Part shown: one piece after another, positions 1 through 64,000 of the stretch
How the letters are laid out: every line of letters starts with the position of its first letter
Position numbering within the stretch: the stretch's first letter is position 1
From: Desulfovibrio sp. Huiquan2017
GTDB taxonomy: Bacteria; Desulfobacterota; Desulfovibrionia; Desulfovibrionales; Desulfovibrionaceae
DNA: 64,000 bases
NCBI RefSeq assembly: GCF_017351175.1
Contig: NZ_JAFMPN010000003.1
Coordinates: forward strand, 124,001-188,000
Direction: 5' to 3'
The notes under the pieces: model-generated
Seen by the model: only the letters and a program-made list of their open reading frames with translations
What the model was told of the DNA's origin: nothing
Database searches by the model: none
Position numbers and translations under genes: made by a program

Positions 1-389
1 TCTTCGGGGTCCAGATGCTTGGTGATCTCCGCCCGGCTCTGGATGACGATGTCCAGGGTGAAATCCACCAGTTCGCGGCCCTTGTCCGTAATATAGATAT
101 ATTTCACCCGCCGATCGTCGTCGCCGGATTCGCGGCGCAGCAACCCCTGCTTTTCCAGGGCCGCCACCAACCGGCTGACCCCGGTCTTTTCCTGGGAAAG
201 CATTTCGCACAACCTTCCCTGGGTCAATCCGTCGATCTTGTACGCGGGCAACAGGGCCCGCCACTGCTCGACCGTGATCTTGACTCCGGCATCGGTGAAG
301 CGGGCGGCAAGATCGTTGGCGAACACGCGGGCCACCTTCCAAGAGAGGAAGCCGATGGACTCCCTCGGATTCAATCGAGTAAGTAACAT
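1..389 (-). CDS. MarR-family transcriptional regulator (C-terminus cut by window edge)
   Basis: Reading leftward from an ATG at 387-389 gives at least 129 residues with no stop before the window edge. The order is typical of MarR proteins: a helical dimerisation start, a winged-helix core (TQGRLCEMLSQEKTGVSRLV, about residues 56-75) and the wing signature GDDDRRVKYIYITDKG near residues 92-107. MarR proteins are dimeric cytoplasmic DNA-binding proteins that usually repress efflux or stress genes and release DNA on binding small ligands. The gene is divergent from the EndoQ-UvrD gene, with 95 bp between the starts. Its target and ligand cannot be told from here. The missing C-terminus would carry the last dimerisation helix. 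Confidence 0.85.
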   Translation of the reverse strand, partial: MLLTRLNPRESIGFLSWKVARVFANDLAARFTDAGVKITVEQWRALLPAYKIDGLTQGRLCEMLSQEKTGVSRLVAALEKQGLLRRESGDDDRRVKYIYITDKGRELVDFTLDIVIQSRAEITKHLDPE

Positions 390-484
390 GCAAAAAGTTG
401 TATCTGCAACAAACCACCTCGTCAACCCATTTTGGGGCCGGTCACGGGTTGCAATAATAGGAGTATGCCTATACTGTTCACCCC

Positions 485-3400
485 ATGGAAAGATTCACCG
501 CCGACCTGCATGTCCACTCCCGTTTTTCGCGCGCCACCAGCAAGAACCTGACCATACGCAACATGGCCGCATGGGGCCGCATGAAGGGCATTTCCGTGCT
601 CGGCACGGGCGACTTCACCCACCCTGAATGGCTGGCCGAGATCGAAGACCAGTTGGAGGACAACGGCAAGGGCCTCTTCGTTCTCAAGGAACCCGACGGG
701 CTGGAAAAGGAGATCCCCGACTTCGAGGGCGATATTCCCGGCCGCACCCGGTTCATGCTCGAAACGGAGATCAGCTCCATCTACAAGCGCGGCGGCAAGG
801 TCCGCAAGGTCCACAATCTGGTCTACATGCCAACCCTGGACGCGGTGAAACGGTTCAATGAGAAACTCGGCCAAGTGGGCAACCTGGCCTCGGACGGCCG
901 CCCCATCCTCGGCCTGGACTCTCGCGATCTCCTGGACATGGTCCTGGAGACCCACCCCCAGGCGTTCCTGGTCCCGGCGCACATCTGGACCCCGTGGTTC
1001 TCCCTGTTCGGCTCCAAATCCGGCTTCGACTCCATCCGCGACTGCTTCGGCGAATATGCGGACGAGATCTTCGCCATGGAAACCGGGCTGTCCTCCGACC
1101 CCGAAATGAACTGGACGTGGTCCGAACTGGACCGCATCCGGCTGATCTCCAACTCCGACGCCCACTCCGGCGAAAAGCTCGGCCGCGAGGCCAACCTGTT
1201 CCGGGGCGAAATCTCCTACGAGGGCATCTACCGGGCCCTGCGCGGCGAGGGATTGGGCCACAAATTTCTCGGCACCGTGGAATTCTTCCCCGAGGAAGGG
1301 AAATACCACATGGATGGCCACCGCAAATGCGGCGTGGTCATGGACCCGCACGAGACCATCGCCCGGGACGGCCTTTGCCCGGTCTGCGGCAAGCCCGTGA
1401 CCGTGGGCGTATACAACCGCATCCTGGAGTTGGCCGACCGCGAGGAACCGATCCAGCCCTCGGGTGCGCCCGGCTTCGTCTCCCTCATCCCGCTCAAGGA
1501 AGTCCTGTCCGAAGTGCTCGGCGTGGGCCCGGGCTCCAAGAAGGTCAACCACCTGTACATGAAACTCATCCTCGAATTCGGCAACGAGTTGGACATCCTC
1601 CAGCGAGTGCCCGCCGAGGATTTGAGCCGCTACTCCTGCCATCTGGCCGAAGGCATCTCCCGCATGCGCGACGGGCAGGTCATCCGCAAGGCTGGATTCG
1701 ACGGCGAGTACGGCGTCATCTCCGTCTTTTCCGAGAAGGAACGCGCCCAGATCAAAAACGGGGCCACGCTGATCCATATCCCCCGGCCCGAGACGCGGCC
1801 CGATCCGGGCCTGACCGCCCCCTGCCACGCCGCGCCCCGGCCCAAAGACGAGGCCATCCCCCTGTCGTACAACGACGCCCAACAGGCGGCCATTGACGCC
1901 GGGCCCGGTCCGGTGCTCGTCCTGGCGGGTCCAGGCACGGGCAAAACCCAGACGCTCATGGGGCGGGTGGAACGGCTCATGGACGAGGAGGTCAACCCCA
2001 AGCGCATCCTGGCCCTGACCTTCACCCGGCGGGCCGCCCAGGAAATGCGCGACCGGTTGCACGCCTTACGCGGCGAAAATGCGGACATGCCCCAGGCCGG
2101 GACCATCCATTCCCTGTGCTTCGACTACTGGAAGCACGCCTACTCCGAGACGCCCATCGTCGTCCCGGAGGCCGCCGCCAAAAAACTCTTCGCCGAGGTC
2201 AACCCGGAGTTCGCGGGCAAAAACCTGGACCACTACTGGTCCAAGTATACCCTGGCCCGCGAACAGCTGACCGAGCTGCCCGCCGACCTGGCCGAGGCGC
2301 ACATCAACTACGGCAACCAAAAGAACCACTGGGACCTGGTGGACTACACCGACCTGCTGGAATTCATGCTCGAACAGTCCGGTGCGCCGACCTTCCACAT
2401 GCCCTACACCCATGTGCTGGTGGACGAGGTCCAAGACCTCACCCCCCTGCAACTGGCCGTGGTCCGAGGCATTGCCGGTGCTTCCGGCGAAGGGCTGTTC
2501 TGCATCGGCGACCCCAAACAATCCATTTACGGATTCCGGGGGGCCGTGGACGACGTCGAGGCACACCTCAAGGGGCTGTGGCCGAACATGGAGCCGATCA
2601 CACTGACCGACAACTACCGCTCGGGCCAGGTCATCCTGGACGGAGCGGGCAATCTCTTCCCCGACGCCCCGCGCCTCATCGCGCGCAAGGAGTTGGAGGC
2701 CACCATGCACCTGTTCGAGGCCCCGGACGCCGTGCGTGAAGCCACCTGGATCAGCGACAAGATCAAAGGGCTCATCGGGGCCACCAGCCACTCCATCGTG
2801 GACAGCGAGGGAGCGGGGGACCTCGCCCCGGGCGACATCGCCGTGCTGGTCCGTTTCAAGGCGCTCATACCGATCCTGGAAAAGGCCCTGAAGCGGGCGG
2901 GCTTGCCGGTCTCCACCCCGGAACTGGAAGGGTTCTGGCAGGAACCCCGCGTGGCCGCCATCCTCAAAGCCGCCGAACAATTCCTGGGCATGACCCTGTC
3001 CGGCGTGGAAGACACCATAGAGATCCCGGACCACATCCTGGCCAAGGGTCCGGTGGGTTTGGCCGCCTACTTGAGCGAAACGCCGCCGTTCGATCAGTTC
3101 TTTTGGGAAAGCCGCCAGTTCAAGGAACTCAAGAAGGAGTTCGATCAGCGCGGCGGCTGGCAGGGGCTGGTCAACTGGGTATCCCTCCAGACCGAACTGG
3201 AACTGGTCCGCAAGACTGCCGAAAAGGTCCAGATCATGACCCTGCACGCCTCCAAGGGGCTGGAATTCGAAGCCGTGTTCATGCCCGCCTGCGAGGAAGG
3301 CATCCTGCCGTTCGCAGGCATGGATCTGCTCACCGCCAAAATCACCCTGACCCCGGGCCGGGGCCAGCGGTTCTCCGAAGAACGCCGGCTGATGTACGTG

Positions 3401-3583
3401 GGCATGACCCGGGCCCGGCGCAACCTCTATCTCAGCTACGCGGGACAGCGGCAGCTCTTCGGCAAGACCCTGGCCCTGCCGAGATCCCGCTACCTGCGGG
3501 AAATTCCCGAGAAACTCCTGACCAAATCCACCCTGGCCGCCAAAAAGGTGACCAAGGAAAAGCAGCTCGGACTGCTCGACTAG
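485..3583 (+). CDS. EndoQ-like PHP endonuclease fused to UvrD/Rep-type SF1A helicase
   Basis: 1032 residues with two catalytic modules. Residues 1-340 are a PHP-type metallonuclease of the endonuclease Q kind: H9-x-H11, D43 and H46, E93/E95, H110, H166, D225 and H227 are candidate metal ligands, and C282 plus C298-x2-C301 form a zinc site. Archaeal EndoQ nicks DNA 5' of deaminated bases and abasic sites. From about residue 460 a complete SF1A helicase follows: Walker A GPGTGKT (482-488), DEVQD from 647, GDPKQSIYGFRG, NYRSGQ, the TLHASKGLE block and YVGMTRAR. The C-terminus ends QLGLLD, close to a bacterial beta-clamp motif. It probably acts in repair of deaminated DNA. The domains are clear; the pathway is inferred. 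Confidence 0.9.
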   Translation: MERFTADLHVHSRFSRATSKNLTIRNMAAWGRMKGISVLGTGDFTHPEWLAEIEDQLEDNGKGLFVLKEPDGLEKEIPDFEGDIPGRTRFMLETEISSIYKRGGKVRKVHNLVYMPTLDAVKRFNEKLGQVGNLASDGRPILGLDSRDLLDMVLETHPQAFLVPAHIWTPWFSLFGSKSGFDSIRDCFGEYADEIFAMETGLSSDPEMNWTWSELDRIRLISNSDAHSGEKLGREANLFRGEISYEGIYRALRGEGLGHKFLGTVEFFPEEGKYHMDGHRKCGVVMDPHETIARDGLCPVCGKPVTVGVYNRILELADREEPIQPSGAPGFVSLIPLKEVLSEVLGVGPGSKKVNHLYMKLILEFGNELDILQRVPAEDLSRYSCHLAEGISRMRDGQVIRKAGFDGEYGVISVFSEKERAQIKNGATLIHIPRPETRPDPGLTAPCHAAPRPKDEAIPLSYNDAQQAAIDAGPGPVLVLAGPGTGKTQTLMGRVERLMDEEVNPKRILALTFTRRAAQEMRDRLHALRGENADMPQAGTIHSLCFDYWKHAYSETPIVVPEAAAKKLFAEVNPEFAGKNLDHYWSKYTLAREQLTELPADLAEAHINYGNQKNHWDLVDYTDLLEFMLEQSGAPTFHMPYTHVLVDEVQDLTPLQLAVVRGIAGASGEGLFCIGDPKQSIYGFRGAVDDVEAHLKGLWPNMEPITLTDNYRSGQVILDGAGNLFPDAPRLIARKELEATMHLFEAPDAVREATWISDKIKGLIGATSHSIVDSEGAGDLAPGDIAVLVRFKALIPILEKALKRAGLPVSTPELEGFWQEPRVAAILKAAEQFLGMTLSGVEDTIEIPDHILAKGPVGLAAYLSETPPFDQFFWESRQFKELKKEFDQRGGWQGLVNWVSLQTELELVRKTAEKVQIMTLHASKGLEFEAVFMPACEEGILPFAGMDLLTAKITLTPGRGQRFSEERRLMYVGMTRARRNLYLSYAGQRQLFGKTLALPRSRYLREIPEKLLTKSTLAAKKVTKEKQLGLLD

Positions 3584-3723
3584 AGCAGGAAGCGATACAG
3601 CCCGCGCTCGTAGACCCAGCAGACATTGCGGGCCGCTTTGCGCGGCAGTCCAAATCGGCGCAACCGGCAGAAGACATGCAGGGGGTTGAACCTATGTTGG
3701 CAATATTCGCGAAATGTGGTCAT
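3580..3723 (-). CDS. Possible 47-residue basic protein
   Basis: A short leftward frame begins with ATG at 3721-3723, preceded by GAGG with 8 nt spacing. Its stop (3580-3582) overlaps the stop of the EndoQ-UvrD gene on the other strand. The product is basic and aromatic-rich (FREYCQHRFNPLHVFCRL, then a C-terminal YERGLYRFLL). No domain is recognisable. The good ribosome-binding site, the compact fit between neighbours and the patterned composition favour a real gene. Length and overlap leave room for chance. It lies 51 bp from the divergent cbiR start. Function unknown. Confidence 0.5.
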   Translation of the reverse strand: MTTFREYCQHRFNPLHVFCRLRRFGLPRKAARNVCWVYERGLYRFLL

Positions 3724-3774
3724 ATGCGATACCTCGGCAAATCGTTCTTCGTCCAAAAAGATTGAGCAATAACC

Positions 3775-4623
3775 ATGCCCCGGGAACCGAAACCAACGAA
3801 ACCGGCGTGTTGCCCGTCCGCACCCGGCCGACACCGGGAAAATGACGCGCTTTCCGCGCCTCTGTCCGTGCGCCGGGTGGAGGAAAAATGGAAGGTGCGC
3901 TTTCCCTTCCCCCTGGCCGCGCCCTCGGCGGTCCTGCGCGCGGGCCTGGCCGAGAACAGCGCTTTCCTGGCCTGCCGCTTCCCGGAAATCGCCATCCTTT
4001 TTTTCGAAACCGAGGCCTGCCTGGCCTACACCGACGAGGATCTGCCCCCGCACCTCGCGGACCTGCCCTGCTCCTGGCACGCGCACATGCCGCTGGACCT
4101 GCCCTGGCGGGCGGGATTCGAAACGGCCTGGCGGAAGATCGACGGGCTGCTGGACAAACTCGCCCCGGTCTCGCCCAAAGCCTACGTTCTCCATCCTCCG
4201 GACGCGCCGGACATGCTCCCGCCCCTGGCGGCCCGCCTGCGCGACAAGGGCGTGGACCCGGCCCGCGTCCTGATCGAAAACGTGAACGGATGCAGCCTGA
4301 CGCCGATCTGGGACGAGATGGTCGAGGGCGGCTACTCGGCCTGCCTGGACATCGGCCACATCAGGGCCTATGACCAGCACGACATCTTGCAATTGCCCGG
4401 CCTGTGGGAGCGGGTGCGCATGCTCCACGTATACGGAGCCGAACGGGACAGGCGCCACCGGCCCCTGAGCGAGCTGGACCTTGAGGGCCAGACCCTGCTG
4501 CGGACCATGCTTGAACAGGCCTCGGACTTCACCGTGACCCTGGAACTCTTCGGCGAGGCGGAGCTGTTCGACTCCCTGGATCTCTTCGGCCGGTGGTTCG
4601 CCCGGTGGAGCGAAAAAAAATGA
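3775..4623 (+). CDS. cbiR: Cobamide-remodelling phosphodiesterase CbiR-like TIM-barrel protein
   Basis: 282 residues resembling the AP endonuclease 2 / xylose isomerase TIM-barrel superfamily. The motif run SWHAHMPLD, AYVLHPP, LIENVNG, ACLDIGHI and LHVYGAERDRRHR supplies the His, Glu and Asp residues expected for barrel metal sites. CbiR (described in Akkermansia) hydrolyses the phosphodiester of cobamides so the lower ligand can be exchanged. The cobU gene overlaps its stop by ATGA, which strongly supports corrinoid salvage. The start is uncertain: ATG 3775 has a weak ribosome-binding site, the first 30 residues look unlike the family, and GTG codons at 3868 or 3877 are alternatives. A different sugar-isomerase-like enzyme is less likely given the neighbour. 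Confidence 0.75.
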   Translation: MPREPKPTKPACCPSAPGRHRENDALSAPLSVRRVEEKWKVRFPFPLAAPSAVLRAGLAENSAFLACRFPEIAILFFETEACLAYTDEDLPPHLADLPCSWHAHMPLDLPWRAGFETAWRKIDGLLDKLAPVSPKAYVLHPPDAPDMLPPLAARLRDKGVDPARVLIENVNGCSLTPIWDEMVEGGYSACLDIGHIRAYDQHDILQLPGLWERVRMLHVYGAERDRRHRPLSELDLEGQTLLRTMLEQASDFTVTLELFGEAELFDSLDLFGRWFARWSEKK

Positions 4624-5129
4624 TCACATTGGTACTCGGCGGCAACAAGTCCGGAAAATCCGACTTCGCCCTCGATTTGCTGACCCAATCCCCGGGTCCG
4701 GCCTTGTTTGTGGCCACGGGCAAGGCCCGGGACCTGGAATTTCGCGAGCAGATCCGTCAACACCGGGTCAGCCGGGGTCCTGACATCGAAGTGTCGGAAA
4801 CGGCCGAGGACTTGCCTCAAACGCTTCAAAAGGCTAAATTGTCGTTTCCGGCCGTGCTGGTGGACAGCCTGGACTACTGGTTGTTCGCCTGCCGAGAGGC
4901 CGGATGTGAGCCGGAAAAAATTGAGGAATTACTGGAAGTTCTCAATAACTGGGACTCCACGGATTTGATACTCGTCTCTTGTGAGACAGGGCTTGGGCCG
5001 CTGCCTGCGGGCAGTGCGGTCCGAGCTTTCGTGCGGAGCCTCGGCGCGCTCAATCAAGCTGTCGCCGTACGGGCCGACCAGGCGTTCCTGGTGGCGGCCG
5101 GGCTGCCGTTAACCCTGAAACAGGGATAG
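4620..5129 (+). CDS. cobU: Adenosylcobinamide kinase / guanylyltransferase
   Basis: 169 residues when started at the ATG that overlaps the cbiR stop (ATGA, 4620-4623). The protein opens with the CobU P-loop GGNKSGKS (7-14). H48 in REQIRQHRVSR matches the histidine that carries GMP in the Salmonella enzyme. CobU phosphorylates adenosylcobinamide and then activates it with GTP for nucleotide-loop assembly. The usual VSNEVG segment reads VSCETG here, a mild departure. With CbiR upstream it forms a two-gene salvage and remodelling unit: CbiR opens imported cobamides and CobU re-activates the product. Translational coupling is likely. Confidence 0.9.
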   Translation: MITLVLGGNKSGKSDFALDLLTQSPGPALFVATGKARDLEFREQIRQHRVSRGPDIEVSETAEDLPQTLQKAKLSFPAVLVDSLDYWLFACREAGCEPEKIEELLEVLNNWDSTDLILVSCETGLGPLPAGSAVRAFVRSLGALNQAVAVRADQAFLVAAGLPLTLKQG

Positions 5130-5132
5130 GAC

Positions 5133-6128
5133 GTGGCACTATTTCGACAACTTGACGAACAGGTCGATCAATTACTCGGCTTGTTCAACAAGGAAGACAA
5201 CTGGCTGATCCTGATCAATGCCGACCCGGACGCTCTGGGTTCGGCCCTGGCCTTGAAACGGATGATGACCCGGCGGGTAAACGCCGCGGCCATCGCGCAG
5301 ATCAACGAGATCAAGCGCCCGGACAACCTGTCCATGATCCGCTACTGCCGCATTCCCACGCAGAAGCTCATTCCGAACCTCGCGGCCCAGTACGACAAGT
5401 TCGCCCTGGTGGATTCCCAACCCCACCACAACCCGGAATTCAAGCAGTTCGACTTTTCGGTGGTCATCGACCACCACCCCATCCAGCAGGACAACCTGGT
5501 GACCGCCGATTTCGTGGACATCCGGCCCAAGTACGGCGCGGTCTGCACCATGATGACCGAGTACCTGTACAACATGAAAATTCGCCCGGCAAAATTGCTG
5601 GCCACGGCGCTCATGTACGGCATCCGCTGCGACACCAAGACCTTCGAGCGCGAGTTCATCGACGCGGACATGGCCGCCTTCAAGTACTTGAACAAGTTCG
5701 CGGACTCCAAACTGATGAACCGCATCAGCCGAAGCGAGTTCCACCTGGACTGGATGCGCTATTTCTCGCGCGCCTTCTACAACCTGCGGCGCATCGGCCA
5801 CGGGCTGTTCGCCCACTGCGGCAACGTGGACAACCCGGACATCCTGGTCATCGTGGCCGACTTCTTCACCCGGGTGCACAATGTGGCCTGGGTTGTGGTC
5901 TCGGGCACGGCCGACGACAAGCTGGTGTGCATCTTCCGGGGCGACGGCCTGCGGCGGGACATGGGCACCATGGCCCAGAAAATCATGAACGGGCTCGGCT
6001 CGGCGGGCGGACACAAACAAGCCGCGCGCGCCGAGGTGGAGCTGACCGCCCTGGAGGGCGTGGACCCGGAAATCTTCATGCTCAAGCGCCTCGGGCACGG
6101 TCGCAAGTCCGCCATCAGACGCATCTAA
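5133..6128 (+). CDS. DHH/DHHA1 family phosphoesterase (NrnA-like)
   Basis: 331 residues starting at GTG 5133, three bases after the cobU stop. The N-terminal DHH domain shows NADPDALGSA (D31, D33), LVDSQPHH near 93-99 and the signature DHH at 113-115 for two divalent metals. The C-terminal DHHA1 domain carries the glycine-rich GLGSAGGHKQAA near 287-298. Relatives degrade nanoRNA or hydrolyse pAp or cyclic dinucleotides; the sequence alone does not settle which. No CBS or membrane domain is present, so this is not a GdpP-type protein. It is cytoplasmic and lies just upstream of polA, suggesting a nucleic-acid housekeeping role. Confidence 0.85.
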   Translation: MALFRQLDEQVDQLLGLFNKEDNWLILINADPDALGSALALKRMMTRRVNAAAIAQINEIKRPDNLSMIRYCRIPTQKLIPNLAAQYDKFALVDSQPHHNPEFKQFDFSVVIDHHPIQQDNLVTADFVDIRPKYGAVCTMMTEYLYNMKIRPAKLLATALMYGIRCDTKTFEREFIDADMAAFKYLNKFADSKLMNRISRSEFHLDWMRYFSRAFYNLRRIGHGLFAHCGNVDNPDILVIVADFFTRVHNVAWVVVSGTADDKLVCIFRGDGLRRDMGTMAQKIMNGLGSAGGHKQAARAEVELTALEGVDPEIFMLKRLGHGRKSAIRRI

Positions 6129-6147
6129 ACCCCTACCCCCCATAGCT

Positions 6148-8814
6148 ATGTCGTTAAAAGAACGCCTCCATTTCGATAAGGACCCGGTGTACCTCATCGA
6201 CGGTACCGCCCTGCTCTATCGCGCCTTCTACGCCCGCGCCGACCTATCCCGCTCGGATGGGTTCCCGACTAATGCCATCAACACGGTCATGCGCGTGCTC
6301 ATGAACCTGCTCAAGGAAGAGAATCCGCGCCACGTGGGCTTTCTCATGGATGGCAAGGGCCCGACCTTCCGCAACGAATTGTACGATAAGTACAAGGCCA
6401 ACCGACCGTCCATGCCCGAGCCTCTGGTGGAGCAGGTGGAGCCGGTGCGCCGGGGCGTGGAGCTGCTGGGCATCAAGCTGCTGGTTTCCGAGGGCGTGGA
6501 GGCGGACGACTGCATCTGCTCCCTGGCGGCCCGCTACAAGGCGGACCGGCCCGTGATCATCCTGGCCTCGGACAAGGACATCAAGCAGTGCCTGGACGAT
6601 CAGGTGGTCATGGTCAGCCAGATGGGCCGCAAGGAGACCATCCACACCCTCGCTTCCTTTCGCGAGGCCGAGGGCATGGAGCCCGCCACCTGGCCGGACT
6701 TCCAGGCGGTCATCGGCGACTCGGCGGACAACATCCCGGGCATCCCCGGCATCGGCCCGGTGACCGCGCGCAAGATATTCGCCGCCACCGGCCCCACTCT
6801 GGAGGCCTTGCGCGACAATCTGGACGCCCTGCCCGACAAGCTGCGCGCCAAGGTCGAGCCCGAGCTGGATCAGGTCTTCACCTACCGCGAACTGACCCGC
6901 ATGCAGACCGACTGCTGCGAACAGGATGTGGACTTTTTCCGGCTGCAATCGCCGGACCTGTCCGCCCTGAACGGCTATTTCGAAGAATACGAGCTGCACG
7001 GATTGCAACGGCTCCTGCCTAGGGATACGGGCGGCGCGGCCAAGGCCCCGCTGGCCGAAACCGTCAAGAAGGCGGCCAAATCCGCCCCCAAGGACGGCAT
7101 GCTTTCCCTGTTCGGCGACGCCCCGGCCGCCCCGGTTGCGGACACCCCCGAGGAACCGCTGGAGGTGAACGTGGCCGCGACCGTGGACGAATTGCCGGAC
7201 CTGGGCGGCGAGGATGTGGGGCTGACCTTCGAGGACGACGCCTTTTTCCTGGGCGTGAACGGTCGGGAGTACCGTTACGCGGGCCCAGCCGAAGAACTGG
7301 TGCGCAAGATCGGGCACGCCTCGGTCATCGCCACGCCGAGCGTGCAGGATCTGCTGCGTGCGGCCCCGGCGTGGGGCTACGTGCTGTCGAGCCAGTGGTT
7401 CGACCTCAGCCTGGCCGCCTACCTGCTCGACCCCGAAGCGCGCAACTACACCTGGGCGCGGCTCAGGCAATCCCTGTTCCAGGACGGCCGCCCGGAGTTC
7501 GCGGACGCCGCGCGCGGGCTGCATCCTCATTCCCAGGGACTGGCCGCCCTGGCCTACATGACGGGCATCCGGGGACAGGTGGAAGGCGCACATCTGAATA
7601 CGCTCATGCGCGAACTGGAAATTCCGCTCATCCCGGTGCTGGTGTCCATGGAACGAGCGGGCATCTCCATCGACAACGCGGCCTTCCAGGCATTCTTGGA
7701 CGACGTCAGCAAGCAGTTGGACGGACTGACCCGGTCGATCCTCGGCTTTGCGGACGAGGAATTCAACATCCGGTCGAGCCAACAACTCGCCGTGGTCCTG
7801 TTCGACAAGCTCGGGATCAAGGCGGGCTCCAAGACCTCCACGGGGCTGCGTTCCACGGCCAACCAGGTGCTCGAAAAAATCCGCGACCAACATCCCATCG
7901 TGGACGCGGTGCTGGAATTCCGCATGCTCGAAAAGCTGCGCTCCACCTATCTGGAGCCGCTGCCCAAGATGGTCGGCCCGGACGGCCGCCTGCACACCCA
8001 TTTCAACCAATTGTCCACGGCCACAGGCAGACTGTCCAGCTCGCAACCCAACTTGCAGAACATCCCCATCCGGGGCGTACACGGCCCGAGGATGCGCGCC
8101 TGCTTCAACGCGGCGGACGGCAACCTGCTGGCCGCGGCGGACTACTCGCAGGTCGAATTACGCGTCCTGGCCCATTTCTCCAAGGACCCGGCGTTGATCG
8201 ACGCCTTCAAGCACGGCGAGGACATCCACGCGCGCACGGCGGCGCTGATCCACGACAAGGACATCGCGGCGGTCACGCCCGACGAGCGGCGCGGGGCCAA
8301 GACCATCAACTTCGGCCTGATCTACGGCATGGGCGTGCAGAAACTGGCCCGCGAGCTTCAGATCAAGCAGACCGAGGCCCAGGATTTCACGGAGAAATAC
8401 TTCGAAAAGATGGCCACCCTGAAGGCGTACTACGACACCATCGTCAAGGACGCCGAGACCCACGGCTTCGTGACCACCCTGGCCGGACGCCGCCGCCTGC
8501 TGCCCGAACTCCACTCGCGCAACAACCAGCTCGCGGCCCAGGCCCGCCGCCAGGCCATCAACACGGTCATCCAGGGCTCGGCCGCCGACATCATCAAAAT
8601 GGCCATGGTCCAGGCCCACAAGGACAAACAGCTCAAGGAACTCGAAGCCCAGCTCATCCTCCAGGTCCACGATGAACTCATCATCGAAGCCCCGTCCGCC
8701 AACATAGAAAAGGCGGGCGCCCGCCTACTGGAAATCATGCAGACCGTCGCCAAACTGGACGTCCCGCTGAAAGTGGATATGGGCGTTGGGAAAAATTGGG
8801 CGGAGGCGCATTAG
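6148..8814 (+). CDS. polA: DNA polymerase I
   Basis: 888 residues in the usual three-part layout. Residues 10-280 are the 5'-3' flap nuclease (DGTALLYRAFYA, LMDGKGPTFR, then the helix-hairpin-helix with GDSADNIPGIPGIGP). Residues 330-475 correspond to the proofreading domain but lack the D-x-E and later acidic residues (GLTFEDDAFFLG sits where the DTET motif should be), so 3'-5' exonuclease activity is probably lost. Residues 500-888 are the polymerase: motif A ADYSQVELRV (D665), motif B around KTINFGLIYG, motif C QVHDELII (D842). It fills gaps and removes RNA primers. It starts 19 bp after the DHH gene. Confidence 0.97.
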   Translation: MSLKERLHFDKDPVYLIDGTALLYRAFYARADLSRSDGFPTNAINTVMRVLMNLLKEENPRHVGFLMDGKGPTFRNELYDKYKANRPSMPEPLVEQVEPVRRGVELLGIKLLVSEGVEADDCICSLAARYKADRPVIILASDKDIKQCLDDQVVMVSQMGRKETIHTLASFREAEGMEPATWPDFQAVIGDSADNIPGIPGIGPVTARKIFAATGPTLEALRDNLDALPDKLRAKVEPELDQVFTYRELTRMQTDCCEQDVDFFRLQSPDLSALNGYFEEYELHGLQRLLPRDTGGAAKAPLAETVKKAAKSAPKDGMLSLFGDAPAAPVADTPEEPLEVNVAATVDELPDLGGEDVGLTFEDDAFFLGVNGREYRYAGPAEELVRKIGHASVIATPSVQDLLRAAPAWGYVLSSQWFDLSLAAYLLDPEARNYTWARLRQSLFQDGRPEFADAARGLHPHSQGLAALAYMTGIRGQVEGAHLNTLMRELEIPLIPVLVSMERAGISIDNAAFQAFLDDVSKQLDGLTRSILGFADEEFNIRSSQQLAVVLFDKLGIKAGSKTSTGLRSTANQVLEKIRDQHPIVDAVLEFRMLEKLRSTYLEPLPKMVGPDGRLHTHFNQLSTATGRLSSSQPNLQNIPIRGVHGPRMRACFNAADGNLLAAADYSQVELRVLAHFSKDPALIDAFKHGEDIHARTAALIHDKDIAAVTPDERRGAKTINFGLIYGMGVQKLARELQIKQTEAQDFTEKYFEKMATLKAYYDTIVKDAETHGFVTTLAGRRRLLPELHSRNNQLAAQARRQAINTVIQGSAADIIKMAMVQAHKDKQLKELEAQLILQVHDELIIEAPSANIEKAGARLLEIMQTVAKLDVPLKVDMGVGKNWAEAH

Positions 8815-8843
8815 GCTTGTAGCCTTCATTTATTTGTACCTGA

Positions 8844-10298
8844 TCAAAATAGCAACTTTTTAAACAAATCGCTCATATATGCATCAACTTGGTCTTTGCC
8901 ATTTGTATTCCATTTCATATGCAGCATATTGCAAATATCATTATCGTCCAGCACAATTACGAACCCCCTTCTGTCATTTATAATATCTTTGCATCGTTGC
9001 TCACAGAGATTTTTATCTCCCTTATTTCTACAAATGAGGATTCCAAACTGACCTCTTTTATCACTAAATCTGCCTGTTAGTTGATCAAACTCTGGGTTAC
9101 GCATATCAGAATTATAGTTTTTGCATTCAAATAAAATATACGGGCAGAATATGTTATGCATCGATATCAATTTTTTAAAAAAGCCATGATCACAACTATT
9201 ATCATACGAAATATCTATTCTTTTTCTTCCATCGTGGATTGGGGCCTCTTTTTTCGGATTCATTAAGTCTGGAGAAAAAATAGCATTTAGAGCGCCAACA
9301 ATTGTATTGTGAAACACATCCGCCTGCTCCCTGCCTGGAGCTATTCCACGAATTTGTGTAATGATATCTTCATAAAATATCGGCCTAGGGCTTTTCTGCT
9401 TTGACTCAATCCCCTCTGCAGACAGAAAACAATCATCCGCCTTAGCCTGTTGCTTATACTGCTCCATTGTTTCAGGCTTTCTTTGAGCAAATTCAGCGAT
9501 GAAGTCCTTCGTCTGCGGATAATGCTCCCTCAGTGTCTTTTTATACACCTTCCGCTTCTCACCTTTCTTAGTTTTCAAAACTGTGACCAACGAGGTATTG
9601 GCTGACAAGTTTTCTGCCTGCAGAAAGTTTAGAACAAAGTGGTTATAATATTTTTGATGGTTTATAATTGATCGATATCGAACGATGTTGCGAGGAACTA
9701 GTATTATTTTAGAATCTCCATAAACCGGTAAGTATGAAAAAGAATTAAACCATCTAGCGTTCTCAGGGTCCCAACACATGCCAGCTTGAACTTTATGTGT
9801 TGTCACCCCCCATAATTCACATTGATTATGTGTATATTCAATTAATTTATGCCTAATAATATTAATTGTCATATCCGATATCCTGTCAGAACTAACGCCC
9901 TCTATCATCAGTTCGCAGTCTGAGATATCTTGTAATTGCCCAGTCTTAGCAGCTTTACTATTTAGTATACTATTCATCAAGCTGCTAGCATACCCAGTTC
10001 CGATACCACTCCCACGTGGGGAACCTTTCGATAGTCCCAATCGTGTACTATTAGGCTCACGAAAATGAATCAATATAGACTTTGCTTCTTCAAAACTACC
10101 AGAACTGATTAATTTTACTAACGTTGAAAAAAAATCAACTATAATCTCATTACAATCAGAGTACCATTCTCCTGGATATATACTAATCGCATAAGGGTCC
10201 ACGAAAAGCGGCATATCACGATCTAGTTCTATGTCTACAAAATCTAATTCAGCTTGCGATTTATCAATTTTGAAATATTCAGAAAAACGGGGGCTCAT
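8844..10298 (-). CDS. AT-rich gene of unknown function with PD-(D/E)xK nuclease-like C-terminus
   Basis: 484 residues from the ATG at 10296-10298, which has AGGAGT 5 nt upstream; a longer in-frame start at 10379 lacks a good site. No named family is recognised. The N-terminus has a motif pattern (MPLFVDPYAIS, TRLGLSKGSPRGSGIGTG, EGVSSDRISDMTINIIRHKL) that I recall from uncharacterised bacterial proteins. The C-terminus has D362 in KRIDIS, then FECKNY with E391-x-K393, fitting a restriction-endonuclease fold. Its base composition is far more AT-rich than its neighbours, and palindromic repeat DNA lies beside it, so recent transfer is likely. A stand-alone defence or mobile-element role is possible but unproven. 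Confidence 0.75.
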   Translation of the reverse strand: MSPRFSEYFKIDKSQAELDFVDIELDRDMPLFVDPYAISIYPGEWYSDCNEIIVDFFSTLVKLISSGSFEEAKSILIHFREPNSTRLGLSKGSPRGSGIGTGYASSLMNSILNSKAAKTGQLQDISDCELMIEGVSSDRISDMTINIIRHKLIEYTHNQCELWGVTTHKVQAGMCWDPENARWFNSFSYLPVYGDSKIILVPRNIVRYRSIINHQKYYNHFVLNFLQAENLSANTSLVTVLKTKKGEKRKVYKKTLREHYPQTKDFIAEFAQRKPETMEQYKQQAKADDCFLSAEGIESKQKSPRPIFYEDIITQIRGIAPGREQADVFHNTIVGALNAIFSPDLMNPKKEAPIHDGRKRIDISYDNSCDHGFFKKLISMHNIFCPYILFECKNYNSDMRNPEFDQLTGRFSDKRGQFGILICRNKGDKNLCEQRCKDIINDRRGFVIVLDDNDICNMLHMKWNTNGKDQVDAYMSDLFKKLLF

Positions 10299-10533
10299 GA
10301 GGACTCCTTTATTTTCTTTTTTACATACAACATCGCATAGCCAATTACAATATTGATAAACAATATCCGTCCCAGCCATCTCCTCGTCGGCCCTAGAAGC
10401 TGACGGAGCGGCGGAGCGGCTCTTCGATCCTCGGAGGGAGCGGAGCGAGCGACTGGATCGGGAGCGGAGCCGGTCCGATCAGATTCTTGGGCTGGCGAGG
10501 AAGGCGGCCGCATACCGCCCGGCCCTTTTCTTT

Positions 10534-10567
10534 GGTTCTTTCTTTTGGGCCAGCAAAAGAAAGAACC
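10534..10567. repeat. Long perfect hairpin repeat
   Basis: A 14-bp perfect inverted repeat (GGTTCTTTCTTTTG and its complement) surrounds a 6-nt loop GGCCAG. It resembles the CTTTCTTTTGGG...CAAAAGAAAG hairpins scattered between genes in many proteobacteria; that resemblance is from memory. It may be a copy of a dispersed palindromic element. Confidence 0.75.
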
Positions 10568-10588
10568 CCGCCGGGAGGGCATGGAAGC

Positions 10589-10609
10589 TGAGGCGGCGCA
10601 GCCGCCTCA
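10589..10609. repeat. Second hairpin in the palindromic element
   Basis: Perfect 9-bp arms TGAGGCGGC / GCCGCCTCA with loop GCA, 21 bp after the first hairpin. A weaker GCGCC/GGCGC hairpin follows near 10619-10631. The cluster looks like one composite element. Confidence 0.65.
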
Positions 10610-10656
10610 CTGGCTTTCGCGCCGAAGGCGCCGCCTTTCGTTAGACGAGGGCTAAA

Positions 10657-10863
10657 CTAGCGGGTATGGCACTGCGGACAACAGTGCTTACAGCCATCTA
10701 CCTCGTTATAATAGTTTGATGCGGCTCTGACTGCGCCATGGCAGGACGGATGCTCTCCGAGGTCTTGCCTGTTCTCGGAATCGGGCAACCATGCACAAGT
10801 CATCTCATGCACTTCATGCTCACCTGTGTTTTGAGCTCTTCTGTTCACACAATATCTCGGCAT
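10657..10863 (-). CDS. Small Cys/His-rich protein of unknown function
   Basis: 68 residues with a near-ideal AGGAGG site upstream of the ATG at 10861-10863. Seven cysteines (5, 23, 41, 58, 61, 62, 65) and histidines at 16, 19, 38, 42, 60 and 66 suggest one or two bound metal ions, probably zinc. The pattern MPRYCVN...GEHEVHE...GCKHCCPQCHT matches a short protein family I recall as widespread but uncharacterised. There is no signal peptide or membrane segment. It lies between the AT-rich nuclease-like gene and a terminator, in the accessory patch. Function unknown; DNA or RNA binding is a guess. Confidence 0.8.
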   Translation of the reverse strand: MPRYCVNRRAQNTGEHEVHEMTCAWLPDSENRQDLGEHPSCHGAVRAASNYYNEVDGCKHCCPQCHTR

Positions 10864-10957
10864 AAGAACCTCCTAAACAATTTTTGGAACCTCATACCAT
10901 TTTTTAAATAAAAAATCTATGCTACTATAAACGAGATGACTTCTCTTGAAATTCCAA

Positions 10958-10985
10958 TAAAAAAAGCCCCGCTTTGCGGGGCCTT
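10958..10985 (-). terminator. Rho-independent terminator
   Basis: Stem GCCCCGC / GCGGGGC (10966-10972 and 10976-10982) with loop TTT. It is followed on the minus strand by a T run (the A run at 10958-10965 here). It ends the solute-binding protein transcript. Confidence 0.85.
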
Positions 10986-11041
10986 CCTTTATTCTTCTCT
11001 CTTCTCTCCCGCCTTTCAAAAAAGGCAGCCCCAAACAACCG

Positions 11042-11842
11042 CTATTGCCTGGCCCCATACTTCGCCAAAATAGCCTTAATACGCCCCTCGGCACGCATCT
11101 GCTTGATGACCGAATTGAATTCAGGCAGCCGACCCGCATAAGCGCTGTCCCGATTGACAAGCAGATGGAAAGGCATGGCGTCCAGGGAAACATCCGTCTC
11201 CACGATGCGGTTCGCCACCCCGCCCTCGCGGATGAGCGGCCACGCGGCCATGGGCCATTCGATGGCGATGTCGCCCCGGTGGTTGGCCAGCATGAGCCAG
11301 ACGTTCTTGAGCAGCGGGGACTCGTAGATCTTGATCCCCCGCGAACGGATGTATTTATCGTTCCAGCCGTTGCCATGGTAGGTGATCACCACTAGGCCCA
11401 TGCGGTAGATGTCGTCGATGGATCGAATGTTGCGGATCGCCGCCAGACGGGGATGATCCGAAGTGGTGAATACCTTGAGTTGCTTGAGATAAAAGGGATC
11501 GGCGTGGGTGGCCGCGTAGACCAGCCGCTCGGCCGTGGGCACGGTGATCATGGCATCGGCTTCGCCGGATTGGACCAGGACCTGGCAACGGCTCCACGGG
11601 TAGGCCCGCCACATGGACTCGATACCCATGCGGCCCAGGGCCTCATGGACGATATCATAGAAGAAGCCGGTCATCTCCTGCCCGCCGTCCCGCGTAAAAA
11701 ACGGCCAGTAATCAGGATACACCACGCGAAGAGGCCCGGCCGCAAAAGCAGCCGAAGGGGCCAGGAGCACGACCGCCAGGCAACAGCCAAGCAAGAATCG
11801 CCCGCCCCAACCGAACAATCTTCGCAACATAGAGTGCAACAT
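11042..11842 (-). CDS. Periplasmic solute-binding protein (SBP_bac_3 type)
   Basis: 266 residues with an N-terminal signal peptide (hydrophobic GRFLLGCCLAVVLLAP, cleavage probably after AFAA near residue 35). The mature part has the two-lobe fold seen in polar amino-acid binding proteins: RVVYPDYWPFF at the start, ADAMITVPTAERL, and LLVNRD near the hinge. No ABC permease or ATPase gene is adjacent, so it may be a stand-alone sensor-like or orphan binding protein, as is common in Desulfovibrio. It is transcribed alone between two terminators. Ligand unknown. A second ATG four codons downstream is a possible start; neither has a clear ribosome-binding site. Confidence 0.85.
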   Translation of the reverse strand: MLHSMLRRLFGWGGRFLLGCCLAVVLLAPSAAFAAGPLRVVYPDYWPFFTRDGGQEMTGFFYDIVHEALGRMGIESMWRAYPWSRCQVLVQSGEADAMITVPTAERLVYAATHADPFYLKQLKVFTTSDHPRLAAIRNIRSIDDIYRMGLVVITYHGNGWNDKYIRSRGIKIYESPLLKNVWLMLANHRGDIAIEWPMAAWPLIREGGVANRIVETDVSLDAMPFHLLVNRDSAYAGRLPEFNSVIKQMRAEGRIKAILAKYGARQ

Positions 11843-11913
11843 GCTGCAACAATAGCAGATTCTTTTCTTCCGTCAACCAGATAGAGTATGCCGAGAGAGA
11901 AAAGAGCATTATA

Positions 11914-11949
11914 ATAGTAAAAAGCCGCCCAAAGGCGGCTTTTTACTAT
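11914..11949 (-). terminator. Terminator after the RND efflux operon
   Basis: A 16-bp perfect stem (11914-11929 with 11934-11949) and loop CAAA, with A runs on the left and T runs on the right of the GC core. It should stop the leftward efflux transcript and could work both ways. Confidence 0.9.
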
Positions 11950-11969
11950 AGCAGTCGATACAAGATAGT

Positions 11970-14900
11970 CTATTTTTCTTTCTTGTTGGCTATGCCTTCC
12001 CGCCGCAGGAATCGGCCAATCCAGGAACCCGCGCCCTGGATGGCGGTGTACAGGGAGGGAACCACAAGCACGCCGAGGAGCGTGGCCGCGATCATGCCGC
12101 CGAAGACCGAGGTGCCCAGCGCGTGACGGCTGGCCGACCCCGCGCCCGAGGCCCGAACCAGCGGGATGACGCCCAGGATGAAGGCGAACGAGGTCATCAG
12201 GATGGGCCGGAAACGCAAAGCCGCCGCAGCCTTGGCCGCCTCCAGGATGGACATGCCCGCGTCGTGTTTATCCTTGGCGTATTCCACGATCATGATCGCG
12301 TTCTTGGCGGCCAGGCCGATGAGCATAATCAGCCCGACTTGGGCATAGACGTTGTTATCCAGCCCGCGCAACCACTGGGCCGACATGCCGCCGAAGATGC
12401 CCAGCGGGACGCAGAGGATGACCGCGAACGGCGTGGTCCAGCTCTCGTACTGCGCGGCCAGGACCAGGAAGACCATGACGATGGCCAGGACGAAGATCAG
12501 CCCGGTCTGGCCCCCGGCGTACTTCTCCTGGTAGGCGATGGCCGTCCAGTCGAAGCCGTAGCCGTCGGGCAGGTTCTGCCGGGCGACTTCCTCCATGGCG
12601 TCCATGGTCTGGCCGGAGCTGTATCCGGCCGGGGTCGCCGCATTGATCTCCACCGTGCGGAAGACGTTGTAACGCTGAATATATTCCGGCCCGGTGATGC
12701 GCTTGGCATGGCTCAGGGTGGACAAGGGGACCATCTGGCCGGAATTGGAGCGCATATAGAACCTGTTCAGGTCCTCAAGCCGGGTGCGGAACTGGGATTC
12801 GGCCTGGGCCATGACCCGGTAGGTGCGCCCGTACTTGTTGAAGTCGTTGATGTAGTAGCCGCCGAGATAGGTTTGCAGCGTCTTGAACACATCCGACATG
12901 GGCACGCCGAGCTTCTTGACCTTGTCGCGGTCGATCTCCACGAAGTACTGCGGCACACTGTCGCTGAAGGTGGTGAACAGGTTGGCTATCTCCGGGCGCT
13001 TGGAGGCTTCGGCGATGTACTGCCTGGTCACGGAGGCCAGCTCGCCCACGGTATTCCCGGAGCGGTCCTGAAGCTCGAACTGAAGCCCGCCGGTTGAGGA
13101 CAGGCCGGGAATGGGCGGCGGCGAAAAGGCCATGACCACCGCTTCCTGGATGGACCAGAAGGTCTTCTGCGCCTTGCCCATGATGGACTTGAGCGACAGT
13201 TCCGGCGTGGTCCGCTCGGACCAGTCGTCCAGGACCACGAAGATCGCCGAGGTGTACGAGGAGTACGCCCCGGTCAGGAGGTTGAACCCGCCGAGCACCA
13301 CGTAGTTGTGCACGCCCGGAGCGGTCTTGAGGTAGTCCTCGATCTTGTGCATGACCACATCGGAACGCTCCAGGGACGCGCCCTCGGGCAGGGAAGCATT
13401 GATAATGAAATACCCCTGGTCCTCGTCCGGCACGAAGCTGGACGGCAAGGAGGCGAACAGCCCGCCGCACGCGCCCACAAGCACGGCCACCACGAGCACG
13501 CCCAGGAAGGCGCGCCGAACCATGGCCGCCACGGCCGCATTGTACCGCTTGGTGGCCCAGTCGAACATGGAGTTGAACCTGTCGAAGAACCAGCCGAGCG
13601 GCCCGCGGATGGGCTTGTACGGCCGCAGGATCAGGGCCGACAGGGCCGGGGACAGGGTCAGGGCGTTGATGGACGAGATGGCCACGGACACGGACAGGGT
13701 CAGGGCGAACTGCTTGTACAACTGCCCGGTGATGCCGCCCATGAAGCCCACGGGGACGAACACCGCGATAAGCACCAGCGTGCTGGCGATGACCGGGCCG
13801 GTGACCTCGCTCATGGCCTTCTTGGTGGCCTCCTTGGGGGTCATGCCCTCCTCGTCGATATTACGCTGGGTCGCCTCCACCACCACGATGGCGTCGTCAA
13901 CCACGATGCCGATGGCCAGAACCAAGCCGAACAGGGTCAGGGTGTTGATGGAGAACCCGAGCACGGGGAACAGCGCGAAGGTTCCGATCAGGGAGACCGG
14001 CACGCAGACCATGGGAATGACGGTCGTGCGCCAGTTCTGCAAGAACACGAAAACCACCAGGAAGACGAGGATCAGCGCCTCGTACAAGGTCTCCATGACC
14101 TCGTCGATGGACGAATTCACGAACCGGGTGGTGTCGTAGGGGATGGAATAATGGACGCCCTCCGGGAAATACCGGGACAGGTCCTCCATGGTCGCCCGCA
14201 CCTGCTTGGCCACGTCCAGGGCGTTGGACCCGGGCAGCTGGTAGATGAGCATGGAGGCGTTGGGCTGGCCGTTCAGCCGCGCGAACGTGAAATAATTCTT
14301 GGCCCCGAGCTCCACCCGGGCCACATCCTTGATGCGCACGGTGGAACCGTCGGCCTCGGCCTTGAGGATGATGTTGCCGAATTCGTCGGGATCGCCCAGC
14401 CGCCCCTTGACGCGCAGGGTCATCTGGAACTGCTGGTCCTTGGGTGTGGGCGGCATGCCGATCTGTCCAGCCGGAGCCTGGGTGTTCTGCTCCTCCACGG
14501 CATTGATCACGTCGCTGACCGTCAGATTGTAGGAGGCCAGCCTGTCCGGATCGAGCCACAGCCGCATGCCGTAGTCCAAATCGCCGAACATGTTCACATC
14601 GCCGACGCCATTGATGCGCCGAAGGGCATCATAGAGATTGATCTTGCCGTAGTTGTTCAGGAACAGGGTGTCGTACTCGGGCTTGTCCGAGGTCAGGGAG
14701 ACGATAAGCACGAACTCCGGCGATTGCTTGCGCACGGAAATACCGGTGTTGCGGACGTCCTGGGGCAACTGAGGCGCGGCCAGATTGACGCGGTTCTGCA
14801 CGTCCACGGTGGCCAGCTCCAGGTCGCGGCCCAGTTCGAAGGTCACGGTCAGGTTCATGGAGCCGTCGTTGGCCGAGATGGACTTCATGTACATCATGTC

Positions 14901-15122
14901 CTGAGCCCCGTTGACCTGTTCCTCGATGGGCGCGGCCACGGACTGCTCCACGGTCTCGGCGTCGGCTCCGGTGTAGGAGGCCTGGACGCTGACCGAAGGC
15001 GGCGAGATCTGCGGATACTGGGCGATGGGCAGGGCGAACAGAGAAAGCACGCCCACCAGCAGGATGATGATGGCCATCACCGAGGCGAAGATGGGGCGGT
15101 CGATGAAGAAACGGACGAACAT
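11970..15122 (-). CDS. RND multidrug efflux permease, AcrB/MexB type (HAE1)
   Basis: 1050 residues, the normal length for the family. It begins with the classic first helix (RFFIDRPIFASVMAIIILLVG) and carries the proton-relay acids in GIVVDDAIVVVEA and the matching lysine in GLAAKNAIMIVEYAKD. Two large periplasmic loops and twelve membrane helices are expected. The pump sits in the inner membrane and exports drugs, detergents or other hydrophobic compounds using the proton gradient. It starts three bases after the adaptor gene, so the two are co-transcribed. No TolC-like outer-membrane gene follows, so the channel must come from elsewhere. Substrate cannot be predicted. Confidence 0.95.
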   Translation of the reverse strand: MFVRFFIDRPIFASVMAIIILLVGVLSLFALPIAQYPQISPPSVSVQASYTGADAETVEQSVAAPIEEQVNGAQDMMYMKSISANDGSMNLTVTFELGRDLELATVDVQNRVNLAAPQLPQDVRNTGISVRKQSPEFVLIVSLTSDKPEYDTLFLNNYGKINLYDALRRINGVGDVNMFGDLDYGMRLWLDPDRLASYNLTVSDVINAVEEQNTQAPAGQIGMPPTPKDQQFQMTLRVKGRLGDPDEFGNIILKAEADGSTVRIKDVARVELGAKNYFTFARLNGQPNASMLIYQLPGSNALDVAKQVRATMEDLSRYFPEGVHYSIPYDTTRFVNSSIDEVMETLYEALILVFLVVFVFLQNWRTTVIPMVCVPVSLIGTFALFPVLGFSINTLTLFGLVLAIGIVVDDAIVVVEATQRNIDEEGMTPKEATKKAMSEVTGPVIASTLVLIAVFVPVGFMGGITGQLYKQFALTLSVSVAISSINALTLSPALSALILRPYKPIRGPLGWFFDRFNSMFDWATKRYNAAVAAMVRRAFLGVLVVAVLVGACGGLFASLPSSFVPDEDQGYFIINASLPEGASLERSDVVMHKIEDYLKTAPGVHNYVVLGGFNLLTGAYSSYTSAIFVVLDDWSERTTPELSLKSIMGKAQKTFWSIQEAVVMAFSPPPIPGLSSTGGLQFELQDRSGNTVGELASVTRQYIAEASKRPEIANLFTTFSDSVPQYFVEIDRDKVKKLGVPMSDVFKTLQTYLGGYYINDFNKYGRTYRVMAQAESQFRTRLEDLNRFYMRSNSGQMVPLSTLSHAKRITGPEYIQRYNVFRTVEINAATPAGYSSGQTMDAMEEVARQNLPDGYGFDWTAIAYQEKYAGGQTGLIFVLAIVMVFLVLAAQYESWTTPFAVILCVPLGIFGGMSAQWLRGLDNNVYAQVGLIMLIGLAAKNAIMIVEYAKDKHDAGMSILEAAKAAAALRFRPILMTSFAFILGVIPLVRASGAGSASRHALGTSVFGGMIAATLLGVLVVPSLYTAIQGAGSWIGRFLRREGIANKKEK

Positions 15123-15125
15123 GGG

Positions 15126-16406
15126 CTACTCCGCCCCGGTCTTCGCGTTGTCGGAACCGCTCTGCCCTTCGTCGGGCACGGGCGCGGCCGCGTTTCCGTC
15201 ACCGTCCTGGGCCGCGGGCTGTGTCTGTTCGCCGTCCTGGGCCGCAGGCTGTGCCTGCTCGCCGGAATCCATGGGAACCACCATCGGCTTGATCTTCATG
15301 CCCGGCTTGACCCGGTTGATGCCCTCGGACAAAAGCATGTCCCCGGCTTTGACGCCCTCGGTCACCACGGCCAGATTTATGGACTCGGTGCCGAGCTTGA
15401 CCGGCTGGTTCCGGATGGTCCCGTCGGCGTCCACCAGGTACACGGACTTCATGCCCTGAACGTCCATGATCGCGCGCGCAGGAATGACCACCGCGTTCTC
15501 GTGGTTGGCGACGCGCACGCGGACCTTGGCATACTGGCCGGGCTTGAGCAGGTTCCCGGGATTGGGGAAGAGCACCCGGATGCCCAAAGTTCCGGTCTGC
15601 GGGTCCACGGTCGGGTTGATCATGTCGTAGCTGCCCGGCTGACTGTACTCGCCGCCGTCGGCCAGGATCAGCCGAATGGGCCGGTCACCGGACTCGCGAG
15701 CCTTCTTGTCGCGCATGGCCCGGATGTAGTCGCCCTCGCTGACGTTGAAACTGACGTAAACCGGATCCATGGTGGAAATGGTCGCCAGCAGGGTGTTCTC
15801 GCCCTGGCCCACCAGGTTGCCGACGTCCACCTGGACGCGGCCGATGACGCCGTCGATCGGCGAATAGATCTTGGTGTAGCCGAGCTGGATACGGGCGTTC
15901 TCGACCTTGGCCTTGTTGTCGGCCAACTGGGCTTTGTAGGTGGCCGCCTGGGTCTGGTAGCTTTCGAACTCGTCGCGGCTGACCACACCCTCGTCAAAAA
16001 GCTTCTTGAAACGCTTCAGGTCCTTGGCGGCCTTGTTGTAGAGGGCCTGATTGTATTCCAGGCCGGACTGGGCCTGCTTCAGGTCCTCTTGGAAAGGCTT
16101 GGGGTCGATGACGAAGAGCAGATCGCCCTTCTTCACGCTCCGGCCCTCCTCGAAATTTTTCTCGATCAAGAAACCGGCCACCCGCGCCCGGACCTCCACG
16201 GTCTCGTGGGCACTGATCTGACCGACCCATTCGCCCCAACTGGGCACATCGCGGACTTCGGCCTTGACGACCTTCATGGGCACCGGGTCCTGCTCGATTG
16301 CCTGCTCGGCCTTTTTCTTATCGCTACCGGAGCAACCCGCCAGGGCCAAGGAAAAGAGCAATGCGACACAGCCGACCGTCACGGAACGCAAAACAGAGTT
16401 CACCAT
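15126..16406 (-). CDS. RND efflux periplasmic adaptor lipoprotein (AcrA/MexA type)
   Basis: 426 residues from the ATG at 16404-16406, chosen because AAGG lies 8 nt upstream and the frame then opens with a lipoprotein signal (LLFSLALAGC, lipid-attached C25). The middle has the lipoyl half-motifs and coiled-coil hairpin of membrane fusion proteins (VEVRARVAGFLIEKNFEEG, LFVIDPKPFQ, IYSPIDGVIGRV). The C-terminal tail is low-complexity Gln/Ala/Asp-rich with a short AQPAAQDGEQ/TQPAAQDG repeat. It bridges the inner-membrane pump to an outer-membrane channel. First gene of the two-gene efflux operon. Confidence 0.93.
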   Translation of the reverse strand: MVNSVLRSVTVGCVALLFSLALAGCSGSDKKKAEQAIEQDPVPMKVVKAEVRDVPSWGEWVGQISAHETVEVRARVAGFLIEKNFEEGRSVKKGDLLFVIDPKPFQEDLKQAQSGLEYNQALYNKAAKDLKRFKKLFDEGVVSRDEFESYQTQAATYKAQLADNKAKVENARIQLGYTKIYSPIDGVIGRVQVDVGNLVGQGENTLLATISTMDPVYVSFNVSEGDYIRAMRDKKARESGDRPIRLILADGGEYSQPGSYDMINPTVDPQTGTLGIRVLFPNPGNLLKPGQYAKVRVRVANHENAVVIPARAIMDVQGMKSVYLVDADGTIRNQPVKLGTESINLAVVTEGVKAGDMLLSEGINRVKPGMKIKPMVVPMDSGEQAQPAAQDGEQTQPAAQDGDGNAAAPVPDEGQSGSDNAKTGAE

Positions 16407-16562
16407 CTCGAAAACCTTGCGTTGTGTTGTTGTAAAAAAGTCCCTCACCATCGGATACAATCGCCGCCACCTTACCGGCATCGCCCGAGTATGTACATTA
16501 GTTATTTCACATAATGCGTATAGTTGCGTCAACTCGCCGGAACCAAACCCCCGCTCTTCGTA

Positions 16563-16591
16563 TTGACTACGGTCCGGCCAGACCGTACTTA
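16563..16591 (+). promoter_or_regulatory. Promoter with an 18-bp palindrome in the spacer
   Basis: TTGACT (16563-16568), 17 bp, then TACTTA (16586-16591). An inverted repeat ACGGTC-N6-GACCGT (16569-16586) fills the spacer exactly, a position where a repressor would block polymerase. It lies 42 bp upstream of the DUF1844 gene and about 160 bp from the divergent efflux adaptor start. Confidence 0.5.
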
Positions 16592-16632
16592 TCGGCCAGT
16601 GACAACCGCATTCAATCAGCACGGAGAGGAAA

Positions 16633-16920
16633 ATGGGCGAGAACACCTGCAAAGAAAACCCCATGAAGGGCATCCCCCTAGGCATCAATTTCACCACCTT
16701 CATCTATTCTCTATCGTCCTCGGCCCTGGTCGCCCTGGGCGAGGCGGCCGACCCGGGCACGGGCAAGGTCCAGTTCAACAAAGAACTGGCCAAGCACACC
16801 ATCGACGTGCTCGGCATGCTCAAGCAGAAATTCGACAACGGCCTGGAAGAAGACGAAAAAAAACTTCTGTGCGAGATCGTGTACAATCTGCGGATGGCCT
16901 ACGTTAACAAGACAAAATAG
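16633..16920 (+). CDS. DUF1844 family protein
   Basis: 95 residues with a GGAGAGG site before ATG 16633. The sequence GINFTTFIYSLSSSALVALG followed by a helical half with DVLGMLKQKFDNGLEEDEKKLL matches DUF1844, a short family of unknown function common in deltaproteobacteria and other phyla. There is no signal peptide; the first half is hydrophobic enough to touch a membrane. It lies 11 bp upstream of argC and is probably co-transcribed. The association with argC may be only shared transcription. Confidence 0.8.
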   Translation: MGENTCKENPMKGIPLGINFTTFIYSLSSSALVALGEAADPGTGKVQFNKELAKHTIDVLGMLKQKFDNGLEEDEKKLLCEIVYNLRMAYVNKTK

Positions 16921-16931
16921 CGGGAAAAGCA

Positions 16932-17987
16932 ATGTCTCAGATCATCAAGGCCGGGCTGGTGGGCGTCACCGGCTACACCGGCATGGAACTGGCCCGGCTC
17001 ATGGTTCACCACTCCTCCATGGAGCTGGTCCGGGCCACTTCCCGGTCCGAAGCGGGCAAGAAACTCGCCGACGTCTATCCCTTCCTCAACCGGCTGCCGC
17101 TGGGCGAACTGGTCATCACCCAACCCGACGCCGCCGACCTGGCCGAGGAATGCGACGTGGTCTTCCTGGCCGTGCCGCACAAGACCGCCATGGAAATCGC
17201 GGCCGAACTGCTCGAAGCGGGGGTCAAGGTCGTGGACCTGTCCGCCGATTTCCGCATCAACGACAAGGCCGTCTACGAGGCCTGGTACCAAGTCGAGCAC
17301 ACCCGCGCCGACCTGCTCGGCGAAGCGGTCTACGGTCTGCCCGAGCTGTATCTGGACAAAATCATGGGCGCGCGGCTCATCGCCAATCCCGGCTGCTATC
17401 CGACTTCCGCCATTCTCGGCCTGGCTCCGGCCCTTTCCGCCGGACTGGTGGAGACGGACGGCATCGTCATCGACGCCAAGTCCGGGGCCTCGGGCGCGGG
17501 CCGGGGAGCCAAGGTCCCCAACCTGTTCTGCGAGGTGGCCGACTCGTTCCGGGCCTACAGCCTGCCCACTCACCGGCATACCCCGGAGATCGAACAGGAA
17601 ATTTCCAAGCTGGCCGGGACCGGGATCACGGTCTCGTTCAACACCCACCTGCTGCCCATCGACCGGGGCATCCTGTCCACCATCTACACCCGGCTCAAGG
17701 ACGAGACGTCCCTGGACGCGGTGCACGCGATCTACGCCGACTTTTACTCCGACAAGCCACTGGTGCGCGTGCTGCCCAAGGGACAGCTGCCCGAGACCCG
17801 GTTCGTGCGCGGCACGGTCTTCTGCGACATCGGGCTGGTCGTCGATCCGCGCACGGGGCGGCTGATCATCCTGTCCGCCATCGACAATCTCTGCCGGGGC
17901 GCGTCCGGCCAGGCGCTGATGAACGCCAACCTCATCTGCGGTCTGGACATAGACGAGGGGCTGCCCATGGCCCCCATGATGCCCTAG
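16932..17987 (+). CDS. argC: N-acetyl-gamma-glutamyl-phosphate reductase
   Basis: 351 residues. It reduces N-acetylglutamyl phosphate to the semialdehyde with NADPH, the third step of arginine synthesis. The N-terminal Rossmann motif GVTGYTGMELARLM, the catalytic cysteine in NPGCYPTS (C155), SGASGAGRGAK and the histidine segment LPTHRHTPEIEQE are all present. Length is normal for the long form. It follows the DUF1844 gene by 11 bp and ends in a strong terminator. No other arg genes are in the window. Confidence 0.97.
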   Translation: MSQIIKAGLVGVTGYTGMELARLMVHHSSMELVRATSRSEAGKKLADVYPFLNRLPLGELVITQPDAADLAEECDVVFLAVPHKTAMEIAAELLEAGVKVVDLSADFRINDKAVYEAWYQVEHTRADLLGEAVYGLPELYLDKIMGARLIANPGCYPTSAILGLAPALSAGLVETDGIVIDAKSGASGAGRGAKVPNLFCEVADSFRAYSLPTHRHTPEIEQEISKLAGTGITVSFNTHLLPIDRGILSTIYTRLKDETSLDAVHAIYADFYSDKPLVRVLPKGQLPETRFVRGTVFCDIGLVVDPRTGRLIILSAIDNLCRGASGQALMNANLICGLDIDEGLPMAPMMP

Positions 17988-18012
17988 CGCCCCGCCACTG
18001 CCGAGTAAAATC

Positions 18013-18046
18013 AAAGGCCGTCGTCAAGACGGCCTTTCCTTTTTCC
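18013..18046 (+). terminator. Terminator after argC
   Basis: Stem AAAGGCCGTC / GACGGCCTTT (18013-18022, 18028-18037) with loop GTCAA and a following T-rich tract. Confidence 0.9.
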
Positions 18047-18109
18047 CGACAGTGGTTATATTGATGGAAGAAATTTTTCACCCCGATTTCCAATCCGGAG
18101 GATATCCAT

Positions 18110-18721
18110 ATGGAATTCAATGAAATTCTTGAAAAGCGACGCGCCATCAATTTCTTTGACCCCTCCCGGGACGTGCCCGAGGACCTGCTGCGCACCGTAT
18201 TGGCCGAGGCGGGCCAAGCCCCGTCCAGCTTCAACCTCCAGCCGTGGAAGGTGAAGATCGTCCGCGACCCGGAACGCAAGGCCGCCCTGCGGGCCCTGGC
18301 CTTCGACCAGCCCAAGGTGACCGAAGCCCCGGTGGTACTCATCGTCCTGGCCGACCGCGACGGCTGGAAGGAAGGCAACCCCACCTTTGAAGGCCATTTC
18401 ACGCACAACATGAAGCCGGAGCAACGCGACTATCTGGTCAATTCCGCCAAGTCCCTGTACGGCGGCTCCCCGGACGCCTCCCTGGCCTTTGCCACGAAAA
18501 ACGCCGGGCTGTTCGCCATGTCCTTCATGTATGCGGCCTGCGCCCATGGCCTGGATACCCACCCCATGGACGGTTTTGACCGCGAGGCGGTGCGCAAGGA
18601 ATTCGACATCCCGGACAACTACTGGCTGGCCATGCTCATTGCCGTGGGCCACCGCACGCCGGACCTGGTCGTTCACCCCAAGGCCTGGCGTCAGTCCGTC
18701 GATGATATGATCTTGAAGTAA
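18110..18721 (+). CDS. Nitroreductase-family flavoprotein
   Basis: 203 residues with GGAGGATATCC before the ATG. The N-terminal RRAINFFDPSRDVPEDLL and APSSFNLQPWKVKIV carry the FMN phosphate-binding pattern of the nitroreductase family. The C-terminal half has AMSFMYAACAHGLDTHPMDGFD and the final glycine-histidine-arginine (AVGHR). These dimeric FMN enzymes reduce nitro compounds, quinones or other acceptors with NAD(P)H. The physiological substrate is unknown. It is monocistronic between terminators. Confidence 0.9.
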   Translation: MEFNEILEKRRAINFFDPSRDVPEDLLRTVLAEAGQAPSSFNLQPWKVKIVRDPERKAALRALAFDQPKVTEAPVVLIVLADRDGWKEGNPTFEGHFTHNMKPEQRDYLVNSAKSLYGGSPDASLAFATKNAGLFAMSFMYAACAHGLDTHPMDGFDREAVRKEFDIPDNYWLAMLIAVGHRTPDLVVHPKAWRQSVDDMILK

Positions 18722-19025
18722 GGCGACTTCCGATAGCGGCGCATCTACACGCTTTTCCGGCCGGACCAATCCTCACGCTGATGGCGGTGCTGCGATCGCC
18801 CCGGCTGGAAGAAAACGCACCGCTCCACCTCTCTCGAACGCCTCGTGCGAACGCGGGGGGAGAGCCGTTGTCGGATGGCTGCCCACCCGAATCGCTCCCA
18901 AAAGATGAAAACCAAAGGCCGCTGACCCAGTTTTGGGTCAGCGGCCTTTTTGGGTGCCCTTCGCCGCAATGCGGCGAGAAAATAGTTAGGAAAGGATGAC
19001 GATGAGAGGCCGGAGGAAGGCGCTC
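18722..19025. other. Intergenic region with possible structured RNA
   Basis: No gene is seen. Between the nitroreductase stop and the terminator at 18914-18949 lie about 190 bp with strong potential for folding: an imperfect long stem (18750-18764 with 18801-18815) and a CUCUC...GAGAG hairpin near 18830-18864. The terminator far downstream of the gene would suit either a long 3' UTR or a small RNA. No known RNA family is recognised. Confidence 0.4.
18914..18951 (+). terminator. Strong rho-independent terminator
   Basis: A 16-bp perfect stem (18914-18929 with 18934-18949), loop GTTT, then a T run to 18951. Confidence 0.9.
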
Positions 19026-19361
19026 CTATCCCAACTTGAGGCCATTGGGGCAAGGCTGGTCGGGGACGGCGAGGACCACGCCGTCCTCGCTATAGAAGCC
19101 GGTGACCAGGCATTCGGAGCGCATGGGGCCGATCTGCTTGGGCGGGAAGTTGACCACGCCGACGACCTGTTTGCCGACCAGGTCTTCGGGGTTGTAAAGA
19201 TTGGTGATCTGGGCGCTGGACTTGCGGGTGCCAACGGATTCGCCGAAATCCACAAGCAGCTTGTAGGCCGGAACACGGGCCTCGGGAAAAGGCTCCACCT
19301 TGACGATGGTGCCCACGCGCAGTTCCACTTTTTCGAAATCATTCCAGGATATGGTTTCCAT
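19026..19361 (-). CDS. csaA: CsaA-like tRNA-binding-domain protein
   Basis: 111 residues forming a single tRNA-binding (OB-fold) domain like Csa[31 protein letters not shown], then [30 protein letters not shown]. CsaA is a dimeric chaperone implicated in protein secretion in Bacillus and is structurally related to the C-terminal domain of bacterial methionyl-tRNA synthetase. The ATG at 19359-19361 is preceded by GGAG. It is transcribed leftward on its own. Exact function in this organism unknown. Confidence 0.9.
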
Positions 19362-19419
19362 GAGGAGTCTCCGTAAGTCGATGGTTTAGATGGAAGTAAC
19401 ATGTTTGCCGAACACAAGA

Positions 19420-19441
19420 AAGGGGACCCGAAGGTCCCCTC
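19420..19441 (-). terminator. Terminator after the cytochrome/Fe-S pair
   Basis: Stem AGGGGACC / GGTCCCCT (19421-19428, 19433-19440) with loop CGAA, followed on the minus strand by a T-rich stretch. Confidence 0.75.
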
Positions 19442-19471
19442 TCAGGCTATGGGAATGGAGTGTGTTGGGAA

Positions 19472-19933
19472 CTATTTTCGCACGGCGTAGGCCGAGACGC
19501 CGCGCATCAAGGCGACCAACGCCAGAACGCCCAGGACCATGAACAGGATAAGGTGCGCCCATTCGATGGTCAGGATGTACGCCGGGTCCAGGGTAACGCC
19601 GGGCAGGTTGCGGTAGACGCGCAACAGGCCGGACAGGAGCAGGCCGCCGACCACGGCGACACGGGCCGCGCCCAGGCCGGTCAGGCGGAGCGTGCGCCCC
19701 CACCCCTTGAGCCAATTGACGGCCGCCAGGGCCGCCAGGAAAAGGAGCATGGCCCCGAGCACGTAGTGGATTTTGTGGACCAGGTAGAAATCGCCGGTCC
19801 AGGCCATGCCCGGAATGGTGGTCAGGGCGTAGCGCTTGGCCAACGGCATCTGCGTGAGCCCGGTGAAGCTCAGGGCGGCCACGAGGAAAATGAACAGCCG
19901 GGATATCCAAGCCGGATAGGGTCTAGTCTTCAT
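19472..19933 (-). CDS. Small membrane cytochrome b-like subunit
   Basis: 153 residues with four predicted membrane helices (about 8-28, 52-73, 90-108, 123-146). Histidines in YLVHKIHYVLG and EWAHLILF could ligate b-type haem. No domain name can be given with confidence. Its start overlaps the end of the upstream Fe-S protein gene by 11 bp, so the pair is translationally coupled. It probably passes electrons between the quinone pool and the periplasmic iron-sulfur subunit. Confidence 0.75.
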   Translation of the reverse strand: MKTRPYPAWISRLFIFLVAALSFTGLTQMPLAKRYALTTIPGMAWTGDFYLVHKIHYVLGAMLLFLAALAAVNWLKGWGRTLRLTGLGAARVAVVGGLLLSGLLRVYRNLPGVTLDPAYILTIEWAHLILFMVLGVLALVALMRGVSAYAVRK

Positions 19934-20987
19934 GGCCGTCCTCCCCGGTGTTCAACAGCTTGGAACCCAGGCCGAGCACGCCTGCGGCAATGCCCGCCAC
20001 CGGAGCGATGAACGCGGCCGTCGCCAGGTTGGTCTCATCGGCCATGACGTCCTTGACCGGTCCCATGGGCGGCCTTCCCGGACCGAGCGCCTTGGCCTTG
20101 TCCGCGGCCCGAAGCTTTTTGTCGGCACCGGGGCCGGAGTCCTTGTCGATGGCCTGGTCGATCAGCCCGAAAGGCACCGGGGAAACGTACAGGGTATTGG
20201 TCCCGCCGTTTTCCTCCAGCCCGTAGACGAACCCGTTCATCTCCTCGGCCAAAGCCTTGGCCCGGGCCACAATCTCGGCACGCGGGCCGATGGTCTGCAC
20301 ATTCTCCGGACAGACTGCGATACAGGCGGGCAACTCGCCCTTGTCCAAGAGCTGATAACAGCGGTCGCACTTGTACATGACCCCGTTTCCCGCCAGGCGC
20401 GGCATGAGGTGACGGTAGAGCCCCACTCCCGACTGGCGCTGGGGAATATGCCACGGACAGACGGTCCGGCATTTGGCCCCGCCCATGCACAGGTTCGGGC
20501 TGATGCGGGTCAGGCCGTTGACCTGTTTGTTGGCCGCGCCGAAGGGACACATGTTGGCGCAGGGCGGATTCTGGCAATGCATACACCGCCGGGGTATATT
20601 GATGTCAAAGGACTCGCCCCGGTACTCGACCTGGGCGTTCTGGAGGAACAACCAATTATAGGGAGTCAGCCGATCGTCCACGTCGCGCAGGTCCGACCAG
20701 TCCTCGGGTTTGGCCCGACGGGACGGCAGCATTTCCGAAAACGGCTTGACCGGCTCCGGGAACTTGTCGGCGTTGGACTCGCGGCAGGCCTCGACGCAGG
20801 CCCCGCAGCCGATACATTTGGACAGGTCGAGCAAGGTGGCCAGTTCCCCGTCCGAAGGAGCGGGCACGCGTTCCTGCGCGGCCAGAGCGGGGGCGGCCGG
20901 AACGAGCGCCCCGGCGGAGCCGACGCCCAACGCCTTGAGGAATCCGCGTCGACTGACGGTTCCCGTCCGATGTTTCTTCTCTGCCAT
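19923..20987 (-). CDS. Tat-exported 4Fe-4S ferredoxin-like electron-transfer subunit (HmcB-like)
   Basis: 354 residues from the ATG at 20985-20987. An in-frame ATG at 21011 has no ribosome-binding site, while AGAGG lies 12 nt before the chosen one. A twin-arginine signal (SRRGFLKAL, residues 12-20) leads export to the periplasm. Cysteine groups CIGCGACVEAC (58-68), CMHCQNPPCANMCP, CMGGAKCRTVCP and CDRC...CIAVCP suggest four clusters. A C-terminal hydrophobic segment (ATAAFIAPVAGIAAGVLGLG) is a likely membrane anchor. The layout resembles the HmcB-type subunits of Desulfovibrio transmembrane redox complexes. Its catalytic partners are not in this operon. Confidence 0.85.
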   Translation of the reverse strand: MAEKKHRTGTVSRRGFLKALGVGSAGALVPAAPALAAQERVPAPSDGELATLLDLSKCIGCGACVEACRESNADKFPEPVKPFSEMLPSRRAKPEDWSDLRDVDDRLTPYNWLFLQNAQVEYRGESFDINIPRRCMHCQNPPCANMCPFGAANKQVNGLTRISPNLCMGGAKCRTVCPWHIPQRQSGVGLYRHLMPRLAGNGVMYKCDRCYQLLDKGELPACIAVCPENVQTIGPRAEIVARAKALAEEMNGFVYGLEENGGTNTLYVSPVPFGLIDQAIDKDSGPGADKKLRAADKAKALGPGRPPMGPVKDVMADETNLATAAFIAPVAGIAAGVLGLGSKLLNTGEDGHED

Positions 20988-21048
20988 GTAACTTCGCAAC
21001 CTCTGGTTCATGCTGTTTGCGGACCGGACATCCTTCCGGCATACACAA

Positions 21049-21065
21049 ATACCCTATAGGGGTAT
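21049..21065. promoter_or_regulatory. CsoR/CstR-family-like operator
   Basis: ATACCCTATAGGGGTAT, near-palindromic with TACCC and GGGGTA arms around a TATA core. The pattern matches operators of CsoR/CstR-type repressors, which sense Cu(I) or persulfide. It lies about 60 bp upstream of the Fe-S protein start and probably overlaps its promoter. No csoR-like gene is in the window. Confidence 0.55.
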
Positions 21066-21391
21066 ATCGTGAAAAGTCAACCCCGGCGACCCGGCCGATC
21101 AAAGTCCCGGCCACCGCGTGGCGCCGCCGGGCGAGAATATCGTATTTTTAATGTTAACATATTGTAATAAATGAAGTTAGCACAAAACCGTCCAACGCGG
21201 CATTTGACACCGCAACCTTTTTTATTATAGATACCCCATTCGGATTGTAAGTCCATTCTTGATCGGAAGCTTCCATCGCATGGTACGGCCTGACCTCCAA
21301 GGGCCGACCGGAACCAGGCCAGACGACCGAATTTCCTTCGAAACCCGACACTGGCCGGGAGGCTTGACGTATGACTCCCAGAGGTAACGAG
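21066..21391. other. Intergenic region upstream of citrate synthase
   Basis: Holds the divergent control regions of the Fe-S operon and citrate synthase. The stretch 21130-21240 is AT-rich compared with its surroundings and contains the promoter listed separately. No gene is seen. Confidence 0.6.
21204..21231 (+). promoter_or_regulatory. Probable sigma-70 promoter of citrate synthase
   Basis: A perfect TTGACA (21204-21209), 16 bp, then TATAGA (21226-21231). It would give a leader of about 150 nt. Confidence 0.5.
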
Positions 21392-22699
21392 ATGCTCAAA
21401 GACGACAAATGCGCCTGCGGCAAGACCGCCAAACTCATCATCGACGACCAGACCTATGAACTGCCGATACTCGTCGGCACCGAACACGAACACGCCATCG
21501 ACATCACCAGCCTGCGAAACACGACCGGGTTCATTACCTATGATCCTGGCTACGCAAACACCGGCTCGTGCAAGAGCGACATCACCTTCGTGGACGGCGA
21601 AAAAGGCATCCTGCGCTACCGGGGCTACCCCATCGAGGACTTGGCGGCCCACGGCACTTTCATCGAGACCGCCTATCTGCTCATTTTCGGCGAGCTGCCC
21701 ACCCGGGCGCAACGCCACCAGTTCCGCGACCTGCTGAGCGAGCAGGAGCTGCTCCACGAGGGCCTCCGGCACCATTTCGAGGGCTTCCCGTCCACCGGCC
21801 ACCCCATGGCGATCTTATCCGCCGTGATCAACGCCCTGGGCTGCTACCACCCGGACCTGTTGGAGATCACTTCCAAGCAGGACTTCCTGCGGGCCGCGGC
21901 CAAGATCATCTCCAAGGTCCGGACCATCGCGGCCTGGTCCTACCGCAAGGCCCAGGGGCTGCCGTTCATGTACCCGGATCCGAAGCTCTCCTACTGCCGG
22001 AACTTCCTGCACATGATGCACTCCATCCCGCACCGCCACTACGACCCCACGGACGCCCAGGTCCGGGCCCTGACCCTGTTCTTCCTGCTCCACGCCGACC
22101 ATGAGCAAAATTGCTCCTGCTCCACCGTGCGCATGGTGCAGAGCACCGAGGCCAACCTGTTCGCCTCGGTCTCGGCGGGCATCTGCGCCCTGTGGGGGCG
22201 GCTCCACGGGGGAGCCAACGCGGGCGTCATCGAAATGCTTGAAAGCATCCACGCGGGCGGCTCGTCCATCCCCGAGTACATCGACAAGGTCAAGAAGAAG
22301 GAATGCAAGCTCATGGGCTTCGGCCACCGCATCTACAAATCCTTCGACCCCAGGGCCAAGATCCTGCGCAACGCGGCCCACGAGATGCTCGAATCCACGG
22401 GCAACGACGACCCGCTGCTCGACATCGCCCTGGAATTGGCCGAAGCGGCCCTGAACGACGACTACTTCATCGAACGCAAGCTCTACCCCAATGTGGATTT
22501 CTACTCCGGCATCATCCTGCGCGCCCTGAATATCCCGGTGAACATGTTCACGGTAATGTTCGCCATCGGCCGCATGCCCGGTTGGATCGCCCACTGGTAC
22601 GAGGCCTATGCGGACGGCACCACCAAGATCCACCGGCCGCGCCAGATCTACACCGGCCGCGAGCCCCGGGTCTACGTGCCCCTGGATTCCAGGCTCTAA
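21392..22699 (+). CDS. gltA: Citrate synthase (type II, Si)
   Basis: 435 residues from ATG 21392 (AGAGG 7 nt upstream). An ATG seven codons earlier (21371) also has GGGAGG and cannot be excluded. It condenses acetyl-CoA and oxaloacetate to citrate. Family marks are SCKSDITFVDGEKGILRYRG, the histidine segment LHGGANAGVIEML, GFGHRIYKSFDPRAKIL and the catalytic aspartate in NVDFYSGIIL. The N-terminal CxC (CACG) resembles a small zinc motif but sits in the short N-terminal beta domain. Some Desulfovibrio use a Re-citrate synthase instead, so a clear Si enzyme is worth noting. Monocistronic with its own terminator. Confidence 0.95.
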   Translation: MLKDDKCACGKTAKLIIDDQTYELPILVGTEHEHAIDITSLRNTTGFITYDPGYANTGSCKSDITFVDGEKGILRYRGYPIEDLAAHGTFIETAYLLIFGELPTRAQRHQFRDLLSEQELLHEGLRHHFEGFPSTGHPMAILSAVINALGCYHPDLLEITSKQDFLRAAAKIISKVRTIAAWSYRKAQGLPFMYPDPKLSYCRNFLHMMHSIPHRHYDPTDAQVRALTLFFLLHADHEQNCSCSTVRMVQSTEANLFASVSAGICALWGRLHGGANAGVIEMLESIHAGGSSIPEYIDKVKKKECKLMGFGHRIYKSFDPRAKILRNAAHEMLESTGNDDPLLDIALELAEAALNDDYFIERKLYPNVDFYSGIILRALNIPVNMFTVMFAIGRMPGWIAHWYEAYADGTTKIHRPRQIYTGREPRVYVPLDSRL

Positions 22700-22710
22700 C
22701 TGACAGAATC

Positions 22711-22740
22711 GGAGGCCCCGCCCAGGGGCCTCCGCTCCTT
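22711..22740 (+). terminator. Terminator after citrate synthase
   Basis: Stem GGAGGCCCC / GGGGCCTCC (22711-22719, 22725-22733), loop GCCCA. The T tract is weak. Confidence 0.65.
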
Positions 22741-22766
22741 GCCCCCACCGGAAACCCGCCCCCCCG

Positions 22767-23546
22767 ATGCACATCGAAAAAAGAATCGAAAAGATCGCCT
22801 GCCTCGCCTCCGACACGCCCAAGGCACGGGCCGGGCTCAAACTGCTGTCCGAACGCTACGACCTGGTCCCGACGGACGAGGCCGACGCCCTGGTGGCGCT
22901 GGGTGGCGACGGATTTCTGCTCCAGACCGTACACGAGCACCGGGCTACGGGTATACCCATCTACGGCATGAACCGGGGGACCATCGGCTTCCTGCTCAAC
23001 CGCTTCGAAGCCGACGGGCTCATCGAACGGCTCAACATGGCTCACCGGCTGGTCCTCAACCCCCTGGTCATGACCGCCGAAACCGTGACCGGGCAGACCT
23101 ATTCGGCCCTGGCCTTCAACGAGGTGGCCCTGCACCGCTATTCCCAACAATCGGCCAACATCCGGGTGCGCATTAACGAACGCGAACGGCTGAAACGGCT
23201 CATCTGCGACGGCATCATGGTCGCTACCCCCGCGGGCAGCACGGCCTACAACCTGTCGGCCCACGGCCCGATCATCCCGCTCGGGTCCAACGTCCTGGCC
23301 CTGACCCCGGTCAGCCCGTTCCGTCCCCGGCGCTGGAACGGCGCGCTCCTGCCCCATTCCGCCGTGGTGGAGTTCACCATCCTCGACCCAAAACACAGGC
23401 CCGTGGGCGCGGCCGCCGACTCCTTCGAGGTCCGCGACGTGCGGAAAGTATGCGTCGTCGAGGACCACTCCCGCCCCGCCCTGGTCCTGTTCGACCACGA
23501 CCACTCCCTGGAGGAGCGCATCTTCAACGAACAGTTCGTCCATTGA
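22767..23546 (+). CDS. nadK: NAD kinase
   Basis: 259 residues. The GGDG motif (46-49) in LVALGGDGFLLQ, the NRGTIGFLLN segment and the second motif ATPAGSTAYNLSAHGPI identify an ATP-dependent NAD kinase, the sole route to NADP. It is short but within the bacterial range. The start has a poor ribosome-binding site, yet the protein begins just where family members do. It is cytoplasmic and follows the citrate synthase terminator, so it probably has its own promoter. Confidence 0.95.
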   Translation: MHIEKRIEKIACLASDTPKARAGLKLLSERYDLVPTDEADALVALGGDGFLLQTVHEHRATGIPIYGMNRGTIGFLLNRFEADGLIERLNMAHRLVLNPLVMTAETVTGQTYSALAFNEVALHRYSQQSANIRVRINERERLKRLICDGIMVATPAGSTAYNLSAHGPIIPLGSNVLALTPVSPFRPRRWNGALLPHSAVVEFTILDPKHRPVGAAADSFEVRDVRKVCVVEDHSRPALVLFDHDHSLEERIFNEQFVH

Positions 23547-23681
23547 CCGGGGGGGCTCCCACCGCCGTATTGTACAACTGGGCAAATACGGTATAGTATT
23601 CCCCGCAACGAACGAATTTCCCATTCCGGCCCCTGCAACAAGTCATCAATGGCCGGAATCCACATCACACAGTAGGTACTA

Positions 23682-25559
23682 ATGGAAAACGACACACTGC
23701 ATCCCGAAAACGGGAGCGACACACCGGAAAACGGCCCCGCCCCGATCACCTTCGAAACCTTGCCCGAAAAACTGCGGCAGGCCTGCGACCGCGCCGGATG
23801 GGACAAGCTCATGCCCGTCCAGGAACGCGCCATCCCCCTCCTCCTCGCCAATCAGGACGTCATGGTCCAAGCCCGGACCGGTTCCGGCAAGACCGGCGCC
23901 TTTGTCCTGCCGCTCATGGAAAAACTCGATCCTTCGCGCCACACCTGCCAGGCTCTGGTCATGGTCCCCACCCGTGAGCTGGCCAAGCAGGTCGCCCAGG
24001 ATGCACGCACGCTGGCCGGCGAAGACCTCAAGGTCGTGGCCGTATACGGCGGCGTGGGCTACAAGGAACAGCTCGACGCCTTCCGCGAGGGCGCGAACCT
24101 GGTGGTCGGCACCCCCGGCCGTATCCTGGACCATCTCATGCGCCGCAACCTGACGCTTGACGACCTGCGCGCGGTCATCTTCGATGAAGCCGACCGCATG
24201 CTTTCCGTGGGCTTCTACCCGGACATGGTCGAGGTCAAACGCTACCTGCCGCGCAATATCGACGGCGCGTTCATGTTTTCGGCCACCTTCCCGCCCAGCG
24301 TGCTGCGCCTGGCCGAGGAGTTCATGGTCAAGCCGGAATTTCTGAGCCTCTCCTCGGACGAGGAAAACGTCTCGGCCATCGCCCACCAGTTCGTGGAGGT
24401 CCCGGCCATGGGCAAGGAGCGCAAGCTCATCAAGCTCATCGAGCTGGAAAACCCCACCTCGGCCCTGATCTTCTGTAACACCAAGCGCAACGTCGAGTTC
24501 ACCGCCGCCCTGCTCGCCCAGTTCGGATTCGATGCCGAGGGGCTGACCTCGGACCTGACCCAGAACAAACGCGAGGCGCTCATGACCCGCATCAAAGCGG
24601 GCAAGCTGCGCTTCCTGGTGGCCACGGACGTGGCCGCGCGCGGCATCGACATCCCGGAGCTGTCGCACGTGTTCATGATGGAACCGCCCGAGGACCCGGA
24701 GTCCTACGTGCACCGTGCGGGCCGCACCGGTCGTGCCGGAGCCACGGGCACGGCCATCACCCTGGTGGACGTCATCCAGCGCATCGAGCTGGACCGCATC
24801 GCCGCCCGGTTCAAGATCCATTTCGAGGAGATCAAGGACCCCACCGACGACGATGTGACCGCCATCATCGGGGAACGGCTGACCGCCATGCTGGAAAAGA
24901 AATTCCGCAAGCTGACCAACCTGCAAAGGGAACGGGTCTCCCGCTTCCTGCCCGTGGCCAAGAACTACGCCGAGCATGAAGATTCCCTGGCCCTGCTGGC
25001 CATGCTTCTGGATGAATTGTACCAGCCCACCCTGCACGGCAAGCCCGCAGAACCCGGCGTCACGTCCGGCGTAGCATCCGAATCCCAGCGCGAACGGCCC
25101 GCCCGCAATCGCGGCGGCCGCAATCGCTCATCCGACGGCCCGTCCGACGAGCGGAGACAAACCCGCCCCGCCCGGCAGGAAGCGCCTGCCGAACGGCGTC
25201 CGCCCCGTCCCGCTCCGAGCGAAGCGCCCGCCGAGCCCCGCAAGGCCAGCCCCGCACAGGATGCGGCACCTGCCAAGCCCCGCAAGGCCGCGCCCGCACC
25301 GGCGGAGACGCCCGCCGAACCGCAACCGGCCAAGGAACGGCCCCAAAGCACCGAGGAACCGTCCCGGGCAGCCAAGGAGCAATCCCGCCCGCCCCGTTCC
25401 CGGAGCAAACGCCCGGCCCGGCCCAAAGAAGACGGCCCCGATGAAGAGCGGCTGTCTCAGCCCGAACGCGAGACCGCGCCGTCCGACGGCGAAGACGATT
25501 CCAAGGCCAAGGTCAAGCGCCGCCGGCGCAGAAGGCGCCGCAAGCCCTCGGGCAATTAG
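23682..25559 (+). CDS. DEAD-box RNA helicase with long charged tail
   Basis: 625 residues. The helicase core spans about 20-385: Q motif near FETLPEKLRQACDRAG...PVQ, ARTGSGKTG, PTRELAKQ, DEAD (168-171), SAT, TDVAARGIDIPELSHV and HRAGRTGRAG. After about residue 450 comes a low-complexity tail rich in Pro, Ala, Arg and Glu with AP-x-KPRKA and PRKA repeats, ending in a strongly basic KRRRRRRRRK run likely to bind RNA. Such proteins remodel rRNA and mRNA, often in ribosome assembly or cold adaptation. Closest types are RhlE/CsdA; the tail is too variable to choose. Confidence 0.93.
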   Translation: MENDTLHPENGSDTPENGPAPITFETLPEKLRQACDRAGWDKLMPVQERAIPLLLANQDVMVQARTGSGKTGAFVLPLMEKLDPSRHTCQALVMVPTRELAKQVAQDARTLAGEDLKVVAVYGGVGYKEQLDAFREGANLVVGTPGRILDHLMRRNLTLDDLRAVIFDEADRMLSVGFYPDMVEVKRYLPRNIDGAFMFSATFPPSVLRLAEEFMVKPEFLSLSSDEENVSAIAHQFVEVPAMGKERKLIKLIELENPTSALIFCNTKRNVEFTAALLAQFGFDAEGLTSDLTQNKREALMTRIKAGKLRFLVATDVAARGIDIPELSHVFMMEPPEDPESYVHRAGRTGRAGATGTAITLVDVIQRIELDRIAARFKIHFEEIKDPTDDDVTAIIGERLTAMLEKKFRKLTNLQRERVSRFLPVAKNYAEHEDSLALLAMLLDELYQPTLHGKPAEPGVTSGVASESQRERPARNRGGRNRSSDGPSDERRQTRPARQEAPAERRPPRPAPSEAPAEPRKASPAQDAAPAKPRKAAPAPAETPAEPQPAKERPQSTEEPSRAAKEQSRPPRSRSKRPARPKEDGPDEERLSQPERETAPSDGEDDSKAKVKRRRRRRRRKPSGN

Positions 25560-25562
25560 TCC

Positions 25563-26348
25563 GTGGGCCGAACCCTGATCCTCGGCCTGGCCGCCGGCTA
25601 TCACTATGGCGATGTTCGCCCGTTTCTCGTCTCCCTCGACAGGGCGGCGTATGCGGGCGATCTCGTTTTGTTCGTCTCCGAAACCACCCGCGGAACGGAG
25701 CGCATGCGCGCCCACGGGGCCCGGCTCCTGCCCATGGTCCGGCGCCCCGGCCTGGAAGCGGTGCCATGCAATGCCCTGCGCTACTTCCTGTACCTGGATT
25801 TCCTGAAGAGCGAAGCCGCGGACTGGGACCGCATCCTGATCAGCGACGTGCGCGACGTGGTCTTCCAGCGCGATCCCTTCGCCTTCCCCTGGCCCGACGG
25901 CCTCTGCTGCACCCTGGAGGACCCTTCGGCCACCGTGGGGTCCTGCCCCTTCAACAGCCGCTGGGTCCGCGCACACCTGGGCGAAGACGCCCTGCAGGCC
26001 ATCGCGGACCGGCCCGTGTCCTGTTCCGGGACCACGGTGGGCGACCAGGCCTCCATGCTCGCCTATCTCGAAGCCATGACCGGGCGGCTCCTGCCCCCCT
26101 CCGCGGGCGAATGCATGGCGGGCTACGACCAGGGCGTGCACAACCACCTGATCCACACCGGCGCGTTGGACGGGCCGACCCTGTTCGACAACGCGGGCCC
26201 GATCCTGACCCTGGCCCAGACTCGTGGCGAACCAACGGTCAACGGGCGCGGCGAAGTCTTGAACCGGGCCGGGCGCACGGCCCACCTGCTCCATCAATAC
26301 GACCGCAAGCCGCTGTTGTTCAAAATGATCCGGGAACGGTTCGCCTGA
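25563..26348 (+). CDS. Glycosyltransferase-like protein (GT-A fold)
   Basis: 261 residues starting at GTG 25563, three bases after the helicase stop. LILGLAAGYHYGDVRPFLVSL opens a nucleotide-sugar-binding fold. ILISDVRDVVFQRDPF carries the D-x-x-D metal site typical of GT-A enzymes that act as cargo-type hexosyltransferases. GYDQGVHNHLIH and a C-terminal HLLHQYDRK suit acceptor or metal binding. No signal peptide, so probably cytoplasmic. It is translationally linked to the helicase gene, but no shared pathway is evident and no other sugar genes are adjacent. Substrate unknown. Confidence 0.65.
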   Translation: MGRTLILGLAAGYHYGDVRPFLVSLDRAAYAGDLVLFVSETTRGTERMRAHGARLLPMVRRPGLEAVPCNALRYFLYLDFLKSEAADWDRILISDVRDVVFQRDPFAFPWPDGLCCTLEDPSATVGSCPFNSRWVRAHLGEDALQAIADRPVSCSGTTVGDQASMLAYLEAMTGRLLPPSAGECMAGYDQGVHNHLIHTGALDGPTLFDNAGPILTLAQTRGEPTVNGRGEVLNRAGRTAHLLHQYDRKPLLFKMIRERFA

Positions 26349-26360
26349 TCCGGTTGGCCG

Positions 26361-27401
26361 TTATTCGTCGAAAACGTCGTCTCCGACGTTGGCCTTGATC
26401 TCGCGCATGGCGTCGAGATTATCGAGAAAGAGGTCCGTCAGGCGGGGATCGAAATGGCGGCCCCGTTCGTCGCGGATGTACCCGCATGCCTTTTCTTCAG
26501 GCCAGGGAGCCTTGTAGGGACGCCTGGAGGTCAGGGCGTCGAACACGTCGGCCAGGGCCACGATACGCCCTTCGAGCGGGATATCCTCCCCCGTGAGCCC
26601 CTCGGGATAGCCCGAGCCGTCCCACCGCTCATGGTGGCTCAGGGCGATGCGCCGGGCCATGATCATGAGCCGATTGTCCTGCTCCCCGATGATCTTGGCC
26701 CCGATGGTCGTGTGGGTCTTCATTATCTCCCACTCGTCCGGGTCGAGCTTGCCGGGCTTGGTCAGGATGTGGTCGGGGATGCCGATCTTGCCCACGTCGT
26801 GCATGGGCGCCGCGCTGTGAATAAGGTCCGTTGCTTCCTCGTCCAGCCCGGCGGCCCGGGCCAACACCCGGCAGTAGCCGCTCATGCGGACGATGTGCAG
26901 GCCGGTCTCGTTGTCCTTGTACTCGGCCGCCACGCTGAGTCTGCGGATGATTTGCAGCCGGGTCTCGTAGAGATCGCGGGAACGCTCGGCTACCTTGCGC
27001 TCCAGGGCCAGGTTCTGATTGTGCAGGGCCAGATGGGTACGTACCCGGGCCAGGACCACGGCGGGGCTGATGGGTTTGGTGATGTAGTCCACTCCGCCCG
27101 CCTCGAAACCCCGGGTTTGGTCCTCGTCCTGGTCACGGGCCGTGACGAAGATGACCGGGATATTCCTGGAACGCAGGTCCTCCTTCATCTCCCGGCAGAC
27201 CGTGTAGCCGTCCATCTCGGGCATCATCACATCCAGGAGCACAATGTCGGGCGGGGTCGAGGAACGGACGACGTTCAGGGCTTCCGGGCCGTTGAGCGCG
27301 GCCAGGACACGATACTCATCCTTCAAGGTTTCCACCAGCAGGTCAAGATTCGTCGGAATGTCGTCCACAACCAGTACGGTCTGTTTTTCCCTGTCCGCCA
27401 T
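26361..27401 (-). CDS. Response regulator with HD-GYP cyclic-di-GMP phosphodiesterase domain
   Basis: 346 residues with GGAGGAGCGC before the ATG. The receiver (1-125) has D13/D14 (VVDD), phosphoacceptor D57 and K109. A helical linker (130-155) leads to an HD-GYP domain with HD at 201-202, HHE at 256-258 and GYP at 264-266, a metal-dependent hydrolase that breaks down cyclic di-GMP. The gene is divergent from the large hybrid sensor kinase with 247 bp between starts, so the kinase is a plausible phosphodonor. It may link a periplasmic signal to biofilm or motility. Confidence 0.93.
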   Translation of the reverse strand: MADREKQTVLVVDDIPTNLDLLVETLKDEYRVLAALNGPEALNVVRSSTPPDIVLLDVMMPEMDGYTVCREMKEDLRSRNIPVIFVTARDQDEDQTRGFEAGGVDYITKPISPAVVLARVRTHLALHNQNLALERKVAERSRDLYETRLQIIRRLSVAAEYKDNETGLHIVRMSGYCRVLARAAGLDEEATDLIHSAAPMHDVGKIGIPDHILTKPGKLDPDEWEIMKTHTTIGAKIIGEQDNRLMIMARRIALSHHERWDGSGYPEGLTGEDIPLEGRIVALADVFDALTSRRPYKAPWPEEKACGYIRDERGRHFDPRLTDLFLDNLDAMREIKANVGDDVFDE

Positions 27402-27648
27402 GCGCTCCTCCGTAGGTTCCCCGGCAAGGGCTTTCCAAAATCATTCCCACCGCGCCCAGCGCGGGCAATTATAATCGATATTTCCCCTCCCCTCCCGTCC
27501 GAGCTCGGGCCAACGGCCGCCCCAGAGGTAGAGCACATCATGTCACCATGCGGGGAAATATTGGATTATAATACTTCGCACGTATACTTTTTGTTATACA
27601 CAGGTCAATATAGATCAAACAAGACAAAATCCCGGACACGAGAGGCTC

Positions 27649-30600
27649 ATGTTGAAACATTACTCCGATATTTCCCTGGCCGCCCGCAGCTTTCTGGGGA
27701 CTATTTTTTTCCTGACCGGACTGGCCGCCTTGGGTCTCTATTCCCTCTACGATCAGGAGGCCGAGTCCATTGTGGACGCCCTCCAGCTGAATGAATCCAT
27801 GCACAACCAGATGGTGGCGCAAAGCGTCAACCTGGACCTCAAGAACCTGTTCATCGACCTCTACCTCGTGGCCAACCACGTGGACACCAAATCATTTCTT
27901 CAATTCCGCACCAAGCATGCGCGGCAAGACCTCGAAGCCGAACTCCTTTCCCTGTGCTCCATCAGCGAAGCCTACGACCAACTGCGCATTCTGGACACCG
28001 ATGGCATGGAGCTAATCCGGGTCAACTATAACAACGGGCACCCCGAGGTTGTTCCGCCGGACAAGCTCCAAAACAAGGCGAGCCGATACTATTTCCAAAA
28101 CTCCCTGCCGTTGAAGAACGGCGAGATTTACATCTCCCCTTTTGACTTGAACATCGAGAACAATAAAATCGAGGTGCCCCTGAAGCCGATGATCCGGGTG
28201 TCCACGCCCGTGTACGACGACACCGGATGCCGCATCGGCATCGCCATCCTCAACTATCTGGGCCAACGGATCATCGACCGCCTGGACGACGACAAGAAGA
28301 CCCAGGACAGCATCACCATGCTTCTCAACGAAGATGGCTATTGGCTCGCCTCGCCCTACCCCGAGCGGAACTGGGCCTTCATGTTCAAAGGCCGCGAAAA
28401 CCTGCGCTTCGACCTGGAACATCCCCGGGGTTGGGCCAAAATCCAATCCATGAACGAAGGCCAGTTCTCCACCCCCGCGGGTCTCTACACGGTCGCCACG
28501 GTCAGCGTCAGCCCCCAGTCAGCGAATTCCGCACTCAAGGTGGCCGAATCCCACAGCTGGAAGGTGGTCTGTCTGACCCCGACAGCCGCAATCAAGGCGC
28601 ACCTGGACCCGGTGCGCGGCCACTACCTGGCCATCTTCGGACTCGTTTTCCTGATGGCGTCCCTCATCGGACTGACCCGGGCCCGGTTCACCGCCGCCCG
28701 CGAGCGCAACGCCCGGGAACTCGAATCCGCCCGGCTGGCCGCAGAAGAGGCCAATCGGACCAAGAGCGATTTCCTGGCGCGCATGAGTCATGAAATACGC
28801 ACGCCCATGAACGCCATCATCGGCCTGACCCACCTGGCGCTCAAGACCGACATGACCGTCAAGCAGTCGGACTACCTGACCAAGATATCCCTGTCGGCGA
28901 ATTCCCTGCTCGGCATCATCAACGACATCCTGGACTTCTCCAAGATCGAGGCGGGCAGGATGACCGTGGACGAGGCGGACTTCCTGCTGGACGATGTGCT
29001 CAACAACATCATCAACATGCTCGGCTTGGCCGCGGAACAAAAGGGCATCGAATTTTTGCTCATGGTCTGCAGTTCGGTGCCGAACCGACTCCGGGGCGAT
29101 GCGCTCCGACTGGGCCAGATCCTGCTCAACCTGACCAACAACGCCATCAAGTTCACCCAAAAGGGCGAAGTCATTCTGCGGGCCGACCTCCTGGAGCAGG
29201 ACGGAACCAGGGCGCTCATCCGCTTCAGCATCCGGGACACGGGCATCGGCATCGGCCCGGAACACCTGGACAGGCTGTTCCAGCCCTTCAGCCAGGCCGA
29301 CGGCACCATCACCCGCCAGTTCGGCGGAACCGGCCTGGGGCTGTCCATCTCCAAACGGCTGGTGGAAATGATGGGCGGCGAAATGAACGTGATCAGCGAA
29401 CCCGGCAAAGGCAGCGAGTTCTCCTTCACCCTCCCGCTGAAGCTCCAACCCAATCATGCGGACGACACATTCCAATATCCCACCGAAATCCGGGGACTGC
29501 CCGTCCTGGTGGTCGACGACAGCAAGATGTCCCGCATGGTGTTATGCAAGGTACTTGAATCATTCACCTTCAAAGTGGTTGAGGCAAGTTGCGCCACCGA
29601 TGCCCTGGCCTTGCTGGAAAAACGGGACCAGGACGACGACCCCATCAGGCTGGTCATCACGGACTGGAACATGCCGGATACCGACGGTATCCAACTGGTC
29701 CTGCGCATCCGTAAGGCCCCGGGCATCCGGCACAAGCCCAAGATCATCATGCTCACGGCCTACGGGCAGGAATCCATTCGCCGCCGGGCCGAGGCGATAG
29801 GCCTGGACGGATACATGCTCAAGCCCTTCAACCGCTCCATCCTGTTCGACACCATCATGGACACCCTGAGCGACAGCGTCGAGAACAAGCCCAAACGCTC
29901 ATCCCGCGCCGAACATTCCGGGGTGCCGAGCAACCTGCCCGGCACGCACATCCTTCTGGCCGAGGACAACGAGATCAACCAACAGGTGGCCCGGGAAATT
30001 CTTGAGGGCGCGGACATCAAGGTGTCCATCGCGGACAACGGCCGGAAGGCCATGGAAATGGCCCTGGCCGGGAATTACAACGCTGTGCTCATGGACATCC
30101 AGATGCCGATCATGGACGGCTTCAAGGCGGTCAGGGGCATCCGCAAAGGGGGCAAGACCTCCTTGCCGATCATCGCCATGACTGCGCACGCCCTGGTGGG
30201 CGACCGGGAAAAAAGCATTGAGTCGGGCATGAACGATCACGTGACCAAACCCATCGACCCCGTTGAACTGATGAAGACGCTGTCCCATTGGTTGCCAGAG
30301 CATCGCGAGGAAACAGCGCCCTCGCCGACAAAAGCCGAGTCCGGCGGCAGCCCGGCCAACGGTTCGTCCGGGGATTCCGGGGTCATGCCCAACCTGCCCG
30401 GCGTGAATACGGCCCAGGCCCTGGACCGATTGCGCGGCAACGAAAAACTCTACCGGAAATTGCTTGTGGATTTTGCCCAAGACGGCAACATGCTCCTTCA
30501 AAAGCTCATGGCTGACGCCGACGACGAGCGGTTCGAATCCTGCCGCGCCGTGGCTCACAACCTCAAGGGCGTGGCCGGCAACATCGGAGCCGACCGACTG

Positions 30601-31026
30601 CGCGAAACTCTGGCCCGACTCGAACAATCACTCTTCGGCGGCCAGGGAGACCTGCACACCCGCTTGAACGAGGTCCTGCGGGAGGCCCACCGGGTGATTG
30701 ACGGCATCCTCGAAGCGGTCCCGCCCGAAACGGAAACCGAGACCCCGGGCGACGACCAGGGCCGGGTGCGGGAAGAAGGAATCCGGAACATCTTCCCCGA
30801 GATGGAAACACTTCTCACCTTGCTCGAACGCCACGACATCGACGCCCAGAAGGCCTTTAGCGCTCTACGCGAACGACTGCGGGAAAACGCCCCGGCCCAC
30901 GCCAAGGAACTGAGCCGACTTGTCGATCAGTTCAACTTCACCACCGCGGCCCGGGATCTGCGCGAACTCATGGATCAATGCAGGGACGCGGAATACCCGA
31001 AGGAACGGTCCGGCTCTGAAGACTGA
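27649..31026 (+). CDS. Large hybrid sensor histidine kinase with two receivers and HPt
   Basis: 1125 residues. TM1 (about 15-36) and TM2 (about 325-345) flank a periplasmic sensor of roughly 285 residues that looks like a double-Cache fold (YYFQNSLPLKNGEIYISPFDL). Then come HisKA with H381 (MSHEIRTPMN), HATPase_c, receiver 1 (D672), receiver 2 (D816) and an HPt domain (H970 in AHNLKGVAGN). The final 100 residues hold a second helical module that looks like a degenerate HPt. The full internal relay H-D-H is present, so it should signal to an external regulator, perhaps the divergent HD-GYP protein. GAGAGG precedes the ATG. Confidence 0.93.
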   Translation: MLKHYSDISLAARSFLGTIFFLTGLAALGLYSLYDQEAESIVDALQLNESMHNQMVAQSVNLDLKNLFIDLYLVANHVDTKSFLQFRTKHARQDLEAELLSLCSISEAYDQLRILDTDGMELIRVNYNNGHPEVVPPDKLQNKASRYYFQNSLPLKNGEIYISPFDLNIENNKIEVPLKPMIRVSTPVYDDTGCRIGIAILNYLGQRIIDRLDDDKKTQDSITMLLNEDGYWLASPYPERNWAFMFKGRENLRFDLEHPRGWAKIQSMNEGQFSTPAGLYTVATVSVSPQSANSALKVAESHSWKVVCLTPTAAIKAHLDPVRGHYLAIFGLVFLMASLIGLTRARFTAARERNARELESARLAAEEANRTKSDFLARMSHEIRTPMNAIIGLTHLALKTDMTVKQSDYLTKISLSANSLLGIINDILDFSKIEAGRMTVDEADFLLDDVLNNIINMLGLAAEQKGIEFLLMVCSSVPNRLRGDALRLGQILLNLTNNAIKFTQKGEVILRADLLEQDGTRALIRFSIRDTGIGIGPEHLDRLFQPFSQADGTITRQFGGTGLGLSISKRLVEMMGGEMNVISEPGKGSEFSFTLPLKLQPNHADDTFQYPTEIRGLPVLVVDDSKMSRMVLCKVLESFTFKVVEASCATDALALLEKRDQDDDPIRLVITDWNMPDTDGIQLVLRIRKAPGIRHKPKIIMLTAYGQESIRRRAEAIGLDGYMLKPFNRSILFDTIMDTLSDSVENKPKRSSRAEHSGVPSNLPGTHILLAEDNEINQQVAREILEGADIKVSIADNGRKAMEMALAGNYNAVLMDIQMPIMDGFKAVRGIRKGGKTSLPIIAMTAHALVGDREKSIESGMNDHVTKPIDPVELMKTLSHWLPEHREETAPSPTKAESGGSPANGSSGDSGVMPNLPGVNTAQALDRLRGNEKLYRKLLVDFAQDGNMLLQKLMADADDERFESCRAVAHNLKGVAGNIGADRLRETLARLEQSLFGGQGDLHTRLNEVLREAHRVIDGILEAVPPETETETPGDDQGRVREEGIRNIFPEMETLLTLLERHDIDAQKAFSALRERLRENAPAHAKELSRLVDQFNFTTAARDLRELMDQCRDAEYPKERSGSED

Positions 31027-31033
31027 CGCAGGT

Positions 31034-31933
31034 TCAGGCCGAACGCACGGCCCAGGCGTGGAACTCGGCCCTCGCCTTGAAGCCCACGCCCACTGCGCCC
31101 TTGTGCAGGTAATAGCAGAACGACCAGGACGGATCGTAGCCGCTGTCCGTGGCCGACCAATAGGCCTCGCGCACGGCCTCGAAGGGGTGCCCTTCCGGCA
31201 GGGCCGGGTCCGCCCGCGAACAATCGGTCAATGATTCCAACTCCATGATGGCGGGCAGCCGCCAAGCCAGCCCGGTCTCCCCGGCCAGCGCGGACACGGC
31301 CCGTTCCGCCACCTCCCGATCGACCATGCCCCCGGTCAGGTCGGTCCGTTTTCGCCAAACCAGGCCGGTCATGCGGTCCTCGACCTCGGCCTCCCGCACC
31401 AGAAATCTCGGCTCGGGCCAAGGACGCCCCAGGCGCAGGTCCCCGTCCTGACCGGTCCCGGCACACTCCAGGGGATTACCGTTCACGTCGAAGCAGCCGG
31501 TCTGCCCGGTGGCCCACAAGACCCCGGACGCCCCTCGCACGGGCCAGACCACCGCATCGTCCTCCTTGCGGCCGAAAAACATGCGCCCGCCACTGAACTG
31601 CACCCACCAGGCATAGGCGTGGTCCCGGGCCGAGGTGGTGGAAGTCCAGCACTTGCCCGCCCAGACATGCTGGAAGGGGTGGCCCGGCGGCAAGGCCGGT
31701 TCCCGCGCGGCCTGGTCCACGAGGGAATAAAGCTCCCGTCGGTTGGGCAGCCGCCAGTCCGAAAAACCGAAACGGTTGCCCCGGTTCATGTCCGCGATGA
31801 AGTCAAAGGCCTCCGGCCAGGACAGGCCCGTCTCGGCGGGCTGGGCCAGCCGGGACCAGACCAGGCCGGTGGCCGCATCCTCCACAACCTCGCCCCGGAC
31901 CGTGAAGCGGATCAAGCCGTCGGATCGGGTCAT
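31034..31933 (-). CDS. DUF1566 (Lcl C-terminal-like) protein
   Basis: 299 residues from the ATG at 31931-31933, which overlaps the stop of the upstream oxidoreductase as ATGA. Two DUF1566 units are visible, each with a GLVW entry (VEDAATGLVWSRL; RMTGLVWRKR), a WRLP core (SDWRLPNRRELYSLVD; AWRLPAIMELESLTDCS) and a closing YWSAT or CWTSTT segment with an aromatic strand. This resembles the C-type lectin-like fold seen in surface or ligand-binding proteins. There is no signal peptide. It is translationally coupled to the oxidoreductase, but no functional link is known. Confidence 0.8.
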   Translation of the reverse strand: MTRSDGLIRFTVRGEVVEDAATGLVWSRLAQPAETGLSWPEAFDFIADMNRGNRFGFSDWRLPNRRELYSLVDQAAREPALPPGHPFQHVWAGKCWTSTTSARDHAYAWWVQFSGGRMFFGRKEDDAVVWPVRGASGVLWATGQTGCFDVNGNPLECAGTGQDGDLRLGRPWPEPRFLVREAEVEDRMTGLVWRKRTDLTGGMVDREVAERAVSALAGETGLAWRLPAIMELESLTDCSRADPALPEGHPFEAVREAYWSATDSGYDPSWSFCYYLHKGAVGVGFKARAEFHAWAVRSA

Positions 31934-33288
31934 CCCAGCATGTACCTCACGGCGTAGCCAAAGGATGGATAGGCCCACGGCTGGGCCAGGAGGTCCTCAC
32001 GGGTCAGGTTGCAGCGAATGGCCAGGCCGAAGATGTTGGCCACCTCCTCGGCGTGGGCGCCCAGGTAGTGCGCCCCGAGAATGCGGTCGGTGCCCCGTTC
32101 CACCAACACCCGGTAGCCCGCGTGGTTCATGCCCAGACGACGGTGTTCGGACCACTTGGCCGCATCGCCTTCATAGACCTTGAAGTCATAGCCCTGTTCG
32201 CGGGCCTGTTCCTCCAAGAGCCCGGCGCAGGCCAGGACCGGATGGGTGAAGACAGCGCCCGCCGTGCCACCGAGGTCGGACCGGGCCGAGCGTTCCTCCA
32301 GGATGTTGCGGACCACCGTCTCGGCCTGCAAGACGGCCACCGGGGTCAGGGGATGCCCCGGTTCGGCGCAGTCTCCGGCAGCATAAACCACGGGATTGGA
32401 GGTGCTGCGCATGTATTCGTCCACCTTGATGCCGTGCCCGCCGCTCTCCACGCCCGCCTTGTCCAGGCCGAGCCCGTCCAGATCGGGTACACGGCCCGCG
32501 CCGGACACGGCGGCTGCGGCCACGAACTCCATCTCCACGTCGTCCGGGCCGTTGACGAACACGCGCACGCCGTCGTCAAAGGGTTCCACGGCCTTGACCG
32601 GATGGTTGACGTGCACGGCCACGCCCTGGTCTTGCATGGCCAGGATCAGCTTGTGGCTCAGGCTTTCGTCAAATCCTTTGAGCACACGCCCGCTGCGGTG
32701 CAGAATGGTCGCCCGGGCCCCGGACGCGGCCGCAATGCCGGCGAACTCGAAGGAGATGAATCCGCCGCCGATGAAAATCATGGACTCGGGCAGGGTTTCG
32801 AGATCCAGAAACCCGTCGCTGGTCAGCAGCAATTCCTCGCCGGGGATGCCGAGTTTGCGCGTCACAGCCCCGACAGCCACGACGATGTGCCGGGCCGAGA
32901 GCGGGCCGAGATCGTCCACCTCCACCGTATCCGGGCCGGTAAACCGGGCCCGCCCGTGGATGGTGGTGATGCCTCGGCCGTGAAAGGAATCAAAGACCGC
33001 GCCGGAGATGGGATCAATGACCGAATGCTTGTAGCGCATGAGCGCGGCCCAATCCACACGGGCGTTCCCGGCCACGCCGTGCCCGGCCATGTCCCGCACG
33101 CGGACGACCTCATGGGCCATGTCGGCCAGAGTCTTCTTGGGCTCGCAGCCCCGCAGAGGGCACACTCCGCCCCAGCCGTTCTTCTCCACCACGGCCACGT
33201 CCAGCCCGGCATCGCCGAGCTTGCGGGCGACGATGCCGCCCGCCGGGCCGGAACCGATCACGATCACATCGAATGTCTGTCTGGTCAC
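31930..33288 (-). CDS. Class I pyridine nucleotide-disulfide oxidoreductase
   Basis: 452 residues from the GTG at 33286-33288 (GGAG 7 nt upstream). The dinucleotide fold VIVIGSGPAGGIVARKL and redox pair C-P-L-R-G-C place it in the glutathione reductase / lipoamide dehydrogenase / mercuric reductase group. A second NAD(P)H site (IFIGGGFISFEFAG) and the FAD aspartate in VYAAGDCAEP follow, then a dimerisation domain. The active-site block GGVCPLRGCEPKK departs from the usual GGTCxNxGCIPSK, so the true substrate is open. The classic C-terminal His-x4-Glu of glutathione reductases is replaced (HLGAHAEE has the HxGxxAEE pattern). Role unknown. Confidence 0.88.
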   Translation of the reverse strand: MTRQTFDVIVIGSGPAGGIVARKLGDAGLDVAVVEKNGWGGVCPLRGCEPKKTLADMAHEVVRVRDMAGHGVAGNARVDWAALMRYKHSVIDPISGAVFDSFHGRGITTIHGRARFTGPDTVEVDDLGPLSARHIVVAVGAVTRKLGIPGEELLLTSDGFLDLETLPESMIFIGGGFISFEFAGIAAASGARATILHRSGRVLKGFDESLSHKLILAMQDQGVAVHVNHPVKAVEPFDDGVRVFVNGPDDVEMEFVAAAAVSGAGRVPDLDGLGLDKAGVESGGHGIKVDEYMRSTSNPVVYAAGDCAEPGHPLTPVAVLQAETVVRNILEERSARSDLGGTAGAVFTHPVLACAGLLEEQAREQGYDFKVYEGDAAKWSEHRRLGMNHAGYRVLVERGTDRILGAHYLGAHAEEVANIFGLAIRCNLTREDLLAQPWAYPSFGYAVRYMLG

Positions 33289-33458
33289 GGGTCTTCTCCG
33301 GATTGTCCAAATCGCGTTGCAGGATAGGGGGCCGCCCAAGGCGAACCCGTTTCAACCATCCTCGCATATTCGCACGGAATGTAAAGGGCGGGACGGCTTT
33401 CAAATAACCATCCCGCCTCTGGGCGAAAAACAGGAGTACGGCAGTCTGCCGCGCCGCG

Positions 33459-34058
33459 TCAGCAGGCCGGTTCGGCCAACCACTTGAGGCTGCGCACCGA
33501 CGAATAAGGGGCCCTGCCCGTCAGGAAGGCGTCCAAACGGACGCGCGATTCGCCCGTCAGCAACGGCAGCAAAGGCTGGTCCACCAGTGGGATGCGCACC
33601 AGACTTTCGCGTATGCGCTCGTCCCACTCGTCGCCGTACACATCAATGTCGTCCAACCGCAGATGCTTGCGGCAGTTCTCGCAGCCGCAACAGATGTCAT
33701 ACGGTTCCTGGATGTTGAGCAACCCGTACTCGGTGGTCAACTCCTCTCCGGCCGCCATGTCGCGAACCGCGATCTCCAGGCCGTAGTCGGTCATCATGGT
33801 GGTCGGCAGGCAGTTGTGGTTCATGTACCGGGCGTGGTCCCAGCTCAGGATCAGGTTGCCGCACTTGTCGTGGTACATGTAGGTCTCCATGGCCGCCCGC
33901 TGGGGCTCGGGCAGAGCACTGAACGCTTCCGGGCTCAGGCTCATGTCGAAACGGTCGCGAACGACCACGATGGTCCCCCGGGGGATGGGCCGGGTGGCGA
34001 ACACGCCCACGCCGATGGCCGGGTCCCCGGACAGGACCCTGGTATGGGGATGGATCAC
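33459..34058 (-). CDS. SET-domain protein
   Basis: 199 residues starting at GTG 34056-34058 (GAGG 6 nt upstream). SET marks are visible: GVGVFATRPIPRGT (16-29), the pseudoknot motif YMNHNC (78-83), GEELTTEYG (104-112) and a post-SET cysteine cluster (C123, C124, C126, C129) that would bind zinc with C83. SET proteins methylate protein lysines using S-adenosylmethionine. The gene lies 11 bp after the GNAT/ATP-grasp gene and is almost certainly co-transcribed with it. The substrate is unknown; a protein or peptide that is also a target of the ligase is an attractive idea. Confidence 0.88.
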   Translation of the reverse strand: MIHPHTRVLSGDPAIGVGVFATRPIPRGTIVVVRDRFDMSLSPEAFSALPEPQRAAMETYMYHDKCGNLILSWDHARYMNHNCLPTTMMTDYGLEIAVRDMAAGEELTTEYGLLNIQEPYDICCGCENCRKHLRLDDIDVYGDEWDERIRESLVRIPLVDQPLLPLLTGESRVRLDAFLTGRAPYSSVRSLKWLAEPAC

Positions 34059-34069
34059 TTGCGTCCTCG

Positions 34070-36073
34070 CTAATAGATGTAGCGCACCTGGTGCCGTTCG
34101 GCCTCGATGCGGTTGTAGATGGAGCGCATGATGCGCTCGTAAAGCGCATCGCCCAGGACCAGATCCTCGATGCCCGCGTCCACATTGGGATTGTCGTTGA
34201 CCTCGATGACATAGGCCTTGCCGCCCATGTCCTTGAGGTCCACTCCGTAGAAACCGTTGCCGATGAGGGACGAGGCCTGGATCGCGGCCTTGAGGATGTG
34301 CGGCGGGACCTCTTCCACGGGCACGGTCTCGGACCGGCCGCTGAAGTCCTCGCCGTCCTGGTCGTCGCTCTCCTGCCAGTTGTAAATCTGCCAGTGATTC
34401 TTGGCCATGTAGTATTTGCAGGCGAAAAGAGGCTTGTCGTCGAGCAGCCCCACCCGCCAGTCAAAAGCCGACACCAGGAATTCCTGGGCTATGACCAGGT
34501 CCGTGTGCTTGAACATCTCGACCAGCTTGTCCCCCAGTTCCTCCACCGAGCTCACCCGGAACACCCCCAGGGAAAAGGAACTCTCGGGCAGCTTCAGGAC
34601 CAAGGGCAGGGGCAGGGTCCGCAGGAAATCGGACGTGCATTCCTTGCGCGTCAGATGCCAGCCACGCGGCTGGTTGGCGCCGGCGTGGGCCAACCGCTCC
34701 TGGAGATAGACCTTGTTGGAGCACAGCATGATGGACCAGGGGTCGTCCACGACCACCAGCCCCTCGGTGTAGGCGTGCCGGGACATGGCGTAGGTGTGAT
34801 TGTCCATGGCCGTGGTTTCGCGGATGAACAGGGCGTCGAACTCGCAGATGCGCCGATGATCCGCCTTGGTGATGAACTCCACGAAGAAGCCCACTTTTTC
34901 CGCCGCCTTACGGAACTTCTCCAGGGCCATGGGCGAAGACGGCGGCGTGGGCTCCGCCGCGTCGGCCAGGATGGCCAGGTCATACTGGTAACGCTTGAGC
35001 TTGGGCCGGTTGTAACGCTTCTTCAGGCAAAAAGCCTCCAGCGCGGTGCGCAGCAGCTCGGGCCAGTCCCGGGCCACCTGCCGCAGGTGCAGGAGCTTGA
35101 CCTTGCGGAACTTCCAGCCGTCCTCCTGACGCTCCATAGTGATGGTGAAGAACGGAACCGCGAACAGGGAAAAAAGCTTGCGGGCCAACTCCGCCCGGCA
35201 GGGATCCGGGGTGCGGCCCAGAAGGATGGTCAACTCCAGGACCCCGCCCTTGCCCGGCAGTGCCCTGGGGTGGATGGTGTCCTTGATCTCGTCAAGCAGA
35301 CTCTGCGCCACCAGGGGCGTGGTCACGTCCTTGACGGTCATGACCGAGGGGGTCACGCGGTGATTGCGGGCGGTGGCCAGCAGGGAGACGTAATAGCCCA
35401 TGGAATGGGTCTTGTACGAGGTGCACAGATTGAGGACGTGAAACCGGTTGGACCCGGCATAATTGGTGTCCGCCAGGTAATCCGTGGCCGACACGAACTG
35501 GACGCCCGGGCAACAGTCCCGAACCCGGCCGGGTTCGTCCACAACGATGACCACGCTCTCGGGCGACCCGTCGCGGTTTGCGGGCGATAGGACCATGCGC
35601 ACGGCGGGCTCGTTCGGGCCGTAGTAGCCCGGCAGGGAACGCACCGGCTCGAAACCGAACTTGCGGTACCAATTGACCAGCTTGGGGTTGTTCATGTCCG
35701 CTTCCAGCGTGACGCGCTCGTAACCATGGCTGGCCGCAAACTCCACGATATGCCGGATCAGGGCCTCGCCCAGGCCAAGCATGCGGTATTCCTTGAGCAC
35801 GGCCAGGGAATAGATCCGCAGGGAACGCTTGTACTGAAAGACCACGGCCCCCCCCGCCGGGACCGGTTTTTTGCGTTTGGCCTTGCCCTCGATGACCAGC
35901 GCCATCTGGGACGGGCTCTGGATGCTGTGGCGCAGGCTGGCTCGGGATGCGCGCCGGTTCTCGCTGAAACCGGTCCGCTCAAGGATTTCGAGAAGGGGCA
36001 GGTCCTCCAGGGTCGCCGGACGAACGGAAGAGGACGAAAAGGAGACGGACGACGTCTCGCACGCAAGGCTCAT
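34070..36073 (-). CDS. GNAT acetyltransferase fused to RimK-like ATP-grasp ligase
   Basis: 667 residues from the ATG at 36071-36073 (GGGAGG nearby). Residues 18-162 are a GNAT domain with the acetyl-CoA loop EYRMLGLGEALI (95-106) and WYRKFGFEPV. A middle region (165-380) is recognisable only as the RimK-associated N-terminal part. The C-terminal ATP-grasp ligase (about 440-667) has LPLVLKLPESSFSLG, and the metal site YVIEVNDNPNVDAGIED. RimK-type ligases add glutamate or other amino acids to peptides or proteins. Fusion with GNAT and a neighbouring SET gene suggests peptide or protein tailoring. A 630-bp upstream region holds a Fur box. Confidence 0.88.
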   Translation of the reverse strand: MSLACETSSVSFSSSSVRPATLEDLPLLEILERTGFSENRRASRASLRHSIQSPSQMALVIEGKAKRKKPVPAGGAVVFQYKRSLRIYSLAVLKEYRMLGLGEALIRHIVEFAASHGYERVTLEADMNNPKLVNWYRKFGFEPVRSLPGYYGPNEPAVRMVLSPANRDGSPESVVIVVDEPGRVRDCCPGVQFVSATDYLADTNYAGSNRFHVLNLCTSYKTHSMGYYVSLLATARNHRVTPSVMTVKDVTTPLVAQSLLDEIKDTIHPRALPGKGGVLELTILLGRTPDPCRAELARKLFSLFAVPFFTITMERQEDGWKFRKVKLLHLRQVARDWPELLRTALEAFCLKKRYNRPKLKRYQYDLAILADAAEPTPPSSPMALEKFRKAAEKVGFFVEFITKADHRRICEFDALFIRETTAMDNHTYAMSRHAYTEGLVVVDDPWSIMLCSNKVYLQERLAHAGANQPRGWHLTRKECTSDFLRTLPLPLVLKLPESSFSLGVFRVSSVEELGDKLVEMFKHTDLVIAQEFLVSAFDWRVGLLDDKPLFACKYYMAKNHWQIYNWQESDDQDGEDFSGRSETVPVEEVPPHILKAAIQASSLIGNGFYGVDLKDMGGKAYVIEVNDNPNVDAGIEDLVLGDALYERIMRSIYNRIEAERHQVRYIY

Positions 36074-36704
36074 GAAGCCTCCCGAAGTTGCAGGCCACCC
36101 GGGCCGTGACAATACGCCCGAGAATGGGAATCCCATATACCGGGTCTTACGGCAGGTAAATAGAAATCGAGGGGGACCCGCGCACCTTTTTTGAAGAGCG
36201 GTCCAGCCCCCTTCTACCGCTGCGGACCGGGATTTTGCCGCGGCCTGGCAGACAATGGAGCACGGCGATACGGGCGGCTGCCAAAGCGGATGGCGGGAAA
36301 CTAAGCTTTGCGAAATCCTTCCTGGGGATAAATTCCTTCACACCAATATCGAAAATTTATTATTATTTTCTATTTTATGGGAAATAGTCCATAAATTCAT
36401 AATGATAATTATTATCAATCATTTGTTTAAATAGTTGAAAACAACTCTCCGTCAAAACAATTTTCCACATATTTGTGTGCAAACCCCTGCTTGATTGCAC
36501 TTTGTTATGGTGGAAACCTCTTTTCCCCTCCCCTGCTCCGCCCCTGCTCCCGGACACCTTTCGAAGGCGTTTTAAACAGCTAAACACCTTGGGATAACAC
36601 ACTTTATTCCTGTACCCGTATTTATAGCCGATTCGTATATTTAAGTGGACCAGAAAAATACGCACGACGACCCGATATATTTCATACCTTCAAAGGAGGA
36701 CATC
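36074..36704. other. Long divergent control region
   Basis: About 630 bp between the leftward GNAT/ATP-grasp gene and the rightward adhesin gene. The part 36330-36660 is AT-rich. Besides the Fur box it has inverted repeats GAAAAT-N8-ATTTTC (36351-36370) and TTTATGG-N8-CCATAAA (36374-36395), three palindromes in a row. A leftward frame across 36375-36665 lacks any good start and is not accepted as a gene. Confidence 0.6.
36398..36416. promoter_or_regulatory. Fur box
   Basis: CATAATGATAATTATTATC matches 17 of 19 positions of the classical Fur consensus (GATAATGATAATCATTATC). It lies 289 bp upstream of the adhesin ATG and 325 bp upstream of the divergent ligase start. Iron control of one or both genes is likely. 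Confidence 0.8.
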
Positions 36705-39700
36705 ATGACCGACACCAGCACCACCCAACGCCCAGTAATCCAGGTTTCGCTGCCTGGTGCGGGCCAATCCGCCTCGTATACGCTGACGGCGGACGCATTG
36801 GTACGGTTCACCTTTGACCTCGCGGAAGCGGAGTTCATCGGCAACGGCAACAACCTTGAAATTCTCGTTGAAGGCGGCGGCCGAATCATCCTGTTGGACT
36901 ATCTGCCCCTGGCCGACGCGAACACCCTGCCCGTATTCGAGATGCTCGACGGCCAACAGATCGAGGGCGAGGTCTACCTCTTCGCCTTTGAAAACGACCA
37001 GCCCGTGACCGAGCAGGATATTGAAACTGCGGCGGGCGCGGCCACTTCCGGCTCCGGCGCGGGCGATTACAACGACGATCCCGGCGCCCTGTTCGACGGC
37101 CTGGACGCCCTGGGCCCGCAGGGTGACGCCTACGGCAGCCAGACCTTCCCCACCCTGGAGCCCGCCACCATCGACCTGCCCGAAGCGGGGCCAATCCCCC
37201 CGGTGGCCGTGGACGACGTCAATCAGGTCATCGAGAGCGGCTGGAACCGCGAAGGCGGCGAAAACGGCCATTACGAAGGCCAGGACTCCTTTGGCTTGGC
37301 CACCGGCAACTTGCTGCTCAACGATTATGACGGCGACAACATCGACTACCCCGAGACCGGCGGCATCCAGACCGAACTCATCGTCAACACCATCGACTTC
37401 CCCGGCAACGACTTCACCGGCAACAACCCGGGCCCGACGGTCGTTTCAGACACCGGCACCCAGGTCAACGGCCAATACGGCACTCTGACCGTATCCGCCG
37501 ACGGCTCTTATGAATATGTATTGGACGAAACCCTGGCAGCCCCCCTGCGCCAGGGGCAGGAAGTGCTTGAGCAGTTCCTGTACACGGCTGCGGACCCGGA
37601 CGGCAACGTGAGTAACACCGCCACCCTGACCATCACCGTGGCCGGAACCAACGACGCGCCCGACGCCGTTGACGACGTATCCACCGGCGTTATCGAGCAG
37701 GGCACTGAAATAGCGGGCATCGCCGCCGTATACGGCAATGTGCTGCACAACGACTCCGACATCGACAACGTGGGATACGAGGACCTCGACCCGGCCTACC
37801 GGGATCTGCTCCCCACCGACCCCGACGGCCTCGTGGAACTGGGCGTGGTCGGCATCTACAGTTACGGTTCCGGCCAGCATGACGGCACGCCGGACGCGGA
37901 CGGCAACCTGACCGTGCAAGGCGAATTCGGCACCCTGGTCATCAATGGCGATGGCTCCTACGAGTACACCCTGGACCAGACCAGGGCCGACCCGCTGAAC
38001 ATCGGCGACACCCCGGACGAATACTTCGGCTACGCCATGTGGGATGGTGAAAAGTACGATTACGCCTACCTGCGTATCCCGGTGAACGGCTCCAACGACT
38101 CGCCCGTCGCCACCGTGGACGTGAATTCGTTTACCGAGGCGATCGACGACGCGGTCCCGGGCGACGTGTCCGGCAATGTCCTGGCCAACGACACGGACAT
38201 CGACAACGTGGACCTCGGCGACGGCGGCACTCCCGAATTGACCGTATCCGACGTCGAGTACTCCGGCCCCGCCACCCCGCCCGTGCGGGTCAGCGATGCC
38301 TACACCGCCGATCTCGTCATTGAAGGCCGGTTCGGTACCCTGTACCTGAACAACGACGACAGCTACCACTACGTCGAGGACAAGACGGCCACCGACCCGC
38401 TGAACAGCGACGATCCGGCGGTCACCGACGTCTTCACCTACGAGGTCAACGACAACCAGACCGGCGGCGCACTGACCGACACCGCCACCCTGACCATCAT
38501 CATCGGCGGGGCCAACGACTCGCCCGTCGCCACCATCGATACGCACGGCTTCACTGAGGCGGTGGATGACGCCCCGGCCCGCGCCGTATCCGGCAACGTG
38601 CTCGAAAACGACGCGGACGTGGACAACGTGGACCTCGGCGACCTCGGCACCCCCGAACTCACCGTGGACTCCATCGCTTACTCCGGCACAGGCACCCCGC
38701 CCGCACGGATCAGCGAGTTGTACATATCCGACCACATCGTGGAAGGAGAATTCGGCACCCTGTACCTGAACGACGACGGTTCCTACATCTATGTGGAAGA
38801 CAAGGCGGCCACCGATCCGCTGAACAGCGACGACCCGGCGGTCACCGACGTCTTCACCTACGAAGTCAGCGACAACCAGACCGGCGGCGCGCTGACCGAC
38901 ACCGCCACCCTGACCATCACCATCGGCGGGGCCAACGACTCGCCCGTCGCGGTTCACGACGGTTCACACGAAATATTCATCACGAACACCGTGGAAACCG
39001 TCATCGACGACTGGAGCGGCGTGTCCGGCTCGATCATCTACGGTCCGGGCTACACCGTGACCGCCGAAGCGTTCGACACCGAAAACAACCCAATCAGCGA
39101 CGTTCAGTTCACCACCTGGGGCAATGATCAACATCTGGGCATCTACACCAACGGCACGAGCGACGACCAGAAGGTTGACGATCAGAACGGCAAGGAACAG
39201 ATCACCTTCGAGTTCGACACTGCGCAGAGCTCGTTCAGCATCGAGTTCATCGCCCAGGGCAACAACCACGTCAACGCCTGGGTCTACCCCATCGGTGGCG
39301 GCGCCCCGGTCATGTACGAAAACGTGGGCAACGCGGTGTTTATCACCCCGGGCTTCGAGTTCGATACCATCGTCTTCATCCCGGACGGTTCCTTCGGCAT
39401 GGAGAGCCTGACCACGGTCACCGGCGGCGACAACCTGCTGACCGGATCGGCCGAGGGCAACGTTCTGGCCAACGACTACGACGTGGACAACGTGACCTTC
39501 GACGACGCGGCGGCAAGCGGCGATCCGAGCCTCATGGAACTGACCGTGAGCGACATCGACTCCAGCAACGTACCCGGCAACGCTCCGAGTTCGGGTTCCG
39601 ACCTGGACGGCGACTATTGGACCGTGGACGGCGAGTTCGGCTCGTTGAAGATCTACGAGACCGGCGAATGGTCGTACACCCCGACCCCGGAAACGGACGG

Positions 39701-40226
39701 CGAAGGCGGCTGGCAGAACCTGGACCACAGTGTGGCCGATGTCTTCGAGTACACCGTGTCCGACGGATTCGGCGGCACCGATACGGCCTTCATTGAGGTC
39801 TCCCTGAACGTCAACACTTCGAGCGCGACCGGCGGTTCCGGCACCCTGGCGGGCAGCGCCGGCAACGACGTCCTCTTCCCGGCGGACGGCGACACCGTGT
39901 CCTCCGGAGCCGGTCACGACACCATCGTTATCGACCCGGTTCACCTGGGCGACGATACGGGCACGGTCAACGTCGCCGACTTCAGCGACGACGACCGCCT
40001 CGCGCTCGGCAACATGGAAGGAGCGAACGTAACCATTACTTCGGACAGCAACGATGTCAGCCTGGTGTTCTCCGACATCGACGGAAGCGACGACATCACG
40101 GTCAACCTGCTTGGGGTGGCTCCGGTGCACGACGCGGTGAATCAAACGGTGGAAATTACCACCAGTGCCGATCTGAACCAGCTCGTTCAGACCATCATCG
40201 ACTCCGGCAACGACAGCATCCTCTAG
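36705..40226 (+). CDS. Large VCBS-repeat secreted adhesin (type I secretion type)
   Basis: 1173 residues from ATG 36705 (AAAGGAGG 5 nt upstream). An N-terminal module of about 170 residues (LEILVEGGGRIILLDYLPL) with no cleavable signal is followed by at least five VCBS/cadherin-like units, each with a D-(D)-V start, GNVLxND, an EGxFGTLYLNxDGSYxYV segment and a DTATLTI end. Two units are nearly identical at DNA level. A different beta-rich domain (near 38960-39430) interrupts the array. The C-terminus (GTLAGSAGNDVLFPADGDTVSSGAGHD) has an RTX-like calcium motif and a type I secretion tail. Such proteins mediate attachment and biofilm. No transporter genes are adjacent. Confidence 0.9.
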   Translation: MTDTSTTQRPVIQVSLPGAGQSASYTLTADALVRFTFDLAEAEFIGNGNNLEILVEGGGRIILLDYLPLADANTLPVFEMLDGQQIEGEVYLFAFENDQPVTEQDIETAAGAATSGSGAGDYNDDPGALFDGLDALGPQGDAYGSQTFPTLEPATIDLPEAGPIPPVAVDDVNQVIESGWNREGGENGHYEGQDSFGLATGNLLLNDYDGDNIDYPETGGIQTELIVNTIDFPGNDFTGNNPGPTVVSDTGTQVNGQYGTLTVSADGSYEYVLDETLAAPLRQGQEVLEQFLYTAADPDGNVSNTATLTITVAGTNDAPDAVDDVSTGVIEQGTEIAGIAAVYGNVLHNDSDIDNVGYEDLDPAYRDLLPTDPDGLVELGVVGIYSYGSGQHDGTPDADGNLTVQGEFGTLVINGDGSYEYTLDQTRADPLNIGDTPDEYFGYAMWDGEKYDYAYLRIPVNGSNDSPVATVDVNSFTEAIDDAVPGDVSGNVLANDTDIDNVDLGDGGTPELTVSDVEYSGPATPPVRVSDAYTADLVIEGRFGTLYLNNDDSYHYVEDKTATDPLNSDDPAVTDVFTYEVNDNQTGGALTDTATLTIIIGGANDSPVATIDTHGFTEAVDDAPARAVSGNVLENDADVDNVDLGDLGTPELTVDSIAYSGTGTPPARISELYISDHIVEGEFGTLYLNDDGSYIYVEDKAATDPLNSDDPAVTDVFTYEVSDNQTGGALTDTATLTITIGGANDSPVAVHDGSHEIFITNTVETVIDDWSGVSGSIIYGPGYTVTAEAFDTENNPISDVQFTTWGNDQHLGIYTNGTSDDQKVDDQNGKEQITFEFDTAQSSFSIEFIAQGNNHVNAWVYPIGGGAPVMYENVGNAVFITPGFEFDTIVFIPDGSFGMESLTTVTGGDNLLTGSAEGNVLANDYDVDNVTFDDAAASGDPSLMELTVSDIDSSNVPGNAPSSGSDLDGDYWTVDGEFGSLKIYETGEWSYTPTPETDGEGGWQNLDHSVADVFEYTVSDGFGGTDTAFIEVSLNVNTSSATGGSGTLAGSAGNDVLFPADGDTVSSGAGHDTIVIDPVHLGDDTGTVNVADFSDDDRLALGNMEGANVTITSDSNDVSLVFSDIDGSDDITVNLLGVAPVHDAVNQTVEITTSADLNQLVQTIIDSGNDSIL
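38094..38933 (+). repeat. Two 420-bp tandem repeats inside the adhesin gene
   Basis: The sequence AACGACTCGCCCGTCGC recurs at 38094, 38514 and 38934, exactly 420 bp (140 codons) apart. The two units between these points encode near-identical VCBS domains, with long stretches of matching DNA at their 3' ends (for example the block containing CCGACCCGCTGAACAGCGAC). Recent duplication or gene conversion is likely. Confidence 0.9.
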
Positions 40227-40348
40227 GCGATCTGGGCCGGTCCGGCATAGTGCCGGGCCGGATGCCGCCGGACAGTCCTCCTGTCGATGACATGGGCAAG
40301 ATGAACGAGAGAACGGACAAACCGTCGAGAAACGAGACACCTTACACC

Positions 40349-40386
40349 GAGAGGCTTGGAAGTCGCCTTCCAAGCCTCTCCTCTTT
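40349..40386 (+). terminator. Terminator after the adhesin gene
   Basis: A 14-bp perfect stem (40349-40362 with 40367-40380), loop TCGC, followed by CTCTTTT. It lies 120 bp after the stop codon. Confidence 0.8.
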
Positions 40387-40413
40387 TCGACGCGAAAGAC
40401 GGACGCGATCCGG

Positions 40414-42027
40414 CTACATGATGAAGTCCGTGGACAGGAAATTGGACATGTGTTCGCGAGCGATGTCCGAGAGCAGTTCCTTGTTGCGCGAAGTCCCCTT
40501 GGCCGCCACCAGCGTGCGGATGGAGAAGCAGCGCAGGGCGTCACCCACGGACAGGGTACCCTCGGCCGAATCCTTGCGGCCGGTGAAAGGGAAGACGTCC
40601 GGGCCGCGCTGGCACAGGCAGTTCACGTTCACCCGGCAGACCTGATTGACCATGGGGTCCACCAGGGAAGCCACCTCGGCCGCATCGTCGCTGAAGATGG
40701 ACATCTGCTGGCCGTAGCGGGACTCGATGATATAGCGGATGGGTGTTTCCACGTCCGCGAACGGGACCACGGGGACCACCGGGCCGAACTGCTCCTCATG
40801 ATAGACCTTCATCTTCTCGTTGACCGGATAGACCACGGCGGGATGGAACAGGGAGCGGTCCACGGCTCCGCCACCCGGATTGACAATCCCTGCCCCGTGG
40901 GCCTCGGCGTCCCGCACCAGATCGGTCAGGTACTGCGTCTTGCCCGGCTCGGGCAGGGGCGTGATGCGCACACCCTCTTCCCAGGGCATGCCGAGGGGCA
41001 TGGTCCCGAGCTTCTCGACAAAGCGGCGCAGGAACTCGTCCACGATATTCTCGTGGACAAAGAGGATCTTGAGCGCGGTGCAACGCTGGCCGCTGAAGGA
41101 CAGGCTGCCGGACACGGCCTCGGAAACGGCCAGGTCCATGTCGGCGGACTCCATGACCACGCCCGCGTTCTTGGCCCCCAGACCGAGGATGCAGCGCAGC
41201 CGGTTGGGGCTCGGATGGGACAGGCGCATGGCGTTGGCCGCCTCGCTGGAGCCGATGAAGGCCAGAACGTTGATGGCCCCGGATTCGAGAATAGGCGTAA
41301 TCATGCGCCTATTGCCGAAAAGCAGGTTGACCACGCCCGCCGGGAAGCAGTCGCGGAAGGCCTCCATGAGCGGGGCGAACAGGAGCTTGCCGTGGCGCGG
41401 AGGCTTGATGATCACGGGGTTGCCCATGAGCAGGGCCGGGATGAGCGTGGCAAAGGTCTCGTTCAGAGGATAGTTGTACGGGCCCATGCTCAGGGTCGGC
41501 CCCAGCGGCGCCCGACGGATCTGGGCGTAGATGCCGGACTCGATGACGAAACGCGACGAGGTCCGGTCCAGTTCCTTGAGGGCGTCGATGGTGTCCCGGA
41601 CGTACTCGATGGTCCGGTCGAACTCCACCCGGCACTCCTTGAGCGGCTTGCCGATCTCCCAGAGCATGAGGCGAACGATCTCGTCGCGCGCCCCGATCAT
41701 GCGGTGGGTAAAGTCCTCCACATGCGTGATCCGCTCGGCGACGGACATGGTCGGCCAGGCCCCCATGCCGTTGTCCCAGGCCGCCCGGGTTGAGGCCACG
41801 GCAGCGGCCCCTGCCTTCTCGTCCATGACCGGGCATGAGCCCAGGTGTTTGGGGGCGTAGACCCCATTGATGGCGGTTTCGATGGCGGAATCGACGCGTT
41901 GCGTCTCCCCCTCCCAGCGCTCGATGCGGCCGTGCAGCAGATATTCGGAAACCTCAAGCGGGGAGTCGATGCGGAAGCATTCGGGAATCGTGGATTCTTC
42001 GGGAAATAGCGTGGTTGATGTGCTCAT
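40414..42027 (-). CDS. gapN: NADP-dependent glyceraldehyde-3-phosphate dehydrogenase-like aldehyde dehydrogenase
   Basis: 537 residues of the aldehyde dehydrogenase superfamily. GPYNYPLNETFATLIPALLMGN and IIKPPRHG form the cofactor pocket, LGLGAKNAGVV has the region of the general base, and the nucleophile is the cysteine in FSGQRCTALK. The CQRGPD and FTGRKDSAEGTLS segments near the end resemble non-phosphorylating GapN enzymes, which oxidise glyceraldehyde 3-phosphate straight to 3-phosphoglycerate and make NADPH. GapN identity is likely but not certain. It is convergent with the adhesin gene and transcribed alone. Confidence 0.75.
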   Translation of the reverse strand: MSTSTTLFPEESTIPECFRIDSPLEVSEYLLHGRIERWEGETQRVDSAIETAINGVYAPKHLGSCPVMDEKAGAAAVASTRAAWDNGMGAWPTMSVAERITHVEDFTHRMIGARDEIVRLMLWEIGKPLKECRVEFDRTIEYVRDTIDALKELDRTSSRFVIESGIYAQIRRAPLGPTLSMGPYNYPLNETFATLIPALLMGNPVIIKPPRHGKLLFAPLMEAFRDCFPAGVVNLLFGNRRMITPILESGAINVLAFIGSSEAANAMRLSHPSPNRLRCILGLGAKNAGVVMESADMDLAVSEAVSGSLSFSGQRCTALKILFVHENIVDEFLRRFVEKLGTMPLGMPWEEGVRITPLPEPGKTQYLTDLVRDAEAHGAGIVNPGGGAVDRSLFHPAVVYPVNEKMKVYHEEQFGPVVPVVPFADVETPIRYIIESRYGQQMSIFSDDAAEVASLVDPMVNQVCRVNVNCLCQRGPDVFPFTGRKDSAEGTLSVGDALRCFSIRTLVAAKGTSRNKELLSDIAREHMSNFLSTDFIM

Positions 42028-42157
42028 GACGTCTCTGACTTCCAGGTTTGCCGGGACACGACATTATGCCCGAATGGACACAATATGAGAGGCGACCACG
42101 GATGACAACCGCTTTTTGCGGCGGGAACAGGGACGGAGGGAGCCGGAAAGGACGGAG

Positions 42158-42622
42158 CTAGCGGGCGATGGGAGCGAAGGACGCCCTGGTCAGCCCGGCC
42201 AGGTCGGCAGGGGCCAGTTCGATGTCGAGTCCCCGCCTGCCGCCGCTGACGAACAGGGTAGGACACTCTCCGGCGGATTCGTCGATGACCGTGGGCAGCC
42301 GCTTCTTCTGGCCCAGCGGGGAGACCCCGCCGACCACGTAGCCGGTGGTCCGTTCGACCACCTTGACCTCGGCCATGGCCGCCTTCTTGGCCCCCAGGGC
42401 CTTGGCCATGGACTTGAGATCGAGCTTGAGCAGGACCGGCACCACGGCCACGGCGAGTTTGCCGCCCGCATCCACCACCAGGGTCTTGAAGACCCGCTCG
42501 GGAGGCACGCCGAGCTTTTCGGCCGCCTCCACCCCGAAGGACGGGGCCGCGGGATCGTGTTCGTATTCGTGGACCGTGTACTGGATCTTGGCCTTCTTGG
42601 CCGCGTTGATGGCTGGCGTCAT
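42158..42622 (-). CDS. ybaK: YbaK/EbsC-family aminoacyl-tRNA deacylase
   Basis: 154 residues from the ATG at 42620-42622; a start 12 codons upstream is possible but the family begins at MTPAINAAK. The sequence [34 protein letters not shown] and the lysine in [11 protein letters not shown], plus [20 protein letters not shown], match YbaK, which removes cysteine mischarged onto tRNA-Pro. It is cytoplasmic. It follows the EmrB-like gene by about 60 bp in the same direction and may be read from that operon. Confidence 0.92.
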
Positions 42623-42682
42623 GGAAAAGTACCTAGCGGATGGAGCCCGCTCGCGCAAGAGGCGGGCGGATCGGACCGGCGC

Positions 42683-44257
42683 TCATTTTTTCCCCCCGCC
42701 GGTCAGGGCCCGGATGACCGCCCGGCCGGGCATGAGGAAAACCATGGGCACGAGCACGAAGAACAGGCAGCCGAAGGCGAAGGAAATGTCGTTGTAGGCC
42801 AGCATGGTGGCCTGGCGAAGGACTTTCTTTTCGAGCAACCCCAAGGCCAGCGGCAGGGCCTGGGCCGCGCCCATGCCCTTGGCCAGCAGGATCTGGACCG
42901 ATTGGGCCAGATAATCCTGGGTCGTCTGGCTCAGGTCGCTGATGTGGTCGGTCAGGTAGACGCGGTGGATGGCCACCCCTCGATCCAGCAGCACGGCGGC
43001 CAGGCTGTAACCGATGTTGCCGCCCACCCGCCGGGTCAGGGTGTAGATGCTGGATGCGTCCGTGATCAGGCTCTTGTCCACCGAGATCAGAGACACCGTG
43101 GACAGGGGCACGAACATGAACGGCATGCCGATGCCCATGATGATCAGAGGCGGGATAAGGTCCAGATACCCGGCTGTGGTCGAGAGCTGCATGAGTTCGT
43201 AATAGGCCAGGCCGATGACCCCGATGCCCGCAAAGAGCAGCGGCTTGGCACCCACCCGCTGGAAGGCCCAGCCCGCGAGCGGCATGAACAGAAGCAGGAC
43301 CAGGGCGCGCGGAGCCAGGACCAGGCCGGATTCGAAGGCCGGGTAGCCGAGGATCTTCTGGGTGAACTGGGGCAGGACGAAGGTGGTCCCGAACAGGGAT
43401 ATGCCGAAGACCAGGCCCATGACCGAGCCGAGCACCAGGTTGCGGTCCTTGAGCACGCGAAAGTTGACCACAGGCTCGTCGCTCCGCAGCTCCCAGAAAA
43501 TCAGGATGAGCAGGGAGACGACCGTGGCCGCGGTCCACCAGATGATCATGGGGGATTCGAACCACTGCTCGTCGTTGCCCCGTTCCAGGACCACCTGCAT
43601 GCCGGTCAGACAGACGGTCAGCAACCCGATGCCGAGCCAGTCCACGGAACGGATGCCACGCCGCAAAAACGGCGGATCATGCACAAAACGCATGGTCAGG
43701 AGCATGCCCAGGGCGCAGACGGGCACGTTGATGTAGAATATCCACGGCCAGCCCCAGGCGTCGGTCAGCCAGCCGCCGCAGATGGGCCCCAGCGCCGGGG
43801 CCAGGACCACGCCCATGCCGTACAGGGCCATGGCCATGCCCTGCTGGGCCGGGGGAAAGGTCTCGCGCAGGATGGCCTGGGACACCGGGATGAGCGCCCC
43901 GCCGCCGATGCCCTGGATGATCCGGTAGACGATCATCTGGGGAAAGCTGGTGGCTGTGCCGCAAAGGATGGAGCCTATGGTGAACAGGGCGAACGAGAGC
44001 AGGTAGAAGTTCTTGCGCCCGAGGAGCGCGCTCCACCAGCCGGACATGGTCACCATGATAATCTCGGCGATGGAATAGCTGGTAGCCACCCAGGTGATGG
44101 CCGACAGGTCCGTGCCGAAGCTGCCCATCATGTGGGGCATGGACACGTTGACCACGCTGGTGTCCATGACGGACATAAAGGCCCCGAAGACCACGGTGAA
44201 GGCAATGGTCCATCGCTCGGCCGGAGCCATGAGCTCCGGGTCCCTGTACCGATTCAT
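42683..44257 (-). CDS. emrB: EmrB/QacA-type (DHA2) drug:H+ antiporter
   Basis: 524 residues from the ATG at 44255-44257, two bases after the EmrA stop. Fourteen membrane helices are expected. The major-facilitator motifs FMSVMDTSVVNVSMPHM (motif D1), GWWSALLGRKNFYL (motif A) and GPICGGWLTDAWGWPWIFYINVP (motif C) are typical of the DHA2 family. It works with the EmrA-like adaptor to move drugs across both membranes, driven by protons. It is translationally coupled to emrA and regulated by the TetR gene upstream. Substrate unknown. Confidence 0.93.
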   Translation of the reverse strand: MNRYRDPELMAPAERWTIAFTVVFGAFMSVMDTSVVNVSMPHMMGSFGTDLSAITWVATSYSIAEIIMVTMSGWWSALLGRKNFYLLSFALFTIGSILCGTATSFPQMIVYRIIQGIGGGALIPVSQAILRETFPPAQQGMAMALYGMGVVLAPALGPICGGWLTDAWGWPWIFYINVPVCALGMLLTMRFVHDPPFLRRGIRSVDWLGIGLLTVCLTGMQVVLERGNDEQWFESPMIIWWTAATVVSLLILIFWELRSDEPVVNFRVLKDRNLVLGSVMGLVFGISLFGTTFVLPQFTQKILGYPAFESGLVLAPRALVLLLFMPLAGWAFQRVGAKPLLFAGIGVIGLAYYELMQLSTTAGYLDLIPPLIIMGIGMPFMFVPLSTVSLISVDKSLITDASSIYTLTRRVGGNIGYSLAAVLLDRGVAIHRVYLTDHISDLSQTTQDYLAQSVQILLAKGMGAAQALPLALGLLEKKVLRQATMLAYNDISFAFGCLFFVLVPMVFLMPGRAVIRALTGGGKK

Positions 44258-44259
44258 GG

Positions 44260-45492
44260 CTATTGCACGGCGGTTGCGCGGGTCTGTTCGGCGCATGCCG
44301 ACCGGTTATCGTCACTCTGGACGGCCACGTTCACGCGGGGGATCACGGACATGCCGGGCGCGAGCAGGCGGCCGTCCTCGCCGTTGGGCCGGTCGAGGAC
44401 GATCTTGACCGGCACGCGCTGGACCACCTTGATGAAATTGCCGGTGGCGTTCTCGGGCGGCAGCAGGGTGAAGCGCGAGCCCGTGCCCCGCTGGATGGAG
44501 TCCACGTGGCCCTTGATGTCCACGCCGGGATAGGCGTCCACTTCGATGTCCACGGGCTGGCCGGGCCGCATGCCGGAAATCTGGGTCTCCTTGAAGTTGG
44601 CCACCACCCAGACGTCGCGACTGACCACGGACAGGAGTTTCTGGCCCACTTGGACATAGGCTCCCGGCTCCACGGATTTCTTGGTCACAAAGCCCGCGCA
44701 TGGGGCGGTTATCCGGGTGTAGGACAGATCAAGCTCGGCTTGGCGGACCTGGGCTTCGGCCTCGCGGGCCTCAGCCTGCCGCTGCTCCACGGCGGCCTGG
44801 GCCTGGCGCAACCCGTCCCCGGCGGCCTGGGCGGAAGCCTGGGCCTGGCGGATCTGGGCCGACTGGGTGTCGATATTCTTTTTGGCGGACTGGAGCTTGG
44901 CCCGCGACACGGCCGCCTGAGCGCGGGCATGGTCGTACTCCTGGCGGGACACGGCCCCGGCCTCGACCATCTCGTCCATGCGCTTGAAATCGTTCTCGTC
45001 GCGGTCGTGCCCTGCGGTGTACTCCTGCACCCCGGCCCGGGCCTGGGCCATGGCCGCGCGGTTGGAGGACAGGGCGGCGGCGCGCTGCGCCATCAGGGAC
45101 CGGGCCGCCGCAACTTCCGCCTCGGCCTCTTCCATGGCCGCCTTAGCGGACTGGAGCCGCGCCCGGGCGATGTCCAGGGCCACCTCGAAGGTGCGCGGGT
45201 CCACCTGAACCAAAAGCTCGCCCTTCTCCACCCATTGGTTGTCGTGCACCGGCACCCGGGCCACGTGTCCGGCCACGCGGGGGCTCATGGAGACCACATG
45301 AGCCTCGACAAAGGCGTCGTCCGTGGACTCGTGGGACATGATCCCCAAATACAGGGGGTAGCCCAGGACCACGGCCAGGACAATGGCCGCCAAGCCCAGG
45401 AAAAACAACATTTTCCGGGATTTCAGTCGGCGGCGCGCCCCGGCAGGCTTTTCCGCCGCCGCGGCGTCGTTGTTCGGATTCTCGTTCGTCAT
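44260..45492 (-). CDS. emrA: EmrA/HlyD-type membrane fusion protein
   Basis: 410 residues with GAGGG before the ATG. A cytoplasmic start is followed by one membrane helix (about 28-50), the lipoyl motif DDAFVEAHVVSMSPRVAGHVARVPV, a long alpha-helical coiled coil (about 100-240, rich in Ala, Gln and Glu) and a second lipoyl half DLSYTRITAPCAGFVTKKSVEPG. This is the EmrA layout. It is the periplasmic adaptor for the EmrB-like pump encoded just downstream. The outer-membrane channel is not encoded here. Confidence 0.93.
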   Translation of the reverse strand: MTNENPNNDAAAAEKPAGARRRLKSRKMLFFLGLAAIVLAVVLGYPLYLGIMSHESTDDAFVEAHVVSMSPRVAGHVARVPVHDNQWVEKGELLVQVDPRTFEVALDIARARLQSAKAAMEEAEAEVAAARSLMAQRAAALSSNRAAMAQARAGVQEYTAGHDRDENDFKRMDEMVEAGAVSRQEYDHARAQAAVSRAKLQSAKKNIDTQSAQIRQAQASAQAAGDGLRQAQAAVEQRQAEAREAEAQVRQAELDLSYTRITAPCAGFVTKKSVEPGAYVQVGQKLLSVVSRDVWVVANFKETQISGMRPGQPVDIEVDAYPGVDIKGHVDSIQRGTGSRFTLLPPENATGNFIKVVQRVPVKIVLDRPNGEDGRLLAPGMSVIPRVNVAVQSDDNRSACAEQTRATAVQ

Positions 45493-45535
45493 CGGTTTCC
45501 CTCAATAAAAATGAACACGTAATGCGCGATCCGGC

Positions 45536-46108
45536 TCAGCGCCCCACGCAGAGCCCGCGCAGGACAAAGTTCCCCGCGTGACGGCACAGCCCGTCCAGTT
45601 CGGCTCCTTCGGGGGCGAACAGGCAGACCGCCCGGATCATCCCGGAGATGTACCGGGGCGTCAGGGCCGGATCCTCGTCGCGGAACAGCCCCTGGGCGAC
45701 GCCGCGCCGGATGATGCTCTCGAACAGGCCCCACAGATCAGCGCGCAACCGCTTCCATTCGTCGGTCACGGGGCAGGTGACCACGAAACCGACAAGTTCG
45801 AGATTGAAGGCCCGGGCGTAAATGTGCTCGGCCAAAATACGGATCACGCCGGTCAGTTCTTCATCCGGGGGCAGGTCGCTCTCGTCCAGAAAGCGGCGCA
45901 TGGACTCGATCAGGGAGGAAAACTCCCGGAACAGGACCGCGAAGTAGAGATCTTCCTTGCTCTTGAAGTAAAGATACAGGGTCCCCTTGCCCACGGCGGC
46001 CACGCGGGCCACGTCGCTCAACAGGACCTTGTGGAACGGGCGGCGCGAAAACAGCTCCGCCGCCGTGTCCAGGATGCGTTGTTCCTTTTCGTTGTCTTCT
46101 TTCTTCAT
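45536..46108 (-). CDS. TetR/AcrR-family repressor of the Emr pump
   Basis: 190 residues. The N-terminal helix-turn-helix (RILDTAAELFSRRPFHKVLLSDVARVAAVGKGTLYLYFKSKEDL; key turn VAAVGKGTLY, 37-46) is TetR-type. The C-terminal half is the ligand-binding and dimer domain. The gene is first in a leftward unit with emrA (43 bp later) and emrB. The palindrome ACTGACCAGTCAGT sits 70 bp upstream of its start and is a good candidate autoregulatory operator, suggesting drug-inducible derepression of the whole unit. Confidence 0.93.
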   Translation of the reverse strand: MKKEDNEKEQRILDTAAELFSRRPFHKVLLSDVARVAAVGKGTLYLYFKSKEDLYFAVLFREFSSLIESMRRFLDESDLPPDEELTGVIRILAEHIYARAFNLELVGFVVTCPVTDEWKRLRADLWGLFESIIRRGVAQGLFRDEDPALTPRYISGMIRAVCLFAPEGAELDGLCRHAGNFVLRGLCVGR

Positions 46109-46178
46109 GGCGCCACCCGTTGCGGTTGAATCTATCGGACCATTGCGGCCGACGGCGGCCCTTGCGGGCCAGCCTAAT

Positions 46179-46192
46179 ACTGACCAGTCAGT
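46179..46192. promoter_or_regulatory. Palindromic TetR operator candidate
   Basis: ACTGAC-CA-GTCAGT, perfect 6-bp arms with a 2-bp centre, typical of TetR/AcrR operators. Located 70 bp upstream of the TetR start. Confidence 0.65.
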
Positions 46193-46219
46193 TCTGAAGC
46201 GGTTGATCTACGCTCCAGT

Positions 46220-46237
46220 TAGTTGCACTGTCAACTA
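46220..46237. promoter_or_regulatory. Second inverted repeat upstream of tetR
   Basis: TAGTTG-N6-CAACTA, perfect 6-bp arms. It lies 27 bp from the first palindrome on the far side from tetR and may be a second binding site or serve the rightward gene. Confidence 0.4.
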
Positions 46238-46285
46238 CTGACCCGGAGTTCCGCAAAAAAACCTCACAGCCGCGATGATTGTGTC

Positions 46286-46312
46286 TAAAGAAACATAAAG
46301 GCCTGCCGACAA
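46286..46312 (+). promoter_or_regulatory. Sigma-28 (FliA)-like promoter
   Basis: TAAAGAAA, exactly 11 bp, then GCCGACAA. The flagellar consensus is TAAAGTTT-N11-GCCGATAA, so 13 of 16 positions agree with perfect spacing. Transcription would start near 46319, giving a 36-nt leader to the ATG at 46355. Confidence 0.65.
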
Positions 46313-46354
46313 AAAAAATGATCGCTGAGGTCTGATACATTTCCCGGAGGATAT

Positions 46355-47041
46355 ATGCAGATCGACGGTCTCTCAAACACGCATGCCTCGTTCACTCTGG
46401 CCAAGCCCGCCACCGAAAAAGGCAATGCGCCCACCAGCGGCGTGGACCTGACCGGATTCACGTCGAAGAACATGCTGGCCTCCAACTTCTTCGATAACGA
46501 TTACAAGGAATCCAAGTATACCGCCGGACTGCTCGACTCCCTCAAGATCAAAAACAGCTTCGACACGCAACTCCAAGGCATAGTGCAACAGGCGAAGCAG
46601 GCCATGAAGGCCGTCCCGGCTGATAATTACGCAGAGAGGCTCCTGGCCGTCGACAAGGTCGTTAAAGGCCTTGAAACGGTAGTCGAAGACAGGGTTTCGG
46701 ACGAAGTCGGCGACGAGATCGAAAAAAACACCGACGAAATGGAAAAGACCGTGGAGGAAAAGGCGACCGAGAACCAGGGCGAGGCCGCCCAGGCCCTGGC
46801 CGATGCCGCCGACGCCGTCCCGGACGAAACGCCCTCAGGGGACGAAGAAGGGGACGGCGGAAGCGAAAAGACGGCCGAGGCCGCCCCGCCGATCGTCGAG
46901 AACCCCGCCCCGCTGGAAGCCCAACCCCAGACGCCGGCCGCAGCCCTGGCCGAGGAAACCGCCGCGGGGACGTCCGGAGATCCGGTTGCCACACAGGATG
47001 CCATGGTCCAAAGGCGGCCCCGTCTGGACCTGATCGTCTGA
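46355..47041 (+). CDS. Hypothetical acidic protein, possibly flagellar-regulon
   Basis: 228 residues with GGAGG before the ATG. No known domain is recognised. Residues 1-60 are mixed; 60-125 look helical with a coiled-coil rhythm (VKGLETVVEDRVSDEVGDEIEKNTDEMEKTVEEK); 130-215 are low-complexity Ala, Pro and Glu. There is no signal peptide. The last residues RRPRLDLIV are well ordered and could be a docking tail. The sigma-28-like promoter suggests expression with late flagellar or chemotaxis genes. It is not in an operon with the kinase downstream as far as can be judged. Confidence 0.7.
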   Translation: MQIDGLSNTHASFTLAKPATEKGNAPTSGVDLTGFTSKNMLASNFFDNDYKESKYTAGLLDSLKIKNSFDTQLQGIVQQAKQAMKAVPADNYAERLLAVDKVVKGLETVVEDRVSDEVGDEIEKNTDEMEKTVEEKATENQGEAAQALADAADAVPDETPSGDEEGDGGSEKTAEAAPPIVENPAPLEAQPQTPAAALAEETAAGTSGDPVATQDAMVQRRPRLDLIV

Positions 47042-47174
47042 GCCTTTTCCCCGGCCTCGGGGAACCTAGCGCGGCCGCGCCCCGACCAGCCCGGCCGCCG
47101 TCTCCCTTGCCTTTTTCCCGTGCGCGGCATAGTGTCGAAAACACATGCAAATCGTGCGGATGAAGGGAAGCGGC

Positions 47175-48583
47175 ATGGTCAGACCCAACCTGAGACACAC
47201 CATCATACTCGGCATAGCCATCTTCACCCTGGCCTTCGGTTGCATCGCCTTGCTCTCCCTGTCCAACCTGAACAGGCTCCAGGAGGCCGTCCTTCTGGTC
47301 GAGCGGGCTGACGATCTGCGCAACCTCATTCTCGAAATCCGGCGCGAGGAAAAGAACTTCTTCCTGTACCAGGACGCCGCCCTGTTCTCCGTGGGCCGCG
47401 AAAATCTCAACCGGGCCGGGACCATCCTCGACGAACTGTCCGGCGAAATCGCCAAGCTCCACGGCAAGGCGCACGGCACGGACCTGGCCCGGGGCATGAA
47501 GGAATACGGCGAATGGCTGGCCCGGCTCAGCGCGGCCACGGTAAACGTCGGCGAAGACAGCGCGGCGGCCCACGCACTGCGCGAGACCGGACAAAACCTG
47601 GTGGAGCACTCCCGGGCCATCGCCGAGCTGGAACGCGACAACATCCTGAACATCAATCAGCGGCTGCGCATGACCCTGTTCATTTCCATGGGCGTGGTGG
47701 CCCTGGTGGTCCTGGCCTTGGTCTTCTTCGTGTCCAAGGCCATCCTCGGACCGCTGACCCAGGTGCAGGCGGCCACGCGGCGCATCGCCCAGGGGACCTT
47801 CGTGCCCCTGGCCGTGCGCGAGGACGGCGATGAAATCCAACAGGTCTTCGTGGCCCTGAACTCCATGGTCGAGGAGCTGAAAAAACGCCAGACCCAACTG
47901 GTCCAGGCCCAAAAGCTGTCGTCCATCGGCACGCTGGCCTCGGGCATCGCCCATCAGTTGAACAACCCGCTGAACAACATCTCCACTTCAGCCCAGATCC
48001 TCGAAGAGGAAACCAAGGGGCAGAACGAATTCGCGGACAAGATGATGCGCAACATCATCCAGGAGACCCTGCGCGCCCGGGACATCGTCAAGGGATTGCT
48101 CGAATTTTCCCGGCATAAGGATTTTTCGCCCGCGCCGTGCAATCTCAAGGAGGTGCTGAAAAGCGCCGTGCGGCTGGTCTCGGGGCAGCTCGGACCACGC
48201 ATCGCCGTGGACATCCGCGTACCGGACGACGTGACCCTGTATCTGGACCGGCAGCGTTTCCAGGAAGCCCTGCTCAACCTGATCATCAATTCCATCCAGG
48301 CCATCGGCGACGCCGAGGGAACCATCCGCATCGAGACCTCGCGGGAGACGGACCACAAGGTCCTGACCCTTTCCGACAACGGGCCGGGCATGTCCCCGGA
48401 TACCCTGCAACGCATCTTCGACCCGTTCTTCTCCACCAAGGAAGTGGGGCAGGGAACGGGACTGGGCCTGTACATCGTCTACGGCATCATCGAGGAGCAC
48501 CGGGGCACCATCCGGGTGGACTCCACCCCCGGCCAGGGGACCGCCTTCACCATCAAACTGCCCCTTGAGCCCGAGGAGAACGC

Positions 48584-48587
<4 letters not shown>
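47175..48587 (+). CDS. Membrane sensor histidine kinase
   Basis: 470 residues from ATG 47175 (AAGGGA upstream); ATGs at 47145 and 47160 are alternatives. TM1 (about 8-30) and TM2 (about 165-187) flank a helical periplasmic sensor of about 130 residues of the four-helix-bundle kind (LRNLILEIRREEKNFFLYQD). A HAMP linker (190-240) precedes HisKA with H260 (IAHQLNNPLNN) and an HATPase with N, G1 (LSDNGPGM) and G2 (GTGLGL) boxes. The AHQLNNPL form is typical of NtrB-like kinases paired with sigma-54 activators. Its stop overlaps the start of that regulator by ATGA. Confidence 0.93.
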
Positions 48588-49892
<1,305 letters not shown>

Positions 49893-49915
<23 letters not shown>

Positions 49916-51968
49916 CCGTCCCGCACAGGGCGATGTCCGCGGCCTCCTCCATGGTCGAAACGAAACGGATGTCCAGCCCCTCGACCACTTCGTCCTCGAT
50001 GGACTTCACCCCGGCTTCGCAACCGCGCGGCAGGATGACCACGGGTATGCCCGCGCTCCTTGCGGCCATGAGCTTTTCGCGGATGCCGCCCACGGGCAGG
50101 ACCTCGCCGAGCAGCGACAACTCCCCGGTGGAAGCCACGTCCTGGCGTACCGGTCGGCCGGTAAGCAGGGAGAGCAGCGCGATGGTGATGGCCACGCCCG
50201 CACTCGGCCCCTCCTTGGAGACCGCGCCCGCCGGGATGTGTACGTGAATGTCCGAAACGGCGTAGAATTCCGGGTCGATGCCAAAGGCCGCCGCGTGGCT
50301 GCGGCAATAACTGAGGGCGGTCTGGGCCGACTCGCGCAGGACCTCGCCCAGGGAACCTGTTAAAATGAGTTGCTTGCTGCCCCGCATGCGGGCCGCCTCG
50401 ACGAAAATGATCTCCCCGCCGATCTCGGTCCAGACCAGGCTGGTGGCCAGGCCTACCTTGGGCGCGGTCTGGGCCGGGGTGGAGGTGTAGGGCGGCGCCC
50501 CGAGCATCTCCTGGAGCATGACCGGATCAACGGTAATCGCGCCCGCCCCCTCGGCCAGGACCCGTTTGGCCAATTTGCGGCACAGCGAAGCGGCCTGCTG
50601 CCGGAGCTTGCGCAGCCCGGATTCACGGGCGTACCCGGCAATGAGCCGGGTCACGGTTTCGTCCGGGAAGGTCACCAGCTTCTCGTCCAGCCCATGTTGG
50701 GCCAGGACCTCGGGGATGAGGTAGCGGGTTGCAATCTGCAACTTCTCCCCGGGCGTGTAGCTGGGGAACTCGATGACCTCCAGCCGGTCGCGCAGCGGGG
50801 CCGGGAGGCGCTCCACCCCGTTGGCCGTGCAGATGAACAATGCCCCCGACAGGTCGAAAGGCAGCCCCAGGTAGTGATCCACGAAGGCGGTGTTCTGTTC
50901 GGCGTCGAGCATCTCCAGCAGGACCGAGGTGGCGTCGCCTTGAAAATCCTGGACCGCCTTGTCCACTTCGTCGAGCATGATCACCGGATTGCGGGTACCG
51001 GCCTTGCGCAGCCCCTGAATGATCCGGCCGGGCATGGCCCCGACATAGGTCCGCCGATGGCCGCGCAATTCGGCCTCGTCGCGCAACCCGGCCAGAGACA
51101 GGCGCATGAACTTGCGTCCCAGGGCCTCGGCGATGGCCTTGCCGATGGAGGTCTTGCCCATGCCCGGAGGACCCGTGAAACAAAGCACAAAGCCGCGCAG
51201 ATGCTGGGCCCGCAGGCTCTGCTCCCACAGTTCGGCCACATACCGGCGCAGCTTGGTCAGGTTGACCGGCTTGCCCAGGTACTGGTCCGCGCCGCGGCGC
51301 ATGGCGTCCACGGCGGTTTTCACCGTGGCGTAACCGGTGATCATGATGACCTTGGTGTCGGGCCAGCGCTTGCGCAGGACCTGGAGCAGCTCCATGCCGT
51401 CCATGCCGTCCATCTTGAGGTCCGAAACCACGATGTTGGCCGGTTCGCGCTCCATGGAGGCCACGGCCTCGATCCCGTTGCCCACGGCCTCCACCTCGTA
51501 GCCGTCGGCCTGAAATACGATGGTCAGGTTCTCGCGGGCGATAAGTTCGTCGTCCACCAAAAGGATGCGCGGATTGCGCCGGGCGCACAGGCTCTTGACC
51601 GCCAGGAACTCCAGGATGCGGTCCTTGACCCGTTGCAATCCGTAATGACGGGCGTTCAGGACCTCCTCGGCTCGGGCGAGGTCCAGGTTGTCGCGGGTGG
51701 CCGTATTCCACGGCAGGGAGAGAATGACTTCGAGAAAATTCAGGCTGATGGCGTACTCGGGCGAGGCCGGGTCCACACTGTCCAGGCGGTCGCACTCGAT
51801 CCGGGCCGTCTCCAGGATTTCCGGCGGCAACCCGGCGGATTCCACCTGCTCCCGCAGGGAATCGTGAGCCCGGGCCGGAGGCGCGGCGGGCCGCGTCTCG
51901 GGAGGTTGCGCCGCGACGGGCTCCGCTTCCCGGGGAACGGAAGACTTTCGTTTGCCGAACCAGCCCAT
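49893..51968 (-). CDS. Lon-type protease with inserted response-regulator receiver domain
   Basis: 691 residues. The usual Lon N-terminal substrate domain is absent; the protein starts with a Pro/Ala linker (10-35) and the Lon helical region (36-130: SLNFLEVILSLPWNTATRDN, GLQRVKDRILEFLAVKSL). A complete receiver (134-250) then follows with D139/D140, phosphoacceptor D183, T211 and K233. Lon resumes with Walker A GPPGMGKTS (266-274), MLDEVDK, and the protease domain with catalytic S589 (EGPSAG) and K632 (GGIREKL), 43 residues apart as in E. coli Lon. Phosphorylation probably controls the protease. The adjacent kinase-regulator pair is the obvious partner. Confidence 0.93.
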
Positions 51969-52040
51969 GACCGTTGCCTCCTGCTACCCGTTGAAGGGAG
52001 AAACATTCCCTTTTCACAAGCGATGACGCTTTATTAGCCT

Positions 52041-52069
52041 ATAATAGTTACCTATCACGCTACTGTGAA
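52041..52069 (-). promoter_or_regulatory. Probable promoter of the receiver-Lon gene
   Basis: On the minus strand TTCACA (52069-52064), 17 bp, TATTAT (52046-52041), each matching sigma-70 elements at 5 of 6 positions. The leader to the ATG at 51968 would be about 65 nt. Confidence 0.5.
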
Positions 52070-52366
52070 GTTGTTAAGGTTGCAATACGCAACGCCGGCC
52101 AATTTCGCCCCGTCAACGGACAGGCCAACTTTCTTCTTGCCATTTACGGCCTTTAAAAACCGTCTCAACCCGTTGTCATAATGTAGCTTCAGGCCGATCT
52201 ACCCAAGACGTGCCCGAAAGGGATTTTGCAGGGTAAATCCCCTTTTCTGGCTCCTTGCCCCGGCTTCGCCCCCCAGCCCTAGACACCGTTGCATACTGCA
52301 TCACCAGCATAAACCGCCGGATCACGCCATATAGCCATCTTCCGGCGAAAATGGGGTGTATGAGCG

Positions 52367-52411
52367 TTGCATTTCGCATCATACTGAGTGCGTATGCAAG
52401 GTTTTGTTTTT
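52367..52411 (+). terminator. Terminator-like stem-loop with T-rich tail
   Basis: Arms TTGCAT + CGCA and TGCG + ATGCAA (52367-52378, 52389-52399) followed by GGTTTTGTTTTT. No plus-strand gene precedes it, so it would end a small RNA or attenuate transcription into the USP-like gene. Confidence 0.4.
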
Positions 52412-52531
52412 GGTTAATACTTATTTTTCAACATGTTAACAAAGATATCGCATTTGGCATGTGTTTTGATTCACAAGCCTAAAGACAGGGGCGAACAGGC
52501 AATCTCCAACCCCAAAAGCAAGGAGTGAGAC

Positions 52532-53137
52532 ATGGCCCTCTTCAGTACCGTCAAGAGAGTGGTGGACAGGCATTATGCGGCCCAGGCCGCGGCAAACTGC
52601 AACACGTGCAGTATGGGCACGTGGGTCGTCTGCCATGAAAATCATTTATTGGAGAAATCGGGAGGATCTTCGATGAAGACATTTTTCAAGCGCATCACCG
52701 GCACCCGTCGTCAATCCGTGACCCCCGCGCCCGCCGTCGTGGCCGCTGCCGGCTGTGGTTGCCGCGAACGGCAACAATGCAAAATACTCATCGTCAGCAA
52801 AGGGCAGGAGTTCTCCCGAGGCATCGCCGACTACGCCGTGGACATGGCCTGCAAGACCCGCAGCTCCCTGGTGGCCCTGAACATAGACGAGTCCGGACGG
52901 GACTTCGCCGGGTTCCGCAGCCAGGCCGAACGCAACATAGAATACTTCAATAAGAAGGCGGCCGACGCGGGCCTGACCTTCCGCCACGAGATCCAGCAGG
53001 GAGACGAGAACGCCATCGTCGCCCGGATGCACGAAAAAGACCCCAGCTTCCGTTACGTCATGGACGACTCCGCAGCCGTCTGCAAGAACAGGAGCAGTAT
53101 TCCCGTGTACACCCGAGCTACGTTGCGGGCGAGATAA
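52532..53137 (+). CDS. Universal-stress-protein-like protein with two in-frame starts
   Basis: 201 residues from ATG 52532 (AAGGAG, 6 nt spacing). A second in-frame ATG at 52673 has its own GGGAGG with 7 nt spacing and would give 154 residues, so two forms may be made. The first 47 residues include C23-x2-C26 and C34. From about residue 80 the fold looks like a UspA half (CKILIVSKGQEFSRGIADYAVDMACKTRSSLVALNI), but the nucleotide-binding glycine motif is missing. It lies 44 bp upstream of the SLC13 permease and is probably co-transcribed, suggesting regulation or assembly of that transporter. Confidence 0.75.
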   Translation: MALFSTVKRVVDRHYAAQAAANCNTCSMGTWVVCHENHLLEKSGGSSMKTFFKRITGTRRQSVTPAPAVVAAAGCGCRERQQCKILIVSKGQEFSRGIADYAVDMACKTRSSLVALNIDESGRDFAGFRSQAERNIEYFNKKAADAGLTFRHEIQQGDENAIVARMHEKDPSFRYVMDDSAAVCKNRSSIPVYTRATLRAR

Positions 53138-53181
53138 GCCCGCCCGCAGCGTAGAAACATCACGTTTCCCAAGGACGCAAC

Positions 53182-54981
53182 ATGACCCCAGAAATCATAA
53201 CGGTCCTGGCCGTTCTCGTATTCGCCGTACTCCTCTTCATCTTCGAATGGGTCCGGGTGGACGTGGTCGGCATCATCATGATGGTGCTCCTGCCCCTGCT
53301 TGGCTTGGTCACGCCGCAACAGGCGATCAGCGGACTGAGCAGCAACGCCGTCGTCTCCATCATCGCCGTCATCATCATCGGCGCCGGGCTGGACAAGACC
53401 GGCGTAATGAACTCCATGGCCCGCATCATCCTGCGCTTCGCGGGCAAGAGCGAATCGCGCATCATGACGCTCATCGCGGGCACCGTGGCCATCATCTCCG
53501 GCTTCATGCAGAACATCGGGGCCGCCGCCCTGTTCCTGCCCGCGGCCAAACGCATCGGCAACCAGACCGGCGTGCCCGTGGGACGTCTGCTCATGCCCAT
53601 GGGATTCTGCGCCATCATCGGCGGCTGCCTGACCCTGGTCGGCTCCAGCCCGCTGATCCTGCTCAACGACCTGATGGTCGTGGGCGGCAAGAAGTACGAG
53701 GCCTTCGGCCTGTTCAGCGTCACTCCCGTGGGCCTGTTGCTCGTGGCCGCCGCACTGATCTACTTCATCCTGTTCGGGCGTTTTATCCTGCCCAACAGGT
53801 CCGCCGACGAGAGTTCCGGCCCCATGTCCTCGATCCTGACGGGCACCTACAACAACGTCGGTTCCCTGTTCGAATTGGCCGTGCCCGAGGGCTGGACAAA
53901 CGACTCCCCACTCAAGGCGCTGGACCTTCGGCCCATCTACTTCTGCACCCTGGTGGCCATCTGCCGCGAACACGGCAAACAGCACATCTTCGCCCCTCTG
54001 CCCGATGAGACCATCAGACCGGGCGACCAGATCGTGGTCGTGGGCCCGCAGGAATTCGTGGAGCACATGGCCGAGGATCTCGGCTGGGAGCTTCGGCCCG
54101 AGCTGACCACCTTTGCCGAGGAACTCTCTCCCAACAACGCGGGCATCATGGAGGGCATCGTCACTCCCCGCTCCGAATTCATGGGCAAGACCATCGCCGA
54201 ACTGCGCATCCGGGAACGCTTCCAAGTTTCGCCCCTGGCTATCTTCCGGGGCGAAAAAATCTTCGTCAGCGGGCTTTCGGACATCATCATCGAGTCCGGC
54301 GACGCCCTGCTCCTGCACGGCCGCTGGGAGATGTTCCACATGCTCAAGGGGTTGCCCGACCTGGTCTTCACCGAGACCGTCAAGGGCGAGTTGTTGCGCA
54401 CGGACAAGGCCAAGATCGCGCTCATGTGGCTGGCCGTGTCCCTGGTCATGATCCTCGGGTTCCACGTCCAATTGTCCATCGCGCTGTTGACCGGTGCCCT
54501 GGGCATGGTCCTGACCAAGGTCCTGACCATCGACGAGGCCTACCAGTCCGTGGACTGGATGACCGTCTTCCTGCTCGGCGGACTCATTCCGCTCGGCATG
54601 GCCTTCGAAAATACCGGCGCGGCCAAGTACATCGCGGACACCATTATGGCGGCCCTGGGCACGCCGTCCGCCCTGGTGCTGCTGGCGGTCATCGGCGTTC
54701 TGACTTCGTTCTTCACCCTGGTAGCCTCCAACGTAGGCGCCACGGTCCTGCTCGTCCCGCTGTCCATGAACATGGCGCTCAACGCGGGCGTGGACCCCAG
54801 GGTGGCCGCCCTGACCGTGGCCGTGGCCGCATCCAATACCTTCGTTTTGCCCACCCACCAAGTCAACGCCCTGATCATGCGTCCGGGCGGATACCGCACC
54901 ATTGATTACGTCAAGAGCGGGGCCGGGATGACCGTGCTTTACATGGTTGTCATGCTGTCCGCCTTGATGTTATTCTACTGA
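53182..54981 (+). CDS. SLC13/DASS-family anion permease with TrkA_C domains
   Basis: 599 residues. Two membrane halves (about 1-200 and 415-599) flank a cytoplasmic insert with two TrkA_C/RCK_C-like domains (for example GDQIVVVGPQEFVEHM and SGDALLLHGRWEMFHML). Family motifs are NIGAAALFLPAA and SNVGATVLLVPLSMN, plus the SSPLILLND substrate loop. SLC13 relatives move sulfate, dicarboxylates or other anions with sodium. In sulfate reducers such permeases are candidates for sulfate uptake. It follows the USP-like gene and ends in a strong terminator. Substrate not proved. Confidence 0.88.
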   Translation: MTPEIITVLAVLVFAVLLFIFEWVRVDVVGIIMMVLLPLLGLVTPQQAISGLSSNAVVSIIAVIIIGAGLDKTGVMNSMARIILRFAGKSESRIMTLIAGTVAIISGFMQNIGAAALFLPAAKRIGNQTGVPVGRLLMPMGFCAIIGGCLTLVGSSPLILLNDLMVVGGKKYEAFGLFSVTPVGLLLVAAALIYFILFGRFILPNRSADESSGPMSSILTGTYNNVGSLFELAVPEGWTNDSPLKALDLRPIYFCTLVAICREHGKQHIFAPLPDETIRPGDQIVVVGPQEFVEHMAEDLGWELRPELTTFAEELSPNNAGIMEGIVTPRSEFMGKTIAELRIRERFQVSPLAIFRGEKIFVSGLSDIIIESGDALLLHGRWEMFHMLKGLPDLVFTETVKGELLRTDKAKIALMWLAVSLVMILGFHVQLSIALLTGALGMVLTKVLTIDEAYQSVDWMTVFLLGGLIPLGMAFENTGAAKYIADTIMAALGTPSALVLLAVIGVLTSFFTLVASNVGATVLLVPLSMNMALNAGVDPRVAALTVAVAASNTFVLPTHQVNALIMRPGGYRTIDYVKSGAGMTVLYMVVMLSALMLFY

Positions 54982-54991
54982 TCGCCGACGG

Positions 54992-55024
54992 GGCGCCGGT
55001 AATCGTTACCGGCGCCTTTTTTTT
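54992..55024 (+). terminator. Terminator after the SLC13 permease
   Basis: An 11-bp perfect stem (54992-55002 with 55006-55016), loop TCG, then eight T residues. Confidence 0.95.
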
Positions 55025-55097
55025 GGCAATTGAGGACTAAGCTACACGTAACCTATAGCCCGCAAAGGATTTTTTCATCGACACTACGCCTCGGCTA

Positions 55098-55144
55098 AGA
55101 CGGACGCACGCCCGTCTCACACAGCCGTCCGGGGCGTTTTCGCC
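55098..55144 (+). promoter_or_regulatory. Structured leader of nhaB with competing helices
   Basis: AGACGG (55098-55103) can pair with CCGTCT (55112-55117), while the overlapping CGGACG (55101-55106) can instead pair with CGTCCG (55126-55131). A third hairpin GGCG-TTTT-CGCC (55133-55144) ends just before the GAAGGAGAG ribosome-binding region. Mutually exclusive helices beside the start are typical of ion or metabolite sensors. No known riboswitch family is claimed. Confidence 0.35.
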
Positions 55145-55164
55145 GTATTGAAGGAGAGAAACGA

Positions 55165-56787
55165 ATGAAGACACCGTTGTCGAAAACCTTTGTCGAAACA
55201 TTTCTCGGGAACGCGCCCGGATGGTACAAGCTGACCATCATCGCCTGTCTCGTGCTCAACCCCGTGCTCATGCTCACGGTAGGTCCGTTCGTGGCCGGGT
55301 GGGCGCTTATCGCCGAGTTCATTTTCACTCTGGCCATGGCGCTCAAGTGCTACCCGCTACCAGCGGGCGGACTGTTGGCCCTGGAAGCCGTGATCATGGG
55401 CATGACCACCCCCGAGACCGTGTACCATGAAGCCTTGAAGAACTTCGAAGTCATTCTGCTTCTGATCTTCATGGTCGCGGGCATCTATTTCATGAAGGAC
55501 TTCCTCCAGTTCACCTTTACCCGCATCCTGGTGCGCGTGAACTCCAAGAAAATTATCGCCCTGCTCTTCTGTCTGGCCGGAGCCTTCCTGTCCGCCTTCC
55601 TCGACGCCCTGACCGTGACCGCCGTCATCATGGCCGTGGCCTACGGGTTTTACAACATCTACCACCGCTTCGTGTCCGGCAAGGGTTCCACCGACAGCCA
55701 TGACCTGGTGGACGACGGCGCCGTCAAGGACACCAGCCGCGAGGAACTGCTCCAGTTCCGAGGCTTCCTGCGCAACCTGATGATGCACGGCGCCGTGGGC
55801 ACCGCGCTCGGCGGCGTCTGCACCCTGGTGGGCGAGCCGCAAAACCTGCTCGTCGGCAGCGAGATGGGCTGGCACTTCGTGCCCTTCTTTCTGCATGCCG
55901 CGCCCGTGACCCTGCCGGTCCTCGTGGTCGGCCTGCTGACCTGCCTGCTGGTCGAACAATTCCATATATTCGGCTACGGCTACCAGCTTCCCGGCAACAT
56001 CCGCTCCTTCCTGCTGGAAACCGCCGTGCAGATGGAAGAAAAACAGGGCACCAAGGGCAAGCTCAAGCTGGTCCTCCAGGCCTGTACCGGCATATGGCTG
56101 ATCCTGGCCCTGGCCTTCCATTTGGCTGCGGTCGGCCTCATCGGCCTGTCGGTCATCATCCTGCTGACCGCCTTCACCGGCATCACCGAGGAGCACCAAC
56201 TGGGCCACGCCTTCGAGGAAGCCCTGCCCTTCACCGCCCTGCTGGTGGTCTTCTTCTCCGTGGTCGCGGTCATCCACTCCCAGGAGCTGTTCACCCCGAT
56301 CATCGAATTCGTCCTCAGTCTGAAGGGCCAAAACCAGTTGGTGGCCTACTTCATCGCCAACGGCCTGCTCTCCTCCATCTCGGACAACGTCTTCGTGGCC
56401 ACGGTCTACATCTCCGAGACCAAGCTGCACTTCATCAACGTGCTGAACGCCATTCCCAACATCGGCATGACCGGCCAGGCACTCATGGCAAAGATGACGG
56501 ACCCCCACCTGGCGCGGGCCGACGTGCTCGCCACGCTTCCGCAGGGCGCGGCGGCCCTGGTCAAGGAGACCATGGAGCACTTCGACAAGCTGGCCGTGGC
56601 CATCAACACCGGGACCAACATTCCGTCCGTGGCCACCCCCAACGGCCAGGCGGCTTTCCTGTTCCTGCTGACCAGCGCGCTGGCGCCGGTCATCCGCCTC
56701 TCCTACGGCAGGATGGTCCTGCTGGCGCTGCCATACACCATCACCATGTCCCTGACCGGGCTCATGGCCGTGTACGTTTTCCTTTAG
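55165..56787 (+). CDS. nhaB: Na+/H+ antiporter NhaB
   Basis: 540 residues with GAAGGAGAG before the ATG. The opening [22 protein letters not shown] and later segments [59 protein letters not shown] and [24 protein letters not shown] are typical of NhaB. About twelve membrane helices are expected. It swaps sodium for protons across the inner membrane, which suits a marine or saline habitat and could supply the gradient for the SLC13 permease upstream. It is monocistronic between terminators. Confidence 0.96.
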
Positions 56788-56811
56788 AAAGCCGCCCAAA
56801 GGGCAACAAGC

Positions 56812-56845
56812 AAGGGCTCCCGAGAGTTACTCGGGAGCCCTTTTT
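56812..56845 (+). terminator. Terminator after nhaB
   Basis: An 11-bp GC-rich stem (56814-56824 with 56830-56840), loop AGTTA, then five T residues. The A residues on its left would also help the convergent mgsA transcript. Confidence 0.92.
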
Positions 56846-56878
56846 ATCGTCTTGATCCCGGCCCTTCGGGCCGACCGG

Positions 56879-57343
56879 CTATTTCAGATTGCGGTCGGCA
56901 TATTCGAAATAACGCCCCGGCTTGATGCAGAACTCGTGGTCGAAATAAGCCGACGAGATCAGGAATTCGGCCGAGGAGCGGTTGCTGGCCGTGGGGATGT
57001 TGTAGAGCACGGCCAAGCGCAGGAGCGCCTTGACGTCCACGTCGTGGGGCTGGGGCTCCATCGGGTCCCAGAAAAAGAAGAGGATATCCACCTTGCCGTC
57101 GCTGATCATGGCTCCGAGCTGCTGGTCGCCGCCCAGAGGGCCGGACTTGAGGCGCAGGACTCGCTTGGGCTCCGCGCCGGGCATGCCGCCCTCGGCCAGC
57201 AGGGATTCCACCAGCCGCCCGGTGGTCCCGGTGGCGATCAGGTTGTGCGGGAGGAGGGCCTCCCGGTTGCAAGCGATGAAATCGAGCAGTTCGTCCTTGC
57301 AGTTGTCGTGGGCGACCACTGCGATATTTTTGATTCTGTCCAT
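56879..57343 (-). CDS. mgsA: Methylglyoxal synthase
   Basis: 154 residues from the ATG at 57341-57343 (GGAGG upstream); a longer frame begins at 57430 but lacks family similarity. The motifs VVAHDNCKDELLDF, ATGTTGRLV and the active-site aspartate block SGPLGGDQQLGAMI are diagnostic. The enzyme converts dihydroxyacetone phosphate to methylglyoxal, bypassing lower glycolysis when phosphate is short. FFFWDPMEPQPHDVDVKALLRL completes the fold. It is transcribed alone. Confidence 0.96.
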   Translation of the reverse strand: MDRIKNIAVVAHDNCKDELLDFIACNREALLPHNLIATGTTGRLVESLLAEGGMPGAEPKRVLRLKSGPLGGDQQLGAMISDGKVDILFFFWDPMEPQPHDVDVKALLRLAVLYNIPTASNRSSAEFLISSAYFDHEFCIKPGRYFEYADRNLK

Positions 57344-57604
57344 TGCGCCTCCGGGCGTCGTCTCGAATTCGGACCGGGTACCCCGCCCCGAAGATATGTC
57401 TACCACCCGGAACGGGCCCTCGACAAGCACCCTGAATCGTCGAGGCAGCCCCGGATTTCACCGACCCGTCTTGACGCGGAACGAATGGATAGTTACGATT
57501 CACGCAATCAATCCATGCGCAGGCATGAACGGTTGAGATGATCTAACAACCATGCCGCGAGGAGCCCCAAACCGGCCGTCACGGCGCTCAAAGGAGAAGA
57601 ACCA

Positions 57605-58138
57605 ATGCCCAGCAAGGAAGAACGACGCACGAAGGTCATCGAGGTTCTGAACACGGCCCGGTCCATGGAGCTCCAGGCCATCCATCTGTATATGAACCAG
57701 CATTACAACCTGGACGACATGGACTACGGCGAACTGGCCTCCAACATGAAGCTCATCGCCATCGACGAGATGCGCCATGCCGAGCAATTCGCCGAACGGA
57801 TCAAGGAATTGGGCGGCGAGCCCACGGACAAGAAGTCCAAACCCGTGCAACGCGGCCAGAAAATCGACGTCATCTACGACTACGACTCCCACGAGGAAGA
57901 TGACACCATCGACGCCTACAACCAATTCCTGCTGGTCTGTAGAGAGAACGGGGACTCCATCAGCGAGAAACTGTTCGAGACGATTCTCGACGAGGAACAG
58001 GCTCACTACAACTATTTCGACGCCATCAAAGGGCACATCGCCAACCTGGGCGACGCCTTCCTGTCCCGCATCGCCGGGACCCCCTCCTCCACGGGTCTGG
58101 CCGACCAGGGGTTTGTCATCAAGAACCAGGGCGCTTAG
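57605..58138 (+). CDS. bfr: Bacterioferritin
   Basis: 177 residues of the ferritin-like four-helix fold. Iron-centre ligands are visible in ARSMELQAIHLYMNQHY, AIDEMRHAEQFAERI and the later DEEQAHYNYFD; the methionine in SNMKLIAIDEM is a likely haem ligand at the subunit interface. It stores iron and detoxifies iron and oxygen. Desulfovibrio bacterioferritin is known to hold an iron-coproporphyrin. Length is normal for the family with a short C-terminal extension (SSTGLADQGFVIKNQGA). Ends with a strong two-way terminator. Confidence 0.93.
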   Translation: MPSKEERRTKVIEVLNTARSMELQAIHLYMNQHYNLDDMDYGELASNMKLIAIDEMRHAEQFAERIKELGGEPTDKKSKPVQRGQKIDVIYDYDSHEEDDTIDAYNQFLLVCRENGDSISEKLFETILDEEQAHYNYFDAIKGHIANLGDAFLSRIAGTPSSTGLADQGFVIKNQGA

Positions 58139-58161
58139 GCCCGCCATCCGTCTTCAATAAC

Positions 58162-58200
58162 AAAGGCCCGGCCAGTCGAAACTGGCCGGGCCTTTTCCTT
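58162..58200. terminator. Two-way terminator between bfr and aldehyde dehydrogenase
   Basis: A 15-bp perfect stem (58162-58176 with 58181-58195), loop CGAA, with A and T runs on the two sides. It serves both converging genes. Confidence 0.93.
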
Positions 58201-58216
58201 TTGCCGTACGCGACGA

Positions 58217-59581
58217 TTAGTCGCAAATAACCGACTTGATGTTCACGAACTCGCGGATGCCGAAGTCGGAAAGCTCTCGGCCGAAGCCGGAACGCTTGAT
58301 GCCGCCGAAGGGCAGGAGCGGGTCGCTGCGAACCTGGCCGTTGACCACCACCGAACCAGCCTCGATGCGCCGGGCCAACTCCAGGCCATGCTCGATGTCC
58401 CTGGTCCAGACCGAACCGCCCAGGCCGAAGGGGGTGTCGTTGGCCATGGCCATGGCCTGTTCCTCGTCCGTGGCCCGGAAGACCAGAGCCACGGGGCCGA
58501 AAAGTTCCTCGCGGCAAACCTCGGCGTCAAACGGCGCGTCAACAATGATGCTCAGGGGGTAGAAGGCGCCCTCGCCCTCGGGCAGGACACCGCCCTTGAC
58601 GATCTTGCCGCCCGCGGCCTCGCAGCGCCGCACCTGGTCGTGCAGGTCCGCGCGCAGGCCGGTGGAGGACATGGGGCCGACCACGGTGTCCTCGGCCATG
58701 GGATCACCCATCTTGAGCTTGTCCATCTCCCGGCCCAGGGCTTCGACAAAGACGTCGAAGACCTCGTCCATGACGATGAAGCGCTTGGCCGCGATGCAGG
58801 TCTGCCCCGCGTTGCCGCAACGGGCGATGGCCGCGACGCCGGCGGCCTTGTCGATGTCCGCATCCGCCAGGACCACGAACGGATCGCTGCCGCCCAGTTC
58901 CATGACGCACTTCTTGAGACGCGCTCCGGCGGCCGCCGCGACCTTGCTCCCGGCGCCCTCGCTGCCGGTCAGGCTAACGCCGATGATCGAATCGAAGTCC
59001 AGGACCGCCTCCACCTGGCGCGCTCCGATAAGCAGGGTGCGGAAGACGTTGTCGGGAAAGGCGGATTCGCGGAAGGCGGATTCGATGGCCAGGGCGCACT
59101 GAGGCACGTTCGAGGCGTGCTTCAAGACCATGGTGTTTCCGGCCATGAGCGCGGGCGCGGCCACGCGCAGGACCTGCCAGAAGGGGAAATTCCAAGGCAT
59201 GACCGCCAGGACGGTGCCCATGGGAGCGAAGTCCACGAAGGCCTCCCGTCCGCTGCCGGACACCGGCCGGGAAGCCAGCATGGCCTCGCCGTTTTGGGCG
59301 TAAAATTCACACACGCCCGCGCACTTGAGGGCTTCGGTCCGGCCGAAGCTCACGGGCTTGCCCATTTCCTCGGCCATGAGGGCGGCGAATTCGTCCGCCC
59401 GGGCCCGGAGCACCTGGGCCAGGCTGATCAGGCACTCGGCGCGGTGGGCGAAATCGGTGTTCTTCCAGACGGCATATCCCTCGGCCGTCTCGCGCACGGC
59501 GGCGGCGGTCTGTTCGGGGGTAAATTCGTCGAATTGCTTCGTGACCGTGCCGGTCAAGGGATTGGTGCTCTGCAAAGGCAT
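58217..59581 (-). CDS. NAD(P)-dependent succinate-semialdehyde dehydrogenase-like enzyme
   Basis: 454 residues from the ATG at 59579-59581 (GGAG 7 nt upstream); 63 codons of open frame before it lack family similarity. The aldehyde dehydrogenase core has PWNFPFWQVLRVAAPALMAGN, LKHASNVP, SLTGSEGAGSKVAAAAG, the base in VMELGGSDPFVV and the nucleophile in NAGQTCIAAKRF. Its short length and the GGIKRSGFGRELS ending fit the GabD/Sad type that oxidises succinate semialdehyde to succinate. Other small aldehydes are possible. It is unlike the GapN-type enzyme elsewhere in the window. Confidence 0.85.
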   Translation of the reverse strand: MPLQSTNPLTGTVTKQFDEFTPEQTAAAVRETAEGYAVWKNTDFAHRAECLISLAQVLRARADEFAALMAEEMGKPVSFGRTEALKCAGVCEFYAQNGEAMLASRPVSGSGREAFVDFAPMGTVLAVMPWNFPFWQVLRVAAPALMAGNTMVLKHASNVPQCALAIESAFRESAFPDNVFRTLLIGARQVEAVLDFDSIIGVSLTGSEGAGSKVAAAAGARLKKCVMELGGSDPFVVLADADIDKAAGVAAIARCGNAGQTCIAAKRFIVMDEVFDVFVEALGREMDKLKMGDPMAEDTVVGPMSSTGLRADLHDQVRRCEAAGGKIVKGGVLPEGEGAFYPLSIIVDAPFDAEVCREELFGPVALVFRATDEEQAMAMANDTPFGLGGSVWTRDIEHGLELARRIEAGSVVVNGQVRSDPLLPFGGIKRSGFGRELSDFGIREFVNIKSVICD

Positions 59582-59925
59582 GTTGCTACTCCGAAAATAA
59601 GGTTGAAACACTCCGGGACAGGTCGTCCGGAACGCGACAACCGGGTTCCAGTGATGCGGGATTGCGGCCGGGTTAAATGGCCGGTCCAGGCCAAATTCCG
59701 GGCTTATGCCAGAACGCCGGGGTTGTCCAGCATCAAGTCCCCCCGGGCATGATCGGCCCCGGCCACGCATCGCGGCAAAGAGCCGCCCCGGGCGCCATTA
59801 GGGCTGGACAAACCCGACGGATTCGCGGAACCTGGATGCGCCGAGGCCAGGGGGCGGGAGAATGCCCGCCATGGTCGCACGGGCAGACAACCCCCCGCCG
59901 GGGAGAATCACCCAAGGATCACTGC
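59582..59925. other. Intergenic region between aldehyde dehydrogenase and galE
   Basis: About 340 bp between divergent starts. It is GC-rich, with no credible gene and no strong promoter or palindrome that I can point to. Confidence 0.5.
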
Positions 59926-60957
59926 ATGCGCATCAAAAAGGTATTGGTTTCCGGAGGCGCCGGCTACATAGGCACCCACACCTGCATCGAGCTGATCGAC
60001 GCGGGATACGACATAATCTGCGCGGACAACTTCAGCAACAGTTCGCCTGTGGCCATGAAGCGGGTGGAACAGATCACGGGCGCCCGCATCCCGGTGCACC
60101 GCATGGACTTCTGCAAGCTGGACGAGGTCGAAGCCCTGTTCCGCGAGGAGGCCATCGACGCCGCCATCCACTTCGCCGGGTACAAGGCCGTGGGCGAGTC
60201 CGTGGCCAAGCCGCTGATGTATTACGAAAACAACCTCCTCAGCCTGATCAACCTGTGCAAGGCCATGGGCCGGAACACGGCCCGAAACATCGTCTTCAGT
60301 TCCTCGGCCACGGTCTACGGCCTGTCCGACCGGCTCCCCCTGACCGAAGAGACTCCTACAGAAGCCTACAGCTCCTATGGCCGCACCAAGCTGTACATCG
60401 AGGAAATCCTGAAGGACCTCCACGCGGCCGAACCGGGATGGAACATGTCCGTCCTGCGCTATTTCAACCCGGTGGGCGCGCACCCGTCGGGGCTTATCGG
60501 CGAAGACCCGGCGGATATCCCCAACAACCTCATGCCGTACATCGCCCAGGTGGCCGTGGGACGGCTGGAAAAGCTGCGCATCTTCGGCGATGACTACGAC
60601 ACCCCCGACGGTACGGGAGTGCGCGACTTCATCCACGTGGTGGATCTGGCCCGGGGCCACGTGGCCGCCCTGCGCAAGCTTGAGGAAGAGCCCGGCTACA
60701 CGGTCCACAACCTGGGCACGGGCAAAGGATGCAGCGTGCTCGAATTGGTCCACGCCTTCGAACGGGTCAACAACGTGCCCATCCCCTACGAAATCACGGC
60801 CCGCCGCCCCGGCGACGTGGCCGCCAACTACGCCTCCACGGACAAGGCCCGCCGCGAATTGGGCTGGGAGGCGACCCACACCATCGACGACATGGTCCGA
60901 GACACCTGGAACTGGCAGTCCAAGAACCCCAACGGCTACCGGGACGCGACGGAATAA
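59926..60957 (+). CDS. galE: UDP-glucose 4-epimerase
   Basis: 343 residues from ATG 59926 (AAGGA upstream). An extended short-chain dehydrogenase fold is shown by VSGGAGYIGTHTCIEL, HFAGYKAVGESV, the catalytic S and Y-x3-K in FSSSATVYG and YSSYGRTKLYIEEI, and RYFNPVGAHPSG. It interconverts UDP-glucose and UDP-galactose for surface polysaccharide. All GalE-specific blocks (GTGVRDFIHVVDLARGH, NLGTGKGCSVLELV) are present. No other sugar genes follow directly. Confidence 0.96.
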   Translation: MRIKKVLVSGGAGYIGTHTCIELIDAGYDIICADNFSNSSPVAMKRVEQITGARIPVHRMDFCKLDEVEALFREEAIDAAIHFAGYKAVGESVAKPLMYYENNLLSLINLCKAMGRNTARNIVFSSSATVYGLSDRLPLTEETPTEAYSSYGRTKLYIEEILKDLHAAEPGWNMSVLRYFNPVGAHPSGLIGEDPADIPNNLMPYIAQVAVGRLEKLRIFGDDYDTPDGTGVRDFIHVVDLARGHVAALRKLEEEPGYTVHNLGTGKGCSVLELVHAFERVNNVPIPYEITARRPGDVAANYASTDKARRELGWEATHTIDDMVRDTWNWQSKNPNGYRDATE

Positions 60958-61067
60958 GGGTCCCGCGACGGCGCGCTGCAACGCGCTCTCCTGCCGGGGG
61001 ACGCCCCCGTGTGATAGCCTTCCGGCGCGACGCCCCGGGAAAGCGGGCCACGGGCCGCTTGGCGGCG

Positions 61068-62492
61068 TCATTGGCTTTTCAAAGACAGGTTGTGCTTGTT
61101 CAGCAACTCGTACAGGCGGGCTCGGGAAAGGCCGGAAAGCTTGCAGGCCGTGGCGATGGAAGCGCCGCTCAACTGGACCAGCCGCCGCAGGTAGATCTGC
61201 TCCATGGCTTCCACGGCATCCTGCCGGGCGGCCTTCATGGTCGGGAACCCTTCGGCGGGCACGGACAGGATATGGGGAAGCGGCAACGGGCCTTTTTCCC
61301 GGGGCGGAACGCCGCTCCCGTCCATCTCCTGGAACACGCGGCGCATGCGCAGTTGCCGGGGGAGATGGTGAAGCCCCAAACTGTGGGAGAAGCGCGCCTT
61401 CTGAAGCGCGGCATGAAGAACGTCGGCCAACTGGGCCACGTTGCCGGGCCAGTCGTAAAGTCCGAGGGTCTCCAGAAACCCGGGCTCCACTTCCTTTTCT
61501 TCCATACCGCTCTCCCTGCACAGGATGGGAAGATAATATCGGGCCAGCAACTCGATGTCGCCGTTTCGTTCGCGCAGGGGCGGCAACTCGATGAGAAAGG
61601 ACTGAAGCCGGTAATGGAGATCACGGTGAAATTCACCCCGGGCCACCAGATCCTCAAGGTTTCGGCTGGAGGCTGCGACCAGCCTGAAATCGCCACGAGA
61701 CTCCTTGCCGGGAGCAAGCGGACGGGCGGCCCGATCCTCCAGGACCCGAAACAGGGCCTTCTGGACGTCCAGGTCGAGTTCGCCGATTTCATTCATGAAC
61801 AAGGTACCGCCGTACGCCAGGTGAACCAAGCCTTTGCGGTCCTGATCCGTCCCGGTGGACGCGCCCCCCATACGCCCGAACAACAGGCTCTCGGCCAGAG
61901 GTCGGGGGAGATTGGCACAATCCGCCACGATGTAGCGGCCGTTCTTGCGGTCACTCCTGTTGTGCAGCGCCCGGGCGAAAAGTCTCTTGCCGGTCCCGGG
62001 TTCACCGATGATGAGCACGTTGCCCACACCCCCGGCGGAAATGGCCAGCCGTTCCCGACACAGGTTGAAAGCCGGACTGTCGCCGACAATCCCCTCGTGG
62101 TCCGAGGCCTCGGTTTGCCCTCGCCGCGCGGCCCTCTGCCACACCAGGTCCCGGACAACCTCGCGGATGCGCTCTTCCGGGACAGGCTTGACCAGACAGT
62201 GCTTGACCCCAGCGGTGAACGCCTGGGGAATGCGGTCCGAATCCGCTTTTTCCGCGAGCATGACAAAATCCGCATCCGGCGCCAGTTCGATCAGTCGGGG
62301 GAGATCACGCAACCCGCCGCCCCCGCGCAGGGCGGAGGCCAGAAAGACGATGTCGAAACGGCTGCCCTCAAGCCGGGTGAAACCTTCCGGCCCGGAATGG
62401 GCGCGGCAGCAGTCGTGGCCCATATCGTCGATCGCGGACTTGATGACGGCGCACTGAATCGGATCGCCATCAATCACCAGTATCTTTCCCAT
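61068..62492 (-). CDS. Degenerate sigma-54 activator-like regulator with pseudo-receiver
   Basis: 474 residues from the ATG at 62490-62492 (GGAGG upstream). The receiver (1-120) keeps K102 but has alanine (A52) where the phosphoacceptor aspartate should be. The AAA+ domain keeps Walker A GEPGTGK (163-169), but the sigma-54 loop reads GASTGT (210-215) instead of GAFTGA, and Walker B reads FMNEIGE with N234 in place of Asp. The C-terminal Fis-type helix-turn-helix (ATACKLSGLSRARLYELLNKHN) is intact. It probably binds DNA but cannot activate sigma-54 in the normal way. It is divergent from tpx with 350 bp between. Confidence 0.9.
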   Translation of the reverse strand: MGKILVIDGDPIQCAVIKSAIDDMGHDCCRAHSGPEGFTRLEGSRFDIVFLASALRGGGGLRDLPRLIELAPDADFVMLAEKADSDRIPQAFTAGVKHCLVKPVPEERIREVVRDLVWQRAARRGQTEASDHEGIVGDSPAFNLCRERLAISAGGVGNVLIIGEPGTGKRLFARALHNRSDRKNGRYIVADCANLPRPLAESLLFGRMGGASTGTDQDRKGLVHLAYGGTLFMNEIGELDLDVQKALFRVLEDRAARPLAPGKESRGDFRLVAASSRNLEDLVARGEFHRDLHYRLQSFLIELPPLRERNGDIELLARYYLPILCRESGMEEKEVEPGFLETLGLYDWPGNVAQLADVLHAALQKARFSHSLGLHHLPRQLRMRRVFQEMDGSGVPPREKGPLPLPHILSVPAEGFPTMKAARQDAVEAMEQIYLRRLVQLSGASIATACKLSGLSRARLYELLNKHNLSLKSQ

Positions 62493-62842
62493 GGCAAGTC
62501 CCACCCTCCAGCCTTTACCCGCAACGCGGACGGACCGGGATTCAAACCGGACAACAGACACGAATCCACCTTCGCTATACGCAAACACTGGTTTTTCTGT
62601 CCATAGGGAAAACTCACGTTTCCATTTTCCCCGGAAGCCGACGGAGCCGCCCCCATCACCGTCCGCCAGGCACGCGGGAACAGGCAACGCGACGCTTCCG
62701 GCTGGCGCGGCGGCGCGCAGTCCGCCCGGCAAAACCGAGGGGATATCGTCACCAATTACAGGTTGATCCTTTACACGCCGCCAAGGATACTTATTTGAAT
62801 AGGAACGACCAACCCACATTCATTCGTGAAAGGAGCAATATC
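62493..62842. other. Divergent control region between the degenerate regulator and tpx
   Basis: No gene seen. It contains the tpx promoter and the upstream region of the leftward regulator. GC-rich in its middle part, with no clear palindrome. Confidence 0.5.
62763..62791 (+). promoter_or_regulatory. Probable tpx promoter
   Basis: TTGATC (62763-62768), 17 bp, GATACT (62786-62791). The start of tpx is 52 nt further on. Confidence 0.4.
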
Positions 62843-63361
62843 ATGGGCGAAAGAACCGGTATTATCACGTTCCAAGGCAATCCGTTGACCTTGATCGGCC
62901 CTGAAATCAAAGTCGGCGACACCGCGCCCGACTTCACCGTGACCGCCAACGACCTCTCCCCCGCCACCCTGTCCGATTTCTCCGGCAAGATGCTGGTCAT
63001 CGCTTCTGTGCCCTCCCTGGACACCCCGGTTTGCGATATGGAGACCCGCCGTTTCAACACCGAGGCCTCGTCCCTGGGCGACGGAGTGAAAATCCTGACC
63101 GTCAGCATGGATCTGCCCTTTGCCCAGGCCCGCTGGTGCGGCGCGGCCGGAATCGAAGCCGTGCAGACCCTTTCCGACCATGCCCAGGCTTCCTTCGGCG
63201 AGAACTGGGGCACGCTCATCAAGGAGCTGCGCCTGTTGACCCGCGCCGTCTTTGTAATCGGCAAGGACGGCAAGGTCGCCTATGTCCAATATCTCAAGGA
63301 AATCACCGAGGAACCCGACTACGAGGCCGCCCTGAAGGTGGTCCGGGAGCTGGTCGGCTAA
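62843..63361 (+). CDS. tpx: Thiol peroxidase
   Basis: 172 residues from ATG 62843 (AAAGGAG upstream); an ATG at 62795 is less suitable. Peroxidatic C64 in SVPSLDTPVCDMETRRFN and resolving C99 in FAQARWCGA define an atypical 2-Cys peroxiredoxin of the Tpx type, which reduces hydroperoxides using thioredoxin. The N-terminal GERTGIITFQGNPLTLIG is standard. Such enzymes protect anaerobes during oxygen exposure. Transcribed alone. Confidence 0.97.
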   Translation: MGERTGIITFQGNPLTLIGPEIKVGDTAPDFTVTANDLSPATLSDFSGKMLVIASVPSLDTPVCDMETRRFNTEASSLGDGVKILTVSMDLPFAQARWCGAAGIEAVQTLSDHAQASFGENWGTLIKELRLLTRAVFVIGKDGKVAYVQYLKEITEEPDYEAALKVVRELVG

Positions 63362-63389
63362 TCCCGTTCCCACGCGAAACGCAGAAAAC

Positions 63390-63424
63390 AACGGCCCGGA
63401 AGGCATCCCCTTCCGGGCCGTTTT
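63390..63424 (+). terminator. Terminator after tpx
   Basis: A 14-bp perfect stem (63390-63403 with 63409-63422), loop CATCC, then a short T run. Confidence 0.9.
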
Positions 63425-63629
63425 GTATCCAACCGACGGCAAAGCAGGACATCCCCTCCCTTTCCCCGGCTTGACGCTCCAACTGAAACAGGGGGTTGGC
63501 ATTGCACCCGGCCCGCTGTGGCAATGTCTGCATGCGCACGCATGTTGCCCAGACGATTCCCGACAGGAAGATGGCCCCCCGACCCGATTCGCCCATACGG
63601 ACAGGGCTTGCCTTTTGTTTCGCATTTTA

Positions 63630-63649
63630 ATATCAATACATCTTGATAT
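63630..63649. promoter_or_regulatory. SahR-like operator upstream of metF
   Basis: ATATCAA-N6-TTGATAT, perfect 7-bp arms in an AT-rich stretch 147 bp before the metF ATG. It resembles, from memory, the sites of SahR, the S-adenosylhomocysteine-responsive repressor of methionine-cycle genes in Desulfovibrio. Confidence 0.5.
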
Positions 63650-63795
63650 ACGAATTTAACTGCGATACCAATGGCCGGGCAATCGGTTCCTTCGCGAGCG
63701 ATAGCCCGATCCGACAAACAAAGCGCGGCATGACGGACGGACCGGAGGCGGCGCAAAGCCGCTCCGGGACAGAAATCCCGCCACAAGGACAGACC

Positions 63796-64000
63796 ATGAA
63801 AATCATCGATCGCATCCGGGACAACGGCCCCTTCCTTTCCCTTGAATTCTTCCCACCCAAGGAACGCGGCCAATGGCCCCGTTTCTTCGACCAGGTGGAC
63901 CGACTGGCCGGGCTCGACCCGTTATTCGCTTCGGTCACCTACGGGGCGGGAGGCTCGTTCCGGGACAACACGCTGGAAATCGCGGCCGAGGTGCACGGGC
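63796..64000 (+). CDS. metF: Methylenetetrahydrofolate reductase (C-terminus beyond window)
   Basis: 68 residues are visible from ATG 63796 (AAGGA upstream) to the window edge. The opening SLEFFPPKERG and SVTYGAGGS are hallmarks of MetF, a FAD enzyme that reduces methylene-tetrahydrofolate to methyl-tetrahydrofolate for methionine synthesis and, in acetogens and sulfate reducers, one-carbon metabolism. The remaining three quarters of the barrel lie outside. The upstream SahR-like palindrome supports methionine-cycle control. Confidence 0.92.
   Translation, partial: MKIIDRIRDNGPFLSLEFFPPKERGQWPRFFDQVDRLAGLDPLFASVTYGAGGSFRDNTLEIAAEVHG

Follow-up and report, generated by a model that had tools for sequence, protein, structure and literature searches.

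The window (the whole 64,000-nucleotide stretch that was analysed) holds a gene for a Lon-type protease with a receiver domain, here called REC-Lon, set among genes for a membrane histidine kinase, an NtrC-type response regulator, a 201-residue protein and a CitMHS-type transporter (see the table). The kinase and NtrC-type genes converge on lon, and the operon of the 201-residue protein and the transporter diverges upstream of it. The earlier note had placed a kinase beside lon; a kinase gene is indeed nearby, but it is not the immediate neighbour, as the NtrC-type gene lies between the two and overlaps the 3′ end of lon by 23 bases. The 201-residue protein had no match in the Pfam scan.

Features of the REC-Lon locus, numbered by position in the window
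Feature	Position	Strand	Basis
Membrane histidine kinase gene (two TM-like stretches, HAMP, HisKA, HATPase_c)	47145..48587	+	Pfam and sequence
NtrC-type response regulator gene (REC, sigma-54 interaction domain, Fis-type HTH)	48584..49915	+	Pfam
REC-Lon gene (691 aa, open ORF)	49893..51968	-	NCBIfam TIGR00763 (lon): 664.8 bits against a cut-off of 608.05
S16 protease domain, residues 480-681	49926..50531	-	Pfam Lon_C
K632 codon, catalytic lysine	50073..50075	-	residue check and conservation
S589 codon, catalytic serine	50202..50204	-	residue check and conservation
Lon AAA+ lid, residues 424-474	50547..50699	-	Pfam Lon_lid
AAA+ large domain, residues 258-400	50769..51197	-	Pfam and Lon alignment
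Receiver domain, residues 134-250	51219..51569	-	PF00072 at 135-244
D183 codon, predicted phospho-acceptor	51420..51422	-	conservation, alignment rows
Lon helical region, residues 37-127	51588..51860	-	alignment to 3m6a and 7p6u
Conserved-type N-terminal peptide MGWFGKR, then a variable linker to about residue 36	51948..51968	-	motif count
Sigma-70-like promoter TTCACA-17-TATTAT before lon	52041..52069	-	10/12 matches
Palindrome TTGCAATACGCAA, about 112 bp upstream of the lon start	52080..52092		recurs at a similar place in loci of the genus
Palindrome-like site TTGCATACTGCAT, first member of a pair (spacing 78 bp)	52289..52301		pattern scan and same-genus loci
Palindrome-like site TTGCATTTCGCAT, second member of a pair (spacing 78 bp)	52367..52379		pattern scan and same-genus loci
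Sigma-54-like promoter TGGCATGTGTTTTGAT before the 201-aa and transporter genes	52455..52470	+	genus conservation
Gene of a 201-aa protein, UspA-like by eye only	52532..53137	+	ORF list
CitMHS-type transporter gene with TrkA_C domains	53182..54981	+	Pfam

REC-Lon is an ATP-dependent Lon protease, predicted from its residues to be active. It has the AAA+ module with Walker A and B and the S16 domain with a Ser-Lys dyad that define LonA, together with a PF00072 receiver that retains the acid pair, the phospho-acceptor Asp, the Thr and the Lys. D139/D140, D183, T211, K233, S589 and K632 all lie where they had been placed on first reading, and S589 and K632 are separated by 43 residues, the same spacing as between the catalytic residues S679 and K722 of E. 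coli Lon. The Pfam matches comprise Response_reg (residues 135-244, E 5e-27), AAA (262-400), Lon_lid (424-474) and Lon_C (480-681, E 4e-70). REC-Lon aligns in two blocks with the structures of both B. subtilis Lon (3m6a; 37-127 and 255-683) and Thermus Lon (7p6u; 36-129 and 260-681), and in the sequence comparison its receiver has no counterpart in the solved Lons. The receiver thus forms an insertion that separates the helical region from the AAA+ module, and the domain order proposed in the earlier note (helical region, REC, AAA+, S16) is borne out by Pfam and by these alignments. At the N-terminus, [WF]F occurs within the first seven residues in 110 of 119 REC-Lon rows (starts such as MGWFGK or MGFFRK), and 105 of the 119 follow the pattern M-x(0-3)-[WF]F-x(0-2)-[KR]; this peptide is possibly a tether or docking tag.

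The substrate-binding N-domain of Lon is missing, as had been supposed: PF02190 had no match in the Pfam scan of REC-Lon, and it is not among the 25 of 29 Pfam families shown for 40 scanned homologues, the remaining families each matching at most one of the 40. The earlier note had suggested a search for proteins with the order Lon helical region, REC, AAA and S16; all 40 members scanned combine REC, AAA, lid and Lon_C. The main rival to the explanation that we prefer starts from here. The receiver would be a built-in adaptor that replaces the N-domain and captures particular substrates depending on its phosphorylation, with no part in ring assembly. The lack of an N-domain in the 40 members agrees with this, and the receiver does score against the CpdR and RssB models, although it scores likewise against many other receiver models. 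However, the point at which the receiver connects to the helical region on one side and to the AAA+ module on the other is the same in the aligned members, and such a junction suits a mechanical switch at least equally. We consider the adaptor doubtful and prefer a receiver that would act on the Lon ring itself.

The main alignment holds 119 rows longer than 600 residues, the query and 118 homologues. D183, T211, S589 and K632 are invariant in all 119, and K233 is kept in 118. A locus set gave 94 distinct rows, in which two pairs of loci that share their REC-Lon (L188 and L103, L190 and L060) are counted once; D183, K233 and S589 are present in all 94, T211 in 93, and K632 in 93 with one gap. 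The Walker residues and two arginines do not vary in any of 96 rows, two of which are copies. The earlier note had held that relatives without a conserved D183 would speak against its reading; such relatives were sought, and the residue is instead kept in every row of both sets. A fusion due to chance or artefact is rejected by the same 119 and 94 rows. The receiver might also be a passive domain or a phosphate sink with no control over proteolysis, given that fusions may persist without allostery. The family-wide retention of the phosphorylation-site residues, within a single Lon lineage, makes this very improbable. A phosphate probably switches proteolysis in REC-Lon.

Among the best 120 of 7984 protein matches, all but one (P0073, 468 residues) combine Response_reg, AAA and Lon_C. 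A profile spanning the helical region, REC and the Walker motifs matched 52 of 395 genomes of the phylum, 48 over nearly its whole length, three as cut matches (E <1e-70) and one, G128, over a separate receiver protein only, which was rejected as a REC-Lon. A scan of named genomes left 80 loci, mostly with Desulfo-, Syntropho- and delta-group labels and one with a Nitrospirae label, and 10 of 24 further genomes of the order gave a match. At one locus (L237, genome G401) the gene is split over two overlapping frames, either a broken copy or a reading error. In a tree built from the AAA+-S16 columns of 27 REC-Lon and 34 canonical Lon rows (55 of them different), a single branch with support of 100 separates the two kinds. 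One fusion therefore suffices, and repeated independent insertions of the receiver are not needed. The Lon receiver may have been copied from that of the NtrC partner; the receiver tree, which bears on this, has few columns and weak support. REC-Lon does not replace the housekeeping protease, as one to three full-length Lons were found in each of the 13 genomes searched.

Named loci flanked by 8 kb to either side number 34, and 26 of them have a kinase-NtrC pair close to REC-Lon; so do 12 of another 14 distinct loci, as compared to none of 20 control stretches. At the thresholds used, no pair was seen in the remaining eight of the 34 and two of the 14 (L194 and L196). The transporter is near REC-Lon in eight of the 34. 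Within the genus, REC-Lon is present in 18 of 36 genomes, G401 with its split gene included; all 18 have orthologues of the kinase, the NtrC-type regulator and the transporter, whereas all three are absent from 16 of the 18 genomes without REC-Lon. Those 18 contain in total two kinases, one NtrC-type gene plus one cut piece, and one transporter. One of the two exceptions (G395, locus L229) keeps the kinase and NtrC-type genes and lacks REC-Lon and the transporter. In the other, the 82% complete G402, the kinase and transporter lie near contig ends and the NtrC-type gene is cut, so that the assembly may lack the REC-Lon of this genome. This near all-or-none pattern indicates that the cassette is gained and lost nearly as a unit, in genomes of one genus that are not independent of each other.

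Two motifs of the partner proteins vary. The H-box of the kinase reads HQLNNPLNNI; the residue directly after the His, usually acidic, is Gln in 45 of 49 partner kinases (L036-L115) and Glu in the other four. The sigma-54 loop of the regulator is EAFTGA here rather than GAFTGA, and the 49 partner NtrCs comprise 19 with EAFTGA, 18 with GAFTGA, six with other forms and six that did not match the pattern.

When the Lon receiver was compared with the 69 other receivers of the genome, that of the partner NtrC was the best match (43%, E 7.6e-27; the next, 3.7e-23). At five positions of receiver helix 1 that we take to be kinase contacts, it equals the Lon receiver in four (A, R, L and T), and it agrees at nine of 13 helix positions; 39 other receivers compared reach at most two of the five and four of the 13. 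The comparison was extended to 50 Lon/NtrC pairs, one from the window and 49 from other loci. Every one of the 50 Lon receivers has Ala-Arg at residues 144 and 145, as do 32 of the 50 partner NtrC receivers; both residues match in 32 pairs, one in eight and neither in ten. A kinase that would serve both the NtrC-type regulator and REC-Lon is well supported by these receiver sequences, both in the window and in roughly two thirds of all pairs. The arrangement is not general, because 18 of the 50 pairs differ at residue 144, 145 or both. The support does not extend to one subgroup, in which the NtrC receivers have an INVQN-like helix 1, unlike the Lon receiver. At eight loci (L080, L084, L088, L095, L102, L108, L109 and L110) the transporter lies upstream of REC-Lon and helix 1 of the NtrC receiver is of the INVQN, INLQN or INLEN type; here, the two receivers perhaps have separate kinases.

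The DNA upstream of lon was searched for pairs of the palindrome TTGCN5GCAA, with one mismatch allowed and a spacing of 60-110 bp. Such pairs precede 53 of the 89 distinct REC-Lon genes, 45 of them spaced 73-74 or 85-91 bp. Of the controls, 71 of 1820 stretches taken from these loci and five of 1820 shuffles contain a pair. At least one site precedes 72 of the 89 genes; the pair is absent upstream of 36, 17 of which have no site at all. The strict pair pattern occurs once in the 3.97 Mb genome, at window positions 52289-52379, and in nine of 20 other REC-Lon genomes, at the REC-Lon promoter in seven and elsewhere in two; a control pattern read backwards matched in one of the 20 (G162). The pair is not exclusive to genomes with REC-Lon, as three of 20 without a REC-Lon match also have one, including a strong pair of the same type in G372 (C1:81577-81673).

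Sixteen loci of the genus have the complete intergenic region between lon and the 201-residue gene. In these, palindromes recur at three distances from the lon start, 105-154, 308-360 and 388-439 bases, the second being missing in one locus; in 14 of the 16, TGGCAT-N5-TTGAT is found 73-79 bp before the 201-residue gene. This conservation within the genus is what supports the sigma-54-like promoter, because a scan of the whole window gave 20 sigma-54 matches against a chance mean of 29, with no excess. The region has three sigma-70-like sites where 1.1 would be expected. Ahead of the kinase gene, at 46901-47145, no palindrome occurs even when as many as two mismatches are allowed. The partner NtrC would bind the palindromes in the DNA that separates lon from the operon of the 201-residue protein and the transporter; in D. 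vulgaris, DVU3305 is reported to regulate operons of this type.

Published work on D. vulgaris bears on the same set of genes. Rajeev et al. (2011) describe this kind of protein for DVU3303 and print the same hypothesis (PMC3333781); novelty of the architecture and of the hypothesis is therefore not supported. In the sigma-54 study, the targets given for DVU3305 are DVU3302-3298 and DVU3303-3305 (PMC4641369), and the former set is described as taking in DVU3299, a putative anion transporter, together with genes of UspA type (PMC3333781, PMC4641369, PMC10102598). Literature searches of open-licence full text found no biochemical test of phospho-control in a REC-Lon.

The linkage and co-occurrence of the genes could also be read as a feedback terminator, in which phosphorylated REC-Lon would degrade its own kinase or its NtrC partner; Lon proteases do degrade regulators. 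However, a 2023 study reports pairwise cofitness above 0.9 for DVU3303, DVU3304 (the kinase) and DVU3305 (the NtrC-type regulator), so that losing any one of them has much the same effect on fitness rather than an opposite one, and it also reports a link to the anion transporter DVU3299 in chlorate (PMC10102598). This cofitness could be a polarity effect of the transposons, and unless polarity explains it, the values make the terminator improbable.

We return to joint control by one kinase. The membrane kinase would phosphorylate both the receiver of the NtrC-type regulator and D183 of REC-Lon. The phosphorylated regulator would act at the palindromic sites in the lon-transporter intergenic DNA, the phosphorylated receiver would alter the assembly or activity of the Lon ring, and proteolysis would shift at the same time as transcription. 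That one kinase phosphorylates both receivers seems the most likely course on the basis of sequence, co-occurrence and the published cofitness. An altered Lon ring is likewise the most likely effect of the phosphorylated receiver, by comparison with NtrC-type AAA+ rings, in which pairing of phosphorylated receivers between subunits activates. On the same analogy we favour activation as the direction, through receivers that would pair across subunits when phosphorylated, at roughly even chances. Taken as a whole, a change of transcription and proteolysis together under one kinase appears probable. The fuller proposal, of a dual cassette with one kinase and near-matching receivers, a Lon switched by aspartyl phosphorylation, and gain and loss as a unit, stands in our estimate about evenly between right and wrong.

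Added here to the published description are the match of the receiver helices, the co-occurrence within the genus, and the conserved palindromes with a sigma-54-like promoter. Together, these make phospho-control of REC-Lon readily testable. If true, phosphorylation that directly controls an ATP-dependent protease from within its own chain would connect two-component signalling to protein turnover in a way that is rare.

By comparison with the published description of DVU3303, the window protein is a REC-Lon of that kind, a Lon-containing response regulator with a kinase and an NtrC-type regulator beside it. Both systems combine a Lon response regulator, a kinase and a sigma-54-dependent regulator (PMC3333781, PMC4641369, PMC10102598). 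DVU3303-3305 carry consecutive numbers and are written of as an operon, whereas here the kinase and NtrC-type genes converge on lon and the transporter operon diverges from it. The window protein may be an orthologue of DVU3303: the REC-Lons share one side of the Lon tree, and Desulfovibrio sp. A2 (L113) has Lon, kinase and NtrC on one strand, a gene order like that of D. vulgaris. REC-Lon shares the helical region, AAA+ module, lid, S16 domain and Ser/Lys dyad with LonA (endopeptidase La, S16), but it lacks the N-domain, contains an inserted receiver and falls on the opposite side of the tree from the 34 canonical rows. As in the AAA+ regulators of the NtrC family, the receiver directly precedes the AAA+ module, and it is closest to the receiver of the adjacent NtrC; unlike those regulators, REC-Lon has a Lon-type AAA+ module with S16 and no sigma-54 activation or DNA-binding domain. 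CpdR and RssB are separate receiver adaptors that control proteolysis by ClpXP. Control of AAA+ proteolysis by a receiver is proposed for REC-Lon as well, but with the receiver built into the protease polypeptide itself.
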